From Hyphomicrobium sp. NDB2Meth4 (GTDB taxonomy: Bacteria; Pseudomonadota; Alphaproteobacteria; Rhizobiales; Hyphomicrobiaceae): DNA of 64,000 nt. The notes beneath the pieces were generated by a model. It worked only from the letters and a program-made list of their open reading frames with translations. It did not search any database and had not been told where the DNA came from. Of the stretch, positions 1-64,000 are shown in pieces. The DNA is taken from positions 248,001 through 312,000 of the forward strand of contig NZ_FPEJ01000005.1 of the NCBI RefSeq assembly GCF_900117445.1, given 5' to 3'. Positions within the stretch are counted from its first letter, which is position 1, and every line of letters begins with the position of its first letter. Both the position numbers and the translations under genes were made by a program.

Positions 1-2
1 CG

Positions 3-413
3 TCCGTCATGCTCGTCTCCGGCTCCGCGATGGCCGTGGCCCTCGCCAACCGCAGCAACGTCGACGCCAGCCTCGAGCATCAGCGTCAGCCTCCGTTCGT
101 AAAGATGTCGGACGGCAGCATTCGCAACGACTATGCGCTCCGCTTCACCCACCGCGGCGACGATATCGCCAGCGTTGCGGTCACCGTCGAAGGTCTCCCC
201 GGCGCAGCCGTCCGCCTCTCGACCAGCGACGAACCCTCGCCTGCATTCATTTGCAACCGGCGCTCGTTGTCGGAGCGCGTGATGGTCACCGTGCCGATGC
301 ACTCCGCCCCGCAGGGCCGCGTGCCCGTGACGGTGGTGCTGACCGAGCGGACCACGAACGCGCCGCTCGCCCGCCTCGAAACCTACTTCTGGGGACCAGG
401 AGGCGCTCAATGA
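3..413 (+). CDS. ccoG: CcoG/FixG, cbb3 oxidase accessory protein, C-terminal part
   Basis: The gene enters from the left edge of the window, so only about the last 137 residues are present. They form the immunoglobulin-like C-terminal domain of CcoG/FixG, with the characteristic NRSNVDASLEHQRQPPFV segment. In characterised relatives CcoG is a polyferredoxin-like membrane protein that reduces copper for assembly of the cbb3-type cytochrome oxidase. The iron-sulfur part lies outside the window. The stop codon overlaps the ATG of ccoH (ATGA), which supports an operon. Confidence 0.9.
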   Translation, partial: SVMLVSGSAMAVALANRSNVDASLEHQRQPPFVKMSDGSIRNDYALRFTHRGDDIASVAVTVEGLPGAAVRLSTSDEPSPAFICNRRSLSERVMVTVPMHSAPQGRVPVTVVLTERTTNAPLARLETYFWGPGGAQ

Positions 414-910
414 TTGCACGTCTGAAGCGCCTCTTCGGCGAGGATCGCTGGATACCTGGCCTGTTCATCGGCTTCTTCGTGTTCCTCGCCTGCGTCGAAG
501 TCGTGCTGATCACGCTGTCGGTCAACAGCTTCTCCGGCCTCTCGGAAGCCGATCCCTACCGCCGTGGGCTCGCCTACAACGACACCATCGCTGAACGCCG
601 CAAAGAGCGCGACCTTGGCTGGCGCGTCAGCATCGGCTTCGAGCCGGAAGGCGCGCTGCGCGGCATCGTCAAGATCGCCGCGCGCGATGCTGAAGGCTCA
701 GAGCTCAAGGGCGCAGAGATCACCGCCACCGCCGAGCGCCCCATGGAGGGCAAGCCCCCGCAGCTCATCAAACTGAGCGCGCTGGAGGATGGCGCCGCTG
801 AAGGCACCCTCGCCGTCGATACGCCAGGGCGCTGGTTCGTCCGCGTCAAGATCGAGGATGCCGGCACCAGCATCGAGCGCCGCCGCGAAATCTTCATCGA
901 ACCCCAATGA
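410..910 (+). CDS. ccoH: CcoH/FixH, cbb3 oxidase assembly protein
   Basis: This 166-residue protein has one N-terminal membrane helix (about residues 13-36) followed by a periplasmic domain, the layout of the FixH family. The ATG at 410 overlaps the ccoG stop and has AGGAGG just upstream, which decides the start. FixH proteins help assemble the cbb3-type cytochrome c oxidase in the inner membrane. In most genomes the copper ATPase gene ccoI follows; here ccoS comes next, 30 bases downstream. Confidence 0.88.
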   Translation: MIARLKRLFGEDRWIPGLFIGFFVFLACVEVVLITLSVNSFSGLSEADPYRRGLAYNDTIAERRKERDLGWRVSIGFEPEGALRGIVKIAARDAEGSELKGAEITATAERPMEGKPPQLIKLSALEDGAAEGTLAVDTPGRWFVRVKIEDAGTSIERRREIFIEPQ

Positions 911-940
911 CGCCGGCGCACGAGAAGAGGAAGCACCAGC

Positions 941-1111
941 ATGGATAGTCTTCTCCTCCTCATCCCCATCGCACTCTGCCTTGGCGGATTCTACCTCGCC
1001 GCGTTCCTGTGGTCGTTGCGCGCCGGTCAGTACGACGACCTCGAGGGCGCAGCGGCCCGCATCCTGTTTGAAGACGAGCCCTTGGAGACAAACACCGATG
1101 AGCGACGCTAA
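941..1111 (+). CDS. ccoS: CcoS, cbb3 oxidase maturation protein
   Basis: A 56-residue protein with one N-terminal membrane helix followed by the family signature AFLWSLRAGQYDDLEGAA and an acidic tail. CcoS is needed for cofactor insertion into the cbb3-type oxidase. An AGAGG sequence lies upstream of the ATG. The last 14 bases overlap the start of the next gene. The gene directly follows ccoH with no ccoI between them. Confidence 0.88.
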   Translation: MDSLLLLIPIALCLGGFYLAAFLWSLRAGQYDDLEGAAARILFEDEPLETNTDERR

Positions 1112-1475
1112 GTCCGCCACGCCATTCGATGAAACACCCCAGCGCAAGCGCGCACGCTTGACGCTGGCGATCATGAACGCCGCGATGGCAGCCATTGTCT
1201 GCGGCCTCACCATCGGACCCGGGGCCGCAGTCGCCGCCGCACTTCTGATGGCGATCCTGCCCTACGCCCCGGTTCTTTGGCGTGTCGTCCCTGCCTGGGC
1301 TCAGGCGAACGTCCTGGCTGCCGCCACTGCGCTGTTTTTGCTCAGCGCCATTGCCGGCACCATCATTTGGGGCATGGCAGTGCCGTTTTATATCGCACTC
1401 GGCCTCGTCCCGGTGATGCTCGCGCTGATCCCCGCCGTCGCCCTCAACAACCCCCCGCTGAGCGATTCCGACTAG
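1098..1475 (+). CDS. small polytopic membrane protein of the cco cluster
   Basis: A 125-residue protein with a charged N-terminus (about 25 residues) and then three or four closely packed hydrophobic segments made largely of Ala, Leu, Ile and Val. It starts inside the end of ccoS, so the two are probably translationally coupled. No catalytic or metal-binding motif is visible and I do not recognise the family. Its position suggests a role in oxidase assembly or membrane support, but that is inference. Confidence 0.7.
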   Translation: MSDAKSATPFDETPQRKRARLTLAIMNAAMAAIVCGLTIGPGAAVAAALLMAILPYAPVLWRVVPAWAQANVLAAATALFLLSAIAGTIIWGMAVPFYIALGLVPVMLALIPAVALNNPPLSDSD

Positions 1476-1508
1476 ACTGCCGGCCGCACAGCGGTCTAAA
1501 GGCGGCGC

Positions 1509-2207
1509 ATGTCCGAGCTTACGTTCCTGGCTGGCATCCTCGTCGGGCTGGCTGCAAGCCTGCATTGCGCCGCCATGTGCGGCCCCATAGCCTCAGGCCT
1601 CGTCATCGCGCTTGCGCCCTCCGGCGGCGCACACGCCGCATTGCCGACGCTACTTGTTGCGCAGGCCGGCCGCATCACGTCTTACGTCGTCGCTGGCGCG
1701 CTCGTCGGTCTCTTCGGCACGACGCTTTACGCCGGGCTCGACCGCGACATCGCATTTCAGGTCATGCGGTGGGCCGCTGGCGCCACGCTCATGTGGATCG
1801 GCCTCTCGGTTGCCGGCCTCGCCCCTGCGCCTACTGCACTCGACAAGGCCACCCGCTTCATCACCGAGCGACTGACGCGCGTTCGCCTCGCCCCCCAGCC
1901 CAGCTACTGGCTATGGGTCTACTCGACCGGTCTCCTGTGGGGACTGCTGCCGTGCGGCATGGTCTTCGCGACCTTGTTCTTCGCCATGATGAGCGGCACG
2001 GCTGTGCAAGGCGCCGTCATCATGCTCGGCTTTGGCCTCGGCACCCTGCCATCCGTCACCGCGACGGCATTCGGCGTCGCATCGTTGAAAGGCTGGGCGG
2101 ACGGTCGCGGACCGCGCATGGCCATCGGCCTCGCCATCGCTTCCCTGGCCGCCATTTCGCTGGCCATTCCGATGAAGCAACTCATGGCCTGGTGCTTCCC
2201 CACCTGA
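1509..2207 (+). CDS. TauE/UreH-like membrane protein (COG2836 type), probable metal handling
   Basis: This 232-residue protein has about six membrane helices. Helix 1 carries the motif HCAAMCGP (residues 19-26) and a later helix carries LLPCGMVF, paired Cys/Met sites typical of the COG2836 branch of the DsbD/UreH-like fold. Such genes often sit in cbb3 oxidase clusters. The Cys/Met/His pattern would suit copper handling. With ccoI absent between ccoH and ccoS, this is the only other plausible metal-related membrane protein in the visible cluster. Copper as the substrate is inference. Confidence 0.75.
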   Translation: MSELTFLAGILVGLAASLHCAAMCGPIASGLVIALAPSGGAHAALPTLLVAQAGRITSYVVAGALVGLFGTTLYAGLDRDIAFQVMRWAAGATLMWIGLSVAGLAPAPTALDKATRFITERLTRVRLAPQPSYWLWVYSTGLLWGLLPCGMVFATLFFAMMSGTAVQGAVIMLGFGLGTLPSVTATAFGVASLKGWADGRGPRMAIGLAIASLAAISLAIPMKQLMAWCFPT

Positions 2208-2283
2208 ACAGGGTCAAGCCGGCGAGGCTGACATTGTCCCGGTGGACCGATATGGTCGCGCTTCAATAAAGCGGGCCGCCAGA

Positions 2284-2949
2284 ATGTCCGACCAGAATTG
2301 GATCTCCCACTTTTCCGGACTGGCCCATTTGCCACCGGACGTCCTTGCCTCGCTCGTCACGGCAAGTCGCGTGGTGCACCTGCCCGCCGGCACGCGCATT
2401 TTCGGCCCCGGCCAGGCGCCCGACGCCTTCCTGCTTCTGATCCGCGGCACTGTACGCGTGCAGCAGGTCTCCGATTCTGGCCGCGAGATCGTGCTCTACC
2501 GCGTCTCCGCGGGCGAAAGCTGCGCCCTTACCACCGCCTGCCTGATGGGTTACGACGACTACCTCGCCGAGGCCATCTCCGAGACCGAGGTCGACGCCGT
2601 CGCCATCCCGCGCGCCACCTTCGATGACCTCATCGCCCGCTCGCCGGATTTCCGGCGCTTCGTGTTCACCGCCTTCAGCCGCCGCGTCACCGACCTTTTC
2701 CGCATTATCGACGAGGTGGCATTCTCGCGCGTCGACGTCCGCCTCGCCCAGCGCCTGCTCGAGCGCGCCAACACGCAGGGCCACATTGACCTCACCCACC
2801 AGCAGCTTGCCTCCGAGCTTGGCACCGCCCGCGAGGTCGTCAGCCGCCAGCTCAATGAATTTCAGCGCCGCGGATGGATCTCCACCTCCCGCGGCGCCGT
2901 AGACATCCTAAATTCAGAGGGACTGCGCCAGCTCGCGACGGCCCCGTAA
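2284..2949 (+). CDS. Crp/Fnr family transcriptional regulator
   Basis: A 221-residue regulator with an N-terminal cyclic-nucleotide-like sensor domain (about residues 20-125), a long dimerisation helix and a C-terminal winged helix (LTHQQLASELGTAREVVSRQ is the recognition region). It lacks the N-terminal cysteine cluster of FNR, so it is unlikely to bind an oxygen-sensing iron-sulfur cluster. Cys80 and Cys86 in GESCALTTACLMG could act as a thiol or persulfide switch. I chose the ATG at 2284 over an upstream one at 2242 because it gives the usual N-terminus. It lies just upstream of a sulfide-detoxification operon, which it probably controls. Confidence 0.85.
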   Translation: MSDQNWISHFSGLAHLPPDVLASLVTASRVVHLPAGTRIFGPGQAPDAFLLLIRGTVRVQQVSDSGREIVLYRVSAGESCALTTACLMGYDDYLAEAISETEVDAVAIPRATFDDLIARSPDFRRFVFTAFSRRVTDLFRIIDEVAFSRVDVRLAQRLLERANTQGHIDLTHQQLASELGTAREVVSRQLNEFQRRGWISTSRGAVDILNSEGLRQLATAP

Positions 2950-2953
2950 GCCA

Positions 2954-2986
2954 CTGTGACTAGGTCACAGACCTGACCTGCATCAG
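2954..2986. promoter_or_regulatory. two candidate operators upstream of the sulfide operon
   Basis: The 75-base gap between the regulator and the DUF2892 gene holds two palindromes. The first is CTGTGACTAGGTCACAG (2954-2970), a perfect inverted repeat around three central bases. The second is CTGAC-CTGC-ATCAG (2973-2986), which matches the FNR/FixK box layout TTGAT-N4-ATCAA with both outer bases changed. They lie side by side about 40-70 bases before the first gene. Binding by the adjacent Crp/Fnr protein or by a FixK-type protein is inferred. Confidence 0.6.
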
Positions 2987-3023
2987 GGACTATCGAGGCC
3001 CTTCAAACACTGGAGGCGCTCCG

Positions 3024-3239
3024 ATGCTGAAAAATGTCGGCACCTGGGATCGCACGGCCCGGATTATCCTCGGCCTCGCGCTCCTGAGCCTTGTTATCAT
3101 TGGCCCGAGAACATGGTGGGGCCTTGTTGGGCTGTTGCCATTGATCACCGGCCTGGCCCGCCTCTGCCCCGCCTACTCGATTGGTGGCGTCAATACCTGT
3201 GCGCTCGGCGCATCAGGGCAGCGCGAGGGCAAGGCATGA
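3024..3239 (+). CDS. DUF2892 (YgaP-type membrane domain) protein
   Basis: A 71-residue protein with the DUF2892 pattern: NVGTWDRTARIILG at the start, two membrane helices and a Cys-containing end, CPAYSIGGVNTC. The family is often fused to, or found near, rhodanese and persulfide enzymes. A GGAGG site precedes the ATG. The stop overlaps the next start (ATGA), and the gene opens an operon of sulfur-handling membrane proteins. Confidence 0.85.
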   Translation: MLKNVGTWDRTARIILGLALLSLVIIGPRTWWGLVGLLPLITGLARLCPAYSIGGVNTCALGASGQREGKA

Positions 3240-3388
3240 CGAACTTTTTCCTTTTGCCGGGCGACCTTGTCTGCAACGTCCCCGGCATCCCGCACGACAG
3301 CGATCATCGGCAGGTGCTGCGATCGTTCATCAACATGATGTTCTGGAGCGCGATCGCTATCCCCCTAGCGCTCTGGATCGGATCCTGA
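3236..3388 (+). CDS. small single-helix membrane protein of the sulfide operon
   Basis: A 50-residue protein that starts within the stop codon of the DUF2892 gene. The N-terminal half is polar and contains one Cys (GDLVCNVPG); the C-terminal half is a membrane helix rich in Ile, Ala and Leu. I do not recognise the family. The overlap upstream and a 9-base gap to the following channel gene indicate co-translation, so it is probably a real accessory protein of the operon. Confidence 0.65.
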   Translation: MTNFFLLPGDLVCNVPGIPHDSDHRQVLRSFINMMFWSAIAIPLALWIGS

Positions 3389-3397
3389 GGACCAACA

Positions 3398-3826
3398 ATG
3401 GCAACGGACACCATCCTATCGGCCGCATTCGGGGGCCTGTTCATAGGCCTCTCGGCGGTCCTGCTTCTCGCCCTCACCGGCCGCATCGCCGGCGTCAGCG
3501 GCTTCGTATCGCGTCTCTTGCCGCCCTACAGCGACAATCAATTGCCCGTGCGCCTCGCTTTCGTCGCCGGCCTCGTCATCGCGCCGCTGCTCTATGCGGC
3601 TGCCACCGGCATCCCCGTAGGCATCGAAGTGACGTCCAGCCTTCCCCTGCTCGTCATCGGCGGCGTTCTCGTTGGCTTCGGCGCAGTACGCGGCGGCGGC
3701 TGCACCAGCGGTCACGGCATCTGCGGCACCGCACGTCTGTCACCGCGTTCGATAGCGGCAACTGCAATCTTCATGACCACCGGTGCCATCACCGTCTTCA
3801 TCATGCGTCACGTGCTCGGAGGCTGA
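3398..3826 (+). CDS. YeeE/YedE family sulfur transporter subunit (PmpA-like)
   Basis: A 142-residue membrane protein with four or five helices and the family motif GGGCTSGHGICG near residues 99-110. YeeE/YedE proteins move reduced sulfur species such as thiosulfate across the inner membrane. Here, as in the BigR-controlled operons of Xylella and Agrobacterium, the channel is split over two neighbouring small genes (compare pmpA and pmpB). The two conserved cysteines of the motif are present. It is followed one base later by its partner. Confidence 0.85.
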   Translation: MATDTILSAAFGGLFIGLSAVLLLALTGRIAGVSGFVSRLLPPYSDNQLPVRLAFVAGLVIAPLLYAAATGIPVGIEVTSSLPLLVIGGVLVGFGAVRGGGCTSGHGICGTARLSPRSIAATAIFMTTGAITVFIMRHVLGG

Positions 3827-3827
3827 C

Positions 3828-4286
3828 ATGCCAATCATCGCCACATTCATCTCCGGCCTCCTGTTCTCGACCGGCCTGATCGTTTCCGGCCTCATCAACC
3901 CGGCGAAAGTGCTGAACTTCCTCGACATCGCGGGCAGCTGGGATCCGAGCCTTGCCATCACGATGGCCGTCGCGGTCGCCACCACGGCCATCGGCTACCG
4001 CCTCGCGTTCGCTCAAGGCGCACCTCTGCTGGGCGGCGTATTCCAACTGCCGGCCAAAGCCGACATCGACGGGCGGCTTGCATCCGGCGCTGCAATCTTC
4101 GGCATCGGTTGGGGGCTCGTCGGCTTCTGCCCAGGACCCGCTGTCGCCTCATTAGGCATCGGCGCCAATGCGGCCTTCATCTTCGTCCTGGCTATGCTTG
4201 CCGGCATGGCCATCGCACGCAGCCTCGACACCTTCTCCGTAACACCCATCACGCCACAAGCAGGGATCAAGGGAGGAAACAAGTGA
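3828..4286 (+). CDS. YeeE/YedE family sulfur transporter subunit (PmpB-like)
   Basis: A 152-residue membrane protein, the second half of the YeeE/YedE pair. It shows SGLINPAKVLNFLDI near the N-terminus and the conserved GIGWGLVGFCPGPA with its single Cys in a later helix. The ATG at 3828 lies immediately after the stop of the first subunit. An in-frame upstream ATG at 3783 would overlap that gene and is less likely. The stop overlaps the GTG start of the persulfide dioxygenase gene. Confidence 0.85.
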   Translation: MPIIATFISGLLFSTGLIVSGLINPAKVLNFLDIAGSWDPSLAITMAVAVATTAIGYRLAFAQGAPLLGGVFQLPAKADIDGRLASGAAIFGIGWGLVGFCPGPAVASLGIGANAAFIFVLAMLAGMAIARSLDTFSVTPITPQAGIKGGNK

Positions 4287-5173
4287 GCATTCCCCATGCC
4301 GTCGACCTCAATGTGAAACCTGAAGTGACGGCGTTCTTCGACGAGCCGACCAACACCATCAGCTACGTCGTCAAGGACCCGAACTCGAACGGCTGCGCCA
4401 TCATCGACAGCGTGATGGACATCGACTATGCGGCCGGGCGCATCTCTTACGATTCCGCCGATGAGATCGTCGACTACGTCAAGAAGCACGACCTCAAGGT
4501 CGAATGGCTGATCGAGACGCACGCCCACGCCGACCACCTCTCCGCCGCGCCCTACATTCAAAGCAAGGTTGGCGGCAAGCTCGGCATCGGCGAGAACATC
4601 AAGATCGTGCAGGAGGTGTTCGGAAAGATCTTCAACGAAGGCACCGAGTTTCAGCGCGACGGCAGCCAGTTCGATCGCCTGTTCAAGGACGGCGACACCT
4701 ATCAGATCGGCACGATGACGGCGTTCGCCATGCTGACGCCCGGTCACACACCCGCCTGCATGACTCACGTCATCGGCGATGCGGCCTTCGTCGGCGACAC
4801 GCTGTTCATGCCCGATGGCGGCACCGCCCGCGCCGACTTCCCCGGCGGCGACGCGCGCACGCTCTTTCGCTCGATCAAGCGCGTCCTCGAGCTGCCGCCC
4901 GAGATGCGGCTCTTCATGTGCCACGACTACGCACCTGGCGGCCGCGAGATCAAATGGGAGACCACTGTCGGCGAGGAGCGCGCGCACAACATTCATGTGC
5001 ACGAGGGCATATCAGAGGATGAGTTTGTCCGCGTACGTGAAGCCCGCGACAAGACTTTGGATCTGCCGCACCTGATCATCCCGTCGATCCAGGTCAACAT
5101 CCGCGGCGGCAACCTTCCCGAGCCGGATGAAACCGGCAAGCGCCATCTCAAGGTGCCGATCAACGAGCTTTGA
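4283..5173 (+). CDS. blh: metallo-beta-lactamase fold persulfide dioxygenase (Blh/ETHE1 type)
   Basis: This 296-residue enzyme carries the metal-binding motif THAHADH (His80, His82, Asp84, His85), then TPGHTPACM and FVGDTLFMPD, which supply the remaining histidine and aspartate ligands. Members of this family are iron-dependent and oxidise glutathione persulfide to sulfite and glutathione. The start is GTG at 4283, overlapping the previous stop, with GGAGG nearby; no ATG lies closer to the family N-terminus. With the sulfite exporter downstream, the operon can detoxify sulfide through persulfide to exported sulfite. The fused DUF442 rhodanese-like domain of some Blh proteins is absent. Confidence 0.88.
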   Translation: MSIPHAVDLNVKPEVTAFFDEPTNTISYVVKDPNSNGCAIIDSVMDIDYAAGRISYDSADEIVDYVKKHDLKVEWLIETHAHADHLSAAPYIQSKVGGKLGIGENIKIVQEVFGKIFNEGTEFQRDGSQFDRLFKDGDTYQIGTMTAFAMLTPGHTPACMTHVIGDAAFVGDTLFMPDGGTARADFPGGDARTLFRSIKRVLELPPEMRLFMCHDYAPGGREIKWETTVGEERAHNIHVHEGISEDEFVRVREARDKTLDLPHLIIPSIQVNIRGGNLPEPDETGKRHLKVPINEL

Positions 5174-5289
5174 GACGGCCCTAGCGCTCTGCGCATCGGG
5201 TCATCGCCACGCTTTCCACGTTCTACCCGGGCCGTTGCGCGATGGCCCGGCCGATCCAGCTCGTACCTGAAGCTTGAAAAGGAGCGCCG

Positions 5290-6072
5290 ATGCAGGACCT
5301 TCTCGCAACGTTTTCCGGCATCCTCGTCGGCTTCGTGCTCGGCCTGATCGGCGGCGGCGGCTCGGTGCTCGCCGTGCCCCTGCTCGTCTATCTCGTCGGC
5401 GTATCCTCGCCCCACGTCGCCATCGGCACCAGCGCCGTCGCCGTCGCCGTCAGCGCACTCGCCAACCTCATCGGTCACGCCAAGGCCGGCAACGTGAAGT
5501 GGCCATGCGCGCTGGTGTTCGCCGCCGCAGGCGTTGCCGGCGCCGCCATCGGCTCGACTCTCGGCAAGCAGTTCGATGGGCAGAAGCTTCTGCTTCTGTT
5601 CGGCATGTTGATGATCGTCATCGCCGGCTTCATGTTCTGGAACCGCCACAGCGGCGGCGACGTCGCCGTGCGTCTCACGCGCCATTCCGCTCCTCGCCTG
5701 ATGCCCTGGCTGCTCGCCTACGGTACCGGCGTCGGCGCACTGTCGGGCTTCTTCGGCATCGGCGGCGGCTTCCTCGTCGTGCCGGGCATCATGGCGGCAA
5801 CCGGTATGCCGATGATCTACGCTATCGGTTCATCGCTCGTATCGGTGTTCGCCTTCGGCATCACCACCGCCATCAACTACGCCATCTCGGGCCTGATCGA
5901 CTGGGTGCTCGTCGCCTTCTTCATCGGCGGCGGCATTGCCGGCGGTGTCGTCGGACGCATCGCCGCCCAGCGCCTCTCGACCCACCGGCAGGCTCTTGCC
6001 ACCGCTTTCGCTGTCATCGTCGCGGCCGTCGGCTTCTATGTTGTATGGCGCGGGATCGGCGCCATCACCTGA
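5290..6072 (+). CDS. TauE/SafE family sulfite exporter
   Basis: A 260-residue protein with about eight membrane helices in two repeated halves. The family motifs GLIGGGGSVLAVPLLVY (near the start) and GIGGGFLVVPGI (middle) are both present. TauE/SafE proteins export sulfite or organosulfonates. AAGGAG lies upstream of the ATG. It stands 116 bases after the persulfide dioxygenase gene, whose product is sulfite, so sulfite export is the likely role. Confidence 0.85.
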   Translation: MQDLLATFSGILVGFVLGLIGGGGSVLAVPLLVYLVGVSSPHVAIGTSAVAVAVSALANLIGHAKAGNVKWPCALVFAAAGVAGAAIGSTLGKQFDGQKLLLLFGMLMIVIAGFMFWNRHSGGDVAVRLTRHSAPRLMPWLLAYGTGVGALSGFFGIGGGFLVVPGIMAATGMPMIYAIGSSLVSVFAFGITTAINYAISGLIDWVLVAFFIGGGIAGGVVGRIAAQRLSTHRQALATAFAVIVAAVGFYVVWRGIGAIT

Positions 6073-6077
6073 CGTTG

Positions 6078-6845
6078 CTAGTCGACGAGAAACGTCGTGC
6101 GGTCGAGCCCGGTGTTGCCATTGGCCGGATCGTGCGCATAGACGATCACTTCGTAGGCACCCTTGCCATCGACCGAAACCGACCCGGCGAATTGGCTCGT
6201 CTGCCCGGCGTACTTCATCGGTACACGCGCGACCTCTTCACCGTTGCGCTTCACGATCGCCGCAACTTCGTACTTGTCCGCATCCCACAAGCCCGCCGGC
6301 TCGATGGGGCAACCGCACATCATGATGACGTTGGCCCGGACATCGACCGAGCTACCGTTCTTGATTTTGACGTGCGCGGGCGGCGCCAGAACGTCGACGG
6401 CAAAACCCGGGATCTCCAATACCCAGCCGTCACCGCCGCTGTGATGCTTGCCGGGAACGATCCATTGGCTCGACACCACACGATGCGCCGCCTGTGGCTG
6501 CGCCACGGGGCCATACGCCTCCACCTCGATCAGCCGCGGCTCCTTCAAGTCGAGCGTCGTCGAAAACTTCGCCGAAGACGTATCCGCAAGCCCAGCGCGC
6601 CGGCCTCCGTCCTTGTGCATCAAAAGCTTTGTGTCGCCGGTTCCGCCCTGCGTCAGCCCCGTGGCCAGCACTTCACCGGTGTGCGCATCCCGTAGCGTAA
6701 CGCGCATACCGCCCATGCTGGTGCCGACGAACTTTGCGTCCCGGCTCAGCACCCGCACGACGATATCTGTAGGCTCCGCCTGCGCTCCCGCACCAAGCGC
6801 CGCCAACGCGCCTGCCGCCAACACGCCGCAAAGAATAGCCCGCAT
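6078..6845 (-). CDS. periplasmic protein of unknown function
   Basis: A 255-residue protein with a clear signal peptide ending near AGAQAEP. The mature part looks like beta-sandwich domains. A conserved-looking cysteine pair lies in MMCGCPIEPAGLWDADKY in the C-terminal half. I do not recognise the family. It ends five bases from the TauE gene in convergent orientation and may be in one transcript with the haem protein gene upstream at 6901. The CGC motif could bind metal or sulfur; this is a guess. Confidence 0.65.
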   Translation of the reverse strand: MRAILCGVLAAGALAALGAGAQAEPTDIVVRVLSRDAKFVGTSMGGMRVTLRDAHTGEVLATGLTQGGTGDTKLLMHKDGGRRAGLADTSSAKFSTTLDLKEPRLIEVEAYGPVAQPQAAHRVVSSQWIVPGKHHSGGDGWVLEIPGFAVDVLAPPAHVKIKNGSSVDVRANVIMMCGCPIEPAGLWDADKYEVAAIVKRNGEEVARVPMKYAGQTSQFAGSVSVDGKGAYEVIVYAHDPANGNTGLDRTTFLVD

Positions 6846-6900
6846 CGTTCAACTCCCTTGATGTCCCGGCCCCAACGCGCCGCTCGCCGGAAATTTCTTA

Positions 6901-7617
6901 TCAGTTCAGCTTCTCGGTCACCGAAAACGCGCCACGCAGCTCGCCCGGCTTGAACCCTGTTGCCTGATCGTCAGGGTAAAGCCTCGCGATTTCGGCCTTG
7001 AGCTCGGGACTGAGCTCCGCCCCATGGCATGTAGCGCACGGCTGCGCCGCCATCGGTATAGCCTTCATATAGCGCAGCACGCGGCCACCGCCATCGCTGA
7101 CGATCTCTGCGTGCTCGAGCTTGGTCGCATCGGCACCCTCAGCGATCTGCCGAACGAAATCCTCCAGCACGCGTCTCTCGAAGGCATCCGGCGCATTGCC
7201 AGGATTGCGCACCTTCAGCGCCGTCCGGCCGACCTTCACCCCGTGCGCATGCGACTGCTGCTCGGCGATCGCCGGCGCAATCGTGCGGCATACACTCACT
7301 GCCGCTATAGGTCCGCCCTCTTTGATTGCAGCCATCAATTGATGCTTCAAATTTTCACCCAGCCCTTTGATTGACGCCCGTGCATTGGCAAGCTGTGCTG
7401 CGTCGGGGACGGGCGCCTCTTCCCCACGCGAAGGAGAGGCGAGCAGCAGCGGCATCATCGCTACCGGTAACAGCAGGGACGACGCCAGAGCGCGCCGCGC
7501 CGAATGCGCGAGAGCGAGCAGCACCCGGCGCAACACGCTTGTGATCTGGCTCAAGGCGCCCTTGTCAGGAATGCGCGACGCTGCAGTCGTGGCGGTATTG
7601 AACGCTGAGTTGCGCAT
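6901..7617 (-). CDS. DUF3365 (Tll0287-like) c-type haem protein
   Basis: A 238-residue protein with a membrane or signal segment (about residues 43-60), a DUF3365 sensor-like domain and one haem c site, CATCH, about 30 residues from the C-terminus. The end (GFKPGELRGAFSV) is typical of the family. I chose the ATG at 7617 because GGAGG lies six bases upstream; an in-frame ATG at 7686 lacks such a site. DUF3365 proteins are periplasmic haem proteins of uncertain function. It is divergent from the RND efflux operon. Confidence 0.8.
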   Translation of the reverse strand: MRNSAFNTATTAASRIPDKGALSQITSVLRRVLLALAHSARRALASSLLLPVAMMPLLLASPSRGEEAPVPDAAQLANARASIKGLGENLKHQLMAAIKEGGPIAAVSVCRTIAPAIAEQQSHAHGVKVGRTALKVRNPGNAPDAFERRVLEDFVRQIAEGADATKLEHAEIVSDGGGRVLRYMKAIPMAAQPCATCHGAELSPELKAEIARLYPDDQATGFKPGELRGAFSVTEKLN

Positions 7618-7695
7618 TTCGTCCTCCATATGATGCCTGCGGGCCTTCATCCTAAGATGTCTCATCTTTCTCATCACAATATGCATTGCAACTAA

Positions 7696-7711
7696 ATTAG
7701 CTTACCCTAAT
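7696..7711. promoter_or_regulatory. inverted repeat in the divergent promoter region
   Basis: ATTAG-N6-CTAAT lies in the short AT-rich gap between the DUF3365 gene and the RND operon, about 80 and 50 bases from the two starts. The position suits an operator acting on one or both genes. No protein can be assigned to it. Confidence 0.35.
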
Positions 7712-7757
7712 ATATGTTCAAGTTCGGATCATGCCTGTAAGAGACAGGGGAATTACG

Positions 7758-8774
7758 GTGACAAAGCTTCCAGCGGCGCTCGCACTCATTGCCTGCCTCA
7801 TCGCCACATCGACAGCGAGCATCGCCGCCGAACCTGCCTTGTCGCGCGTCTATGACGTCAAACTCAGTCAGGTCGACGACCTGAAATCCGTGTACGCCAC
7901 CGTCCGCAGCCGCGATGTCATTGAAGCCCGCGTGCGCACGCCCGGCACCATCGCAACTCTCAAGGTCGATGAAGGTGACTTAGTCACACAAGGCGAAGTC
8001 TTGGCCCTCGTCGCCGACCCAAAGATCGCACTCCGCATCAAGGCGCTCGATGCCCGCCTCGTCGCTTTGCAATCGCGCATCGAGACAGCCGACGCAGAAC
8101 TGAAACGTGCCCTCACATTGAAGGAGCGTGCCGTCGCCTCGCAGGCGCGCGTCGATCAGGCTCAGACCGCCTACGACGTTGCCGTGAATGACCTGAAGTC
8201 TACCCGCGCCGAGCGCTCCGTCATCGAGACCGAAAGCGAGGAAGGCCAGGTCCTCGCGCCGGCATCCGGCCGCGTCCTGAAGGTCCCCGTCACCGAGGGT
8301 AGCGTCGTCCTCGCAGGCGAGAGCATCGCCACCATTGCCGCCAAGGAATATCTGCTGCGCATCGAGCTGCCCGAACGCCACGCCCGCTTCATCAAGGTCG
8401 GCGATCCCATCCGCGTTGGCGCCCGCGGCCTCGGCGCCGACGCCGCCCCACTCGCCGCCGGCCGCATTACACAGGTCTATCCGCAGTTGACCGACGGCCG
8501 CGTCATCGCCGATGCGGAAGTCCCCGGTCTCGGCAACTACTTCGTCGGCGAGCGCTTGCTGGCGTGGATTTCCGCTGGAAAGCGCGACACGTTCCTCGTG
8601 CCGCGCAGCTTCATCTTCAAGCGCTACGGCCTCGACTACGTACGCCTGGAGGCGAAAGGCGGCAGCCCCGAGGACGTCGTCGTGCAGACCGGCCGCAGCG
8701 CCGACGATGCGGCCACAGAGATGGTCGAGGTGTTGGCTGGCCTTGAAGCTGGCGACAAGCTGGTCCGCCCATGA
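7758..8774 (+). CDS. RND efflux periplasmic adaptor (membrane fusion protein)
   Basis: About 338 residues. A signal peptide (ending near ASIAAEP) is followed by the lipoyl half-motif ARVRTPGTIATLKVDEGDLV, a coiled-coil hairpin (about residues 90-145), the second lipoyl half (LAPASGRVLKVPVTEGSVV) and beta-barrel domains. The GTG at 7758 has AGGGG seven bases upstream; an ATG at 7731 has none, so GTG is preferred. The protein would link the inner-membrane pump to an outer-membrane channel. Its stop overlaps the ATG of the pump gene. Confidence 0.85.
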   Translation: MTKLPAALALIACLIATSTASIAAEPALSRVYDVKLSQVDDLKSVYATVRSRDVIEARVRTPGTIATLKVDEGDLVTQGEVLALVADPKIALRIKALDARLVALQSRIETADAELKRALTLKERAVASQARVDQAQTAYDVAVNDLKSTRAERSVIETESEEGQVLAPASGRVLKVPVTEGSVVLAGESIATIAAKEYLLRIELPERHARFIKVGDPIRVGARGLGADAAPLAAGRITQVYPQLTDGRVIADAEVPGLGNYFVGERLLAWISAGKRDTFLVPRSFIFKRYGLDYVRLEAKGGSPEDVVVQTGRSADDAATEMVEVLAGLEAGDKLVRP

Positions 8775-11700
8775 CCCAGAAAGACACCCAACATCCGGCT
8801 GGCCTCGGCATCTCCGGCAACCTTACGCGCTACTTCATCAACTCGCCGCTGACGCCGCTCATTCTGCTCGCCGGCCTGGCGCTCGGCTTCCTCGCCCTTC
8901 TCGCATTACCGCGCGAGGAGGAGCCGCAGATCTCCGTGCCGATGGTCGACATCTTCGTTACCGCCGATGGCCTCAAGGCCGAGGATGCGGTGAAGCTCGT
9001 CACCGAGCCTCTCGAGACCATCGTCAAAGGCATCAGCGGCGTCGAGCACGTCTATTCCACCACCGAGGACGACCGCGTCGTCATCACCGCGCGCTTCTTC
9101 GTCGGCACCACCGCCGACGACGCCATCCTGCGCGTGCACGAGAAGATCCGCGCCAACTACGATCGCATTCCGCTCGGCATTCCCGAGCCGCTCATCGTCG
9201 GCCGCGGCATCGACGACGTCGCCATCCTGACGCTCACGCTCGCACCGAAACCCGGCGTCGACCGCTACCAGGACAACGCCCTCTACCACATGGCCGAGAA
9301 TCTTCAGGTCGAGCTGGCAAAGCTCGATGACATCGGCCTCACCTACATTGTCGGCGGCCGCCCCGACCAGATCCGCATCGAACCGATCCCCGAGCGCCTT
9401 TCGCTTTATGGCATCACGCTCACCCAGCTCGTCGCCAAGGTAAAGGCCGCCAACCGTTCGTTCCTCGCCGGCCGCGTGCGCGAGCGCAATGACTCAATTC
9501 CCATCGTCGCCGGCGAAACGCTGCAAGGCGTCCCCGACATCGGCCTGCTGCTGCTTTCTTCGCGTGACGGCCGCCCGGTCTATCTGCGCGACGTCGCCAA
9601 CGTCGTCGTCGGCGCCAAGCCTCTCGATCAGCAGGCCTGGCACTACACTAAGGCCGCGGACGGAGAGCTCGTTCGCGCTCCAGCGGTCACGGTGGCACTC
9701 GCCAAGCGCTCCGGCGCAAATGCGGTCACCGTTTCAGAGCGCATCACCGAGCGTCTGCACGAACTGAAGGGCGATCTTGTGCCCGACGACGTCTCCGTCA
9801 CCGTCACGCGCAACTATGGCGAGACGGCCAACGAGAAGGCCAACGAGTTGCTGTTCCACCTGGGGCTGGCAACGGTCTCGATCGTGCTGCTCGTCGCGCT
9901 CGCCATCGGCTGGCGCGAAGGCGCCGTCGTCTTCGTCGTCATCCCCACGACCATCCTGCTGACGCTGTTCGCCTCCTGGCTGCTCGGTTACACCATCAAC
10001 CGCGTCAGCCTGTTCGCGCTCATCTTCTCCATCGGCATCCTCGTCGACGACGCGATCGTCGTCATCGAGAACATCGCCCGCCATTGGGGCATGCACGATG
10101 GCCGCAGCCGCATGAGCGCCGCCATCGACGCCGTTGCCGAAGTCGGCAATCCGACCATCTTCGCCACTTTGACTGTCGTCGCCGCCCTGCTGCCGATGCT
10201 TTTTGTGTCCGGCTTGATGGGCCCCTACATGAGTCCGATCCCGGCCAACGCCTCCGCGGCGATGGTTCTGTCGTTCTTCGTCGCGGTGACGATCACGCCC
10301 TGGCTGATGCTGCGCTTTGGCGGCAATAGCCCACACGCTGGCGAGGCGAGCGACAGCTGGCTCGCACGCAGCTACGTCGCCGCCGCGCGTCCGGTCATCG
10401 CCAGCCGCCGAACCGCATTCGTCTTTCTCGCCATCGTCGGCGTCGCCACGCTGCTCTCTCTCGGCCTCTTCGCCACCAAGGCCGTCACCGTCAAACTGCT
10501 GCCGTTCGACGATAAGTCGGAGCTGCAGGTGGTCGTCGATCTGCCGCGCGGCGCCAGCCTGGAGGAAACCCAGCGCGTGCTCGATGACGCCGCCCAGCGC
10601 CTTGCGGGCCTCCCCGAGCTGGCATCCGTTCAGGCCTACGCCGGCACGGCCGCTCCCTTCAACTTCAACGGCCTCGTTCGCCACTACTATCTGCGCGCCG
10701 AGCCCCAGCAAGGCGATCTGCAGGTGAACTTTGCCCCCAAGGCCGAGCGCCACAGAACGAGCCACGAGATCGCTCTCGACGTGCGCAAGCGCCTGCAGGG
10801 TCTGCCTGCGCCCGATGGCACGGCGGTTAGCGTCGTGGAAGTTCCGCCCGGGCCGCCCGTCATCGCCACGCTGCTCGCCGAAATCTACGGTACTGACCCC
10901 GAGCAACGCCGCGCCGTAGCGCTGAAGGTGCGCGAGATCTTCCGCTCCATCCCCTTCATCGTCGACGCCGACGTCAGCTTCCGCCAGCGCGCCCCACGCA
11001 TGCGTTTCGTCATCGACCAGGACAACCTCGAATTCCACAAGGTCGAGCAAAGCGACGTCTACGACACGATCGCCGCCTACCTCGGCCGCACGCCCGTCGG
11101 CTATTCGCATAAGGGCGGCGGACGCCATCCGGTCGAGATCGCTGTCGAGCTGCCGAAGGAAGACCTCACCATCAACGAGCGCGCGCTCTCAACGCCCGTT
11201 CCCGCCAACGCCGTGCCCGGTGGCCGCGGCGTCGTCGAGCTTGGCGACGTCGTCACGTTGAAAAAAGAGCAGGCCTCTTACCCGATCTTCCGCCACAACG
11301 GCCGCGCCGCCGAAATGGTAACGGCCGAACTCGCCGGCGCATACGAAGCGCCGATTTACGGCATGCTCGCGGTCGCTGACGCTATCGACAAGGCCGACTG
11401 GGCAACGCTGCCCAAGCCACAGATAAGTCTGCACGGACAACCCGCCAGCGAACTGAAGCCCACGCTCCTCTGGGACGGCGAATGGGAAGTCACCTACGTT
11501 ACGTTTCGCGACATGGGGGCTGCCTTCGCAATTGCCCTTCTCGGCATCTACGTGCTTGTGGTTGCCCAGTTCCGTTCATTCACCCTGCCGCTGGTCATCC
11601 TGACGCCGGTGCCGCTCACGCTCATCGGCATCATGATTGGACACTGGCTGTTCAACGCGCCCTTCTCTGCCCCATCGATGATCGGATTTATCGCGCTCGC

Positions 11701-11995
11701 CGGCATCATCGTGCGCAACTCGATCCTGCTCGTCGATTTCATCCGTCACGGACGCAGCCGCGGCGCGCCGCTGCGCGAAGTGCTTCTGGAAGCCGGCGCC
11801 ATCCGCTTCAAGCCGATCTTGTTGACGGCGCTTGCCGCGATGATCGGTGCAGCAGTCATTCTCATGGATCCGATCTTCCAGGGTCTCGCCATCTCGCTGC
11901 TGTTCGGCCTGGCATCCTCGACGCTGCTCACCGTTCTCGTCATCCCCGCGATCTACATCCTGCTGCGCGATGATGCGCCACAGAAAGCGGCCTGA
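8771..11995 (+). CDS. RND family efflux transporter permease
   Basis: A 1074-residue inner-membrane pump of the AcrB/HAE class, close to the family's usual length. It shows helix 1 near residues 20-45, a large periplasmic loop, helices 2-6 with the proton-relay segment GILVDDAIVVIENIARH, a second periplasmic loop and helices 8-12 ending in PAIYILL. Substrates cannot be told from sequence. No outer-membrane channel gene is next to it, so it probably shares one encoded elsewhere. The gene is translationally coupled to the adaptor through ATGA. Confidence 0.9.
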   Translation: MTQKDTQHPAGLGISGNLTRYFINSPLTPLILLAGLALGFLALLALPREEEPQISVPMVDIFVTADGLKAEDAVKLVTEPLETIVKGISGVEHVYSTTEDDRVVITARFFVGTTADDAILRVHEKIRANYDRIPLGIPEPLIVGRGIDDVAILTLTLAPKPGVDRYQDNALYHMAENLQVELAKLDDIGLTYIVGGRPDQIRIEPIPERLSLYGITLTQLVAKVKAANRSFLAGRVRERNDSIPIVAGETLQGVPDIGLLLLSSRDGRPVYLRDVANVVVGAKPLDQQAWHYTKAADGELVRAPAVTVALAKRSGANAVTVSERITERLHELKGDLVPDDVSVTVTRNYGETANEKANELLFHLGLATVSIVLLVALAIGWREGAVVFVVIPTTILLTLFASWLLGYTINRVSLFALIFSIGILVDDAIVVIENIARHWGMHDGRSRMSAAIDAVAEVGNPTIFATLTVVAALLPMLFVSGLMGPYMSPIPANASAAMVLSFFVAVTITPWLMLRFGGNSPHAGEASDSWLARSYVAAARPVIASRRTAFVFLAIVGVATLLSLGLFATKAVTVKLLPFDDKSELQVVVDLPRGASLEETQRVLDDAAQRLAGLPELASVQAYAGTAAPFNFNGLVRHYYLRAEPQQGDLQVNFAPKAERHRTSHEIALDVRKRLQGLPAPDGTAVSVVEVPPGPPVIATLLAEIYGTDPEQRRAVALKVREIFRSIPFIVDADVSFRQRAPRMRFVIDQDNLEFHKVEQSDVYDTIAAYLGRTPVGYSHKGGGRHPVEIAVELPKEDLTINERALSTPVPANAVPGGRGVVELGDVVTLKKEQASYPIFRHNGRAAEMVTAELAGAYEAPIYGMLAVADAIDKADWATLPKPQISLHGQPASELKPTLLWDGEWEVTYVTFRDMGAAFAIALLGIYVLVVAQFRSFTLPLVILTPVPLTLIGIMIGHWLFNAPFSAPSMIGFIALAGIIVRNSILLVDFIRHGRSRGAPLREVLLEAGAIRFKPILLTALAAMIGAAVILMDPIFQGLAISLLFGLASSTLLTVLVIPAIYILLRDDAPQKAA

Positions 11996-12126
11996 CACTT
12001 CGCTGATGACTGTCAGAGGACAGAGACATTTTGCGCGCTGTAAGGTTGATGCCCGTCAAGCAACACCGGCGCACTTTCACCTATCGTCATGAACATCCGA
12101 CGCAGCCGCTTTGACAGGAGCAAAAG

Positions 12127-12327
12127 ATGTTCAGGATCGCAGTGCTCGTATGGATCATGCTCGCAACGACTCTCGCCGGCATCGCCCTGCTGGTCGTAGT
12201 CACTGTTCCAGAGCTTAATGCAGATGCCACACGCCTGATCCCTATGGCCTGCGGCGCGGCAGTGGTCCTTGCCGCTCCCATTTCATACATCATCGCCTGG
12301 CGAATCTCGGCCGCCAGAACGGCTTGA
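12127..12327 (+). CDS. small two-helix membrane protein
   Basis: A 66-residue protein with two hydrophobic segments (about residues 5-28 and 38-58) separated by a short polar loop, ending in a basic tail. ACAGGAGCAAAAG stands in front of the ATG, a good ribosome-binding site. Family not recognised with certainty; similar small proteins are common in Hyphomicrobiales. It lies 131 bases after the RND pump gene and may be independent. Confidence 0.65.
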   Translation: MFRIAVLVWIMLATTLAGIALLVVVTVPELNADATRLIPMACGAAVVLAAPISYIIAWRISAARTA

Positions 12328-12527
12328 AACTCGTTCACGCAGGGTGCCCTTCCCCAATGGGGCACTCAGTCCGGGGGGAAGCAGCGTCGGTGCGATATTG
12401 CGCACCGGCGCCAGCTTCCGTCTGATATCCAGCAGAAATGTAGGACACCGAAACGCTCGGTAACACTTGGTTGACGCTGTTGACGGATTAAGCGCGATCA
12501 ATGGAAACACTTTGAGCCGCTTTTCCG

Positions 12528-12568
12528 AAAATTCGAACTAAAGCCAGTACACACAAAGTTCGAATTTT
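12528..12568. promoter_or_regulatory. 12-base perfect inverted repeat upstream of the polysaccharide operon
   Basis: AAAATTCGAACT (12528-12539) and AGTTCGAATTTT (12557-12568) are perfect inverted copies separated by 17 bases. They lie 44 bases before the glycosyltransferase start. The repeat could be an operator for a dimeric regulator or a hairpin in the leader transcript. The rest of the gap 12328-12611 holds a weaker hairpin at 12344-12365 and nothing else that I can support. Confidence 0.55.
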
Positions 12569-12611
12569 AGAGAAGTTGCCCCGATCGAGGGGTAACCCGG
12601 AAGGCAGCCAA

Positions 12612-13943
12612 GTGTTAGAGTTCCTCATCATCCTGCTGTTTGCGGTGAGCGTGTTGATCGCCGTGTCGTCCATCGACGACGCGTTCATCGACCTCATCGC
12701 GCTCGGCATCGTGCGCCGCCGCGTCCCCCAGCTCGATGACGGCGAGATCGCCGTTCCCCCCACCGCTGTTTTCGTTGCCAACTGGCACGAAGAGGACGTC
12801 CTCGGAAAGATGGTCGAGGGCAACCTCGCGCGCATTCAGATCCCGCAGGTCTCGCTCTATCTCGGTGTCTACCCCAACGACACCGGCACCCTGCGCGTCG
12901 CCGAGGAGCTCGCCGCCAAATACCCCGACCGCGTGAAAGCCATCGTCAATCGTCTCCCCGGCCCGACCTCCAAGGGGCAGATGCTGAACGAGATGTTCGC
13001 GCAGGTCTTCGCCAGCGATGATGCGCCCGAGCTGGTCGTCCTGCACGACAGCGAGGACGTGATCGACGCGCGCTCGTTCCCCGTCTACGCGGCCTACGCC
13101 AAAGAGAATGACTTCATCCAGGCGCCCGTATTCTCGCTCAACCGCGGCAAGGGCGCCATCGTCGCCTCGACCTACATGGACGAGTTCGCCGAGCGTCACA
13201 CCCGCGAGCTGATCGTCCGCGATGCCGTTGGTGCTGCCATCCCATCGGCCGGCGTCGGCACCTGCATGACCAAGCGCCTCATCAAGCACTTCCTCGCCAC
13301 GCGCGGACAGGTGCTGATGTCGGGCACCGTGACCGAGGATTACATCCTCGGCATCGAGGCCAAGCGCGCCGGATTCAAATCGGCCTTCGCCGCCATTTCG
13401 CGCAACGTCGACGACGGGTTCGACTTCGTCGCCACGCGCGAATATTTCCCCAAGACGCTGGCTGCATCCATCAAGCAGAAGACCCGCTGGGTCTACGGCA
13501 TCAACTTCGAAGCCTACTGCAAGCTCGGTTGGCAAGGCGATCCGTGGGACTTCTACTTCTTCCTGCGTGACCGCAAGGGCATGATCACCAGCTTCCTGCC
13601 GCCCATCTCAGCAGTGCTCCTGGCATTCATGCTGCTCGGCTACGTCGACCTCGCCGACTTCCCCGAGGCGATGGGCAACGTCGTTATCGCGTGCATGTGG
13701 ATCAACCTATTCGCATTCGTCACGCGCTACGTCGTGCGCGTCATCTCCGGCTACGAGGTCTACGGCAAATACGACTGGATCGGCATCGCCATCCGCTGGC
13801 CGGCCGCCCTTTACATCAACATGGCCGCCGTCTGGCGCGCCTGGAAGACCTTCCTCGGCGAATCCCAGCTCGCCACCAAACCCATCGTCTGGTCGAAGAC
13901 AGAGCACGACATCCCCGACGATTTCGTCTCCGCCAACCGCTGA
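12612..13943 (+). CDS. NfrB-like membrane glycosyltransferase (family 2)
   Basis: About 443 residues. An N-terminal membrane segment is followed by a cytoplasmic family-2 transferase domain with VVLHDSEDV, the catalytic-base region GTVTEDYILG and the product-binding motif KQKTRWVYG, then two or more C-terminal helices and VWSKTEHDIP. This order resembles E. coli NfrB, a processive synthase reported to use UDP-ManNAc. The C-terminal c-di-GMP-binding MshEN domain of NfrB is missing here. I prefer the GTG at 12612, which has GGAAGG upstream, over the in-frame TTG at 12576. A wecB homologue directly follows. Confidence 0.78.
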   Translation: MLEFLIILLFAVSVLIAVSSIDDAFIDLIALGIVRRRVPQLDDGEIAVPPTAVFVANWHEEDVLGKMVEGNLARIQIPQVSLYLGVYPNDTGTLRVAEELAAKYPDRVKAIVNRLPGPTSKGQMLNEMFAQVFASDDAPELVVLHDSEDVIDARSFPVYAAYAKENDFIQAPVFSLNRGKGAIVASTYMDEFAERHTRELIVRDAVGAAIPSAGVGTCMTKRLIKHFLATRGQVLMSGTVTEDYILGIEAKRAGFKSAFAAISRNVDDGFDFVATREYFPKTLAASIKQKTRWVYGINFEAYCKLGWQGDPWDFYFFLRDRKGMITSFLPPISAVLLAFMLLGYVDLADFPEAMGNVVIACMWINLFAFVTRYVVRVISGYEVYGKYDWIGIAIRWPAALYINMAAVWRAWKTFLGESQLATKPIVWSKTEHDIPDDFVSANR

Positions 13944-13968
13944 CATGAGAACGAAGAGAACAAAAGTT

Positions 13969-15096
13969 ATGCGTATTCTCGTCGCCTTCGGCACCCGCCC
14001 TGAGATCATCAAGCTAGGCCCCGTTTGCAAGACATTGCAGAACGCCGGCGCCGAGCTCGATGTCTTCTGGTCTGGTCAGCACATCGAGCTGGCGGCCGGC
14101 CTGCTCGACTTCTTCGGCATCACCGTCACCCACAACGGCACCAACATCGTCGATGAGCAGGGTCTCGCCGGCAAGTTCGGCCGCATGACCGAGCAGGTCG
14201 AGAAGATCCTGCGCGCAAAATCGTACGACTGGATCATCGTCCAGGGCGACACCGCGACCGCTGCTGCGGCCGCCACTGCCGGATTCATGGGCCGCGTTCC
14301 CGTCGCCCACGTCGAAGCGGGCCTGCGCACCGGCGACCTTTATTCGCCGTTCCCCGAGGAGTTCAACCGCCGCCTCATCGGCCAGGCGACAACCCTGCAT
14401 TTCCCGCCAACCCACGAAGCGCGCAGCAACCTCATCCGTGAAGGCGTCCCCGCAAAGGACATCGTCATGGTCGGCAACACCGTGGTCGACGCGCTGCTCT
14501 ACGCTCGCGCCAAGATCGGCACCAACTACACGCCGATCGACGCCGACGTTGCCGCGCTTCCGACCGATAAGAAGCTGGTTCTCGCCACGATGCATCGCCG
14601 CGAGAACATCGGCGGCCCCATGCGCAACGTGCTCCGCGCCCTGCGCACACTCGCAAATGACGGCGACAAGGTCATCGCGCTGCCCGTGCACCTCAATCCA
14701 GAAGTGCGCGCTGATGTCATGAAGTATCTGGGCGATGCTCCGAACGTGCATCTCCTCGCACCGCTGCAGTACCCGGACTTCGTCTATCTGCTCGACCGCG
14801 CGTGGACCGTCGTCACCGACTCCGGCGGCGTGCAGGAAGAAGCCCCCACCTTCGGCCTGCAGATCCTCATCACCCGTGAGAGCACCGAGCGCCCAGAAGT
14901 GGTCAAGGCCGGCTTCGGCAAACTCGTCGGCTCCAACTACGACGCCATCATCAGAGGCGTCCGCCAGCTCACCGCCGGCGACGAGCGTCAGCTGCTCGAC
15001 GCACCGAACCCATTCGGACGCGGAGACGCTGCACAGCGCATCGTCGCCCGTATCATGCACCGCAAACTGCACAACAATCACGCCCGCGCCGCGTGA
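13969..15096 (+). CDS. wecB: UDP-N-acetylglucosamine 2-epimerase
   Basis: About 375 residues, the normal length for WecB. It opens with MRILVAFGTRPEIIKL and has VQGDTATAAAAATAGF, HVEAGLRTGD, ATMHRRENIG, and VVTDSGGVQEEAPTFG for UDP and substrate binding. The enzyme interconverts UDP-GlcNAc and UDP-ManNAc. I chose the ATG at 13969, which gives the family N-terminus; an ATG at 13945 adds eight basic residues and is possible. Its place between a synthase gene and an export-type gene suggests that UDP-ManNAc is the sugar being polymerised. Confidence 0.9.
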   Translation: MRILVAFGTRPEIIKLGPVCKTLQNAGAELDVFWSGQHIELAAGLLDFFGITVTHNGTNIVDEQGLAGKFGRMTEQVEKILRAKSYDWIIVQGDTATAAAAATAGFMGRVPVAHVEAGLRTGDLYSPFPEEFNRRLIGQATTLHFPPTHEARSNLIREGVPAKDIVMVGNTVVDALLYARAKIGTNYTPIDADVAALPTDKKLVLATMHRRENIGGPMRNVLRALRTLANDGDKVIALPVHLNPEVRADVMKYLGDAPNVHLLAPLQYPDFVYLLDRAWTVVTDSGGVQEEAPTFGLQILITRESTERPEVVKAGFGKLVGSNYDAIIRGVRQLTAGDERQLLDAPNPFGRGDAAQRIVARIMHRKLHNNHARAA

Positions 15097-15113
15097 CAAC
15101 AACGAGAAAAGTC

Positions 15114-16427
15114 ATGAGCGAACAATTGCAGGCAAGCCAGGTTAAGTGGAGACGGCTCCGCAAGCTGGTGTTGACCACCCTCTTCATCGGCAGCGCCGGC
15201 GCCCTTTCGGTCTACGCCCTGGGCGGCGGCAGCCTCATGCTCGACGCCGACGGGCTCGTCACGCGCCAGACCGTGGCCGTCGCCTCCCCCTGGCCGGATG
15301 CCCGCATCCGCGAGGTCAGCGTGCGCCCGGGCGATTGGGTCGAAGCCGGCCAGAAGATTGCCGTCGTCGATTCCGCGGCGATGTCGCGCTCGCTCGCCGA
15401 TCTCGCGGCCGAACAGGCGCGCGTTACCGGCCGCATTGCCCAGCTCGAAGGACGCCGCCAGGTCGTCGACGCCCTCATCCCGATGGCGAAGCTCTCCGCC
15501 GAGAGCACCAACGCCTACTTGAGCAAGCTCGAGACTGCGAACACAAAGGGCCTGATGCTGGCTCGTTCGATGCAGCAGATGTCCGCCGCCCAGGTGCAGG
15601 CGATGGACAAGCTTCTTTCCCTCGAAGCCGAGAAGACGTCGCTGGAGACCGAAATCACCGCCAACCAGGGCGCACTCCAGCAGGTATCGGCAGCCTACGC
15701 TGACCTGCAGCGCACCTACGGCAGTGGCGTGCTCACCGCCCCGGCGAGCGGCTACGTTGGCAGCCACGTCGCCATGGTCGGCGAGGTCCTCAGCGCCGGC
15801 ACCACGCCGGTCGCCAACATCTACGCCGGCACCAGCTACGTGCTCGCCTATATCCCGGAGAACTATCTGTTCGATGTGTCCGAGGGTCAGGAAGTGTCGA
15901 TCAAGGGTCGCGGTCGCATCGCCACCGGACACATTGAGCGCGTGCTTCCCGTCACCGACGCCCTGCCGCCCGAGTTTCAGCTTCCCAACCGTGTGCGCGG
16001 CCGTGGCCAGCTGGTGCGCGTGTCTCTGACCAAGCCTCAGGACTTTGCCCTCGACGAGAAGGTTCGTCTGACCAGCTGCTACACGGACAGCTGCCGCCTC
16101 ACCGTTTCCGAAGTCATCCAGGCCGCTCTCCCCAGCTCTTGGTGGTCGAGCAAGGACAAAGTCGAAACGGCTCGGGTGCATCGCCAGAAGACGCCGGCTA
16201 CCGCAAGTGCAGAGGCGGAAGCGCCCGCAGATGCAACGCCCGTCATCTCGTTGGATGACCACTTCGGAGATCCGGAGCTGAACAAGCGGCCGCTTTCGGA
16301 GATCCTCAACGACCCCGGCGAAGCTGACCGGCCGCTTACGGGTACTGTCGAGCGGCCGGCCATCATGGCCGTGCCCCCGACCACGGGCAGCTTGCAGCAA
16401 GCAGAAACCCTGCGGCCACGCACCTAG
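15114..16427 (+). CDS. HlyD-type membrane fusion protein, probable polysaccharide secretion
   Basis: About 437 residues. One N-terminal membrane helix (around residues 15-40) is followed by a lipoyl-type half-motif (IREVSVRPGDWVEAGQKIAV), a long coiled coil (about residues 85-200) and a second half (GVLTAPASGYVGSHVAMVGE), then a beta domain and a polar, probably disordered tail of about 90 residues. ATG at 15114 is preferred to a GTG at 15093 that overlaps the wecB stop. No ABC or RND partner is beside it, so it may work directly with the synthase in the same operon. A terminator follows. Confidence 0.75.
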   Translation: MSEQLQASQVKWRRLRKLVLTTLFIGSAGALSVYALGGGSLMLDADGLVTRQTVAVASPWPDARIREVSVRPGDWVEAGQKIAVVDSAAMSRSLADLAAEQARVTGRIAQLEGRRQVVDALIPMAKLSAESTNAYLSKLETANTKGLMLARSMQQMSAAQVQAMDKLLSLEAEKTSLETEITANQGALQQVSAAYADLQRTYGSGVLTAPASGYVGSHVAMVGEVLSAGTTPVANIYAGTSYVLAYIPENYLFDVSEGQEVSIKGRGRIATGHIERVLPVTDALPPEFQLPNRVRGRGQLVRVSLTKPQDFALDEKVRLTSCYTDSCRLTVSEVIQAALPSSWWSSKDKVETARVHRQKTPATASAEAEAPADATPVISLDDHFGDPELNKRPLSEILNDPGEADRPLTGTVERPAIMAVPPTTGSLQQAETLRPRT

Positions 16428-16433
16428 AACGCA

Positions 16434-16464
16434 AAGAGGCGCCCCAGCGGCGCCTCTTCTTTAT
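16434..16464 (+). terminator. intrinsic terminator of the polysaccharide operon
   Basis: AAGAGGCGCC (16434-16443) pairs perfectly with GGCGCCTCTT (16449-16458) across a five-base loop, followed by CTTTAT. It lies seven bases after the stop of the HlyD-type gene. The stem could also end the convergent CoA-transferase gene on the minus strand. Confidence 0.85.
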
Positions 16465-16489
16465 CTCCAGGCTAGTCTCGCCTGCGCTT

Positions 16490-18436
16490 TCACTCGGCCG
16501 CCGAGCGCGACGCCTCGACGATCGCGTGCGCTTCGTCCGCACTCTCGAAGATATGCGGCTGCAATCCGCGACGCTTCAGCGCCTCCTGCATCTTCAGCCG
16601 CATGAACGAGCTAGTCGAATAGCGCGCCGTCGTCGTGTAGTAGTGCTTCATCATGTATTGGATCATCTCGGCGTAATCGTCGTAGAGATCCTCAGCCATG
16701 CGGAAGCCGTCATGATTGACCACCGCATTCACCCGGCGCCCCGCCTTTACGCAAGCATCGACGAGCACTTTCTGCAGATCGACGACGTCGCTCTTCTTGC
16801 GCACGCTCCAGCCCTCGAGGTTGAGGAACAGGATGTTGCGCTCGGGATCGTAAGTGCACCGCTCGCATAGCTTGAGGTTGGTCAGTTCTTCCATGAGTTC
16901 CATCGGCTCATCACGGAAGATGCGAGCATCCATCGGCATCGGCTTGTTGATGATCGGCTTGAAGTCCATGTGCGCGAGGATGTCCCGCTCGATGTCGATG
17001 CCCGGCGCCACCTCGATCAGCTCCAGCCCACCTGGCGTAAGCTGGAACACGCAGCGCTCGGTTACGTAGATCACCGGCTGAGACTTGGACGCAGCGTAAG
17101 AACCGCTGAACGTGATCTGCTCGACCGCCTTCACGAACTTGCGCGCACGGCCCTCGTTCACGATGCGCAGCTTGCCGTCCTCGATGGCAACCTTCAGGCC
17201 GCCCGCCGTGAACGTTCCTGCGAACACCACTGCGCGCGAGTTCTGCGAGATGTCGATGAAGCCACCGCAGCCGTTGAGACGGCCGCCGAACTTGCTGGTG
17301 TTGACGTTGCCTTGCTCGTCCACCTCGGCCACGCCGAGGCAGGTGAGATCGAGACCACCGCCGTGATAGAAATCGAACATCTGGTTCTGATCGATGACGC
17401 TGTCGGCGTTGGCCGACGAGCCGAAGCTCGATCCGCCTGCCAGCACACCACCGATGGCGCCCGCCTCGGTCGTCATCGTCAGGTACTGCGTCACCTGCTC
17501 TTCGGCAGCCACCGCCGCGACACCGTCCGGTGCGCCGACGCCCAGATTGATCGCGCCGTTCAGCGGCAGCTCGAACGCCGCGCGACGCGCAATGATCTTG
17601 CGCTCGTCCAGTTCCATGCGCGGCATGTGCTCGACGGGAACGCGGATCGCACCAGACAGGGCCGGGTTGTAATGCACGCCGTAGTTCATGCGGTGCATTT
17701 CCGGCGGATCGGCCACCACCACGCAATCGACGAGAATGCCGGGTACGCGCACGTCCTTCGGCTTCAGTGAACCATGCGCCACGACGCGCTCGACCTGCGC
17801 GATCACGATGCCGCCGTTGTTATGCGCCGCCATCGCCTGCGCGAGGCAGTCCAGCGTCAGCGCTTCCTTCTCCATCGACAGGTTGCCGGAGGGATCGGCG
17901 CTCGTCGCGCGGATCAGCGCCACGTTGATCGGCGTCGCCTTGTAGAACAGCCACTCCTCGCCATCGACCTCGACGCGCTTGACGATGTCTTCAGTCGTCA
18001 CCTCGTTCACCTTGCCGCCGCCAAGACGCGGATCGACATAAGTGTGCAGTCCCACTTTGGTGAAGAGACCGGGCTGCCCGGAAGCGCACGAGCGATAGAG
18101 CTTCGAGATCACGCCCTGCGGAAGATTGTATCCCTGGATCTTGTTCTTTTGGGCAGCTTCCGCGACCTTCGGCATTCTGCCAAAGTTCGCCGCGATGACA
18201 CGCGACAGCAGACCCTCATGGTGCAAGCGCCCCGTCCCCAGACCCTTCGAGTCACCGGCGCCCGCGCACATGATGAGCGTCAGCCCCTTGGGATGCTGGC
18301 TCTCGACGTAGCGATGTTCCAGCGCGGCGTGCAGCATCTCCGGGATGCAGCTCTGCACGAAACCCGTGGTGCAGACGACGTCGCCATCATTGATCAATGC
18401 GACAGCCTGTGAGGCCGTAATGACCTTGTTCTTCAT
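16490..18436 (-). CDS. acyl-CoA:acetate/3-ketoacid CoA-transferase, two-domain form with C-terminal extension
   Basis: A 648-residue protein. The alpha-type domain comes first (TGFVQSCIPEML, CAGAGDSKGLGTGR), then the beta-type domain with LPLNGAINLGVGAPDGVA and the catalytic glutamate in TTEAGAIGGVLAGG. This is the fused YdiF/Pct layout. These enzymes move CoA between short-chain acids. The last 110 or so residues (from ILFLNLEGWSVRKKSD) are beyond the usual enzyme and look like a separate alpha/beta domain. The substrate cannot be told. It faces the polysaccharide operon tail to tail. Confidence 0.82.
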   Translation of the reverse strand: MKNKVITASQAVALINDGDVVCTTGFVQSCIPEMLHAALEHRYVESQHPKGLTLIMCAGAGDSKGLGTGRLHHEGLLSRVIAANFGRMPKVAEAAQKNKIQGYNLPQGVISKLYRSCASGQPGLFTKVGLHTYVDPRLGGGKVNEVTTEDIVKRVEVDGEEWLFYKATPINVALIRATSADPSGNLSMEKEALTLDCLAQAMAAHNNGGIVIAQVERVVAHGSLKPKDVRVPGILVDCVVVADPPEMHRMNYGVHYNPALSGAIRVPVEHMPRMELDERKIIARRAAFELPLNGAINLGVGAPDGVAAVAAEEQVTQYLTMTTEAGAIGGVLAGGSSFGSSANADSVIDQNQMFDFYHGGGLDLTCLGVAEVDEQGNVNTSKFGGRLNGCGGFIDISQNSRAVVFAGTFTAGGLKVAIEDGKLRIVNEGRARKFVKAVEQITFSGSYAASKSQPVIYVTERCVFQLTPGGLELIEVAPGIDIERDILAHMDFKPIINKPMPMDARIFRDEPMELMEELTNLKLCERCTYDPERNILFLNLEGWSVRKKSDVVDLQKVLVDACVKAGRRVNAVVNHDGFRMAEDLYDDYAEMIQYMMKHYYTTTARYSTSSFMRLKMQEALKRRGLQPHIFESADEAHAIVEASRSAAE

Positions 18437-18935
18437 TTTTGAAGCAGATTCCCCGGTCCGTTGAGGATGCGACGGCGTCCCGGCCAGTCGAACCCCCTGT
18501 CAGGATCTCGTTATTACACCTCCGAAACTAGACGTAGCGGCACACGCCCGCAACGGCCGAAGAGCATTGAAACTACAGCAGACTTTGCTGCACTGCAGTA
18601 GAACCCACCCGCGTCCTACCCGCGAAATAGATGCGCGCTGCGTGCCGATCGTCAGCAGACGCATCGCGTCACGCGGATGGAAGCAAAAGTGTTGCGATCA
18701 GATAGCGACATTGAAGGCATAGAAGTTCCCGCTCTGACCGAACCGTTCGCACCGCAAAGCCAGCGGCAACGTCCGCGCCCCGGGAGGGTAGTCATTTCCC
18801 ACCCCTGCAAAATCGTCTCAGCGTATCGCTGACGCCTTCGATCGACGCCGGAACGCACTATCGGTTGGAAGAGCGGGCGGTGCCGGTCCCGAATCCTCGC
18901 TCAGGTTGCATCACCGCCGAGATCGCCGGACGCCC
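18437..18935. other. intergenic region without a supported gene
   Basis: This 499-base gap between the tex stop and the CoA-transferase start should hold the CoA-transferase promoter. Short reading frames here (for example 18652-18858, minus) have no ribosome-binding site or protein-like composition. I see no repeat or RNA gene. Confidence 0.5.
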
Positions 18936-21242
18936 TTAGCGTCCCTTCTCCTGCGCCTTGCGCAGAGCCGCCGCGAACGCGCTTTCCCCCGACGACTGTT
19001 CCGCCTGCCGCGGAGGCGGAGCGGACGAGCGCGGAGCCGAAGCACTCGGTCGTGCTGCCTGGTGCCCGGCGCCGATGTCGATTGCACCCGACTTCATCGT
19101 CAGCGCGATGCGCTTGCGCGCAACGTCTACCTCTTTGACGCGCACCTTCACCACGTCGCCCGCCTTCACCACCTCGTGCGGGTCCTTGATGAAGCGGTCC
19201 GCCATCTCCGAGATGTGCACCAGCCCGTCCTGATGCACGCCGACATCGACGAATGCGCCGAACGCGGCAACATTGGTCACGACGCCTTCGAGCTGCATGC
19301 CGGGCTTCAAGTCGCCGATGCTGTCGACGCCATCCGCAAAGGTTGCGGTCTTGAATTCCGGACGCGGATCGCGGCCCGGTTTCTCCAACTCGGCGAGAAT
19401 ATCCGTCACCGTTGGAATGCCGAACGCTTCGTCGGCAAACTGCGCCGGCTTCAGCGACTTCAGAAATGCCTTGTCGCCGATGATCGACTTCAGCGGCCGG
19501 CCCGTCGCCGCTGCGATCTTCTCGACAACCTCGTAGGCCTCCGGATGCACGGCCGAACCATCGAGCGGATTCTTGCCATCCATGATGCGCAGGAACCCCG
19601 CCGCCTGCTCGAACGCCTTTGCGCCAAGCCGCGGCACCTTCTTCAGCGCCACGCGCGACTTGAACGCCCCGTTCTCGTCGCGGAAGGCAACGATGTTCGA
19701 GGCAAGCGTCTGATTGAGGCCCGACACGCGCGACAGCAGCGGTACCGACGCAGTATTCACATCGACGCCAACCGAGTTCACGCAATCTTCCACCACCGCA
19801 TCGAGCGAGCGCGCCAGGCCGCCCTGATCGACGTCGTGCTGATACTGCCCAACACCGATCGCCTTCGGCTCGATCTTCACCAGCTCCGCGAGCGGGTCCT
19901 GCAGGCGCCGCGCGATCGACACCGCGCCCCGCAGGCTGACATCGAGATCGGGAAACTCCTTCGCCGCCAGCTCCGACGCCGAATAAACCGAAGCGCCCGC
20001 CTCCGACACCATCGCCTTGGTCAGCTTCAGCTCCGGCATCTTCGCCATCAGCTCGGCGACGAGCTTGTCCGTCTCGCGACCGCCGGTTCCGTTACCGACA
20101 CTGACGATATCGACCTTGTGCTGCTTGCACAGCGACGCCAGCGTCGCCAGCGATCCGTTCCAGTCACGGCGCGGCTCGTGCGGATAAATCGTCGTCGTCG
20201 CCACCACCTTGCCGGTCGTATCGACCACAGCCACTTTGACGCCCGTGCGGATGCCGGGGTCGAGCCCCATCGTCGCGCGCGGGCCTGCAGGCGCCGCCAG
20301 CAGCAGGTCTTTCAGGTTGCGCGAGAATACGCCGATCGCTTCCGCGTCTGCCCTCTCCTTCATGCGCGCGAGCAGGCCCGATTGCAGCGAACCATGCAGC
20401 TTGTCGGCCCATGCGCGGTGCACCGTATCCCCGAGCCACGCATCGGCGGGGCGCCCACGATCGGCAATCCCGAACGCGTTCTTGATGCGCCCCTCGGCAG
20501 GATGCGTCTTCCCCGCCTCGTGCGGAATATCGAGCTCCAGCGCCAGCACGCCCTCGTTCAGGCCGCGCAGCATGGCGAGCGCGCGGTGCGAGGGGATGTC
20601 CTTGATGCGCTGCCCGAACTCGAAGTAGTCGGAGAACTTGGCGCCTTCTTCGTTCTTGCCCTTGCGCACCACCGACTTCAATTCGCCGTCGCTCCACATC
20701 CATTCGCGCAAGCTGCCGACCACCGTCGGCGTTTCCGCAATGCGCTCGATGAGGATGTGCCGCGCGCCTTCCAGCGCCGCCTTCGTATCGGCGATGCCTT
20801 TTTCGCTATCGACGAACTTGGCCGCTTCCGCTTCCGGATTGAGAGCGGGGTTCTGCAGCAGCGTCTCGCTCAGCGGCTCCAGGCCCGCCTCACGCGCGGC
20901 CTGCGCCTTCGTGCGCCGCTTCGGCTTGAACGGTGCGTAGATGTCTTCAAGTTCCATCTTCGTCTCTGCGCCGTTGATCGAACGGGCAAGCTCGGGCGTC
21001 ATCTTGCCGAGACCGTCTATGGTCTTCAGCACCAGTGCGCGCCGGTCTTCCAGCTCACGCAAATAGCCGAGCCGCTCTTCCAGCTTGCGCAGCTGCGTAT
21101 CGTCGAGGCCGCCGGTCTTCTCCTTGCGGTAACGCGCGATGAACGGAACCGTCGCGCCCTCGCCCAGCAGCTCTACAGCAGCGGCGACCTGCTTGGGAGC
21201 AACGTTGAGCTCGGCTGCGATGCGTTGATTGATCTTGTCCAT
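18936..21242 (-). CDS. tex: Tex-family RNA-binding transcription accessory protein
   Basis: A 768-residue protein, the usual Tex length. It has the N-terminal helical domain starting [11 protein letters not shown], the [15 protein letters not shown] segment, a YqgF-like RNase H fold ([16 protein letters not shown]), helix-hairpin-helix repeats ([19 protein letters not shown]) and a C-terminal S1 RNA-binding domain ([21 protein letters not shown]). The end is a low-complexity Ala/Pro/Ser tail. Tex acts on stalled transcription complexes in the cytoplasm. No operon partner is apparent. Confidence 0.93.
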
Positions 21243-21442
21243 GCTGCGCTCCTTGCCACCCGGGGCTCATGCAACGCCTTCCCCGAGCCGGTCAAGTAGA
21301 TGCTACCGCTCGCCCGTGGACTGGCCCCAGCAGCAGGCCTCCGCGTGGCGTCAATGAGACAACGTGCGCACCCTTGGACGCTCTTTCCACCGATTCTGTA
21401 AGGCGGCCGCCACACGGCTATTGCGCTGCGCAATGCCGCTGC

Positions 21443-22192
21443 TCACCCGCGCTTCACGCATGGCAGGATATAACTGAAACCCTGAAAGTCGCCGAAATCG
21501 AACTCGACATCGTAGGGCTTCACCACGACATGCACGCCGTCGTCCGGCGGATCGTGCAGCGCCATCAGATACAACGGGTCGATCAACCGCGCTGTATCGT
21601 TGTCCCAATCGGGGCGGCCATATTTGTTCGTCTTCCACACTGTCGCCGCGTCATCGCGCACCTCGTACACTTCGAGATGCACTTCCGGCAGGTACTTCGC
21701 TTTCCCGCCCGGGCGAAAGACATTCGCCAGCTTCTGTCCGCGCTTGATCTCATCGCCTGCTTTGAAGCTGGCGACGTCCTCGTACTTCAGATGATAGAAC
21801 GCCGAGTAATAGTACGGCGCACCCTTATCGAGGTTGAGATCCTCCCGCGTATGCCGGATGAGCAGAGCGCCTTCATCGCCCCACTGCCAATTGGCCTTCC
21901 ATACCGCCGACACCACGCCGGGCGCCGGCGCCAACACCGCATCACCCAGACGCCCACCGTCGATGCCCGAATGCACCTCGTCGCGACGCGTGCCATCCAC
22001 GTCGATCCAACTCGCGTAGAGCGAAGTCAACGGCGAGCAATCATATCCTTCCGGATAGCTCGGCTTCAGCCCCGTGCGCGTAATGTCATAGCCCTTCTTC
22101 ACGGACAGCTTCCCTTGCGCAGCAGGCTGCAATGCTAACAGCGCCACAATGCAAGCAGAGACGCGCAGCACGCTCCTGATATTGATCCTCAC
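21443..22192 (-). CDS. secreted M23-like (LytM fold) protein
   Basis: About 250 residues with a signal peptide. The segment HSGIDGGRLGDAVLAPAPGVVSAV matches the N-terminal part of M23 peptidase domains, and HLEVYEV supplies a second histidine motif. Only one His of the usual H-x-H motif is clear, so activity is uncertain. The GTG at 22192 is chosen because GGAGGGG lies just upstream and it places the signal peptide at the N-terminus. Role: cell-wall remodelling or a non-catalytic LytM adaptor. Confidence 0.65.
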   Translation of the reverse strand: MRINIRSVLRVSACIVALLALQPAAQGKLSVKKGYDITRTGLKPSYPEGYDCSPLTSLYASWIDVDGTRRDEVHSGIDGGRLGDAVLAPAPGVVSAVWKANWQWGDEGALLIRHTREDLNLDKGAPYYYSAFYHLKYEDVASFKAGDEIKRGQKLANVFRPGGKAKYLPEVHLEVYEVRDDAATVWKTNKYGRPDWDNDTARLIDPLYLMALHDPPDDGVHVVVKPYDVEFDFGDFQGFSYILPCVKRG

Positions 22193-22308
22193 ATCCCCTC
22201 CAGTGATTGCGGCCCCACCCATGTGGGAGCGATCGCGCCTTCGTTAAGCGCCTCGGGATCCATTCGGCAATTAGCGTCAACGGTTAACGAAAACGCGCAA
22301 TGTTTTGC

Positions 22309-22341
22309 GCATTTGCTTCAAATGCTCTGCACATTTGTGCA
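22309..22341. promoter_or_regulatory. tandem palindromes upstream of the PPTase-synthetase cassette
   Basis: GCATTTG-CTT-CAAATGC (22309-22325) is directly followed by TGCACATTTGTGCA (22328-22341), both perfect inverted repeats. A third, GTACGA-AC-TCGTAC (22391-22404), lies just before the start codon. Such clustering suggests operator sites for the cassette promoter. No regulator gene is adjacent. Confidence 0.5.
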
Positions 22342-22418
22342 CAAGGGGTTAATCGGCAGCCCCAATTGGCACGCGCCATGCGTCGCTCGCGTACGAACTC
22401 GTACGCAAGGTCCAATGA

Positions 22419-23156
22419 ATGCCAGCCAACACCGCGGTGCGCTCACTACTCAACGCGCCCGACGTCAACCATGAACGCGCCGCAAATACGCTTTGCTTCG
22501 GTGAGCTTGTCGCTCTCCCCGCTTCCGTTCCTGCAGATGTCACCGTATGGCGGCTCGACCGTCGCGAGGATAACTTTGTCGCCCCACGCACCCTTCTCAC
22601 CGCCGACGACTGGCGCGAACTGAGCCGTCTGCGCGGCGACGCGCGCGAGCGCGGCTTTGCTGTGCGCGGCCTGCTGCGCGCAGCGTTAACGCAAGCCGTG
22701 GAGGGCGCCATCGCGCCGGAGGTATGGCAATTCACCAGAAGCCCCTACGGCAAGTTGCTGCTCGCTCCTCACCTGCCCGCGCTCGACTTCAGCATCTCGC
22801 ACGCCGGATTAACCTCGTGCATCGCCATCTCCACTTCGGGGCGCATCGGTCTCGATATCGAGCATTGCGCTGTGCCCAACTGGCACAGCCTCGCCGGTGA
22901 CTTCCTGCTCAGCACAGACCGCGACATGATTAATCGCGCCCCGCCTGCCCAGCGCGAATGTGCGTTTTCGCATGCTTGGACGGCCAAAGAGGCCTTCGCG
23001 AAGTTGCTCGGAGTCGGCCTCGCCATGAGCGCACCTGCCAACGACTGCGGCTTTGGAACGCGACTTGCGACGTGGCAGCTCGAAAGCCCGTCGGGCGCCC
23101 TGAGCATCAGCCTTGCCTTCGATGAACCCGTCGAAAGGGAGCTCAAGCGCGCCTGA
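22419..23156 (+). CDS. 4'-phosphopantetheinyl transferase (Sfp type)
   Basis: A 245-residue enzyme with the Sfp-family motifs: FSISHAGLTSCIAIS, then the Mg-binding GLDIEHC, then WTAKEAFAKLLG. It moves the phosphopantetheine arm of CoA onto a serine of carrier domains. The next gene encodes a synthetase with one such domain, so that is the likely target. The gene start has no strong ribosome-binding site. The two genes are 55 bases apart and almost certainly one operon. Confidence 0.87.
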   Translation: MPANTAVRSLLNAPDVNHERAANTLCFGELVALPASVPADVTVWRLDRREDNFVAPRTLLTADDWRELSRLRGDARERGFAVRGLLRAALTQAVEGAIAPEVWQFTRSPYGKLLLAPHLPALDFSISHAGLTSCIAISTSGRIGLDIEHCAVPNWHSLAGDFLLSTDRDMINRAPPAQRECAFSHAWTAKEAFAKLLGVGLAMSAPANDCGFGTRLATWQLESPSGALSISLAFDEPVERELKRA

Positions 23157-23211
23157 CGCGGCAAGTAACCAAACCGATCCTCAGCTCAAAGAGGACTTAG
23201 GGAAACGCATC

Positions 23212-26200
23212 ATGGCTTTCGTTGGCACCGAGCATACCGGCGTCCCATTGAGCCACCCCACCGCGCCGCGTTTCCTGCATCGCTATTTCGAGCGCCAGGT
23301 CGACCGCGTACCTCATCGCGTCGCCGTGGAGTGCCAGCACACCTCGCTCACCTACGTCGAGCTTGACCGTTACGCCAACCGGATTGCGCATGCCCTGCAG
23401 CGCTGCGGTCTCGAACCAACCGCGCTCGTCGGCATCCTCCTCGACAAGTCTCCGGACCTCTACGCCGCCATGCTTGGCACGCTGAAGGCCGGCGCGGGTT
23501 ACGTGCCTTTGGACCCCAAATTCCCAACCGATCGCATGTCGGCCATTCTCGCTGATTGCGGTGCCAGCGTCGTCGTCACCGATGCCGTGGGCGCCGAGCG
23601 TCTCGGCGACTCGGTCGACGCACGCTTTCTCCTTCTCGATTCCGACAAGGACTGGATCGAAGAGCTGCCCGCCACGGCAATCTCGACCCGCAGTCTCGAT
23701 CTCACGCCCAAAGACCCCTGCTACGTCATCTATACGTCCGGCTCCACCGGCCGCCCCAAAGGCGTGATGATCGAGCACCGCAACGCGTCCGCCTTCATCG
23801 AGGGCATGCTGGAATCTTATTGCGTCGACGAGGACGATCGCATCTACCAGGGCTTTTCCGTCGCCTTCGATGCCTCCGTCGAAGAGATCTGGCTGGCGTT
23901 CTCGCAAGGCGCAACGCTCGTCGTCCCGCCGCAAGACGTATCGCGCTCCCCGGTCGATGCCGCCGAGTTCATCCGGCAGCGTGCCATCACCTACTTTTCG
24001 ACCATCCCGACATACCTCTCAATGATCGATCAGGAGCTGCCGACCGTATCGACCATCGTGGTCGGCGGCGAAGCCTGCTCGACCGAACTCGTCAATAGAT
24101 GGGCAAAGCCCTGGCGCCGACTGCTCAATACGTACGGTCCGACCGAAGCCACCGTCGTCGCCACGCTGTCTGAATGCATCCCCGGTCAGCCCGTCACCAT
24201 CGGCCACGCTCTGCCCGGCTATCGCACCCACGTTCTCGACGAGGACATGGAGCCCGTCGCCGTCGGCGAAGTCGGCGAGCTTTACATCGGTGGTCCAGCC
24301 ATCGCGCGTGGCTACGTAAACGCGCCCGAGATGACGGACGAGCGCTTCCTCCACCTGCCGCTTGTCGATAACGGCCGCCTCTATCGTACCGGCGATCAAG
24401 TCCGCCTGTTGGAGACGGGCGATCTGCAATTCATTGGGCGCATCGACGGGCAGATCAAGATTCGCGGGTTCCGCGTCGAGCTGTCCGAGATCGAAGCCGT
24501 ACTACAGCAGCAGCCGGGAATTCGCGCTGCCGCTGTAAAGGTTGCCCAGACCGAGCAGGGCATGGAGCTCGCCGCGTTCGTAGTCGCCGACAGCGCCGAC
24601 ACGCTCGATGCCGGGATGCTCGCCGAAGTGCTGAGCCGCGTCCTCCCCGAATACATGCTGCCGAAGTATCTCGACGTCATCGCGGACATTCCGCTCTCCA
24701 ACAGCGGCAAAGTCGACCGCAAGGCGCTGCCCGAACCGCACACGCTTCTGAAGCGCACACGCGGCAACATCGAACGCCCCGCAGACGAGTTGGAACGACG
24801 CATTGTCAGCATATGGCAGGATGCGCTCGGCATCCCAGAAATCTCGGTAACCGACGATTTCTTCACCGACCTGCGTGGCCATTCACTCCTTGCAGCGCGC
24901 ACTATCTCCGCGCTGCGAACCAGCTTCGCTAACACCTCGATCGCCGTGCGCGATCTCTATCGCCACCCGACGGTCCGCGCGCTTGCAATCGAGCTGCGCC
25001 AACGCGGCGTCGACAACGGCGAGCCGGCCCATACGGCCGACGAAGCATTGGTGACGCCCAGCGAACTCGCCTTCGCCAGTGTCGGGCCCATCACCCGCAC
25101 CCTCGTTAGTTGGCTGCAGGGCGTTTGCGTTCTCGCCTATTACGCTCTCGAATCCGCGCCTATCAGCTTCGCCATCCTACTCACCACCGCGATCTACAAT
25201 GGCAACATCACCTGGGTGGAAGCCGCCTCCATCTCCACCGTCTTCGGCTTCGGCTACTGGCCGTCGATGGTGTTGCTCACCATCGCTATCAAATGGCTGG
25301 TGATCGGCCGCTATAAGCCCGGGCGCTACCCGGTTTGGGGCTTCTATTACTATCGCTGGTGGCTGGTAACGCGCTTCCAGGCGCTCGCCTGGTCCGACAT
25401 GTTCGCCGCCACGCCGCTGATGAGCCTCTACTATCGCGCCATGGGCGCCCGCATCGGCCGCGGCGTCACGCTTGCAACCTCGCACTGCCTCGCCTTCGAT
25501 GTCGTCTCCATCGGTCGCGGCAGCAGCATCGGCACCGAAACGCAGCTCCTCGGCTGCCGCGTCGAGGATGGCATGCTGGTCATCGCTCCGATCGACATCG
25601 GCCGCGATTGCTTCGTCGGTATGCACTGCAATCTTGGCCTCGACACTCTCATGGGCGACGGCGCACGCCTCGACGACATGTCGGCGCTGTCAGACGGCAC
25701 CGCGCTCGACCCCGGCGAAATGCGCGCCGGATCACCCGCCCTGCACGCAACGGTGCGCGCCCCCGGCGACCAGTTGACGCCGCCGCCGCGCTTCGGCCGC
25801 GCTTTCCTGTTCGGCTTTCTGCACCTCGCCCTCATTTACGCGATGGGTTATTTCCTGCTGGCAACCATCGCCCCGTCCGCATTGCTGATCTTGGCAGCGC
25901 TGTACTTCGCCAGCCCTCTGTGGACGATCCCGGCTGCACTTCTGTCGGTGCCGCTGTCGGTCGCCTGCTATCTGCTCGGCACCATCGCCGTGAAGCGTTA
26001 CCTGATCGGCAGGCTCGAGACCGGCACCATCCGCCAGTACAGCTTCGCCTACCTGCGCCACTGGTTCGCAAAATACCTGATGGAGAATACGCGGCAGATC
26101 ATGATGCCGCTGTACGCGACCGTCTATCTGCCCGCGTTTCTGCGCAAGCTTGGCGCCAGCATCGGCCACGGCTCGGAAATCTCGACTGTCGCTCACATCT

Positions 26201-27273
26201 GCCCCGATCATCTCGAGGTCGGCGACGGCAGCTTCCTCGCTGACGCCTGCCTTGTCGGCGGCCAGCGGATCCACGCCGGCTACGTGCAGACAGCTCCGGT
26301 TGCCATCGGCTCCAAGACCTTCATCGGCAACAGCGCGCTCGTCCCCGGCGGCACTATCGTCGGCGACGACGTCCTGATCGGCGTCTCGTCCACCCCGCCC
26401 AGCGCCACGCGCGTGCCGGACGATAGCGCCTGGCTCGGCGCGCCCTCCTTCAAGCTGCCACATCGCCAGCAGGACTGCTGCTTCCCCGAAGCGACGACGT
26501 TTGCGCCGACGAGGTCCATGCAGCGCCAGCGCGCCTTTATCGATGCCGTGCGTGTCATCGCCCCGGGCACGATCCTGATGCTCAATCTGATCCTTCTCGC
26601 GATCGGGCTCGTCATCGCCTGGCAGAACTTGCCGCTGTGGGGCGTCGTGCTCGCGGTGCCGGCTCTCAATGCAGCCGCATCGTTCAACGCCATTCTCATG
26701 ATTGCGCTGATCAAGAAGGCGCTCATGGGCACGCTCGAGCCAACCGTGCGCCCGCTATGGTGCCGCTTCGTCTGGGTGAACGAACTGGTCAACGCGCTCT
26801 ACGAAGGCGTCGTCGCCATCGTCATGACACCGCTTCTCGGAACCCGAATGGCCGCGCCGGCGCTGCGCATGATGGGCTGCAAGGTCGGAAGCTGGACCTT
26901 TATCGACACGACCCTGTTTTCAGAGTTCGACCTCGTCCATATCGACGATCACGCCGCGCTCAACCTCGGCGCCACCATCCAGAACCATCTTTTCGAAGAT
27001 CGCGTCTTCAAGGCCGACACGCTTCGCATCGGTCGCGGCTGCTCTATCGGCAACATGGCCGTGGTGCTCTACGACACACAAATGCACGCCGGCGCCAAAC
27101 TGTCGCCGCTCTCCGTGCTGATGAAGGGTGAAACGCTCCCTTCCGGCAGTGTGTGGGCGGGCATTCCGTGCGAGCAGATTGCGCGCGGCAGAGCCAGCGA
27201 CCTGGAGCAACTCCAACCGCCGCCAATTCCGGCAACGCCTGTAATCTATGTGGAGCTGCCGCGCGCCGCCTGA
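23212..27273 (+). CDS. Pls/PosA-type membrane nonribosomal peptide synthetase
   Basis: About 1353 residues. An adenylation domain (motifs YTSGSTGRPKG at about 174-184, FDASVEEIW, NTYGPTEA, LYRTGDQV, NSGKVDRKALP) is followed by one carrier domain with Ser558 in LRGHSLLA. The rest holds six membrane helices in three pairs, alternating with three hexapeptide-repeat-like domains. There is no condensation or thioesterase domain. This matches epsilon-poly-lysine synthetase (Pls), where the C-terminal part joins amino acids into a homopolymer. Hand alignment to GrsA gives specificity residues D220 A221 E224 S263 V283 G285 T307 V315 V316 K500, close to published lysine codes. The ATG at 23212 has AGGGA upstream; in-frame starts at 23113 and 23122 lie inside the PPTase gene. 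Confidence 0.88.
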   Translation: MAFVGTEHTGVPLSHPTAPRFLHRYFERQVDRVPHRVAVECQHTSLTYVELDRYANRIAHALQRCGLEPTALVGILLDKSPDLYAAMLGTLKAGAGYVPLDPKFPTDRMSAILADCGASVVVTDAVGAERLGDSVDARFLLLDSDKDWIEELPATAISTRSLDLTPKDPCYVIYTSGSTGRPKGVMIEHRNASAFIEGMLESYCVDEDDRIYQGFSVAFDASVEEIWLAFSQGATLVVPPQDVSRSPVDAAEFIRQRAITYFSTIPTYLSMIDQELPTVSTIVVGGEACSTELVNRWAKPWRRLLNTYGPTEATVVATLSECIPGQPVTIGHALPGYRTHVLDEDMEPVAVGEVGELYIGGPAIARGYVNAPEMTDERFLHLPLVDNGRLYRTGDQVRLLETGDLQFIGRIDGQIKIRGFRVELSEIEAVLQQQPGIRAAAVKVAQTEQGMELAAFVVADSADTLDAGMLAEVLSRVLPEYMLPKYLDVIADIPLSNSGKVDRKALPEPHTLLKRTRGNIERPADELERRIVSIWQDALGIPEISVTDDFFTDLRGHSLLAARTISALRTSFANTSIAVRDLYRHPTVRALAIELRQRGVDNGEPAHTADEALVTPSELAFASVGPITRTLVSWLQGVCVLAYYALESAPISFAILLTTAIYNGNITWVEAASISTVFGFGYWPSMVLLTIAIKWLVIGRYKPGRYPVWGFYYYRWWLVTRFQALAWSDMFAATPLMSLYYRAMGARIGRGVTLATSHCLAFDVVSIGRGSSIGTETQLLGCRVEDGMLVIAPIDIGRDCFVGMHCNLGLDTLMGDGARLDDMSALSDGTALDPGEMRAGSPALHATVRAPGDQLTPPPRFGRAFLFGFLHLALIYAMGYFLLATIAPSALLILAALYFASPLWTIPAALLSVPLSVACYLLGTIAVKRYLIGRLETGTIRQYSFAYLRHWFAKYLMENTRQIMMPLYATVYLPAFLRKLGASIGHGSEISTVAHICPDHLEVGDGSFLADACLVGGQRIHAGYVQTAPVAIGSKTFIGNSALVPGGTIVGDDVLIGVSSTPPSATRVPDDSAWLGAPSFKLPHRQQDCCFPEATTFAPTRSMQRQRAFIDAVRVIAPGTILMLNLILLAIGLVIAWQNLPLWGVVLAVPALNAAASFNAILMIALIKKALMGTLEPTVRPLWCRFVWVNELVNALYEGVVAIVMTPLLGTRMAAPALRMMGCKVGSWTFIDTTLFSEFDLVHIDDHAALNLGATIQNHLFEDRVFKADTLRIGRGCSIGNMAVVLYDTQMHAGAKLSPLSVLMKGETLPSGSVWAGIPCEQIARGRASDLEQLQPPPIPATPVIYVELPRAA

Positions 27274-27275
27274 GA

Positions 27276-28115
27276 TCAGTTCTCGAATGTGATGCGCCCG
27301 ACGACCTTGCCGTCGCACACGTTGGAGCAATCGATGTATCCGGGCACGTCGAACGTATCGTAGAAGCGCAGGTCGAACTCGAAGTAATCGATGACAACCG
27401 ACGCGCCGACGTTCCAATACCAGTAATCGATGCCGCCCTTGCTGGGCTCACCGTCGCTGTAAGCCAGCATGCCGCTGACAGACGGTTGCCAGTCGTCGCC
27501 GAATTTCGGCAGGTACTTCACCAGCGAGGACTCGATGATCCAGTTGCGACCCACGCCGCCCTGATAGTCGGGAGAGTAGTAAAGCGTGACGCCGCCGACG
27601 AGATCCTTCGGGATGAGATCGTAGTTCACTGAGCCGTAAAACTCGAAGAAGTCGAGGTCAGCCCAGCCAGCCGCGTTCGGATAGGCGTAATAGATAAAGC
27701 CGCCATCCAGCTCCGTCCGCCCGAACTTCTTGTTCGCGCCCACCCAGCTATAGATCGAGTAGTCGCCTGACTCCTCGAACGCGTTGTCGAGGTTCGGAAA
27801 GACGCCGAAGTTGACGTTCGTCGCCCACACGCCCGCATAGAACCAATCGTATTTGAAGTCAGCGCCGCCCTGGATCGCCGCGCTGCCATCCGTGTCGCTG
27901 AACCCGCGGAATCGATAGTCCGAAGCGAGGCCCACGTTCACGGTGAACTTGGCACCCTTCGCGTTCTCTTCATTGTCGTCGAGGATTTCCAGCGACGGAA
28001 TGCCGGTCTGCGCTTGTGCCGGCTGGGCATGAGCATGCTGCATGGGCAGAAGCATCATAAATACAGCGCACCCGACAAGATTTCGGATCGCCTTCAGAAC
28101 TTCCGTCCGCAGCAT
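27276..28115 (-). CDS. TorF-family putative outer-membrane porin
   Basis: About 279 residues with a signal peptide and alternating beta strands rich in Tyr, Trp and Phe. NVGLASDYRFRGFSDTDG is typical of the TorF family (TIGR02001). It ends in a strand with terminal Phe-Glu-Asn. ATG at 28115 has GGAGG upstream. It would form an outer-membrane channel of unknown substrate. The stop codons of this gene and the synthetase are only two bases apart in convergent orientation. Confidence 0.82.
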   Translation of the reverse strand: MLRTEVLKAIRNLVGCAVFMMLLPMQHAHAQPAQAQTGIPSLEILDDNEENAKGAKFTVNVGLASDYRFRGFSDTDGSAAIQGGADFKYDWFYAGVWATNVNFGVFPNLDNAFEESGDYSIYSWVGANKKFGRTELDGGFIYYAYPNAAGWADLDFFEFYGSVNYDLIPKDLVGGVTLYYSPDYQGGVGRNWIIESSLVKYLPKFGDDWQPSVSGMLAYSDGEPSKGGIDYWYWNVGASVVIDYFEFDLRFYDTFDVPGYIDCSNVCDGKVVGRITFEN

Positions 28116-28385
28116 CAATGCCTCCTGCAACACCGGAGCAAGTCTTTTTCTCGATTTTCTTCCGTACGCATACGCTCAAACCGAGAGACACCCGATTCGC
28201 GCTGCTCCGACAAACGCTAGAGCGCGACGAAGGCGGGTTGCGTCGGACGAGTAACACTGAGGACACAAGGTGGAAAACCGGTGGGCGAGCGCCTCGACAT
28301 CCCACCCGAATCACCGCCACTTCCAACCAAAGCTCGCCGAATGAGCAAAGGCGTACACAGCCGCCGAAAATAACGAGGGATTGGC

Positions 28386-29141
28386 ATGCTACGACTGACA
28401 CTCGGACTGACCTTCGCGCTAGCGATCGCTGGTTCCGCACTGGCAGACGGCTACGAGGATCCCAAATCGTTCAAGGCACCGGCGGCGCCGATCTGGAGCG
28501 GTATCTATCTCGGCGCCGGCGCTGGCTACGGCCAAGCATCCACCCGCGACGACTATAGTGAGAATGTCAGCGGCGACACTTTCAGCACCAGCTTTAGCGG
28601 GCAATCCGCTCAGGGCGGTCTCATTCGCTTTCTTCTCGGCGCCGATCGGCAGATCAAGGAAAAGTTTGTCCTCGGAGTGTTCGCCGATTTCGACTGGACG
28701 GACATCAGCCAGACCTACAAGGCGACGGCTACCGGCAGCAGCGACGCCATCGACGATGAGCTGACAATGGAATGGCAGTGGTCAATCGGCGGTCGCGCCG
28801 GATACCTCTTCACGCCGACGACGATGCTCTACTTCCTCGCGGGCTTCACCCAGGCGCACTTCAAGAGCGACGGCTGGTACGATATCTACCCGACCTCCGG
28901 GCCCATCGATGTGCTGCCGGGCAAGTCATCGATCACGTACAACGGCTACGTTGTCGGCTTCGGCATGGAAACACTGATCGGGCACAACGTCTTCCTGCGC
29001 GGCGAGATGCGCTATTCGGAGTTTGACGGCCAGGTGGTCAACAGCGGCACGCTGTTCGGCGACAGCTACAGCGACAGCGAGCACCCGAGCCTTCTCACCG
29101 GCATGCTCGGCCTCACCTACAAATTCAACCGCGCCGACTGA
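28386..29141 (+). CDS. outer-membrane beta-barrel protein (Omp25/opacity type)
   Basis: A 251-residue protein with a signal peptide (ending ALADGYEDP). It then has PIWSGIYLGAGAGYGQ, the usual first strand of this family, and aromatic-alternating strands up to LGLTYKFNRAD. A short eight-strand barrel is expected. Function is structural or adhesive in relatives; nothing more specific can be read. The 270 bases upstream hold no supported gene. Confidence 0.82.
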   Translation: MLRLTLGLTFALAIAGSALADGYEDPKSFKAPAAPIWSGIYLGAGAGYGQASTRDDYSENVSGDTFSTSFSGQSAQGGLIRFLLGADRQIKEKFVLGVFADFDWTDISQTYKATATGSSDAIDDELTMEWQWSIGGRAGYLFTPTTMLYFLAGFTQAHFKSDGWYDIYPTSGPIDVLPGKSSITYNGYVVGFGMETLIGHNVFLRGEMRYSEFDGQVVNSGTLFGDSYSDSEHPSLLTGMLGLTYKFNRAD

Positions 29142-29333
29142 CGTTTACGCACCCCACATTCGCGTATTTGGCGAGTGCATCTGCCGCGCCACAACCCGTG
29201 AAACGTGCTCGGTTAAGCGGTCAAAGCCTGCGAGCTTGCCTGCCCGCCGCATCGCACCTAACGTCTGGAATAGGCTAGATCCTGGTTGGTCCGCCTCAGG
29301 ACATGAGCCGGTGGAGCGAGTGGTAGCGTCGAC

Positions 29334-30386
29334 ATGCGGCCCGAAATATTTCTGCACGTTGGTATTCACAAGACGGGCACAACGTTCCTGCAATTGCTGC
29401 TTCAGAAGCATCGACAGCTTCTCCTCAGCGCCGACCGTCTGCTCTTTCCAAACACTGGACTATCCGCTCCCAGGCATCACGGCCCAAAAGCGAACGGCTT
29501 ACCCGGGCACAACGGTTTTTGCTCGCCGAGTGAGCGCAACTCGATGGTCCGATCGCTCGCCGAAGAAATAGCATCCACTGCGCCTCGACGCGTCTTTATA
29601 TCGGCCGAGAACCTCAGCACTACTGCGCCTCAACACGTTAGCGCACTCGTCCGCGATCTCGAGGGCATTGGCCCCGTTTCGATCATCATAACCCTACGTC
29701 GCCAGGACAAATGGATCGACAGCTTCTATCGGCAGCAGGTTGCAGGTAATCGGCATGGCGAGACACGCGATTTCGGGAAGTATCTCAAAGACGAAGGTTC
29801 AGCACTGCTGGATTATGAGAGGCGCTTCGGCTTTCTTCGCGACACCGGCTTCTCTGGTGAATTCATAGCCGCCTCGTTCGACGATATGACCAAGGGACCA
29901 GGCATCTCCCGCTGGTTCTGCCAGACAGTCGGAGCCGACGAAGCTGCCGACACCCTCTGCTCGAGCGACGTTCCGCGTTACGCGTCGCTCACTCGCCTTG
30001 AGACGGAAATCACGCGACTGATGAACCTCTCGCCAACCCTAGGCTCAGCCAGGCGCACAGAGCTACTGCGTGCCGTCTATGAAGTGGGAACCGCCGCCGA
30101 CACGCCTTTCACTACGGGTGACATCTTCGAGGAACTGCGCTCGGTCTACGAGCCGAAGAACCTGGCGTTGGCGACGGAATGGAATATTTCCCCGGCGGCC
30201 GAGTTCACCACATGGACAAAGCCGAAGCGCACCGAAGAATGGAACGACCACTACGAAGCGATCGCGAACCAGCTCGCGATCGCCGTCAACGCGATGTACA
30301 TGCCAGTGGGCAGAGCCCGGCACCTCCGTCGCCTCGCTGACGCGTGGATAGATCTTCGACGCCTCGCAGGCATGAAAAGGCATTAG
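29334..30386 (+). CDS. sulfotransferase-like P-loop protein
   Basis: A 350-residue cytoplasmic protein opening with IFLHVGIHKTGTTFLQ, the 5'-phosphosulfate-binding loop of PAPS-dependent sulfotransferases. A second motif, IIITLRRQDKWIDSFYRQQ, fits the 3'-phosphate-binding segment. Such bacterial proteins often sulfate surface glycans. No glycan genes are directly next to it, and the acceptor is unknown. GC content seems a little lower than in neighbours. Start choice rests on the motif being at the N-terminus. Confidence 0.7.
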   Translation: MRPEIFLHVGIHKTGTTFLQLLLQKHRQLLLSADRLLFPNTGLSAPRHHGPKANGLPGHNGFCSPSERNSMVRSLAEEIASTAPRRVFISAENLSTTAPQHVSALVRDLEGIGPVSIIITLRRQDKWIDSFYRQQVAGNRHGETRDFGKYLKDEGSALLDYERRFGFLRDTGFSGEFIAASFDDMTKGPGISRWFCQTVGADEAADTLCSSDVPRYASLTRLETEITRLMNLSPTLGSARRTELLRAVYEVGTAADTPFTTGDIFEELRSVYEPKNLALATEWNISPAAEFTTWTKPKRTEEWNDHYEAIANQLAIAVNAMYMPVGRARHLRRLADAWIDLRRLAGMKRH

Positions 30387-30441
30387 AACGAGCATACCGC
30401 AGCTCTGGTCTGGGGCGTCCGGCGCGCTGCTGCGCTGCCGA

Positions 30442-32916
30442 TTAGGATCGCCGCGGCTTAGCCCGTGCGGTTGCGGGCGCCGACGCCGGATCGTCCGGCC
30501 AAGGATGGCGCGGATAGCGTCCCTTCATCTCTGCCTGCACCGCAGCCCACGAGCCCTTCCAGAATCCGGGAAGATCGCGCGTGATTTGGATGGGCCGGTG
30601 CGCGGGCGATAATAGATGCAGCGTCAGCGGCAGCTTGCCATCTGCAATGGATGGATGCTGCGTCAATCCAAACAGCTCCTGCACGCGCACATGCAGCGCC
30701 GGAGCCCCCGCACTCTCATAGTCGATCGCATGCCGATTTCCGGTCGGCACTTCGAAATGCGTCGGCGCCTCCGCCTCGAGACGTTGCTTCAGATGCCACG
30801 GCAGCAGCGTATCGAGCGCCGCGCCCAGATCATCCGCGCCGATCTCGGCAAGTTTCGTCTTCCCCGTTAGAAACGGCGCCAGCCAATCCGTAACCGCAAT
30901 AGAAAGGCCCGCATCGGTCAGGTCGGGCCAAGCGTCCTCGCCTGCAGCCCGCAGGAACCCCACGCGATCACGCAACTGCAATTGCGTCTTGCTCCAGGGC
31001 AGGCGATCTATGCCCAATCGCGCGATGCCCTCCGCGAGCAACCGCGCGGTTTCATCATTCGCCGCCAGCGCACGCGTCTCATTGGCCAGCACGATTGCAT
31101 CGAGGCGGCGCACTCGGCGCGATCTCAGTGCCGCCGCCTGGGCGTCGAATTCGATCTCATCGCTCTCGCGGATACGGTCCCCGGCAGAGGCCATCACCTC
31201 TGCCTCATCCGCTGCTGCCGCCAGCAGAATGCGCGTCGACGCAGCCTTGCCCGACAGCTCTGCCGCGATGATGAATTGCGCCCGCGCCAGAGGATGCGTC
31301 GGCTCCACATTTGCGCCGCGCCCATTAGCCAGCAGAAATTGCCCGCTGCCGCCACGCGACTTGCCGATCCGCTCGGGGAACGCGAGCGCCAGCAATTGCG
31401 CAACGGATAGATCCTCGCCTGCCTGTCGCGAGCCGGCACTCTTCGCAGCGATCCGAGCCCACTTCGCCGCCAGTTTGCGCATGTCGTTTGCGCGGCGCGA
31501 GCGGTCTCGGCGAAACCCCTCCAACCGATGCACCAGATCGACGTCATTGCCACCGAGCCCGCGCTCTACGATCACCGCCGCGATGTCCGCCGCTTCCTCG
31601 GCGTGGCCTCGCTCCGCCGCACTGATCACCATGCGTGCGAGCCGTGGCGGCAACGGCAGCGACCGTAACCGCTGCCCCATCGCAGTGATGCGCCCCTCCG
31701 CATCGAGCGCCGCCAGCTCCATCAGTTCCTCGCGCGCGGCATCGATGGCCGTGATCGGCAACGGATCGAGCCAGCGCAGCGAGCGTGGGTCGCTCGCGCC
31801 CCACTCGGCACAGTCGAGCAGCAACGCCGAAAGATCGGCCGAGCGGATTTCCGCCTCGGCATACGCGGGCAGGCTCTGCGTTTGCGGCTCGTCCCATAAG
31901 CGATAGCAAACGCCGGGCTCCGTTCGCCCAGCGCGTCCTCGGCGCTGATCGGCGCCTGCCCGCGACACCCGGACGGTTTCAAGCCGCGTTACGCCGACAT
32001 CCGGCTCGAACCGCGGGACGCGCGCAAGCCCGCTATCGATAACGACACGCACCCCCTCGATGGTGATCGACGTCTCGGCAATCGACGTCGCCAGCACCAC
32101 CTTGCGCTGCCCTTTGGCGGCAGGCTGTAGTGCGAGATCCTGCGCCCGCATATCCATCGCGCCATAGAGCGGCGCCACCATGATGGCAGGATCGCTGATC
32201 CGCTCCCTCAGTCGCTCCTCGACCCGGCGAATTTCGCCCTGCCCAGGGAGAAACACGAGGATAGACCCCGTCTCCTGTCGCAGCGCATGCATCACTGCAT
32301 CCGTCGCCTGATCCTCGATGCGCGCATTTGCATCGCGCCCGAGATAACGCGTCTCGACCGGAAACGCCCTCCCCTCACTGACGATGACATCCGCACCGCC
32401 GAACAGTTCCGCAACGCGCGCGCCATCGAGCGTTGCCGACATCGCCAGGATACGCAGGTCATCGCGCAGCGCGCCCTGCGCGTCGAGCGCGAGCGCCAGT
32501 CCGACATCGGCATCGAGCGAACGCTCATGGAATTCGTCGAACAGCACCGCGCCGATCCCGCGCAACTCGGGATCATCGAGGATCATGCGCGTGAAGACGC
32601 CTTCCGTGACGACCTCGATGCGCGTCTTCGGTCCCGACTTTGAGACCATGCGTGCGCGCACCCCGATCGTCTCTCCGACAGTCTCCGCCAAAGACTGCGC
32701 CATGCGTTCGGCCGCAGCACGCGCAGCGATCCGGCGCGGCTCCAGCACCAGGATCTTGCGGCCCTTCAGCCAGCCTTCGTTCATCAGGGCCAGGGGAACG
32801 CGCGTTGTCTTGCCTGCCCCCGGCGGTGCCACGAGCACGGCCGATGCCCGCGCCGAAAGAGTGCGGCGGACATCATCCAGAACGGCATCGATCGGCAGCG
32901 CGTCGGCGAAATTCAT
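30442..32916 (-). CDS. hrpB: ATP-dependent helicase HrpB
   Basis: An 824-residue DEAH-box helicase. Motif I is VAPPGAGKTTRVPLAL, motif II DEFHERSLD (DEFH variant typical of HrpB), motif III MSATLDG, motif VI QRRGRAGRTEPG. Helicase-associated domains and the HrpB C-terminal domain (LPLTLHLLSPAHRPIQITRDLPGFW) follow. ATG at 32916 begins the usual MNFADALPID. The cellular role of HrpB is poorly defined. It stands alone. Confidence 0.92.
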   Translation of the reverse strand: MNFADALPIDAVLDDVRRTLSARASAVLVAPPGAGKTTRVPLALMNEGWLKGRKILVLEPRRIAARAAAERMAQSLAETVGETIGVRARMVSKSGPKTRIEVVTEGVFTRMILDDPELRGIGAVLFDEFHERSLDADVGLALALDAQGALRDDLRILAMSATLDGARVAELFGGADVIVSEGRAFPVETRYLGRDANARIEDQATDAVMHALRQETGSILVFLPGQGEIRRVEERLRERISDPAIMVAPLYGAMDMRAQDLALQPAAKGQRKVVLATSIAETSITIEGVRVVIDSGLARVPRFEPDVGVTRLETVRVSRAGADQRRGRAGRTEPGVCYRLWDEPQTQSLPAYAEAEIRSADLSALLLDCAEWGASDPRSLRWLDPLPITAIDAAREELMELAALDAEGRITAMGQRLRSLPLPPRLARMVISAAERGHAEEAADIAAVIVERGLGGNDVDLVHRLEGFRRDRSRRANDMRKLAAKWARIAAKSAGSRQAGEDLSVAQLLALAFPERIGKSRGGSGQFLLANGRGANVEPTHPLARAQFIIAAELSGKAASTRILLAAAADEAEVMASAGDRIRESDEIEFDAQAAALRSRRVRRLDAIVLANETRALAANDETARLLAEGIARLGIDRLPWSKTQLQLRDRVGFLRAAGEDAWPDLTDAGLSIAVTDWLAPFLTGKTKLAEIGADDLGAALDTLLPWHLKQRLEAEAPTHFEVPTGNRHAIDYESAGAPALHVRVQELFGLTQHPSIADGKLPLTLHLLSPAHRPIQITRDLPGFWKGSWAAVQAEMKGRYPRHPWPDDPASAPATARAKPRRS

Positions 32917-33089
32917 GGCCGCTATATCCAGCAACGAAATCGCCCGCGCAAGTGCACGAGCCCCCGCCCCAGCAAGCTGAAATGAGCCTCAGAACCGGCA
33001 GAAGCCGCCTTCTGATGGGCCCTGCTCAAACAATTGCCACGGTTCTTTCGCAAGTCGAACACTGACTTCAGCGAATCGACCGGCCCCAC

Positions 33090-34025
33090 ATGCCCCGGAA
33101 GACGTATCCGCTGCGCTCTGCAGCCTCGAAGATCGCCACCCGTCGGTGGCACCCGCTATTGGCTTCGTCCGCCGTCGCAGCATTGATTTTAACCGGTATC
33201 GCTATTTCACCGCCTGTAGCCGACGCCAAATCTCCTGGCAGCCGCTACTGCTTCCACGGCTACTGCCACCGCGTCGGCACATTGGCGCAAACCGATACCC
33301 TCGTTGGCTGGCGCGGCTACGTGCTCGCTTCCTACTACGACAGCTGCGAGCGTGACCCCTTGAATCCGTGCGGCCTGACGAGTTCAGGCACCGTATTCCG
33401 CGCCGATCTACCCGACAACGCCGCGAGCCCGTTACTCCCCGACGGCACCGTCATTCTCGCCTACAACCCCGACACCGGTGACGCGTCGGTGCTTCGCATC
33501 ACCAACGCTGGCCCCTACAGCGGCAAGCGCAAACTCGACGTCTCGCGCGCCGCCGCTGAGAAACTCGGCTTCCGCAAACAGGGCGTCGCCTCGCTCGTCA
33601 TCACCGTGTTGCAGTCACCGACCAAAGCCGAAGCCAGTTACGTGCGCCGCCGCGCCTACGCAAAGGTCCCCGGCCACATCGGAAAATTCGAGACGGTCGA
33701 CCGCGCACTGATCGCCGCGCGCGAACGCTTCGATACTCGCGGCGACAACGAGATGTTCGCCGCGGTTCCGCAGAGCACGTCCGCACCCGAGGTCGCATCG
33801 GTGCCGAAACCGCAACTCGCAGTTTCGCCGTCGCTTGCCAGCGAAATGGTGATGTTGCGTTCTCCGCCCCGGCCAATCAGCCGCGGCGCAACCGGCAGCG
33901 ATGAAGTGGAGAGCCCGTCGGTACAGCTGGTTCAAGGGCCACGCCCTGTCAGCCGCGCAGCCTTCCTCAAACAGCTTGCCGGAACGAATAGACCCGAAGC
34001 TCCGCAGTCGGATGCCGGCAACTGA
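33090..34025 (+). CDS. secreted RlpA-like double-psi beta-barrel protein
   Basis: A 311-residue protein with an N-terminal membrane or signal segment (about residues 24-44). A double-psi barrel domain follows: ASYYDS, LTSSGTVFRADLPDNAASPLLPDGT, VLRITNAGPYSGKRKLDVSRAAAEKLGF. The last 120 residues are polar and probably disordered. RlpA proteins act on septal peptidoglycan as lytic transglycosylases. The active-site pattern looks changed relative to E. coli RlpA, so activity is not certain. Confidence 0.75.
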   Translation: MPRKTYPLRSAASKIATRRWHPLLASSAVAALILTGIAISPPVADAKSPGSRYCFHGYCHRVGTLAQTDTLVGWRGYVLASYYDSCERDPLNPCGLTSSGTVFRADLPDNAASPLLPDGTVILAYNPDTGDASVLRITNAGPYSGKRKLDVSRAAAEKLGFRKQGVASLVITVLQSPTKAEASYVRRRAYAKVPGHIGKFETVDRALIAARERFDTRGDNEMFAAVPQSTSAPEVASVPKPQLAVSPSLASEMVMLRSPPRPISRGATGSDEVESPSVQLVQGPRPVSRAAFLKQLAGTNRPEAPQSDAGN

Positions 34026-34040
34026 TTGGCGACGCCGGCC

Positions 34041-34286
34041 TTACTTCGCCTTCACTTTGGCCTTCGCGCCAGCTCTTTCGATCAGCTTGATCCGTCCCCG
34101 GCTGACGCCGGAGCGCTCTGCGATCTCGGCGTCCTGCGCCTCGATGATGGCTCTGGCAGGCTCATCGCCTTCAAAGCCGCCGAGCTCGGAGCTCGGCACC
34201 TTGCGGTTGGAAGTGCGCGCCCCATCCTCATAGTAGACATCGAAAAGCACGAACTCGGATTGGGCCTTAGAAGGCTTGCGAGCCAT
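34041..34286 (-). CDS. small conserved hypothetical protein
   Basis: An 81-residue protein with a lysine-rich C-terminal tail (ERAGAKAKVKAK). The N-terminal half (SEFVLFDVYYEDGARTSNRKVP) looks like beta strands and the second half like helices (EPARAIIEAQDAEIAERSG). AGAGGA directly precedes the ATG at 34286, which is why the longer frame is rejected. Could bind nucleic acid, but I do not recognise the family. Confidence 0.6.
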   Translation of the reverse strand: MARKPSKAQSEFVLFDVYYEDGARTSNRKVPSSELGGFEGDEPARAIIEAQDAEIAERSGVSRGRIKLIERAGAKAKVKAK

Positions 34287-34528
34287 TGTTCCTCTCCTAT
34301 CCGCGAACCTGCAGCACGTACCACCCGTCACATCGAATTCGACGAGCGCCGCCCCGACGTACAACGACAGCGTTCAAAAAGCACTATGGGTTAAAGTAGC
34401 GCCACCGCGATGACGATCGCGGAATGGGTGTGCCGTCCGAAAAATGGCGGCCATGGCGACGATCGATCGCGCTCATGTCGAGCGCACATGGATCAAGCGC
34501 AACGTCTTGATTCCAAGCTATAGAAGAA

Positions 34529-34557
34529 CGCGAGCGAAACTCGATAGCCCGCTCGCG
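34529..34557 (-). terminator. probable terminator of the first cspA gene
   Basis: CGCGAGCG (34529-34536) pairs with CGCTCGCG (34550-34557). Reading the minus strand, the stem lies 11 bases after the cspA stop and is followed by TTCTTCT. Confidence 0.6.
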
Positions 34558-34568
34558 CTCCGATGTTC

Positions 34569-34778
34569 TTACGCGAGCTCGATGTTCTGCACCGCGATCT
34601 TGCCGCTTCTGCGGTCCTCGGCCGTGTCGAAGGAGACCTTCTGACCTTCGGCGAGACCACCGATCCCAGCCCGCTCGAGTGCAGACGCATGAACGAACAC
34701 GTCCTTGCTGCCGTTATCAGGCGCAATGAAGCCGTAGCCCTTCTGCGCGTTGTAGAATTTCACTGTTCCGTTATCCAT
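34569..34778 (-). CDS. cspA: cold-shock protein, copy 1
   Basis: A 69-residue OB-fold protein with RNP1 (KGYGFIAP) and RNP2 (DVFVHASAL), the nucleic-acid-binding motifs of the CspA family. It would bind single-stranded RNA and melt structure. TGAGGACGTC precedes the ATG. A second copy at 43662 differs at only 11 of 69 positions, and the upstream sequences are also similar, so the two arose by duplication. Confidence 0.92.
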
Positions 34779-34960
34779 GACGTCCTCAGTCGGTAGCGAT
34801 ACTAACGAACCGGCGCGACACGTCGTGTCGCAATCCGGCCCTGTGTTTTCGAAGAATGGAAGGTCAAAAGAAGCGAGGCGTTGTGCTTGGCATCAAACGC
34901 CACGGCTCGGTCATCCGGCCACAAGTCGATAGCAATCCATGCCGGATTGCAGCCATCCGC
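34779..34960 (-). promoter_or_regulatory. conserved 5' leader of cspA copy 1
   Basis: This stretch resembles the region upstream of the second cspA copy over roughly 150 bases. It holds a perfect hairpin, GCGACAC-GTC-GTGTCGC (34815-34831). Long structured leaders are known to control cspA translation in other bacteria; here the conservation between copies is the evidence. The rest of the gap to 35076 is AT-rich and probably contains promoters for both directions. Confidence 0.5.
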
Positions 34961-35076
34961 GCAAGCCTCAACGCTTAATATATTTCCGTACAAAGCTTGG
35001 TAAAGGTCACTGCGATGGACAAACAGTGCACTAATACCTATATTTATCGCATCACGGACAAATCATTCGGGCTTCC

Positions 35077-35124
35077 GTGCTGAGAGCTTTGTGCGCTCCC
35101 GCCTTTCAAAGCGAGGAAGCGTTG
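35077..35124 (+). promoter_or_regulatory. leader element, copy 1 (CTCCCGCC hairpin)
   Basis: The sequence has CTGAGAGC, then CGCTCCCGC, a loop of eight bases, then GCGAGGAAGCG. CGCTCC can pair with GGAAGCG (one bulged A) and CGC with GCG, burying the purine-rich ribosome-binding site. It stands before a possible TTG-initiated leader frame and the first SH3-like gene. Five other copies lie in this window. Confidence 0.6.
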
Positions 35125-35277
35125 GTCCAGCCACTCTCAGCGACGGAACAGCCGTTCTATGCCGCCGTACTTCCGCGGCCAAACATCTGCAATGCATCGC
35201 TCTCTGGTGTCGACAACGCCGTTGCCGCCCTGGTTCTTTGCAATTCTGCGGCAACATCGGAGGCATTACATGGCTAA
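35122..35277 (+). CDS. possible leader peptide coupled to SH3-like gene 1
   Basis: A 51-codon frame beginning with TTG seven bases after the hidden ribosome-binding site and ending in ATGGCTAA, where the stop overlaps the first codons of the SH3-like gene. Composition is not strongly protein-like. The overlap and the position are the only support. It may instead be untranslated leader or the remnant of a gene present at 44213 in the duplicate. Confidence 0.3.
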   Translation: MVQPLSATEQPFYAAVLPRPNICNASLSGVDNAVAALVLCNSAATSEALHG

Positions 35278-35470
35278 GTTCAAGGTCGGGCAGATGGCGG
35301 ACTTCGTGCCAACCAGCCGGGCAGTCCCCGCCTCGGTGCGTTCCTATAAAGTGCTGCGCGTGCTGCCCAATGAAGGCGGCGAGCAGCTCTATCGCATCAA
35401 GACGATCAACGAGGCCTTCGAGCGCGTCGCACGCGAAAGCGAGCTCTTGCAGACGACATCACCACTCTAA
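35270..35470 (+). CDS. small SH3-like protein, copy 1
   Basis: A 66-residue protein: FKVGQMADFVP opens a compact beta-rich domain, YKVLRVLP and EQLYRIKTI form further strands, and an acidic helix (AFERVARESEL) ends it. The strand pattern suggests an SH3-like or KOW-like barrel; this is inference. GGAGG stands six bases before the ATG. It shares 56 of 66 residues with copy 2 at 44902, and two more distant copies lie at 48087 and 50303. Gene order after it (GcrA-domain gene, DUF gene) is repeated at copy 2. Confidence 0.75.
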   Translation: MAKFKVGQMADFVPTSRAVPASVRSYKVLRVLPNEGGEQLYRIKTINEAFERVARESELLQTTSPL

Positions 35471-35495
35471 AGCGCTCGGTCGAGCGCGCAAACCA

Positions 35496-35741
35496 ATGGA
35501 AAGCACAACTGAAATGCCCCATGACGCGACGGTTTTGAAGGACAAGAAAGCTGCCGTGCGCAAGACGGTCGCAACACTGGGCACCAATGACTGCCGGTGG
35601 CCGATCGGCGATCCCCAAATTGCTGGCTTCCACTTCTGTGGGGAGCACGCGAGCGACGGCCACCCGTATTGTAAAAAGCATACCGCGCAGGCCAGCACGC
35701 CAGCTCGTCCACGTCCGATCCAGAACCGGAACTGGGAATGA
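35496..35741 (+). CDS. GcrA C-terminal-domain-only protein, copy 1
   Basis: An 81-residue protein. After a basic N-terminus it carries CRWPIGDPQIAGFHFCGEHA and YCKKHTAQA, the zinc-ribbon-like C-terminal motif of the cell-cycle regulator GcrA. In GcrA this end contacts the sigma-70 factor, while a separate N-terminal HTH binds methylated DNA. The HTH is absent here, so the protein might bind sigma or RNA polymerase alone. The stop overlaps the next ATG (ATGA). Confidence 0.72.
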   Translation: MESTTEMPHDATVLKDKKAAVRKTVATLGTNDCRWPIGDPQIAGFHFCGEHASDGHPYCKKHTAQASTPARPRPIQNRNWE

Positions 35742-36007
35742 GCATGGAGCCAACCGGCAGCAAATTCGCGTTCGAGGCACCGGCCGAAATCTACTCGAGC
35801 GGCAGCTTTCGCAAGGGCAAAGGCCCTATGAGCTATCGCCGCTTCACGAGCAGTGCTGAGGCTATCCGCTTCGCCGTGGAGGAGCTGCCGCAGATGCTAC
35901 AGCGTGGCACCGTCATGGAGGTCGGCGACGAGCGCTTCGAGTTTGCCGACATCCAGGCGCTCTACGACAGCACCGACTATCCATTGCCGCGCGGTGAGGC
36001 AGACTAA
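35738..36007 (+). CDS. conserved small protein of the duplicated cassette, copy 1
   Basis: An 89-residue protein with APAEIYSSG, then MSYRRFTSSAEAIRFAVEEL, LQRGTVMEVGDERF and a short acidic end. No membrane segment or catalytic motif is visible. The family is not named, but the strong similarity to 45360-45638 shows that it is a real gene under selection. It is coupled to the GcrA-domain gene by overlapping stop and start. Confidence 0.75.
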   Translation: MSMEPTGSKFAFEAPAEIYSSGSFRKGKGPMSYRRFTSSAEAIRFAVEELPQMLQRGTVMEVGDERFEFADIQALYDSTDYPLPRGEAD

Positions 36008-36028
36008 GCCTGCTGCCACCTTCTCGGG

Positions 36029-37102
36029 CTAAGCAGCTCCTGAACCATTCCGGCTCGCAGCCGCCAGTCGTTTCAGCGTTGCCACCTCACGCGCCCATTC
36101 CTTGAACGGCACAGCGGGGGTACCGCCCATGCGGGCCCCCGGCGGCACGTCGTCCTTCACATGCGCCATGCCCGCAATTTGCGCGCCGTCGCCGATCTTG
36201 ACGTGCCCGACGACGCCCGAATGACCACCCATAACGACGAAATCGCCAAGTTGCGCTGAGCCAGCGATGCCCGTCTGCGCCACGAGAACGCAATGGCGAC
36301 CGATGATGGCGTTATGACCGATCTGCACAAGATTATCGATCTTGGTGCCTTCGCCGATCACCGTGTCATTGAGCGCTCCGCGGTCGACTGCGGAATTGGC
36401 GCCGATCTCGACATCGTCGCCGACGATCACGCGTCCGACTTGCGGCACCTTCAAGTGCCCCTTCGCGCTCATGGCGAAGCCGAATCCGTCCTGGCCGATG
36501 CGCACGCCAGCATGCAGGATAGTACGATCGCCGATGAAGCAATGCATGAGCGTCGCACACGGCCCAATGTAGCAATCTGATCCAACGACGACGCGATAGC
36601 CCACGACAGCGCCAGCCGCCACCGTCGTTCCCGAGCCGATCTGTGCCTCGGCCCCGATGATCGCGCCGGGCTCGATCTTCACGCCCTGCTCGATGCGCGC
36701 AGTCGGATGAATAAGCGTGCCGCGCCCGCGCTCGTCCTCAAGCCTCGCTGCGATGGGATGCAACGCGTCGGCATAAAAGAGACGCAAGGCAAAAGCGAAG
36801 GCGCTGTAGGGCGTCTTGGTCTTCAGTATCGCAGTGTCCGCCGGCACGCGGCCGGCAAACGACGGCGCAACGAGACAGCCGCCGGCATGGGTTGCCGCGA
36901 GTTGATCGATATATTTTGGGTTGTCGAAGAAGGCGAGATGCTGCGGTCCCGCGCTACCCAGCGGCTTGACGTCTTCGATCTCGCTGCTTCCCGCCGCGAG
37001 TTGCTCGAGTTCCGCGCCCAGCTTGTCAGCGATGACCGGCAAAGGAAATGGCCCCGACCTCGTGAAGAAGCCCGGATGGTCTGTATATCGTGCTGCTTGC
37101 AT
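36029..37102 (-). CDS. lpxD: UDP-3-O-acylglucosamine N-acyltransferase LpxD
   Basis: About 357 residues: an N-terminal uridine-binding domain (FFDNPKYIDQLAATHAG) followed by many hexapeptide repeats forming a left-handed beta helix, with QIGHNAIIG holding the catalytic histidine. It adds the second acyl chain in lipid A synthesis. I chose the ATG at 37102, which has AAGG upstream, over 37135. It is outside any lpx/fab cluster, so it may be an additional copy. Confidence 0.88.
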   Translation of the reverse strand: MQAARYTDHPGFFTRSGPFPLPVIADKLGAELEQLAAGSSEIEDVKPLGSAGPQHLAFFDNPKYIDQLAATHAGGCLVAPSFAGRVPADTAILKTKTPYSAFAFALRLFYADALHPIAARLEDERGRGTLIHPTARIEQGVKIEPGAIIGAEAQIGSGTTVAAGAVVGYRVVVGSDCYIGPCATLMHCFIGDRTILHAGVRIGQDGFGFAMSAKGHLKVPQVGRVIVGDDVEIGANSAVDRGALNDTVIGEGTKIDNLVQIGHNAIIGRHCVLVAQTGIAGSAQLGDFVVMGGHSGVVGHVKIGDGAQIAGMAHVKDDVPPGARMGGTPAVPFKEWAREVATLKRLAAASRNGSGAA

Positions 37103-37181
37103 TCCTCGCCTTCCAGGCAGGTCAGTTGCGTTCATTGGATCGAGCAGGAAGAGTTAGGCAGCCGACGATATACGTGCACAC

Positions 37182-37307
37182 CTACCCCGGTGTCGTTGGG
37201 TAAAGGACGAGAATACCGGCAACAAACACGATTCCTGAAACGAGCGGCAGAACCCCAAGCGGGCGTGTCCTGAGGACAGCGATCTTACCCTCGCGGGTCC
37301 TGCTCAC
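37182..37307 (-). CDS. 41-residue single-helix membrane protein, copy 1
   Basis: A micro-protein with a basic N-terminus (SRTREGKIAVLRTRPLG) and one membrane helix ending in LVLYPTTPG. The GTG start at 37307 overlaps the stop of a 29-codon leader frame (GTGA). A paralogue of identical length, with the same C-terminus and the same overlap, lies at 45931-46056, which is the main support for both being real. Confidence 0.65.
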   Translation of the reverse strand: MSRTREGKIAVLRTRPLGVLPLVSGIVFVAGILVLYPTTPG

Positions 37308-37393
37308 AACGACCGCATCAGCGTCGCCGACGGAAATTGGCGGGAGCTGCCAATGAGTGCAGCGGGTTGAAATCTGCCTAGCCCGTGATGCAT
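37304..37393 (-). CDS. 29-codon leader frame coupled to micro-protein 1
   Basis: The frame starts with ATG after CGGGAAACCAG and ends in a TGA that overlaps the GTG of the micro-protein gene. Its length equals that of the leader at 46053-46142, although the peptides do not look alike. Translation of the leader would open the downstream start; this is inferred from layout only. Confidence 0.4.
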   Translation of the reverse strand: MHHGLGRFQPAALIGSSRQFPSATLMRSL

Positions 37394-37457
37394 CTGGTTT
37401 CCCGGTCTGCCGTACAGGCGGGAGCACAAGCATCTCTCGGTCGCAGGCGCCTGCGGG
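37394..37457 (-). promoter_or_regulatory. leader element, copy 6 (minus strand), with 45-base repeat
   Basis: Positions 37413-37457 are identical to 46162-46206. On the minus strand the repeat runs from a 14-base palindrome, CGCAGGCGCCTGCG, through CGAGAGATGCTTGTG to CTCCCGCC. TCCCG can pair with CGGGA (37400-37404), which is the ribosome-binding site of the leader frame. Weaker similarity to the other copy extends about 60 bases further upstream. Confidence 0.6.
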
Positions 37458-37569
37458 CTCTATGCCTACGATGCCGCCAACCTATGCTGGTTTGGGACGG
37501 TTGGCAAACTGCGGCTGGACGCTGCGACGCAGAGTGCATCCCTCGCGTAAAAGCGCAGCAATCCCAAAC

Positions 37570-37980
37570 CTAGTCACCCGTGATCATCACCTCGGGCGCA
37601 CCTTCCGAATCATCGAGATTGAGCCCGTCCTCTTCAGCCAGCTTCACGCCCGTCAGGCATACGTCGCCTTCATCGACCACAACCCTCAACGCCGTCAGCG
37701 ATTTTCCCTGACTAGCGCCGCTGAACGAATATCCCGTGTCCATGTCGAACTGCGACCGGCACTTTCCGCACACCAGGAAATTTCCCTCGTTGTCCATATC
37801 GACCTGCGCGGCATCGTTCGGACAAGCATTCTCGAACCCATAAAAATTGTTGCCCTTGCGCGTGACCAGAATCGGCCAGGGCTTGCTGCTGCCTGCCTCG
37901 TCCGGGCGCGCAAGAACGAAACCGCGCGCCCCGCCGTCGTCGACCTCGAAGGTGGAACAAATGACAAATAGCTCGTCCAT
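37570..37980 (-). CDS. Rieske-fold protein with altered cluster ligands
   Basis: A 136-residue protein. The sequence FENACPNDAAQVDMDNEGNF followed by LVCGKCRSQFDMDTG lines up with Rieske ferredoxin-type domains (C-x-H and C-x-x-H). Here the first pair reads Cys53-Pro-Asn and the second Cys71-Gly-Lys-Cys74, so both histidine ligands are replaced. A normal Rieske cluster therefore seems unlikely; three cysteines could bind another metal centre. It follows the GMC oxidoreductase gene by 146 bases on the same strand. The start at 37980 is chosen from domain limits. Confidence 0.65.
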   Translation of the reverse strand: MDELFVICSTFEVDDGGARGFVLARPDEAGSSKPWPILVTRKGNNFYGFENACPNDAAQVDMDNEGNFLVCGKCRSQFDMDTGYSFSGASQGKSLTALRVVVDEGDVCLTGVKLAEEDGLNLDDSEGAPEVMITGD

Positions 37981-38126
37981 GCCGCGCGCCTTTCCAGCCA
38001 GCGGAGCGAGCGCCCGTTGTAGGGAAGCCCACACACCGCACGAATTCCATAGCTCTGAGCTGAAGCAGCAAGATACGTGCCGCACCAACGCGCACGGCAT
38101 CGATAGAGCACGGCGCTGGAACCGCC

Positions 38127-39782
38127 CTACATGGCGGCCTGGCGCAGCGGGAGAAGCGGCTGCATGTCGGTATCGAGCGTTCTGCCGAGTTGCCGCGACG
38201 CCAGGATCATGGCGCGCTCGGCGAGTGCCGTGATCGTCAGCAGCGGACTGACACCCACCGCCGTCGGAACTGCCGCGCCATCGCACACATAGAGCCCTTC
38301 GTGCACGCCAACGGGCCCCTTCTCAGGATCGAACACGCGTCCATCCGGCGCCACGACCCCGTGCTCGACGCTCTCACCCATCCCGCACCCACCCAGCGGA
38401 TGCGCAATGATGCGATTGCCACCGAATGCCGTCATCGCAAATGGGTTGGCGTTGAACTCCCCACCCATGGCTTCGATCAGCGACTTGACCTTCTGCTCTG
38501 CGCGCAAGCGTTCCGGCGCCGCGCTGTAACCGGGCCATTCGACCACAACGCTACCGTTCTTCAGCACCAACCGGCCGCTGGCATCGTCATGCGAGACGAC
38601 ATAGAAGAGCTGTGCGCGGCTCAAGCGATCGCCGTAAACGCCCTGCCACAACAGCTGCAAAGCCGTGCCCACCTTCAGCTGCAGAAACTCCTTCAGCGGC
38701 GCAAGCGCAGCCATCATGGTGAGCATCGTGCCGTCATGCACCCATACCGGCCCATCCTCATCGCCCAGATCGATCATCGCCATGCTGTGCGGGCCGACAG
38801 GCGGTCCGCCTGCCGGTCGCTGTGACGGGAAGCCGGTCGCCACGGCATTGACCGGCACTTCGAGATTGCCCGCCACGACGAGGTCGTCGCCGTTGGCCGA
38901 GAAGTTCTGACCAAGCTTGTCGGAGAGCGTGAGCCCCCGCTGCTGCGCCTTCAGCAACAGTTCATTGGTCCCCAGTGTGCCCGCGGCCAGGACGACGATG
39001 GGCGCTTCCAAGCGGACGCTGGCGCCCGGCATCGACAAGTCCTGCACGACCACTTCCCAGCCACGCGCCGTCTTTGCGATCGACTGCACTCGGCTTTCGC
39101 AGAACACGGACGCACCATTGCTCACCGCATCGGCCACGTAGGTGACACCGGTCGTGTTCTTTGCGCCCGCGTTGCAACCCGACCAGCAGTCTCCGCAGTG
39201 CTCACACGCATTCTGCTTCACGCCGGAGATGTTCACGCCCGGCGTATGAGTGATCGTCATCGAAGGCAACAGCGCCGAACGTCCCGACGCTTCGGCAGTT
39301 CGGCACATCCCGGCATACTTGGGGAACCGCGCCGGACCTGGCACGGGAGCAACGTCGAGCATCTCTTCGGCAAGTCCAATTCCCCGCAGGAACAGGCCGT
39401 CGTCGATCACAGCCTCAGGCCAGCCTGCTTTGCGCAGCCGCGCCAGATCCGGCCGCAGCGCAATCCCCGCGTTGATCAGCGAGCCGCCACCAAGACCCGA
39501 AGCACCGAACACGGTCAGCCCCTTGCCGACTGACAAGTAATAGAGGCCCGCTGGATCACCGAGCTTCGGTGCGCGCCCTGTCAGCCGCGTCTCTGCGCGA
39601 CGCGCCTTCGCTGTCGTCGGAAACTCGCCCGGGCGCCAATGACGGCCCTGCTCGAGCACGGCGACCTTGAACCCCATGCGCGCCAACCGGCAGGCCGCCA
39701 CGCCTCCGCCGTAACCTGACCCGATGACGATGGCATCGTAGCCGGGCATCGCTGCAGAGATTGTCTTTGTGGCAAAGGGCAT
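38127..39782 (-). CDS. GMC-family FAD oxidoreductase with Cys-rich insert
   Basis: A 551-residue flavoenzyme. The FAD-binding motif GSGYGGGVAACRLARMG is at the N-terminus and GASGLGGGSLIN follows. The middle holds CEHCGDCWSGCNAGAKNT, a ferredoxin-like cysteine cluster known in cholesterol-oxidase-like GMC enzymes. HPLGGCGMGESVEHGVV and VGVSPLLTITALAERA close the FAD and active-site regions. It would oxidise an alcohol; the substrate is unknown. An iron-sulfur cluster is possible but inferred. The LysR gene lies upstream on the same strand. Confidence 0.82.
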   Translation of the reverse strand: MPFATKTISAAMPGYDAIVIGSGYGGGVAACRLARMGFKVAVLEQGRHWRPGEFPTTAKARRAETRLTGRAPKLGDPAGLYYLSVGKGLTVFGASGLGGGSLINAGIALRPDLARLRKAGWPEAVIDDGLFLRGIGLAEEMLDVAPVPGPARFPKYAGMCRTAEASGRSALLPSMTITHTPGVNISGVKQNACEHCGDCWSGCNAGAKNTTGVTYVADAVSNGASVFCESRVQSIAKTARGWEVVVQDLSMPGASVRLEAPIVVLAAGTLGTNELLLKAQQRGLTLSDKLGQNFSANGDDLVVAGNLEVPVNAVATGFPSQRPAGGPPVGPHSMAMIDLGDEDGPVWVHDGTMLTMMAALAPLKEFLQLKVGTALQLLWQGVYGDRLSRAQLFYVVSHDDASGRLVLKNGSVVVEWPGYSAAPERLRAEQKVKSLIEAMGGEFNANPFAMTAFGGNRIIAHPLGGCGMGESVEHGVVAPDGRVFDPEKGPVGVHEGLYVCDGAAVPTAVGVSPLLTITALAERAMILASRQLGRTLDTDMQPLLPLRQAAM

Positions 39783-40005
39783 GCGCGCTCGACCTCCAGA
39801 GAAAATATCCGTTCGACGGTTCTCTCAGAGACTCGTTCACAGAGGCACAAACTTGGTGCGCCGCAATTTAATCAAAACCGCGCATTGTGAGGGCTGGCCG
39901 CAAAAACTGCATGCCGTCGCTGCCTCTCAAAGGCCCCCGATCGAGACAGGAGCAATGCGTGGAACCGCGAACGCGCGCACCGACCGCGGCGTTTGCGGTC
40001 GGCAT

Positions 40006-40902
40006 CTACGCTGTCAGCGATTGCCGCTGCGCCTGCTCGGGACCATCGCCGAGACACCGGATGATGTGATCGCGCAATTTTGTAGCCGGTGCCGCCAGCG
40101 CGCGCACGGTCATGAGTGCGATCTCTGTGTCCTTGAGTTCTGGCAGCGGCTGTCCATCCGTGACGTGCAAGCCGTGCGGAACCATCTCGCGCGGCAGAAC
40201 AGCCACCCCGAGCCCGGCCCGCACCGCGGCAAGCGTACCCGCGAGCGAAGCGCACGTGTAGGAGATACGCCAGCGCATACGGGCGCGATTGAGAGCGTCG
40301 ACTGCGCGCTTGCGGTAGACGCAAGGCTCCGGCGACACGACGAGTGGCAGCGGCCCGCCGCCCGCGATGAAGTCGTGATGACCCGAGACCCACACCAGCG
40401 GCTCGCGCCACACGCGCACGCCCTGCGCGCCTGCACCCTGCTCGCGCTTTACCAGCACGATATCGAACGTCCCGTCCCGAAATCCCGCCAGAAGATTGAG
40501 CGTCAGATCGCAGGTCACTTCCAGCGCAACGGATGGGTACGCCTGCACAAAGCGCGAGAGGATGCCGCTCATATGATGCGTGGCAAAATCCTCAGGCACG
40601 CCCAGCCGGATCGAGCCCTGCATCTGCGGCTCGATGACGAGCGAGACCATCTCGTCATTGAGGTCCAGTATTCTCTGCGCATAGCCGAGAACCGCCTCGC
40701 CTTCCGGGGTCAGATGTACCGAGCGGGGCGTCCTGTCGAGAAGCCGCTGGCCGAGGGCGTCCTCCAGCCGCTTGATCTGCAGAGAAATCGTCGACTGCTG
40801 GCGCAAGAGCCTCTCGGCTGCTCGCGTAAAGCTGCCCGCGTGGGCAATCGTGACGAACGTGCGCAGCAGATCGACGTCGAGATTGATGAGCGTCTTGGGC
40901 AT
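40006..40902 (-). CDS. LysR-family transcriptional regulator
   Basis: About 298 residues. The N-terminal helix-turn-helix runs LLRTFVTIAHAGSFTRAAER to RLEDALGQRLLDRT, then a LysR substrate-binding domain. The start at 40902 (MPKTLINLDVDLLRTF) gives the family N-terminus; ATG at 40917 is also possible. It may control the GMC gene downstream or the divergent carbonic anhydrase gene 135 bases away. The effector is unknown. Confidence 0.88.
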   Translation of the reverse strand: MPKTLINLDVDLLRTFVTIAHAGSFTRAAERLLRQQSTISLQIKRLEDALGQRLLDRTPRSVHLTPEGEAVLGYAQRILDLNDEMVSLVIEPQMQGSIRLGVPEDFATHHMSGILSRFVQAYPSVALEVTCDLTLNLLAGFRDGTFDIVLVKREQGAGAQGVRVWREPLVWVSGHHDFIAGGGPLPLVVSPEPCVYRKRAVDALNRARMRWRISYTCASLAGTLAAVRAGLGVAVLPREMVPHGLHVTDGQPLPELKDTEIALMTVRALAAPATKLRDHIIRCLGDGPEQAQRQSLTA

Positions 40903-41037
40903 AGGCGCGGCATCCATCAACAAAATTCATCATAGAGGCCAAGATTATTCAATTTGCCAATGCCGTTTGCAAGGCCCATTGGTCCCTGAGGCAGGTCCGC
41001 TGCCGTCCGGCGCAGAACCAACAGAAGGGATGAAATA

Positions 41038-41685
41038 GTGGCCGAACTGGCAAAGCTGTTCGAGAACAACCGCCGCTGGGCTGAGGCCAACCTCGCCGCC
41101 GATCCGCAGTTCTTCGAGAGATTATCCGAGCAGCAATCGCCCAAGTATCTTTGGATCGGATGCTCCGACAGCCGCGTACCAGCAAATCACATCCTCGGCC
41201 TCAAGCCGGGCGAGGTCTTCGTTCATCGCAACGTCGCCAATCTCGTCGTGCACACGGACATGAGCTGCCTCTCCGTGCTCCAATTCGCCGTCGAAGTTCT
41301 GAAGGTCGAGCACGTCATCGTCTGCGGACACTATGGTTGCGGCGGCGTGCACGCAGCGTGCGGCACGCGTCAGTTCGGCCTCATCGACAACTGGCTTCGC
41401 AACATCAAGGACATTTACGTCCGCCATCGCGACGAGCTCGAACAGATTACCGACATGAAGCATCGCGGCGACCGCCTGTGCGAGCTCAATGTCGTCGAGC
41501 AGGTGAAGCACGTCTGTCAAACGACCATCGTTCAGAACGCTTGGACCAGCGGGCAGCCCCTGTCGGTCCACGGACTGATCTACGGATTGCATGATGGACT
41601 ACTGCGAGACCTCGCCGTGCGCATATCCGGCGCCAGGCAGCTGGAGGAGGTCTACCGCTTCAAAATGGGCGAGGCCGCCGAATAG
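41038..41685 (+). CDS. can: beta-class carbonic anhydrase
   Basis: A 215-residue enzyme with WIGCSDSRVPAN (Cys42, Asp44, Arg46) and HYGCGG near residue 100, which supply the zinc ligands and catalytic Asp-Arg pair of the beta class. It interconverts CO2 and bicarbonate. The start is GTG with AAGGGA upstream. LysR-type gene divergent. Confidence 0.93.
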   Translation: MAELAKLFENNRRWAEANLAADPQFFERLSEQQSPKYLWIGCSDSRVPANHILGLKPGEVFVHRNVANLVVHTDMSCLSVLQFAVEVLKVEHVIVCGHYGCGGVHAACGTRQFGLIDNWLRNIKDIYVRHRDELEQITDMKHRGDRLCELNVVEQVKHVCQTTIVQNAWTSGQPLSVHGLIYGLHDGLLRDLAVRISGARQLEEVYRFKMGEAAE

Positions 41686-41849
41686 CAGGCGCGAGCGCTC
41701 TCGCCTGCGGCGTGGCTGCGGCGTGCGGCACGGCCGCAGACGCACCATCATCAAAAACATCAATGCCACAGATTGCATATATCAATTTCCGCAAGAGTGC
41801 CTCGGAGGCTACTGAAGGATTTGGCCTTCCGAATTGCGGGGAAACGATA

Positions 41850-42227
41850 GTGCTGGAGAGTGTCCTTCACCGCGAAATCACGGAATCCGCCTTCGTATCA
41901 ATCGTGTGGGCGGCCATTTCGCTCGCCATCGGCGCCATATTTCAAATCGACGTGCTGCTGCCGGTGCTCTGGAGCCTGGCGATATTTGCGGCGGCGGAGG
42001 CATCGCGCATTTGGCACGGCACCCCGCTCAACGGCTCCAACTCTTGGCGCATTGCCAAACTCAGTGTCTGGGCGGCTATCGGCTATGCGACCTTTGTCGT
42101 CGGCCTCTGGTATCTGCTGCCGATCTCGCTCGCCTTCCTCGGTATCATCCTATTCGACAAAAATGCCGCGCACCGCTCAGCGCCGGCACGCGTTAATGCA
42201 AAAGCATATCGACGCCAGCTGGGCTGA
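41850..42227 (+). CDS. polytopic membrane protein of unknown function
   Basis: About 125 residues with four hydrophobic segments in two pairs, separated by a polar loop (RIWHGTPLNGSNSWR). The GTG at 41850 has GCGGGGAAA upstream; an in-frame ATG at 41763 would add a polar 29-residue extension. Family not recognised. Confidence 0.55.
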   Translation: MLESVLHREITESAFVSIVWAAISLAIGAIFQIDVLLPVLWSLAIFAAAEASRIWHGTPLNGSNSWRIAKLSVWAAIGYATFVVGLWYLLPISLAFLGIILFDKNAAHRSAPARVNAKAYRRQLG

Positions 42228-42350
42228 TCGCCGCCAGGCCCGGTCTTCCTTGAGACAGGACGCCTGGAACGCCCCCCAGCCCACGCTAAGAGTCGACTCG
42301 GCGCAATCGAAGCTCTATGAAGGGTGCATCGTTGGCTACGGTGCTCGGGC

Positions 42351-42397
42351 GCTGACGACTGGGAGCTGAATACTCCTGCCGCAAAGCAGGAGGTTTC
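42351..42397 (+). promoter_or_regulatory. leader element, copy 4 (perfect RBS hairpin)
   Basis: CTCCTGC (42373-42379) and GCAGGAG (42386-42392) form a perfect seven-pair stem with loop CGCAAA. GCAGGAGG is the ribosome-binding site of the ATG at 42398. GGGAG (42361-42365) just upstream could pair with CTCC instead and release the site. Here CGC/GCG of the other copies is TGC/GCA, a compensating change. Confidence 0.65.
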
Positions 42398-42640
42398 ATG
42401 GACAGCTCAGCGTGCTACTTCGACCCTACGCTTATTCGCAATATGGTAGCCGCATTCGACGCCGCAATGGCGCGGCGCCTTCTTCCGTCTGACCACACGC
42501 CTACCGTTCGCTTCTTCATTGCGCGTCGCATAATCGACGCGGCACGGGGCGGCGAACGCGACCGCCATAGGCTCGAGATGGCGGCCGATTCACCGCCAAC
42601 CGAGCAGCGCCTGCCGGTAGCTCATCGCTCATCGACCTAG
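42398..42640 (+). CDS. small hypothetical protein behind leader element 4
   Basis: An 80-residue protein with a helical first half (LIRNMVAAFDAAMARRLL, then FFIARRIIDAARGGERDRHR), a pattern common in short uncharacterised proteins of Hyphomicrobiales. AGGAGG stands six bases before the ATG, inside the hairpin. The tail after residue 60 is polar. It precedes the bS21 gene by 97 bases. Confidence 0.6.
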   Translation: MDSSACYFDPTLIRNMVAAFDAAMARRLLPSDHTPTVRFFIARRIIDAARGGERDRHRLEMAADSPPTEQRLPVAHRSST

Positions 42641-42737
42641 CGCGCCGGCATCTCGATCCCGCGTCCGTGACCAGCATTTTGCGCAGGCGTCGGCGTCCTC
42701 GCGCTGAGCGTTGACCACCAATAGAAAGGAAACCACC

Positions 42738-42986
42738 CTGCAAGTTCTCGTCCGCGATAATAATGTCGATCAAGCCCTCAGGGTTCTGAAAAAGAAGCTT
42801 CAGCGCGAAGGCGTGTTCCGCGAGATGAAGCGCCGCCGCTCGTTCGAGAAGCCATCAGAACGACGCGTCAGGGAAAAAGCAGAGTCCATTCGCAGGGCCA
42901 AAAAGGCCGCGCGCAAGCAGGCTCAGCGCGAAGGCTTGATTCCGATGCCAGCGAAGAAGCCGCCGATCGGTGCAGAGCGTCGTTAA
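42738..42986 (+). CDS. rpsU: 30S ribosomal protein bS21 with apparent CTG start
   Basis: About 82 residues: [20 protein letters not shown], then the basic helical tail typical of bS21. Family members start Met-Gln-Val or similar, and at that place the codon is CTG (42738). AAAGGA ends seven bases before it, ideal spacing. The nearest usual alternative is TTG at 42711, which adds nine atypical residues and has no ribosome-binding site. bS21 binds the 30S platform and affects initiation. A second rpsU elsewhere in the genome is likely. Confidence 0.85.
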
Positions 42987-43083
42987 ACGCCGTTTGCTTC
43001 CTGTTTGGTTTCCGCCTTTGTGCATCTCCGCCGAAGAGCCCTGCAGCTCCTCGGCTGCAGCCCAGGCGCGCGGCATCCTGTGA

Positions 43084-43296
43084 TCAGATGGTGGCGTGAG
43101 CGCTCCAGCGCCCCAGTATGGCGAGCGCTTCTGGATCTTGCGTCAATAACGCGCCATTGTCCCACATCCTCGTCAGCAGCGAGCCAGCCCGCACGCGCGG
43201 CCTGCGACGATGCTGGCTTTCGACGCAATACATGAGGACCTCGTCGCAGAACGCCGAGGTATCACGAGCAGTGCCAATGAATTTAAGTGAAGCCAT
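43084..43296 (-). CDS. possible small protein opposite 43295-43576
   Basis: A 70-residue frame (MASLKFIGTARDTSAFCDEV at the start, LLTQDPEALAILGRW near the end). Its start codon overlaps the start of the plus-strand frame at 43295 (CATG). No clear ribosome-binding site. Composition is protein-like but weak as evidence. Confidence 0.3.
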   Translation of the reverse strand: MASLKFIGTARDTSAFCDEVLMYCVESQHRRRPRVRAGSLLTRMWDNGALLTQDPEALAILGRWSAHATI

Positions 43297-43576
43297 GTCC
43301 GACTTTGCACGGTGGTCAAAGTGGTTCGCTTGCGGCAGCGAACTCGGAGCAAACAAGACCAATGCGCTTGCGCTGATGGCATGGATTGCCGCGCATGCTG
43401 CAAGTGACGGGAAAGGCGTTGAGTTCGACGAGCGCGTCTGGCTGTCTCTTACGCGACAAACCGGTTTGACCGCCGAAGAAGGACGCGACGCTCTGGACGC
43501 ACTGATTGCCCATGGCCTGGTAACCGCCGTGGGTCAGGAGAAGCCGGGGCATCTAATCGCGCGCGCCGTCCTATGA
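43295..43576 (+). CDS. small winged-helix-like hypothetical protein
   Basis: About 93 residues. The helices LMAWIAAHAASDGKGVEFDE, SLTRQTGLTAEEGRDALDAL and a short turn GLVTAVGQEKPGHL resemble a winged helix. An alternative ATG at 43277 adds six residues; neither has a strong ribosome-binding site. Possibly a DNA-binding protein. It converges on the second cspA gene. Confidence 0.5.
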   Translation: MSDFARWSKWFACGSELGANKTNALALMAWIAAHAASDGKGVEFDERVWLSLTRQTGLTAEEGRDALDALIAHGLVTAVGQEKPGHLIARAVL

Positions 43577-43584
43577 GTAAAGCG

Positions 43585-43612
43585 GTTCACTGCCCACAAG
43601 GAAGCAGTGAAC
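43585..43612. terminator. inverted repeat between convergent genes
   Basis: GTTCACTGC (43585-43593) pairs perfectly with GCAGTGAAC (43604-43612). It lies nine bases after the small gene and 50 bases after cspA copy 2 on the other strand. There is no T-tract, so termination is only probable. Confidence 0.45.
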
Positions 43613-43661
43613 GCAGCGATTGCAAGCGACTTAGGCCGGAACCCAGCGCTCACGAGCCCAA

Positions 43662-43871
43662 TTAGGCGAGCTCGATGTTCTGCACCGACACCTTGCCGGT
43701 CTTGCGGTCTTCCGCCGTGTCGAAGGCAACCTTCTGCCCTTCAGCCAAGCCGCTGATGCCGGCCCGCTCAAGCGCGGTCGCGTGGATGAAAACGTCCTTG
43801 CTGCCGCTGGCCGGGGCAATGAAGCCATAGCCTTTCTGGGCGTTGTAGAACTTGACTGTTCCGTGATCCAT
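43662..43871 (-). CDS. cspA: cold-shock protein, copy 2
   Basis: A 69-residue OB-fold protein with KGYGFIAP and DVFIHATAL as RNA-binding motifs, like copy 1 at 34569 (58 of 69 residues identical). GAGGACTTT precedes the ATG. The duplicate has a matching leader, and a matching set of small genes follows on the opposite strand. Confidence 0.92.
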   Translation of the reverse strand: MDHGTVKFYNAQKGYGFIAPASGSKDVFIHATALERAGISGLAEGQKVAFDTAEDRKTGKVSVQNIELA

Positions 43872-44020
43872 AAAGTCCTCAATAGGAAAGAATTGCTAAC
43901 GGGCCGGCGCGACAGGTCGTGCCGCGGCCGGCCCTATTTTTCGAAGCATGGTAGGTCTAAAGAAGCGAGGCGCCATGCGCCGCGGCTCGGTAATCCGGCC
44001 ACAAATCGAATGACATTCAT
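43872..44020 (-). promoter_or_regulatory. conserved 5' leader of cspA copy 2
   Basis: Similar to the leader of copy 1. GGGCCGGC (43911-43918) pairs perfectly with GCCGGCCC (43927-43934). The hairpin sits in the same place as that of copy 1 although the arm sequences differ. The remaining gap to 44165 is AT-rich and must hold divergent promoters. Confidence 0.5.
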
Positions 44021-44165
44021 GACCGATTGCAGCTCAAAAAGCAAGCGCAGAAGCAAATATATTTCTTTTCGAAACAATGTTCGCGGTGAAAAATCCCGCG
44101 CCAATGGACTTTCCGCCTTTCAATCCCTACATGTAAAAAATCACGGAAAATTAAATTAGGCCTCC

Positions 44166-44212
44166 GTGCTGAGAGCTGCGCGCGCTCCCGCCTTCAACAG
44201 CGCGGAGGGCTC
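44166..44212 (+). promoter_or_regulatory. leader element, copy 2 (CTCCCGCC hairpin)
   Basis: GTGCTGAGAGC is followed by GCTCCCGC, a loop of eight bases, then GCGCGGAGGGC and the ATG at 44213. CTCC can pair with GGAG and CGC with GCG, with one bulged C. The first 20 bases match copy 1 closely. Confidence 0.6.
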
Positions 44213-44869
44213 ATGTCGGCTTACATGCGATCGTCTCGTGTCGACAGCGCCATTGCGTCGGCTTCTCCCGCGCATCGAGCGCGCCGGCGTTCCACCTCGA
44301 CATGCATCGCTCTGGCGATCGTGGCGTTGCTCGCCACGCAGTCGCCCGCGATTGCGGCATGCGAAACCACCGGTATCGACGGCTATCCCGCAGAGCCAGT
44401 CGCACACTGCGCTGAGGCAGAGATAACCGCCGACAGCGGAAGCATGGCTCGCTGCGACGCCAATCTCGAGGAAATGGCGACGACGGGCGCAAATGCATAC
44501 GCGGCAAAAGGAAACCTGGCCGCGGCAGAGTACGCTGGGCCGATGGGGGGCTTCTTCGATACCGCTGCTGCGCGCGAAAGCCCTGCAAACGCATGCGTCG
44601 TGAGCTGCCTGAAATTGCCGTTGGGCTCCAAGATTGTCGACACGCGAGCAGCCACCACGTCAGCCGCTTCGCAAACATCCCCGATGCGTCGCGTCTACGC
44701 CGTCGCGCGCAAAAGCCCGCTCCCCGGGGATGCGGCATACATTTCCAGGATCATCGTCGTCGACAGTACGATCGGGCCGGTTGTCTGCATGGCCGTCGCA
44801 AACTGGCAGAACCGCCCCGCAGATCAGGGCTTCAGGTTCTACGCCTACTACGAGGCTTTGGCGGAATAG
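44213..44869 (+). CDS. secreted protein of unknown function inside the duplicated cassette
   Basis: A 218-residue protein with a basic N-terminal region (about 30 residues), a hydrophobic signal segment (IALAIVALLATQSPAIAA) and a mature part with five or six cysteines. I do not recognise the family. It sits between leader element 2 and SH3-like gene 2; the corresponding place in copy 1 has only a 51-codon frame. It was therefore gained here or lost there. GGAGGG lies six bases before the ATG within the hairpin. Confidence 0.65.
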   Translation: MSAYMRSSRVDSAIASASPAHRARRRSTSTCIALAIVALLATQSPAIAACETTGIDGYPAEPVAHCAEAEITADSGSMARCDANLEEMATTGANAYAAKGNLAAAEYAGPMGGFFDTAAARESPANACVVSCLKLPLGSKIVDTRAATTSAASQTSPMRRVYAVARKSPLPGDAAYISRIIVVDSTIGPVVCMAVANWQNRPADQGFRFYAYYEALAE

Positions 44870-44901
44870 CCCAAGCGGGAACAATGATGCGGAGGTTCAG
44901 C

Positions 44902-45102
44902 GTGGCCAGCTTCAAGGTCGGACAGATGGTAGATTTCGTGCCCGGCAGTCGCGCCGTCCCAGCCTCGGCGCGATCATACAAGGTGCTGCGCGTGCTTCCC
45001 AGCGAGGGCGGCGAGCAGCTCTACCGCATAAAGACGATCGCCGAGGCGTTCGAGCGCGTCGCCAGGGAAAGCGAGCTTCGGCGTGCATCATCGCCGCTGT
45101 GA
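44902..45102 (+). CDS. small SH3-like protein, copy 2
   Basis: A 66-residue protein starting with GTG; GGAGG lies six bases upstream exactly as in copy 1, which fixes the start. FKVGQMVDFVPGSRAVPASA and QLYRIKTI are shared with all copies. The stop overlaps a GTG frame of the GcrA-domain gene (GTGA). Confidence 0.75.
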   Translation: MASFKVGQMVDFVPGSRAVPASARSYKVLRVLPSEGGEQLYRIKTIAEAFERVARESELRRASSPL

Positions 45103-45356
45103 CGAGCCGCGATGAACCTGACCTCGCAGCAAAGGAGACCACAATAGACCAGCACACCAAGAAAACATCAAAGCGCAGAACGCTGGCGACACTCCTGAAC
45201 AATGAATGCCGTTGGCCGATCGGTGATCCCCAGCAACCCGACTTCCACTTCTGCGGAGAGCACAAGAACGACGGGCAATCGTATTGTCCAACACACGCGG
45301 CACTCGCAAGCTCGTCGGCGCGACCACGCGGTGTCACGAACAAGCGCGGAGACTGA
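45099..45356 (+). CDS. GcrA C-terminal-domain-only protein, copy 2
   Basis: Up to 85 residues, with CRWPIGDPQQPDFHFCGEHK and YCPTHAALA, the sigma-binding end of GcrA without its HTH. Two starts are possible. GTG at 45099 overlaps the previous stop. ATA at 45144 stands behind AAGGAG with good spacing, and GGAGACCACAATA resembles the GGAGACCACGATG in front of the gene at 48338. An ATA start would be non-canonical, or a mutated ATG. Confidence 0.68.
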   Translation: MTSRDEPDLAAKETTIDQHTKKTSKRRTLATLLNNECRWPIGDPQQPDFHFCGEHKNDGQSYCPTHAALASSSARPRGVTNKRGD

Positions 45357-45359
45357 TCC

Positions 45360-45638
45360 ATGGAACAGACCGAAAAGTTTACCTTCGGAGCACCCGCTGA
45401 GATCTATTCGAGCGGCGGCTCACGGGCGCGCAAGGGGCCGATGAGCTATCGCCGCTTCCAGAGCAGCGCCGAAGCCATTCGCTTCGCCGTAGAGGAACTG
45501 CCGCAGAACCTTCAGCGCGGAACCGTCATGGAGGTTGGCGACGACAGGTTCGAATTTGCAGCTATCCAGGCGTTCTACGAGAGAGACGACTATCCACTGC
45601 AGCGCGTCGTCGTCGCAGACGAGGCCCTCCCCGGGTAG
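45360..45638 (+). CDS. conserved small protein of the duplicated cassette, copy 2
   Basis: A 92-residue paralogue of 35738-36007. APAEIYSSGGSRARKGPMSY, SSAEAIRFAVEELPQNLQRG and TVMEVGDDRFEF are shared with few changes; the C-terminal ten residues differ. Function unknown. It lies three bases after the GcrA-domain gene. Confidence 0.75.
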   Translation: MEQTEKFTFGAPAEIYSSGGSRARKGPMSYRRFQSSAEAIRFAVEELPQNLQRGTVMEVGDDRFEFAAIQAFYERDDYPLQRVVVADEALPG

Positions 45639-45709
45639 CACCCTTTCGTGAAATGCGCAGGGTACTCAGCCAGGACTGTTCTGCGGCGATAGCACTTCTG
45701 CAAAGCTGT

Positions 45710-45919
45710 TTACTTCGCCGCAGCAGGCTGACCGCGCGCAGGATCCGCCATCTCGGCCCTTAGCCTATCGAACAGCGGCTTGGCCGCCGCATAGGCAGCG
45801 TCCTGATCGTCAGCCAATCCGAATTCGACTTCCTCGCCGTCGCGGCTCACCGACCAACGCCACCCCTGATTGGTGTCGCTCGAGCCCACATCGGCAACGG
45901 TGATGTTAACCGACGTCAT
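45710..45919 (-). CDS. small conserved-type hypothetical protein
   Basis: A 69-residue soluble protein (MTSVNITVADVGSSDTNQGW, then SRDGEEVEFGLADDQDAAY and a helical end). AGGAG stands eight bases before the ATG. It follows micro-protein 2 by 11 bases, so the two are probably one transcript. No counterpart was seen near micro-protein 1. Confidence 0.6.
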   Translation of the reverse strand: MTSVNITVADVGSSDTNQGWRWSVSRDGEEVEFGLADDQDAAYAAAKPLFDRLRAEMADPARGQPAAAK

Positions 45920-45930
45920 GTCACGCGCTC

Positions 45931-46056
45931 CTAGCCCGGCGTGGTGGGATAGAGGACGAGCACCACGGCTACGAAAACCAAAGCAGTCACCAACGGTACG
46001 ACCCACAACGGCCGAGGCTTGCGCGCTGAGATTCGCGCGACAGGATCCTGGCTCAT
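45931..46056 (-). CDS. 41-residue single-helix membrane protein, copy 2
   Basis: Paralogue of 37182-37307: a basic N-terminus (SQDPVARISARKPRPLW), a membrane helix and the same end, LVLYPTTPG. The ATG overlaps the TGA of a 29-codon leader frame (ATGA). Confidence 0.68.
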   Translation of the reverse strand: MSQDPVARISARKPRPLWVVPLVTALVFVAVVLVLYPTTPG

Positions 46057-46142
46057 GATGACGACACCTGCCGCACGTTCATGCCACGGCAGACGCCGGG
46101 CACGAGATCGATGACCTGAGGGTTGCTGTGTTTTGGACGCAT
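46053..46142 (-). CDS. 29-codon leader frame coupled to micro-protein 2
   Basis: Starts with ATG five bases after GGAG and ends in a TGA overlapping the micro-protein ATG. Same length and layout as 37304-37393. Peptide similarity is not evident. Confidence 0.4.
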   Translation of the reverse strand: MRPKHSNPQVIDLVPGVCRGMNVRQVSSS

Positions 46143-46206
46143 GTGCGCTCCTATTCTGCCATACAGGCGGGAGCACAAGCATCTCTCGGTCGCAGGCGCC
46201 TGCGGG
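46143..46206 (-). promoter_or_regulatory. leader element, copy 5 (minus strand), with 45-base repeat
   Basis: Positions 46162-46206 are identical to 37413-37457. On the minus strand, GCTCC of the repeat can pair with GGAGC just before the leader ATG, hiding its ribosome-binding site. At copy 6 the pairing arms are instead TCCCG and CGGGA, so the downstream arms differ but pairing is kept. Confidence 0.6.
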
Positions 46207-46277
46207 GCAAAATACCTACGATGCGGCGACCTTATGCTGCTTCGGTTCGCTTGGCAAACGACGGGTGCCGCCAACGG

Positions 46278-47723
46278 TCACGGCATCGACGTCCAGATGG
46301 GAGCGTGAGGCATACCTTCGCTATGGCGCTGCCACATCGCTGTATAGAGTTCTTCCAGGGCCATAGTGTACGCGGCAACGTCGAACAACGGTGTCGTCAA
46401 GCGATTGCGCTGCAGCTTTGCCTTGCAGGCTTCGAAGAGCTCAATGTCATTCGCCAGAGTCAGAGCCACCGCGAAGTAATCGTCCTCGCTTGTCGCGATC
46501 AGCTCGGAAAGACCAACCGCGTGCAGCAGACTTCCAGCAACGCGCGACGGAAACGTTTCTCCCGCACACGTCACGACTGGTACGCCCGCCCAGAGGGCAT
46601 CACTTGCTGTCGTGTGCGCACCATAGGGTGAGGTGTCGAGAACGAGGTCGGCGAGTTGCAGCCGGTCGAGATGCTCCCTCTGCCGCATATCGGGTGCGAA
46701 GATGAGGCGGTCAGGTGACACGCCACGGCGCAACGCCTCGCCGCGCAGATTGCCCTCCGCCTGCTCCGCGCACAGTAACCACAAGACGCTATCAGGCGTG
46801 GCTTGCAGCAGGCGGCACCATAGATCGAACACCGGCGGCGTGAATTTGTAGGCCTGATTGAAGCAACAGAAGACAAAGCCCGTTTCAGGCAGCCCCACCT
46901 CGGCGCGCGTCGGCGTGCTCCCAAACAGCTCGCTCCGGCCGTGCGGCTGATAGGAGTGCGGCATGTAAGCAAACGACTCCGAGTAGTCCGAAGATGTCGC
47001 CAGCGGCGTCATGTAACGATCCGTGATGATGTAGTCACAAATCTCGCCGCCCAGCGTCCCTGGGTAGCCGAGGAAATTCACCTGCACCGGCGCCGGACGC
47101 AGCATCAGCACGCCGGTCCGCGCGCCACGCGTAAACCCCTTCAAATCGACGAGAATACCAATCCCGGCGCGATGGATAGCCTGGGCAAGTTCTGCATCGT
47201 CGAGGGCCGCCACGTCGTGAAACACATCGAACGCGGTTCTGAGGCGACGGCGCATCGCGCCCCCATCGTCGACGCCGAACGAGAAGGCGTGCAGCTCGAA
47301 CCGCTCCCGGTCATGCGCCTCGATCGATTCGATCAGCAGGCGCGAAGTAGCGTGCTCATGAAAGTCGTTGGACAGGTAACCAATGCGGAGTCTTGGCGCC
47401 GTACTCTGGTCGTGCCGGAACGCGAGCCGGTCGCGCTCCGGCAAGCTTGCCACCACGCGGTCGCGCGTCCAAAGCTCCGAGCAATCGCGGTGTTCCCTGG
47501 CGTTGATGCCGGGCACCGACAGGAGCAGGAAGGGAGAAAGTTGGCCAGACCGCGCTTTACCCATGGCGTCACGGGCCCGCGTGGCCGACTGGGAAAACTC
47601 GTCCCACTCGCACATTTCGCGGCTGCGGCTTTGAGACTTCAGCACATCCGAGCCGGCCATGGACTTGTAAGCTTTCCGCCAAAGTTTCTCGTCTGCCCAC
47701 GCGCCATGCAACATCGCAGCCAA
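46278..47723 (-). CDS. OGT/SPINDLY-type glycosyltransferase without visible TPR repeats
   Basis: About 481 residues. The catalytic domain of family 41 is complete: LRIGYLSNDFHEHATSRLL with the conserved His, VDLKGFTRGARTG, QVNFLGYPGTLGGEICDYII, FCCFNQAYKFTPPVFDLW and LDTSPYGAHTTASDALWAGV. Family members add GlcNAc or another sugar to proteins. The usual N-terminal TPR array is missing: only about 110 residues precede the catalytic part and they show no TPR periodicity. The start is uncertain. No flagellar or target gene lies nearby. Confidence 0.78.
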   Translation of the reverse strand: MAAMLHGAWADEKLWRKAYKSMAGSDVLKSQSRSREMCEWDEFSQSATRARDAMGKARSGQLSPFLLLSVPGINAREHRDCSELWTRDRVVASLPERDRLAFRHDQSTAPRLRIGYLSNDFHEHATSRLLIESIEAHDRERFELHAFSFGVDDGGAMRRRLRTAFDVFHDVAALDDAELAQAIHRAGIGILVDLKGFTRGARTGVLMLRPAPVQVNFLGYPGTLGGEICDYIITDRYMTPLATSSDYSESFAYMPHSYQPHGRSELFGSTPTRAEVGLPETGFVFCCFNQAYKFTPPVFDLWCRLLQATPDSVLWLLCAEQAEGNLRGEALRRGVSPDRLIFAPDMRQREHLDRLQLADLVLDTSPYGAHTTASDALWAGVPVVTCAGETFPSRVAGSLLHAVGLSELIATSEDDYFAVALTLANDIELFEACKAKLQRNRLTTPLFDVAAYTMALEELYTAMWQRHSEGMPHAPIWTSMP

Positions 47724-47818
47724 GCCGCCTCGCTACGCCAGCAAAGTTGCCGCGGATTCGACTTGAGCCGCCCCTTGAGCTATGGTCGTTCAATCACGCG
47801 CTACGACCCCCGGGCGCT

Positions 47819-47866
47819 CGTGACTGAGAGCGAAGAGTGCTCCCGCCTAAAAAGCGAGGAGCCTGC
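47819..47866 (+). promoter_or_regulatory. leader element, copy 3 (CTCCCGCC hairpin)
   Basis: GTGACTGAGAGC is followed by GCTCCCGC, a loop, then GCGAGGAGC. GCTCC pairs perfectly with GGAGC, and CGC with GCG, with one bulged A. A GTG stands five bases after the GGAGC. The nearest supported gene, SH3-like copy 3, begins about 220 bases later; the frame between is not convincing as a protein. Confidence 0.6.
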
Positions 47867-48086
47867 GTGGACCGCTCGAGCGGCATTTGCAAAGCCGATC
47901 TCCCCGAACCGACGACAGCGACACAAAAGGCGACCGTTGGCGCGATTCCCGCCTTGCGCGGCGCCATCCATCCGCTGCCGCGCATGCACGTCTGCATGAC
48001 CTGCCGACGTCGGCTATCTCGAAGCGCCTCGCGCTATCGAAGATCACTGACAACCGCGATGAAGCTGACCTTTGGAGCAACGAGCT

Positions 48087-48308
48087 ATGGCAAGACGGCC
48101 CGCACCCGTTCACAAGTTCAAGCTAGGGCAGATGGTCGACTTCGTCCCCTCCAAGACCGGAGTGCCGGCATCCGCGCGATCATACAAGATCGTGCAGCTG
48201 CTGCCAGCCGAGGGTGGGGAGCGTCTCTATCGCATCAAGACCGTAGCCGAAACATTCGAGCGCATAGCCCGCGAGAGCGAGCTCCTGCGCACGGCTTCAC
48301 CAATCTGA
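48087..48308 (+). CDS. small SH3-like protein, copy 3
   Basis: A 73-residue paralogue with an eight-residue basic extension (MARRPAPVHKFKLGQMVDF). SYKIVQLLPAEGGERLYRIK and AETFERIARESEL are conserved. GGAG is present upstream. Unlike copies 1 and 2 it is followed by a lysine-rich gene instead of the GcrA-domain gene. Confidence 0.72.
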   Translation: MARRPAPVHKFKLGQMVDFVPSKTGVPASARSYKIVQLLPAEGGERLYRIKTVAETFERIARESELLRTASPI

Positions 48309-48337
48309 GCAGCTAAAAGCCCGCAACGGAGACCACG

Positions 48338-48478
48338 ATGGCTAAAGAACACCAGAAGTCCAACAAAGAAATCCGAAAGCCGAAGAAGTCGGCGGCCCAG
48401 AAGACAGCGGCGACAAGTCCCGGAACCGTTGCCTCGACCTTCGCCGTCCCCTCGCACAAGACCACCAAGAAGCGCTAA
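48338..48478 (+). CDS. 46-residue lysine-rich protein
   Basis: MAKEHQKSNKEIRKPKKSAA opens a strongly basic, probably disordered peptide of a type common in Hyphomicrobiales. CGGAGACCACG precedes the ATG. It may bind nucleic acid. It is too short for most gene finders, but the start site and context support it. Confidence 0.65.
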   Translation: MAKEHQKSNKEIRKPKKSAAQKTAATSPGTVASTFAVPSHKTTKKR

Positions 48479-48490
48479 GGCACCCGCCTG

Positions 48491-48706
48491 ATGCGGTATC
48501 ACAAAGCTGTCGCGATAACGAAAGTGGAAGCGCGGTGGATCATGGATCGCCGTTGCGATGCCCTGTCTGAAATCGTGGTCGTTTCGCGAGGCGAGCGCTA
48601 CTACGACGTGCGCGCGATGACCCAGCTCGAGATCGACGCATTCCTCGAAGATCTGGTGCGCGCCGAGTTCGCACAATTGGAAGCTACCAAATATCCCGAC
48701 AACTGA
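48491..48706 (+). CDS. small conserved-type hypothetical protein
   Basis: A 71-residue soluble protein with strands (YHKAVAITKVEARWIM, IVVVSRGERYYDVRAM) and an acidic helix (LEIDAFLEDLVRAEFAQL). Only 12 bases separate it from the lysine-rich gene, suggesting one transcript. Family not recognised. Confidence 0.6.
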   Translation: MRYHKAVAITKVEARWIMDRRCDALSEIVVVSRGERYYDVRAMTQLEIDAFLEDLVRAEFAQLEATKYPDN

Positions 48707-48717
48707 GAGACGAGCCG

Positions 48718-49599
48718 CTACCCGCCATTGCTTGTGACGCGTACCGACACCGACATTCCAAGGAACGCATCAGTCATCCCCACGAAACTGCCGGCCACGG
48801 GGACAGCCTGCTGGATGTTGCGCGCAACAGCCACGGGAATGAGATTGGCGCCGCCGACACTTCGGTTCGTCGGATCGAACGTAATCCAGCCCGCGCCCGG
48901 GACATAGACCTCGGCCCAGGCATGCGTCGACCCCGCACCGGCTGAGCCCGCTAAAGCATTGTCTGGATTGTAGAGGTACCCCGAAACGATCCTCGCACCG
49001 AAGCCGAGGCTGCGGACCGCCTCAACGAACAGCACCGCGAAGTCCCGACACGATCCCCACCCGCGATCCAGAGTCCCAGTCGGAGTCTGCGTGCCCTCGT
49101 CATCCCGGCTTTGATAGCTGACCCATACGGAAACGCCGATGCTCAAGTCTTTCAGGAGCGAAAGCGTGTCTGTCACATCACCGCGGACAAACGCCCGTGC
49201 CCAGCTGTGCAGCCGACCTCCCGGATCCGCATATTGGGGCATGGCCAGCGAACCAAGATCGATCCATTCATCATCCGAATAGCGAAACGGGTATGAAGCA
49301 GCGTAGGCCGCAATTTCGAAAACAGGCCAAGCCGCTGCATGCAGCTCGATCTCCGACGTGCTGCAGATGTCCAGATGATCAGACCAGTTCTGCAGCGCGG
49401 CGGTCGCGATAGCATTGCCGAAGACGTCGTGCGCCCATGTCACCGTCGCAGCCGGATTGACGCGCACATCATTGGAGATCAACCGCACATCGCGGCTCTC
49501 GCGCGGGCGAAGCATCAGTCGATGAACACCGAGACTCACCGGCAGGCGATAGCGGTAGGACGTCCGGTGCTCGATGCTCAGTCGGATCACACGCTCCAT
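48718..49599 (-). CDS. transglutaminase-like cysteine protease family protein
   Basis: A 293-residue protein. The N-terminal beta domain starts RLSIEHRTSYRYRLPVSLG, typical of bacterial transglutaminase-like proteins, and the catalytic triad is visible in WGSCRDFA (Cys), THAWAEVYVPGAGW (His) and FDPTN (Asp). Activity may be hydrolytic or cross-linking; substrates are unknown. It ends 12 bases from the convergent small gene. Confidence 0.85.
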   Translation of the reverse strand: MERVIRLSIEHRTSYRYRLPVSLGVHRLMLRPRESRDVRLISNDVRVNPAATVTWAHDVFGNAIATAALQNWSDHLDICSTSEIELHAAAWPVFEIAAYAASYPFRYSDDEWIDLGSLAMPQYADPGGRLHSWARAFVRGDVTDTLSLLKDLSIGVSVWVSYQSRDDEGTQTPTGTLDRGWGSCRDFAVLFVEAVRSLGFGARIVSGYLYNPDNALAGSAGAGSTHAWAEVYVPGAGWITFDPTNRSVGGANLIPVAVARNIQQAVPVAGSFVGMTDAFLGMSVSVRVTSNGG

Positions 49600-49973
49600 C
49601 GTGAACTGGCCGCACCATCACAAACTGATGCGATTCCGCTCTTGCCACCACGGCAGTCTAGCACGATCTGATCGATCGCCCTTACTCCGCGGCGCCGACA
49701 GTCGCGAAATGAGTGAGCGCCCGCCTGGAATCTGCAAATGCCGCATTTCCGCAAAACAAATGCATCAGCCATCCCAATGCAAAATTCGCGGAAAAAGGCA
49801 TTTCTTCCAGAAAACGGTGCGGGCAAAAATAGCAAATAATGCGATTTGCGCCAGAAATTTCAAAAACATTTCCGTTTGACCTGTTTTAAATTCTATCGCA
49901 CCCCACATATCAAATAATAGTTTGGGTGATTCCATTCAGATTATTACTGAACCTAACATTTTTGGTGATTTCT
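49600..49973. other. AT-rich intergenic region
   Basis: The 374 bases between the divergent transglutaminase and CsbD-like genes become increasingly AT-rich toward 49950. Promoters for both should lie here. A short GCGCCCGCC stretch near 49718 lacks the hairpin of the leader family. No gene is supported. Confidence 0.5.
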
Positions 49974-50183
49974 ATGACAGAGACCGCACACGCGAACGCA
50001 GCGACCAGCGGCCCCGGCATGCGGGGCGAGATCTCAGCAAAGTGGGGCAAGTTCAGCTCCGCTGAAATCGCGGCCCTGAAGAGCAAGGACGATCTCGTGT
50101 CCCAGGTGCAGACGAAATACCAGCTCGACAAGGCGCAAGCCCAAAAGGATGTCGATGCCTTCGCGAAGGGGCGTCAGCTCTAA
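49974..50183 (+). CDS. CsbD-like stress protein
   Basis: A 69-residue protein with GEISAKWGKFSSAEIAALKS, then DDLVSQVQTKYQLDKAQAQKD, the two-helix pattern of CsbD-like general stress proteins. I chose the ATG at 49974; the in-frame ATG at 49926 would add a hydrophobic 16-residue stretch not seen in the family. Role in stress is inferred from family membership. Confidence 0.7.
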   Translation: MTETAHANAATSGPGMRGEISAKWGKFSSAEIAALKSKDDLVSQVQTKYQLDKAQAQKDVDAFAKGRQL

Positions 50184-50302
50184 GCACGAGGCATTGCGCG
50201 GCTGGCGGCTCCTCGGCGCATGCTGAGCACCGCCGCCGGTTGCGCTCCGGACGCTGCAACGTCCCAATGTCCTGCGGTAGAGACCCCGGTGTTGAGGAAA
50301 CA

Positions 50303-50518
50303 ATGCCCCACCAATTCCGGATTGGCCAGATGGTCCACATCGTCCCTGCGCAGGATGGCTCGCAGCCTTCTCCATGCTCCTACAAGATTCTCCGGCTGTT
50401 GCCGCAAGTCGGCGTGCAGCGGCTCTATCGCATCAAGACAATCATGGAACCGCTGGAGCGGATCGTCGATGAGGCCGCCCTCGTGTGCCGGCCAGTCACG
50501 CTGACGCCGGTGATGTGA
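50303..50518 (+). CDS. small SH3-like protein, copy 4 (divergent)
   Basis: A 71-residue paralogue: FRIGQMVHIVP, SYKILRLLPQVGVQRLYRIK and a changed C-terminus containing two extra hydrophobic turns. GAGGAAACA precedes the ATG. It is the most distant copy, follows the CsbD-like gene and has no leader element that I could find. Confidence 0.68.
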   Translation: MPHQFRIGQMVHIVPAQDGSQPSPCSYKILRLLPQVGVQRLYRIKTIMEPLERIVDEAALVCRPVTLTPVM

Positions 50519-50586
50519 GGGCAGAGAAGCTCTGCTATTGCTAGGTCTTTCTCCGCTCTGGACGAGACGTTCTCGGCACTACGGCC

Positions 50587-51276
50587 TCAATCCGCGGCCA
50601 AGCGGTAGCCGATGCCGAGTTCGGTGAGGATGATCGCCGGCTCCTCGGGGTCGTGCTCGATCTTCTGACGTAGCTGCCCAATGTAGACGCGCAGGTACTG
50701 CGTATCCAGCGCATGCGCTGGTCCCCAAACAGCCGTCAGCAGTTGCTTATGTGTCATGACTTTGCCGGCGTGACGCCCAAGCAGCGCGAGCAGATCGAAC
50801 TCGCGCGGCGTAAGTTTGATCTCCGCACCCTTGCGGGTCACGCGATGGCGGTCCGTATCAAGCTCGATCTCGCCGATCCTCATGATCGGCGTCTCCGGCT
50901 GGGCTTGCTTGCGGTGGCGAAGCGCGGCGCGCAGCCGGGCCATCAACTCACCCACGCCGAAAGGCTTGTTGATGAAGTCGTCGGCACCGAGATCCAAAGC
51001 CTCTATCTTCTCGGCCTCGCGGTCGCGTGCCGACAGGACGACGATAGGCACGCTCGACCACTGGCGCACCTGGCGGATGACGTCCTTGCCGTCACCGTCC
51101 GGAAGGCCGAGGTCGAGCACGACCACCTCCGGCGGCTGGCGCGCAATGAGCCTCGTCGCCTCCTCTACGCTTGCCGCAGAACTTACCTCGTAGCCGTTCG
51201 CCTCGAGCGCCGGCTTGAGGAAGCGCAAAATCGCTGCTTCGTCATCGACGACCATCACTTTAATTCGAGCCGTCAT
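50587..51276 (-). CDS. kdpE: response regulator KdpE
   Basis: A 229-residue OmpR-type regulator. The receiver domain has VVDDEAAI, the phosphorylated Asp in VVLDLGLPDGDG and Lys in INKPF; the winged helix ends YLRVYIGQLRQKIE. It controls kdpFABC in response to low potassium or osmotic stress. ATG overlaps the kdpD stop (four bases). Confidence 0.93.
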   Translation of the reverse strand: MTARIKVMVVDDEAAILRFLKPALEANGYEVSSAASVEEATRLIARQPPEVVVLDLGLPDGDGKDVIRQVRQWSSVPIVVLSARDREAEKIEALDLGADDFINKPFGVGELMARLRAALRHRKQAQPETPIMRIGEIELDTDRHRVTRKGAEIKLTPREFDLLALLGRHAGKVMTHKQLLTAVWGPAHALDTQYLRVYIGQLRQKIEHDPEEPAIILTELGIGYRLAAD

Positions 51277-53960
51277 CGCACCTGCCCCGCGAGCCGAAAT
51301 CTCATCGCCACGCGCGTGCCCCGGCCCTTCTCGACAGGACTCTCTGCCACGATAGACGCTTCGTGCGCCTCGATGATGCCTTTCGCGATCGCCAGTCCAA
51401 GTCCCGTGCTTTCTCCCCCGTCGGCCAAGGCCCGTCCGGGCCCTTCTGCGTGCACGAATTTCTCGAAAATATGCGGAAGCGCCGCCTCGGCGATGCCTGG
51501 CCCGTCGTCGGTGACACGCAGAGAAAGCGATCTATCGTCGACGACAGCATCGATGACGACGCGAGTATCGGCCAACGTGTGAATGACGGCGTTGCCAACG
51601 ACGTTTGAGAGAGCCTGCTCAAGCAGCCTCGCGTCGGCATGCACGAGTGGAAGATCGCCGGGAAGGTCCACCTCGATTTTCTGTCTGGCCCCGCGGCGGC
51701 GCGCAGCACTAGCGACCCTCTCGGCAATCTCACGCACGTCCACCCAATCCTTTCGAACCTCCAGCGCTCCCGCATCGATACGCGTCATCGACAAGAGATT
51801 GCGCACCATCTCGTCTAGCGCTTCTGCCTCACTCTTCACCTGATCAAGCAGTTCCAGCCTTGTCTTCGCGTCGAGCTTGTCTCCATAGTCGATGAGGCTC
51901 GTCGCCGAACCAAGTATCGACGCAAGTGGCGTGCGAAAATCGTGCGATATCGATGCAAGCAGCGTGTTGCGTATTCGCTCGGTCTCCGCCGCACCGCGCG
52001 TGCGCACGATCTCCCGCGACAACGACGCGCGATCGAGGGCGGTCGCGGTCTGCTCGGCCAGCGCCTCGAACAGAATGCGGGCCTCAGGATCGAGCTTCTC
52101 GCCGTCATCGCCGAGACCAACGCCGATGACGCCAAGGACGCCGTGCGCGGTGCGCATAGGCAGAAACAACCAGCCTACGGAAGGAAGCGTTGCCGTGTCA
52201 GTGCCGGCCGGCTCGTCGTGCTTCAACGCCCAGCGTGCAGCCGTCATCTCACCGGTTCCGAGCGCCTCCAGCGGCGGCCATGCGGCGGCAATTTCGGGCT
52301 CCTCGTTGGCGCCCAGCAGGATCACGGTCGGGCGTGCGAGACCGGCGTGGACCGCGCCCACGGCGGCGTCCGGTATATCCTCGTATTTGGCTATGCCAGC
52401 CAGTCGGCGTGTGAACTCATAGAGCCGGCGCGTCGCGCGCATGCGATCGGCAGCCAATCGCGCCTGCTCGCGCACGCGGCCAGCGAGCGTGGATATGATC
52501 ACCGCGACGGCCAAGAAGACCATGAGCGCCAGCAGCTCATGCGGCTCGGCCACCGTGAAGGTGTAGAGGGGCTCGATGAAGAACAGATTATAGGCGAGGA
52601 AAGACAATACCGAAGCATAGACGGCGGGCCAAATGCCGAACGTGACGGCAGAGGCCGCAACCGCCAGCAGAAAGATCATGGAGATGTTGGGAAACGTAGT
52701 CAGACGCGTCAATCCCTCCGCGACGCCGATCGCGACCGCGACCGCGATCGTCGCCCACAGGAAGGAGCGGGGTTCCAGCGGCTGACGCCTCGGCGCCGGA
52801 AGCGCTCCGCGCGCCCTCTCGCGCTCGCGGCTGGTAATGACGTGCACCGCCACACCGTCGGCGCGGCGAAGAAGCTCATGCGGCAGCGAGCGGCGCAACA
52901 TCTCCGTGACGAACCCGCCGCGCGAGCGCCCGAGCACAATTTGCGTCACGTTTTCAAACTTGGCGAAGCGCAAAAGCTCCGCCGCAATATCGCTCGCGGT
53001 GAGGGTGCTCGTCTCGGCCCCGAGCGTACGCGCAAGCTCCAGCGCGGCTTCAACGTTGCGCCTTGCCCCGGCATCGAGCTGCTCGCTGGGACGCTCGACT
53101 GTCACCGCCATCCACGGCGCATCCATGACGTCGGCGAGCCGCTTGCCAGCGCGGACGATAGAGACGGCATCGCGATCTGGACCGATGCATGCGAGGATAC
53201 GTTCGCGCGCAGGCCACGGCCCTTCGATTGCTTGTGCCCGCATGTGCTCGATCAGGTCGGCATCGATGCGTTCGGCAGCGCGCCTCAGCGCTAGCTCGCG
53301 CAGGGCTGTGAGATTTTCCGGCTTGAAGAAGCGCTTGCGCGCTCTGTCCGCCATATCTGGGACGTAGACCTTGCCCTCGGCGAGCCGCTTCAGCAGTTCG
53401 TCCGTCGGCAGATCGACCAGCACGACCTCATCGGCATCCTCGAAGACGTAGTCAGGCACGGTCTCCCGTACCTTCACGCCCGTGATCTTCTGCACGATGT
53501 CGTTGAGCCCTTCGAGGTGCTGGATGTTCAGCGTCGTCCATACATCGATGCCGGCAGCAAGCAGCTCCTCTACGTCCTGCCAGCGCTTCGGATGCCGGCT
53601 GCCGGGAATATTGGTGTGCGCCAGCTCGTCAAGCAGCAGCAGACCCGGGCGGCGCGCCAAGGCCTTGTCGATGTCGAACTCGGAAAGGATCTTGTTGACG
53701 TAGATTGCCGGCTTTCGCGGAATGCCCTCAAGGCCCTCCGACAGCGCGTCGGTCTCCCTACGCCCGTGCGTCTCGACCAGCCCTACGACGACGTCGCGGC
53801 CCTCCACCTTGGCGGCGTGGGCAGCACTCAACATGGCAAACGTCTTACCGACACCCGGCGCGGCACCGAGGAATATCTTTAGGCGCCCGCGACCGCTCGC
53901 CTTGGTAACGGCGAGGATGGCATCCGGCGAGGCTCTTTGCTTTGGTGTCGAAGCGGGCAT
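51273..53960 (-). CDS. kdpD: sensor histidine kinase KdpD
   Basis: An 895-residue kinase with the full KdpD layout. The N-terminal KdpD domain has Walker A (GAAPGVGKTFAML) and LLDELAHTN, followed by a USP-like domain, four membrane helices near residues 395-495, a GAF-like region, the phosphorylated His in SISHDFRTPLASILG and a kinase domain with GLGLAIAKGI. It senses potassium status at the inner membrane. Confidence 0.94.
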   Translation of the reverse strand: MPASTPKQRASPDAILAVTKASGRGRLKIFLGAAPGVGKTFAMLSAAHAAKVEGRDVVVGLVETHGRRETDALSEGLEGIPRKPAIYVNKILSEFDIDKALARRPGLLLLDELAHTNIPGSRHPKRWQDVEELLAAGIDVWTTLNIQHLEGLNDIVQKITGVKVRETVPDYVFEDADEVVLVDLPTDELLKRLAEGKVYVPDMADRARKRFFKPENLTALRELALRRAAERIDADLIEHMRAQAIEGPWPARERILACIGPDRDAVSIVRAGKRLADVMDAPWMAVTVERPSEQLDAGARRNVEAALELARTLGAETSTLTASDIAAELLRFAKFENVTQIVLGRSRGGFVTEMLRRSLPHELLRRADGVAVHVITSRERERARGALPAPRRQPLEPRSFLWATIAVAVAIGVAEGLTRLTTFPNISMIFLLAVAASAVTFGIWPAVYASVLSFLAYNLFFIEPLYTFTVAEPHELLALMVFLAVAVIISTLAGRVREQARLAADRMRATRRLYEFTRRLAGIAKYEDIPDAAVGAVHAGLARPTVILLGANEEPEIAAAWPPLEALGTGEMTAARWALKHDEPAGTDTATLPSVGWLFLPMRTAHGVLGVIGVGLGDDGEKLDPEARILFEALAEQTATALDRASLSREIVRTRGAAETERIRNTLLASISHDFRTPLASILGSATSLIDYGDKLDAKTRLELLDQVKSEAEALDEMVRNLLSMTRIDAGALEVRKDWVDVREIAERVASAARRRGARQKIEVDLPGDLPLVHADARLLEQALSNVVGNAVIHTLADTRVVIDAVVDDRSLSLRVTDDGPGIAEAALPHIFEKFVHAEGPGRALADGGESTGLGLAIAKGIIEAHEASIVAESPVEKGRGTRVAMRFRLAGQVR

Positions 53961-53976
53961 GGCTTCGCCAGGTTCT

Positions 53977-54582
53977 CTACTGAGCGCCGAGGCTATCGAG
54001 GGCGAGGTTGAGCCGCAAGACGTTGACCCGAGGCTCGCCGAGCACTCCTAACGCGCGTCCTTCCACTTCCCCGTTAACGAGGCGGCGCAAACGGTCCTCC
54101 GTCACACCCCGGGCCTTGGCGACGCGCGGAATTTGCATCAACGCGTTCTGAGGCGAGATGTCCGGATCGAGGCCGCTCGATGATGTGGTCACCGCATCGA
54201 CCGGAACCGGTCCGGCAATGCCCTCCTTGCGCAGCTCATCGACGCTGCCCTGCACGCGCTCAATCAACTTCTTGGTGATCGGCCCGAGATTAGAGCCAGT
54301 CGATGCCGCCGCGTTGTAGGGCGCATCGACGGTCTTGCTCGGGTCGAACGCATCGGTGCCAATGGTGGCCGACGGGCGCGGATGGAAGTATCGCTCCGAC
54401 GTGAACGCCTGACCTACGAGGGCCGAACCAACAACCTTGCCGTCCCTGCGAACGAGACTACCCAGCGCCTGATCCTGCATCATGACCCAGGCCACTCCAG
54501 AGACAGCCAGTGGATAGACGACGCCGGTCAACACAGTGAAGCTGAGCAACATGACCACTGCGATGCGCAATTGCTGAAGCAT
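53977..54582 (-). CDS. kdpC: potassium-transporting ATPase subunit C
   Basis: A 201-residue protein with one N-terminal helix (VVMLLSFTVLTGVVYPLAV) and the periplasmic KdpC domain (YFHPRPSA, GSNLGPITKKL, LDPDISPQNA, ALGVLGEPRVNVLRLN). It stabilises the KdpFABC complex. Same operon as kdpB, 11 bases apart. Confidence 0.94.
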   Translation of the reverse strand: MLQQLRIAVVMLLSFTVLTGVVYPLAVSGVAWVMMQDQALGSLVRRDGKVVGSALVGQAFTSERYFHPRPSATIGTDAFDPSKTVDAPYNAAASTGSNLGPITKKLIERVQGSVDELRKEGIAGPVPVDAVTTSSSGLDPDISPQNALMQIPRVAKARGVTEDRLRRLVNGEVEGRALGVLGEPRVNVLRLNLALDSLGAQ

Positions 54583-54593
54583 GGTCTTTTCTC

Positions 54594-56642
<2,049 letters not shown>

Positions 56643-56667
56643 GGATGAAGCCTCCTGAAGTCGCAGG

Positions 56668-58371
56668 TCAAAACGTCTTGCCGGCAAGCATCTGGAAATG
56701 CTCGGCGATGGGACCGAGTGCTAGCGCCGGGAAGAATTCCAAACCGCTGACGATGACGATCACGCCTGCGAGCAGAGCGACGAACAGGGCTCCGTCGGTC
56801 GGGAACGTGCCACTGGATGGCGCGAGCCTCGGCTTCGCCGCGAGTGAGCCAATGATCGCCATCACCGGAACGATGATGCCAAACCGGCAGGCCAACATGG
56901 TGATGCCCAAAGTCGTATCGTACCAGGGCGCGTTGGCAGTGAGACCAGCGAATGCCGAGCCGTTATTTCCAGCGGCCGACGAGAAGGCATAAAGGATCTC
57001 GCTGTAGCCGCGCGGGCCTGGGTTATTGAGGCCTGCCAGAGCGGCGGGCAAAACAGCCGAGACCGCGCTGAAACCTAGGATGAAGGCCGGCATGATGAGA
57101 ATTGCCAGCATGGCCATCTTCACTTCCTTGGCCTCGAGCTTCTTGCCGAGATACTCGGGCGTCCGCCCGACCATCAGACCGGCAACGAACATGGCGATGA
57201 TGGCGAACACGACGATGCCATAGAGACCGGAACCGACACCGCCGGGAACGACCTCACCGATCTGGATGAGCAGAAGAGGAACCAGGCCGCCGAGCGGCAT
57301 GTACGAGTCGTGCATCGAGTTGACGGAGCCGTTCGAGGCACCAGTAGTGAACGTCGCCCATACCGCGGACTGCGGGATGCCGAAGCGAACCTCCTTGCCT
57401 TCCATGTTTCCGCCGTCGACGCCCATCGCGTGCATGAACGGATTGCCCGCCGCTTCGGCCCAATAGGCGATGGCGCAGCCGACGATCATGAAGAGCATCA
57501 TTACGCCGAGCAGCGCCCATCCCTCGCGCTCGCGGCCGATCATGCGCCCGAAGGCAACGGCCAGCGCGAGGGCCAGGGCGAGAATCCCCCAAGCCTCCAG
57601 CGTGTTGGTCCATATGTTGGGGTTCTCGTAGGGATGAGCCGAGTTGACATTGAAGAAACCGCCACCGTTGGTGCCGAGTTGCTTGATGGCGAGTTGGCTG
57701 GCAACGGGTCCCTGAGCGATGGTCTGCTTGGCGCCTTCCAGGGTCGTCGCATCGATGTAGTTCGACAAGTTCTGCGGCACACCGAGCGCGATGAGCGCGA
57801 ACGCCATGACGATCGACAAGGGCACAAGCACGTAGAGCGTCACGCGAGTGAGATCGACCCAGAAATTTCCCACCGTACTAGCGTTTGCGCGAGAGAACGC
57901 ACGAGCGAGCGGAACGATGATCGCCATCCCAGTCGCTGCGGAAACGAAGTTCTGCACCGTCAGTCCGACCATCTGGCTGAAATACGAAAGCGTGGTCTCG
58001 CCGCCGTAGCTCTGCCAGTTGGTGTTGGTGACGAACGACACCGCCGTGTTGAAGGCGAGGTGCTCGCTCAAGGCGCCGAAGCCTTGCGGATTGAGCGGCA
58101 GGAAGCCCTGCAGCCGGAGGATAGCGTAGAGCAGCACGAAGCCGGCGGCATTGAAGGCGAGGAGTGCGGCAACGTACTGCAGCCAGGTTTGCTCGCGGGT
58201 TTGATCGACGCCGGCGAGCGCGTAGATGCGCCCTTCTACCGGCATCAGCGCAGGTGTGAGAAAGCAGCGCCTTCCGTCCATGACTGTAGCAAGGAACGAC
58301 CCTAAGGGGCGCGCCGTCAACACGACGAGCGCGAGCATGATGGCGATCTGAAGCCAGCCGTTGAGTGTCAT
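56668..58371 (-). CDS. kdpA: potassium-transporting ATPase subunit A
   Basis: A 567-residue channel-like membrane protein. The selectivity-filter segments are visible as [43 protein letters not shown] and [13 protein letters not shown]. It binds and conducts K+ in the KdpFABC complex. Confidence 0.95.
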
Positions 58372-58403
58372 CGGTTTTGTCCAAGTTGCGCGGCGATGCG
58401 CGC

Positions 58404-58490
58404 TCAGAGCTTCTCGGGATGGAGAAGCGCAAAGACGAGATAGATCGCGAGGAAAAGGGCGACGCCGCCGCCGAGGATAAGATCGAGCAT
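58404..58490 (-). CDS. kdpF: potassium-transporting ATPase subunit F
   Basis: A 28-residue single helix, [20 protein letters not shown] then ALLHPEKL; the closing HPEKL-type end is characteristic of KdpF. It stabilises the complex in the membrane. It stands 32 bases before kdpA. Confidence 0.88.
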
Positions 58491-58498
58491 CGCCAGCC

Positions 58499-58582
58499 TC
58501 ACTCTTTCGCGGCCCAGCGGGCGTAAAGATGCATGAGGCCGAAGAGCGCCAACCCGAGCGCGAGGTAGGTTAGGTCCAGCAT
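58499..58582 (-). CDS. 27-residue membrane micro-protein heading the kdp operon
   Basis: A short helix, [20 protein letters not shown] followed by ARWAAKE, with AGGAGG four bases before the ATG. It resembles KdpF in size and N-terminus (MLDL) but has a different end. It begins the operon, eight bases before kdpF. It may be an extra small subunit. Confidence 0.65.
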
Positions 58583-58625
58583 TTAGTCCTCCTGTCGCCA
58601 CCGACGTGGAGGAGCTAAGGGACCT

Positions 58626-58678
58626 CACATAAGGATTCGATATGGATTTCAGGGGCCCCGCGTAAGGATCGCATAAAG
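58626..58678 (-). promoter_or_regulatory. candidate KdpE-binding direct repeats
   Basis: Two related 19-20 base segments, 58626-58644 and 58660-58678, share TAAGGAT(T)CG on the plus strand. On the minus strand each has the T-rich form ATCCTTA with a preceding TAT, similar in feel to the T-rich KdpE sites of other bacteria. They lie 44-96 bases before the first gene of the kdp operon. The rest of 58679-58951 shows nothing I can support. Confidence 0.5.
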
Positions 58679-58951
58679 GCGGCACACAGAGCCGCCTCCA
58701 TTCACGGCGCTATGCCAGTGCGGACATCGTCCCTTCTGCGATCTCGTTCGTATTATCGGGGTTTCTAATGCGCGCGCCCAGCATCTTGCTTCGTCGTCAG
58801 TCGACGCGAACACGAATTGACTGAGTTTGCGGCCTGTCGTTCGCAGATACTTATTGCAAAGACCTCGACCGGCGGGAGTTGCGTGGCCAGCCGGTCGAGG
58901 CAGGCATCTGACGCAGGCGTAGGACTCTGCGTCAAATTTCTAGCGGGCAGC

Positions 58952-60208
58952 TCAGAAGCTGATCTTTGCGCCCGAGAACACCGTGTCGTAGTCCTCGACG
59001 TCGATCGCTACGCCTTTGAGATCGGCCGAGTAGTGGCGATAGGCCACATACAGATCTAGTGAGGCCGCGTCGATCGATTGGACGGCCGCAAGGCCCCAAA
59101 CGTCTACGTCCGAGCTCTTAATCGCAGCGTTGCTCTTGGCCTGGCCGAAATCACCCTGGTAGTACTCTCCGTAGAGTGTCGTGTTGCCAAGCGGGTTCCA
59201 CTTGCGCTGGATGCCCGCCTGAATGTTCCAGTTCGAATAGTTGCGGTCGTTGCCCGCACCGACGACTTTCTGGGCAAGCTCGGTCTCACCATACGCGAAC
59301 GTCACGAACAGGCCCGTCCCAGTGTGCAGAATGCTAGCAGAGCCACCCAGCGTCGTGCCGCGGTCGTTGCCGGCCGCGGTCGACCCACCGAACTTTTGAG
59401 TGGCATCGGTGATCTCGCCGTAGCTGATGCCAGCGGCAAGCTTGAAGCCCTGAAACTCGCCCGCATACTTCAAAGCAACCGCCCAAAAGTCATCCTCACC
59501 CCAGTTAGCGGACGCGACGAACCCGCCGAACTCAGGTGAATCGTAGCGGACGAGATTGTATCGATCACCTTCGCCTACACCTGTGCTCTGTCCGAACGTC
59601 AGGTCCGTCCAGGTTGCCCCGACCGATCCGCCGGCACTGTTGCGCAGGCTCACGGCACCGTTCGGTGTGAAGATCGTGATCGGCTTGTCCACAAGCACCG
59701 TCTTGGCAAGCGACAGCTCGGTGATGCCATCGTTGACAGCGGACGTCTGTCCGACAGTCACCTTACCCAACTTCTTGCTTTCCAGGAACCAAGCACTGTG
59801 GCGCAGCGTGAACGAGCTTGCCGCAAGGGCATCGGCTGTATTGCTCGACTGAGCAGCCGAGGCCACGCCGATCTCGAGGATGTAGCCCGCAGACCAATCG
59901 CTATCGATCTTTGCCTTACCCACGAAACGGAACCGCGAAGGGTCACTACCGTTCGTCGTCACATAGGTATTGCTTTCAGCACCGTCGTCCCACCACTGAA
60001 CGGCCTGGTTGACCCAGCCCGAGACAGTCAGCGAAACCTTGCGATTGCCCTTGCGTGCGGTGGTTGCCTCAAGCTCAGCGACCCGCTCTTCCAAGTCCGC
60101 TACGCCGTCCGATCCCAGATCGGCTGCATAGGCAGGAACCCCACCCGCAAACAATCCCGCACTTAGAACCAACGCTAGGTTGGCCCTACCCCATACTCCC
60201 CCGTACAT
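58952..60208 (-). CDS. alphaproteobacterial-type porin
   Basis: A 418-residue outer-membrane protein with signal peptide (ending PAYAADLG), a coiled N-terminal segment (DLEERVAELEATTARK), then VSLTVSGWVNQAVQWWDDG and a 16-strand type pattern ending in FSGAKISF with the terminal Phe needed for barrel assembly. It forms a general diffusion channel. Confidence 0.87.
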   Translation of the reverse strand: MYGGVWGRANLALVLSAGLFAGGVPAYAADLGSDGVADLEERVAELEATTARKGNRKVSLTVSGWVNQAVQWWDDGAESNTYVTTNGSDPSRFRFVGKAKIDSDWSAGYILEIGVASAAQSSNTADALAASSFTLRHSAWFLESKKLGKVTVGQTSAVNDGITELSLAKTVLVDKPITIFTPNGAVSLRNSAGGSVGATWTDLTFGQSTGVGEGDRYNLVRYDSPEFGGFVASANWGEDDFWAVALKYAGEFQGFKLAAGISYGEITDATQKFGGSTAAGNDRGTTLGGSASILHTGTGLFVTFAYGETELAQKVVGAGNDRNYSNWNIQAGIQRKWNPLGNTTLYGEYYQGDFGQAKSNAAIKSSDVDVWGLAAVQSIDAASLDLYVAYRHYSADLKGVAIDVEDYDTVFSGAKISF

Positions 60209-61002
60209 CGCGTACTCCTAACGCTACAGTTACGCCACGAAACTGACGCTCACTAAATCGCCCCGGCGATCTATTGCTGCGAGGCGAATGCGCTGAGAAG
60301 TACGGTTCGAATTCCCTCATTCAAAATAACTAAAAATGCACACCATATGGCCAGCCATCACACCAACCGCAGCCGCTATCGGCCAACACGTTGGAAATAG
60401 ACAGATTTCCGACAATACTTTCTAAACAAAACAATGCTGCAAATACGCAACAGACACATAAATTCACATCAGCCAATTTTACCACCCAATTTCACATACA
60501 AATGAAGCCAAATAGCAGACACAAATAGTGCGACTCAACATGTTGTACTTCCGCACTAATTTAACAAGCAAAACCGAGGCGAAACTGTCGCAGCAACCAC
60601 ATATAGCAGCGGTCGCGACCAATTTAATGGGACACTGAAGCGGACGAAATAGAAGCAACCATGGACAGGCCGCCCCCGGCCCCAGAAGCCAGAGCCAATA
60701 TCATGGATTATCGGCCCACTTCAGCAGCCACTGGGCCATTTATTGAATGCCGCAATAGGCCACAAATGCGCAAGCCGAGCCAAATAGCAAACCCAATAAC
60801 ATTTCACCCGTGATAAGCAGAATTATTGCGCACCAGATTTAGCGCGATAGCCTCTCGGCAGCCCAATAAAATGTACGCGGTAAATGTCGCGTCCATAGGC
60901 CGCATGAAAGCGGAAGGCTGCGTTGGTTCAGGAGGCTTTTGTTTTGAAAGAGACTTGCACGCTATCCGCGAAACGTGAGGCCGAATGCGGCCCCGCCACG
61001 CG
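60209..61002. other. long AT-rich intergenic region
   Basis: About 790 bases with markedly lower GC than the surroundings. It should contain the porin promoter region at its left end. GCCAAATAGCA occurs twice (about 60510 and 60777). No reading frame, RNA fold or insertion-sequence end is convincing. It could be regulatory or a decayed remnant. Confidence 0.5.
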
Positions 61003-61671
61003 TCAGCTGACCATGCTGGAGGGAAGCATCGTCAGATAGAGGACACCATCGTCATCCCCCACATTCCGATAGCCGTGAGCGCGATCAGCAGGGAACCCCA
61101 GCGAGTCGCCGCCAGCTAGCGTCACCGCCTGCTCGCCGGCGACTGTCACCGCGATGATGCCTTGCGTCACAACCAGGTGTGCCGTTGTCCCGAAACCGCG
61201 CGCTTCGCCTTCTTCAAAGTGACCGCGCGCGATGGCCAACTCGAAGAACTCGACGCCGACCTGATGGCCAGACAACGGACGGATTACGAATTTGCCATCG
61301 CTCGACCTGACTGTGACAGAGCGCGAGCGCCGCAGCACGCGTGTCGCAGGCCGCGCGCCCACATCCATCAGGCTTGCAAGCGGAGCCCCCAACGCCTCGG
61401 CCAATCTCGACAGCACAGTCACTGTAGGCACACTGCGCCCGAGCTCTATCCGGCCGATCATGCCCCTGCTGACACCTGACAGCGTTGCCAGCTTTTCGAG
61501 AGAAAGTCCGGTACGCGCCCGGTGCCGGCGCAAGTTATCGCCCACACGCGTAGCTAGCTCGCTTTTTGCTGTGGACGCTATGGGACCACCACTCGTCGAC
61601 GTGGCGTTCTCCTCGGCATCTGACACATGTGAGCGATCGTCCACCACTGCACCCTCGCACCGCCAACGCAT
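61003..61671 (-). CDS. XRE-family regulator with C-terminal cupin domain
   Basis: About 222 residues. The helix-turn-helix is in the first half (VGDNLRRHRARTGLSLEKLA, TLSGVSRGMIGRIELGRSVP) and a cupin barrel follows (EGEARGFGTTAHLVV, GDSLGFPADRAHGYRN). Such proteins usually repress a nearby pathway and sense a small ligand in the cupin. A GTG at 61647 has GAGGG upstream and may be the true start. It follows the sulfurtransferase gene by 246 bases on the same strand. Confidence 0.82.
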   Translation of the reverse strand: MRWRCEGAVVDDRSHVSDAEENATSTSGGPIASTAKSELATRVGDNLRRHRARTGLSLEKLATLSGVSRGMIGRIELGRSVPTVTVLSRLAEALGAPLASLMDVGARPATRVLRRSRSVTVRSSDGKFVIRPLSGHQVGVEFFELAIARGHFEEGEARGFGTTAHLVVTQGIIAVTVAGEQAVTLAGGDSLGFPADRAHGYRNVGDDDGVLYLTMLPSSMVS

Positions 61672-61917
61672 GAGCCAAGGGATTTTGTGCCGTGCCGCGA
61701 CTACGCCTCACCAGGGGGATGCCACTAGCATCGCCCCAGGTGGGCACGTCGCCCAGTCCAACCAATTGGATTCCGCTTTCGCGCAGTCGAAACAGCCCCA
61801 ATCCCCACTCAAGGATTAGCCGTGGGCTGCGCGGCCCTCAACAAAGAAGAAATGCTTAGAATATGCGCGCTTTCGTGCGGCAGTCCGGCGCAGCAGACAT
61901 ACAGGCAGAGCGGGCGC

Positions 61918-62706
61918 TTACGTCACCACGGGGCAGCTCTCGTCGCGCGACCATGCCGCAAAGCTCGGGTAATAGATGCGAACATCATCAAATCCCGCCC
62001 GCACCGCAGCCGCCGCAGCCAACGCAGCCCTTCCGCCAGCGTCGCATAACGTCACCACGCTGTCGTCGGCTCGCCCGCCGGCGCGCTCCATGAGTTGTAC
62101 GAGATCCTCGGGCGAGCGAATGCGACCGTCGCGAAGCAAAGATGCATGAGGCACATGTCTCGCCCCTGGCAAATGTCCGCCGCGATCATTCTGCCGCAGA
62201 TCTTCGCCGTCGTACTCAGCGCGTGTCCGCACATCTACAATGGCAACATCCGTTTCCAGCGCATCTCTTAGATCAGAGCGGCTGATCAGCTTCACAACCT
62301 CACCAGCACCCTGAAGATCACCCGCTGAAGACGGCACCGGAGCACCAGCAATCTTATCATGTAGCGCCTCGATCGCCGGCCATCCGCCATTGACGATCCG
62401 CGCTTCAATGCCGAAGTGCTGCAGGATCAGCCATGCGCGAGACGCTTCGATCAACCGGCCATCATCGTAGACGACGACAGGACGCTGGCCATCGATCCCG
62501 AGCCTGGCGAACTCGCCTCGCCAGTAGTTCCCATCATCGAGCGCATCCTCAGTGGAGCGCGCTTTTGGCTCCCAGACCTCAACGGGAATGCGCCGGGCGT
62601 TCTTGACGTGGCCATCTTCGAATACACCGAAGGAGCGGGCATCACAGACATATACTTCGCCCAGCCCGACAACAGCGGACGCATCGATGAAGGGGTCATT
62701 TGACAT
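61918..62706 (-). CDS. two-domain sulfurtransferase (rhodanese family)
   Basis: A 262-residue protein with an inactive-type N-terminal rhodanese domain (VYVCDARSF, VVVYDDGRLIEASRAW) and a C-terminal catalytic one (VAIVDVRTRAEYDG, catalytic Cys in TLCDAGGRAAL). Such enzymes move sulfur from thiosulfate or 3-mercaptopyruvate to thiols. The loop CDAGGRA is unlike the usual CGSGVTA, so the substrate is uncertain. Confidence 0.82.
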   Translation of the reverse strand: MSNDPFIDASAVVGLGEVYVCDARSFGVFEDGHVKNARRIPVEVWEPKARSTEDALDDGNYWRGEFARLGIDGQRPVVVYDDGRLIEASRAWLILQHFGIEARIVNGGWPAIEALHDKIAGAPVPSSAGDLQGAGEVVKLISRSDLRDALETDVAIVDVRTRAEYDGEDLRQNDRGGHLPGARHVPHASLLRDGRIRSPEDLVQLMERAGGRADDSVVTLCDAGGRAALAAAAAVRAGFDDVRIYYPSFAAWSRDESCPVVT

Positions 62707-62998
62707 TAAGATACTCCAATCGCTGAACTGTCCCGGTTCCCCTCTGCCAGCACCTTGCCACTACGCAACCAGGTGCCCCCGGCCCGACCCTATGCGCCCG
62801 GCACCGGCGCCCCAATCAACAAAAGCTGCATTACTTATTCCACGCGTTACCCGCTTCCCTCGCAGATGAAATTACAATGCTGATTTGCTTCGTTGCCTCG
62901 CGACGAACCCTCTGTAGTCTCTGCGGTGACGGTCTCGTTCGTTCGCCTGTGTCGGCGGGCGCGACCGAATTAGCTTCCTTCCCAGACGAACACACACT

Positions 62999-63027
62999 AA
63001 GCCCCGCATCGCGGGGCTTTCTTTTTT
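62999..63027 (+). terminator. strong intrinsic terminator without an assigned gene
   Basis: AAGCCCCGC (62999-63007) pairs with GCGGGGCTT (63011-63019) across ATC, followed by TCTTTTTT. No convincing plus-strand gene ends here: the 472-base gap 62707-63178 has only weak frames. It may end a small RNA transcribed from about 62830-62900. Confidence 0.8.
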
Positions 63028-63178
63028 GTGTGGCTGTTCGCTCTGCGGCGCGGCAGCAAACTGCGCGCCGCATCACGGAGCGGTGCTAGGAGTGGATTGC
63101 ATTCAAGATTTTCGTATTGGCCGCGCACGCTGCTTTTTGCCAAGTGTCAGTGGCGTTCCGCCTCGTGCGAGATATCCC

Positions 63179-63448
63179 ATGTTGACGATCGAAGACTATT
63201 GGATCACCTGGATCATCGTCGGCAGCCTCTCAGGCACCGTCTCGTCTTTCACACTTCGCAGTGATGAAGTCTACTATGCCCGCATGATCGATGGCATCCT
63301 CGGCGCCTGCGTAGGCGGCGAGATCATTCGCCGATGGGATCCTCTGCTTGTCACCGCCACCACCGGATTGGTCACAGCCGCCGTGACCAGCGCTCTCTTC
63401 CTTTTGGTAATCAGCCGGCTTCGCCGCTTGCGGGCCCTACACCGGTGA
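63179..63448 (+). CDS. small membrane protein, GlsB/YeaQ-like in layout
   Basis: An 89-residue protein with three hydrophobic segments: WITWIIVGSLSGTVSSF, a Gly-rich middle (IDGILGACVGGEIIRRW) and LVTAAVTSALFLLVISRL. The Gly-rich centre recalls transglycosylase-associated (GlsB/YeaQ) proteins, but I am not sure. The basic C-terminus overlaps the end of the convergent gene by 12 bases. Confidence 0.55.
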   Translation: MLTIEDYWITWIIVGSLSGTVSSFTLRSDEVYYARMIDGILGACVGGEIIRRWDPLLVTATTGLVTAAVTSALFLLVISRLRRLRALHR

Positions 63449-64000
63449 GGTCGCATGCGCGTTGACCAGTTGGTTCGCCAGAACAGCCGTCTGCTGGCGG
63501 ATATCGGGAATGCTGATCGACTCCCAGAATTGTCCGCGCGTCAGTGGACCGATCGCGTAGAGATCGCTCGCCGCCTCGCCTGCATCATCGATGAGTGCGC
63601 AGTCTCTATCTACTGCCAACCCGAAACCATGGCGTCCGGTCCGAGCAAGTCCCTGTGTGAGCAGGCTTTGCAGGACCGGATTATTCGACTGCGCCGGATC
63701 GAGCTCGAAGCCTCTGCAATCAATGATCCCTTGAACAACGAGCTTTTGCTCGAAGTCCGTCCCACGACCACCGATTACGACCTCCGCCGCCTCACCAATG
63801 TCGGACACCGATTGCAGCCGGCCCGCGATCACACGCAGCCGATCCTCTCGCTGCAGCCGATCCAGCACGTTCGCAACGAAAGGTGCAAGGCGATGCCGAC
63901 GCACGTCGTATCTCGAACGCGCGTGGCGGATGAAGCGAGCCTGCTCCGCATCGGATAGACTCTGCCAGAGCTCTTGAGCATGCGGCCGTAAGCCATCAAG
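63437..64000 (-). CDS. FAD/NAD(P)-binding protein (COG4529 type), C-terminal part
   Basis: The gene runs off the right edge; the last 187 codons are present and the frame stays open to the edge. WQSLSDAEQARFIRHARSRY and RRHRLAPF, then DPAQSNNPVLQSLLTQGLAR and LYAIGPLTRGQFWESISIPD, are typical of the C-terminal half of this family. The FAD-binding N-terminus is outside. Function of the family is largely unknown. Confidence 0.75.
   Translation of the reverse strand, partial: LDGLRPHAQELWQSLSDAEQARFIRHARSRYDVRRHRLAPFVANVLDRLQREDRLRVIAGRLQSVSDIGEAAEVVIGGRGTDFEQKLVVQGIIDCRGFELDPAQSNNPVLQSLLTQGLARTGRHGFGLAVDRDCALIDDAGEAASDLYAIGPLTRGQFWESISIPDIRQQTAVLANQLVNAHATSPV

Follow-up and report, generated by a model that had tools for sequence, protein, structure and literature searches.

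A predicted epsilon-poly-L-lysine synthetase locus with an M23-like companion gene in Hyphomicrobium sp. NDB2Meth4

The locus described here probably encodes a system for epsilon-poly-L-lysine, or for a short epsilon-linked oligolysine, in which an M23-like partner protein would cut the polymer; we assign this reading a probability of roughly 0.68. It is located in a stretch of 64,000 nucleotides from Hyphomicrobium sp. NDB2Meth4, which was analysed as a whole and is called the window in the following. The direct observations behind the reading are the domain layout of the synthetase, the residues of its substrate pocket, its phylogeny, an aminomutase gene neighbouring the synthetases of its sister clade, and the co-occurrence of the M23-like gene with lysine-code synthetases. 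The features are listed with their coordinates in Table 1. The genome of the window is denoted G000, while further G and L numbers denote the other genomes and loci compared.

Table 1. Features of the predicted polylysine locus, with positions counted within the window
Feature	Position	Strand	Basis and remarks
M23-like protein, divergent from PPTase	21443..22222	-	PF01551, 29.3 bits (cut-off 28.7); 7/397 genomes
Sfp-type phosphopantetheinyl transferase (PPTase)	22419..23156	+	PF01648
Pls/PosA-family synthetase, lysine-type pocket DAESVGTVVK	23122..27273	+	TIGR02353, 544 bits; Pfam domains; code
Gcw_chp family protein, possible barrel	27276..28133	-	PF09694; doubtful member of the system
Outer-membrane beta-barrel protein	28386..29141	+	PF13505; putative member of the system

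The synthetase frame is open from 23113 to 27273 (1386 codons from TTG), and translation likely starts at the ATG at 23122. A Pfam scan of the protein detected one adenylation and one carrier domain (AMP-binding, AMP-binding_C, PP-binding) as well as a weak hexapeptide match, and gave no match to a condensation or thioesterase family. The terminal domain of 680 residues clears the curated cut-off of the NCBIfam model TIGR02353 "Pls/PosA family non-ribosomal peptide synthetase" (544 bits against 423.1; residues 672-1352). Domain scan and family comparison thereby bear out the Pls/PosA layout proposed in a first-pass annotation of this DNA, and a stand-alone NRPS fragment was ruled out by the same score. 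Eight AMP-binding frames are present in the genome, and the synthetase alone exceeds 750 residues. A simple hydropathy scan yielded 13 overlapping peaks in about six to seven stretches (671-731, 898-960, 1152-1205, 1225-1251). Between unit 1 of the window synthetase and unit 3 from a relative, a match was found (29.8% identity; E 3e-18), which supports a repeat in the membrane domain. Hydropathy and unit match are compatible with six membrane helices arranged around three hexapeptide-like units. An AlphaFold model of the terminal domain, made from five sequences, had a pLDDT of 37, too low for use.

The PPTase frame, which shares 35 bases with the beginning of the synthetase gene, contains IGLDIE and WTAKEAFAK, which we take to be PPTase motifs. 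The adjacent PPTase of the first-pass annotation was confirmed. PF01648 gave three matches in the genome, of which two are over the cut-off: the PPTase of the cassette and one other, adjoining pdxJ- and lepB-like frames, presumably at the usual acpS place. A same-strand PPTase lies directly upstream of the synthetase at four of the nine lysine-code loci; none was found in the fetched stretches of L060 and L061.

For reading the substrate pocket, the columns were set by the solved PosA domain of Acinetobacter baumannii (residues 217, 218, 221, 260, 280, 282, 304, 312 and 313), and the published PosA pocket D M E H N G T V S was reproduced at these columns before the window was read. The window pocket is formed by D253, A254, E257, S296, V316, G318, T340, V348 and V349 together with K533, giving DAESVGTVVK, the same ten residues that had earlier been read by hand. 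Asp and Glu thus occupy positions 1 and 3, and position 2 is Ala, the residue given for lysine enzymes by Patel and Gulick, who describe Met at this position in ornithine enzymes and Phe in those for diaminopropionate and diaminobutyrate (PMC10522769). A plasmid-borne Streptomyces gene annotated as pls, which aligns over 508 residues with the whole domain of 7WEW, the PDB structure of the epsilon-poly-L-lysine synthase A domain, has the code DAESIGTVVK and is identical to the window at nine of the ten positions. The earlier assignment to lysine was thereby strengthened; the Pls code is closer to the window pocket than the lysine code first compared with it (D A E S I G S V C K). The sole difference, Val for Ile, falls at the column of PosA Asn280, a residue that makes no contact with the substrate (PMC10522769). 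Among the nine genes of the window clade, two have the exact Pls code (L059, L085) and seven have V at the differing position. Since the pocket is one residue away from that of a Pls matching 7WEW, lysine is very probably the substrate, and a homopolymer is the probable product, somewhat less firmly so. Substrate codes can be degenerate.

Some further observations on codes were made alongside. In the PosA-like clade, L103:1366-5439 (G549) has the pocket DVEANGTGS, unlike the codes met here or named in the consulted text of PMC10522769. In L077 (G007, from the same genus as the window), the synthetase has a code of the diaminobutyrate type, DFECLSAVT, and its frame is broken by an in-frame stop. 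G032 has two different lysine-code synthetases of the window clade (L085, L086).

Two residues of the window protein stand out in the alignment of 67 proteins. At residue 588 (24874-24876) in the carrier motif, three positions ahead of the phosphopantetheine serine, the window protein has Arg, and the other 66 of the 67 proteins have Gly; residue 1245 (26845-26847) in the terminal domain is Arg in the window and Pro in 64 of the 67. Both Arg residues are unique to the window and lie at conserved sites, so that this copy might be impaired. A decaying copy without product, which the absence of the synthetase from the corresponding place in G001 and G002 would also fit, is extremely unlikely given the full-length frame of 1386 codons, the intact phosphopantetheine serine and pocket, and a single departure at 83 near-invariant columns. 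Such a departure is not exceptional, as 18 of the 67 proteins depart at one or more of these columns.

Trees were calculated with FastTree on 67 proteins and with IQ-TREE on 24 rows. Rows were left out when they were not full homologues (L017, L018, L019), had a split frame (L082) or duplicated longer loci (L029, L033, L038, L041); the frame-interrupted L077 was kept for the code and excluded from trees and conservation counts. Both trees unite the nine lysine-code genes in a single clade, which is sister to a clade with DGES codes, and place Streptomyces Pls elsewhere. Forcing all lysine-code rows together was 37.6 log units worse (AU p=0.00025; 24 rows), with the group defined by code and an earlier tree already seen. 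The AU test thus rejected a group in which the window synthetase and Streptomyces Pls descend together and all other codes are left outside. In half-gene trees, the lysine and DGES clades were together in both (support 95 and 97), the position of Streptomyces Pls differed, and the lysine-code clade reached a support of only 89 in the C-terminal half. As Streptomyces Pls falls outside the window clade, the lysine pocket was either acquired or retained on two distinct branches. This is partly known already, since lysine-type homologues fall into two groups in a published tree, according to its figure legend (PMC10522769, Fig. 5). Neither of the two outcomes named beforehand as speaking against the lysine-type annotation, a predicted non-basic substrate or a place in a branch of known different function, appeared in these sequence comparisons.

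The sister clade provides a test of how far pocket and gene neighbourhood agree. Its pocket differs from that of the window at positions 2, 6, 7 and 9 and equals the reported beta-lysine code except for I to V. All five DGES genes (L065, L066, L067, L090, L091) are adjoined by a divergent KamA-family gene, for which lysine 2,3-aminomutase was the best model (267-277 bits, below its cut-off of 525 and above the KamA-family cut-off). These alphaproteobacteria are therefore predicted producers of a beta-lysine polymer, and the agreement of pocket and aminomutase neighbour in the sister clade strengthens the reading of the window pocket. For the epsilon-poly-beta-lysine synthetase of Streptoalloteichus hindustanus, the code DGESISVVNK and an adjacent lysine-2,3-aminomutase gene are described, and it was the aminomutase beside the synthetase that led to the discovery of the polymer (PMC10522769). 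The sister clade shares this code but for I to V and has a KamA-family neighbour; the tree was calculated without the S. hindustanus protein. The window, unlike the S. hindustanus locus, has a lysine code, and it shows neither the DGES-SVVN code nor an adjacent lysine-2,3-aminomutase gene. A misleading code and another diamino acid as substrate (beta-lysine, ornithine or a longer analogue) would fit the beta-lysine code of the nearest sister clade and the single KamA-family gene that the window's genome has on another contig. This is very unlikely in view of a pocket that differs from the beta-lysine code at four positions and from ornithine at five or more, of the lack of a KamA-family gene beside any of the eight other lysine-code loci, and of three of the seven lysine-code genomes of the order (G170, G221, G064) having no KamA-family match at all. 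Further genes in common among DGES loci encode a C45/AAT-family hydrolase (L065, L066, L090, L091) and a DLH/S9-like hydrolase (L066, L067, L090, L091).

Among 60 relatives, 18 gave a TIGR02353 match over the cut-off, and with the window protein as query (E 1e-150) the Pls/PosA family was detected in 66 of 397 genomes of the order. Codes were read in all 66: seven have the lysine code (G000, G393, G381, G343, G170, G221, G064) and three the beta-lysine-like DGESVSVVN (G036, G250, G200), while the rest begin with DLED, DFE or DME. A family member in an alphaproteobacterium is therefore not surprising in itself; the lysine code is the rarer trait (7/397). DLED-code homologues in rhizobia and Methylobacterium are already described in PMC10522769. 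Isolates of Stenotrophomonas and Paenibacillus are reported to produce epsilon-polylysine (PMC10433424), so that the claim of a Gram-negative source would have a precedent.

The companion gene divergent from the PPTase gene encodes a protein with a hydrophobic N-terminus and, as judged by eye, a putative signal peptide. Its assignment to PF01551 is marginal (29.3 bits against a gathering score of 28.7), and its relatives in L061 and L086 stay below the cut-off with 27.1 and 28.2 bits. M23 peptidases are characterised by the motifs HxxxD and HxH. All seven aligned M23-like sequences keep H84, D88, H144 and H182, and all have Glu in place of the first His in the HxH motif. Comparison with solved structures gave no meaningful match (two weak ones), and the structure model of the protein alone had a pLDDT of 30.

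At a threshold of E 1e-25, the M23-like gene was found in seven of the 397 genomes of the order, the same seven that have the lysine code, and in none of the other 390. One chance draw matching these seven genomes has odds of 3e-15, which is no true probability because the genomes are related. The both-or-neither pattern within genera is better evidence: in genus g21, G343 and G381 have both the M23-like gene and a lysine-code synthetase and G027 has neither, and in genus g10, G393 has both and G016, G183, G208, G316 and G357 have neither. In G064, the M23-like gene lies on a different contig from the synthetase, alongside a PPTase and a BcsS-family gene. In G032, outside the sample of 397, it lies beside one of the two lysine-code genes and is absent from the fetched stretch of the second copy, L085. 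A class-wide search found it in one of 337 genomes, the window's own, and no match was obtained in 72,556 plasmid records at E 1e-8. The cassette is thus not self-contained, contrary to the first-pass annotation: the M23-like gene accompanies the lysine-code synthetase in all seven sampled genomes, and genes for outer-membrane barrels recur nearby.

A brief literature search returned no report of an M23 partner for such a synthetase. In Streptomyces albulus, pls is followed by pldII, whose product is a polymer-cleaving metallopeptidase that is active outside the membrane and is reported to protect the producer (PMC9223678). By analogy, a polymer-directed role of the M23-like protein is conceivable at slightly less than even odds, and the gene may serve to trim the product or to protect the cell. 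The seven genomes belong to four genera in two families only, so shared ancestry explains part of the co-occurrence, and the loci of the lysine-code clade may move as one island. That the M23-like gene is a mere passenger, sharing a history with the synthetase and having no functional tie to it, is nevertheless rather unlikely, since both genes are present or absent together within g21 and g10, and since in G064 both were retained on separate contigs.

The outer-membrane genes make a weaker case than the M23-like gene. Homologues of the barrel protein occur in four other lysine-code loci (L059, L060, L061, L086), in three of the four fused to a BcsS domain, and a homologue of the Gcw_chp protein occurs in one other, L086. 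At E 1e-20, barrel matches were obtained in eight of 60 relatives including the window's own genome; the best other match (G032, 2.7e-46) lies beside a lysine-code synthetase, and the six remaining ones are weaker (4e-24 or worse) and come from genomes without a known lysine code. BcsS-family genes were present in all 30 genomes looked at, so that their presence says nothing and only nearness does. A BcsS-family gene lies within about 3.3 kb of five of eight lysine-code synthetases and within about 6 kb of four of the five DGES synthetases. The BcsS-family match of the window's genome does not share a contig with the synthetase, and the same holds for G032.

These neighbours also bear on the fate of the product. 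Lysine might be activated and a short oligolysine fixed to a component of the envelope (lipid, wall or surface polymer), where it would change the surface charge rather than kill competitors, with the M23-like protein and the barrels serving attachment. M23 relatives commonly act on cell walls, and the outer-membrane BcsS-family genes near five of eight lysine-code synthetases would fit such a role; isolated Pls is also reported to form glycerol and PEG esters (PMC9606270). We regard attachment as unlikely, because all characterised family members named in PMC10522769 give free polymers and Pfam scans found no ligase or lipid gene in the cassette.

The cassette is flanked by genes for Tex and HrpB (18936-21242 and 30442-32934), which are re-oriented and about 9 kb apart. 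In G001 and G002, from the same genus, Tex and HrpB are divergent and directly adjacent, without the cassette, which shows this region to be variable. No 16S gene was found in the genome of the window, and the placement in Alphaproteobacteria is supported by the Tex protein, for which 10 of the 12 best records listed, out of 107 matching ones, are alphaproteobacterial. A horizontal origin was not indicated by base composition, the GC content of the cassette (0.61-0.65) being within that of its neighbours (0.59-0.68).

Compared with known systems, the window synthetase has the family, layout and nine of ten pocket positions in common with Streptomyces Pls (7WEW), and Pls loci have an adjoining peptidase gene as well (M1 in L055, L056). 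Differences are found in sequence (31% identity to L055, separate clade), in the neighbouring peptidase, which is M1 and downstream for Pls and M23-like and divergent in the window, and in the PPTase and outer-membrane genes that adjoin the window synthetase, unlike Pls. PosA, the delta-poly-L-ornithine synthetase of A. baumannii (PMC10522769), belongs to the same family and likewise has a Gram-negative host; its pocket is DMEHNGTVSK against DAESVGTVVK, and posA is described as a single-gene operon. The metallopeptidase PldII (PMC9223678), acting outside the membrane, and the putative metallopeptidase of the window are alike in being encoded beside a lysine-code synthetase, but they are of unrelated families (M1 in the L055 equivalent, M23-like in the window). 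Adjoining peptidases were also seen in other branches of the family (L052, L055, L056, L057), namely S8 in Sphingomonas, M1 in Streptomyces and Kitasatospora, and S41 in Skermanella, where ectB upstream fits a diaminobutyrate product.

In the epsilon-poly-L-lysine system proposed here, the PPTase would arm the carrier domain of the synthetase, and the adenylation domain would activate L-lysine and load it onto the carrier. The repeated membrane domain would then join the lysine carboxyl to the side-chain amine of the next lysine and presumably pass the growing polymer toward the periplasm. There, the M23-like protein, probably periplasmic, may cut or trim it, as PldII does beside pls in Streptomyces, and the outer-membrane barrels may let the product out.

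What the analysis adds is that the synthetase belongs to a lysine-code lineage of its own, which is constantly accompanied by an M23-like gene and has a sister lineage with a predicted beta-lysine product. A wider reading is offered tentatively, with the odds against it: the locus would represent a Gram-negative polylysine system whose synthetase, within the lysine-code group, does not derive from Streptomyces Pls but stands for a distinct lineage that shares the lysine pocket, is sister to the beta-lysine clade and has its own set of genes for handling the product. The epsilon linkage of polylysine, formed with a side-chain amine, is similar to the crosslink between D-Ala and diaminopimelate, and an M23-type enzyme of wall remodelling would have been co-opted to cleave it; release of the product would fall to an outer-membrane barrel. 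In different branches of the family, hydrolases unrelated to one another (M1, M23, C45) would have been taken up, to serve as an antidote or to set the chain length.

Polylysine is an antimicrobial polymer used as a food preservative, and cationic isopeptide homopolymers in general are antimicrobials of practical use. The perfect co-occurrence of the M23-like gene with the lysine code provides a concrete candidate for the export or survival step in Gram-negative producers. Lysine and beta-lysine sister clades, with an aminomutase beside one only, amount to a natural experiment on how such pockets change, and through them uncharacterised alphaproteobacteria offer two predicted products.
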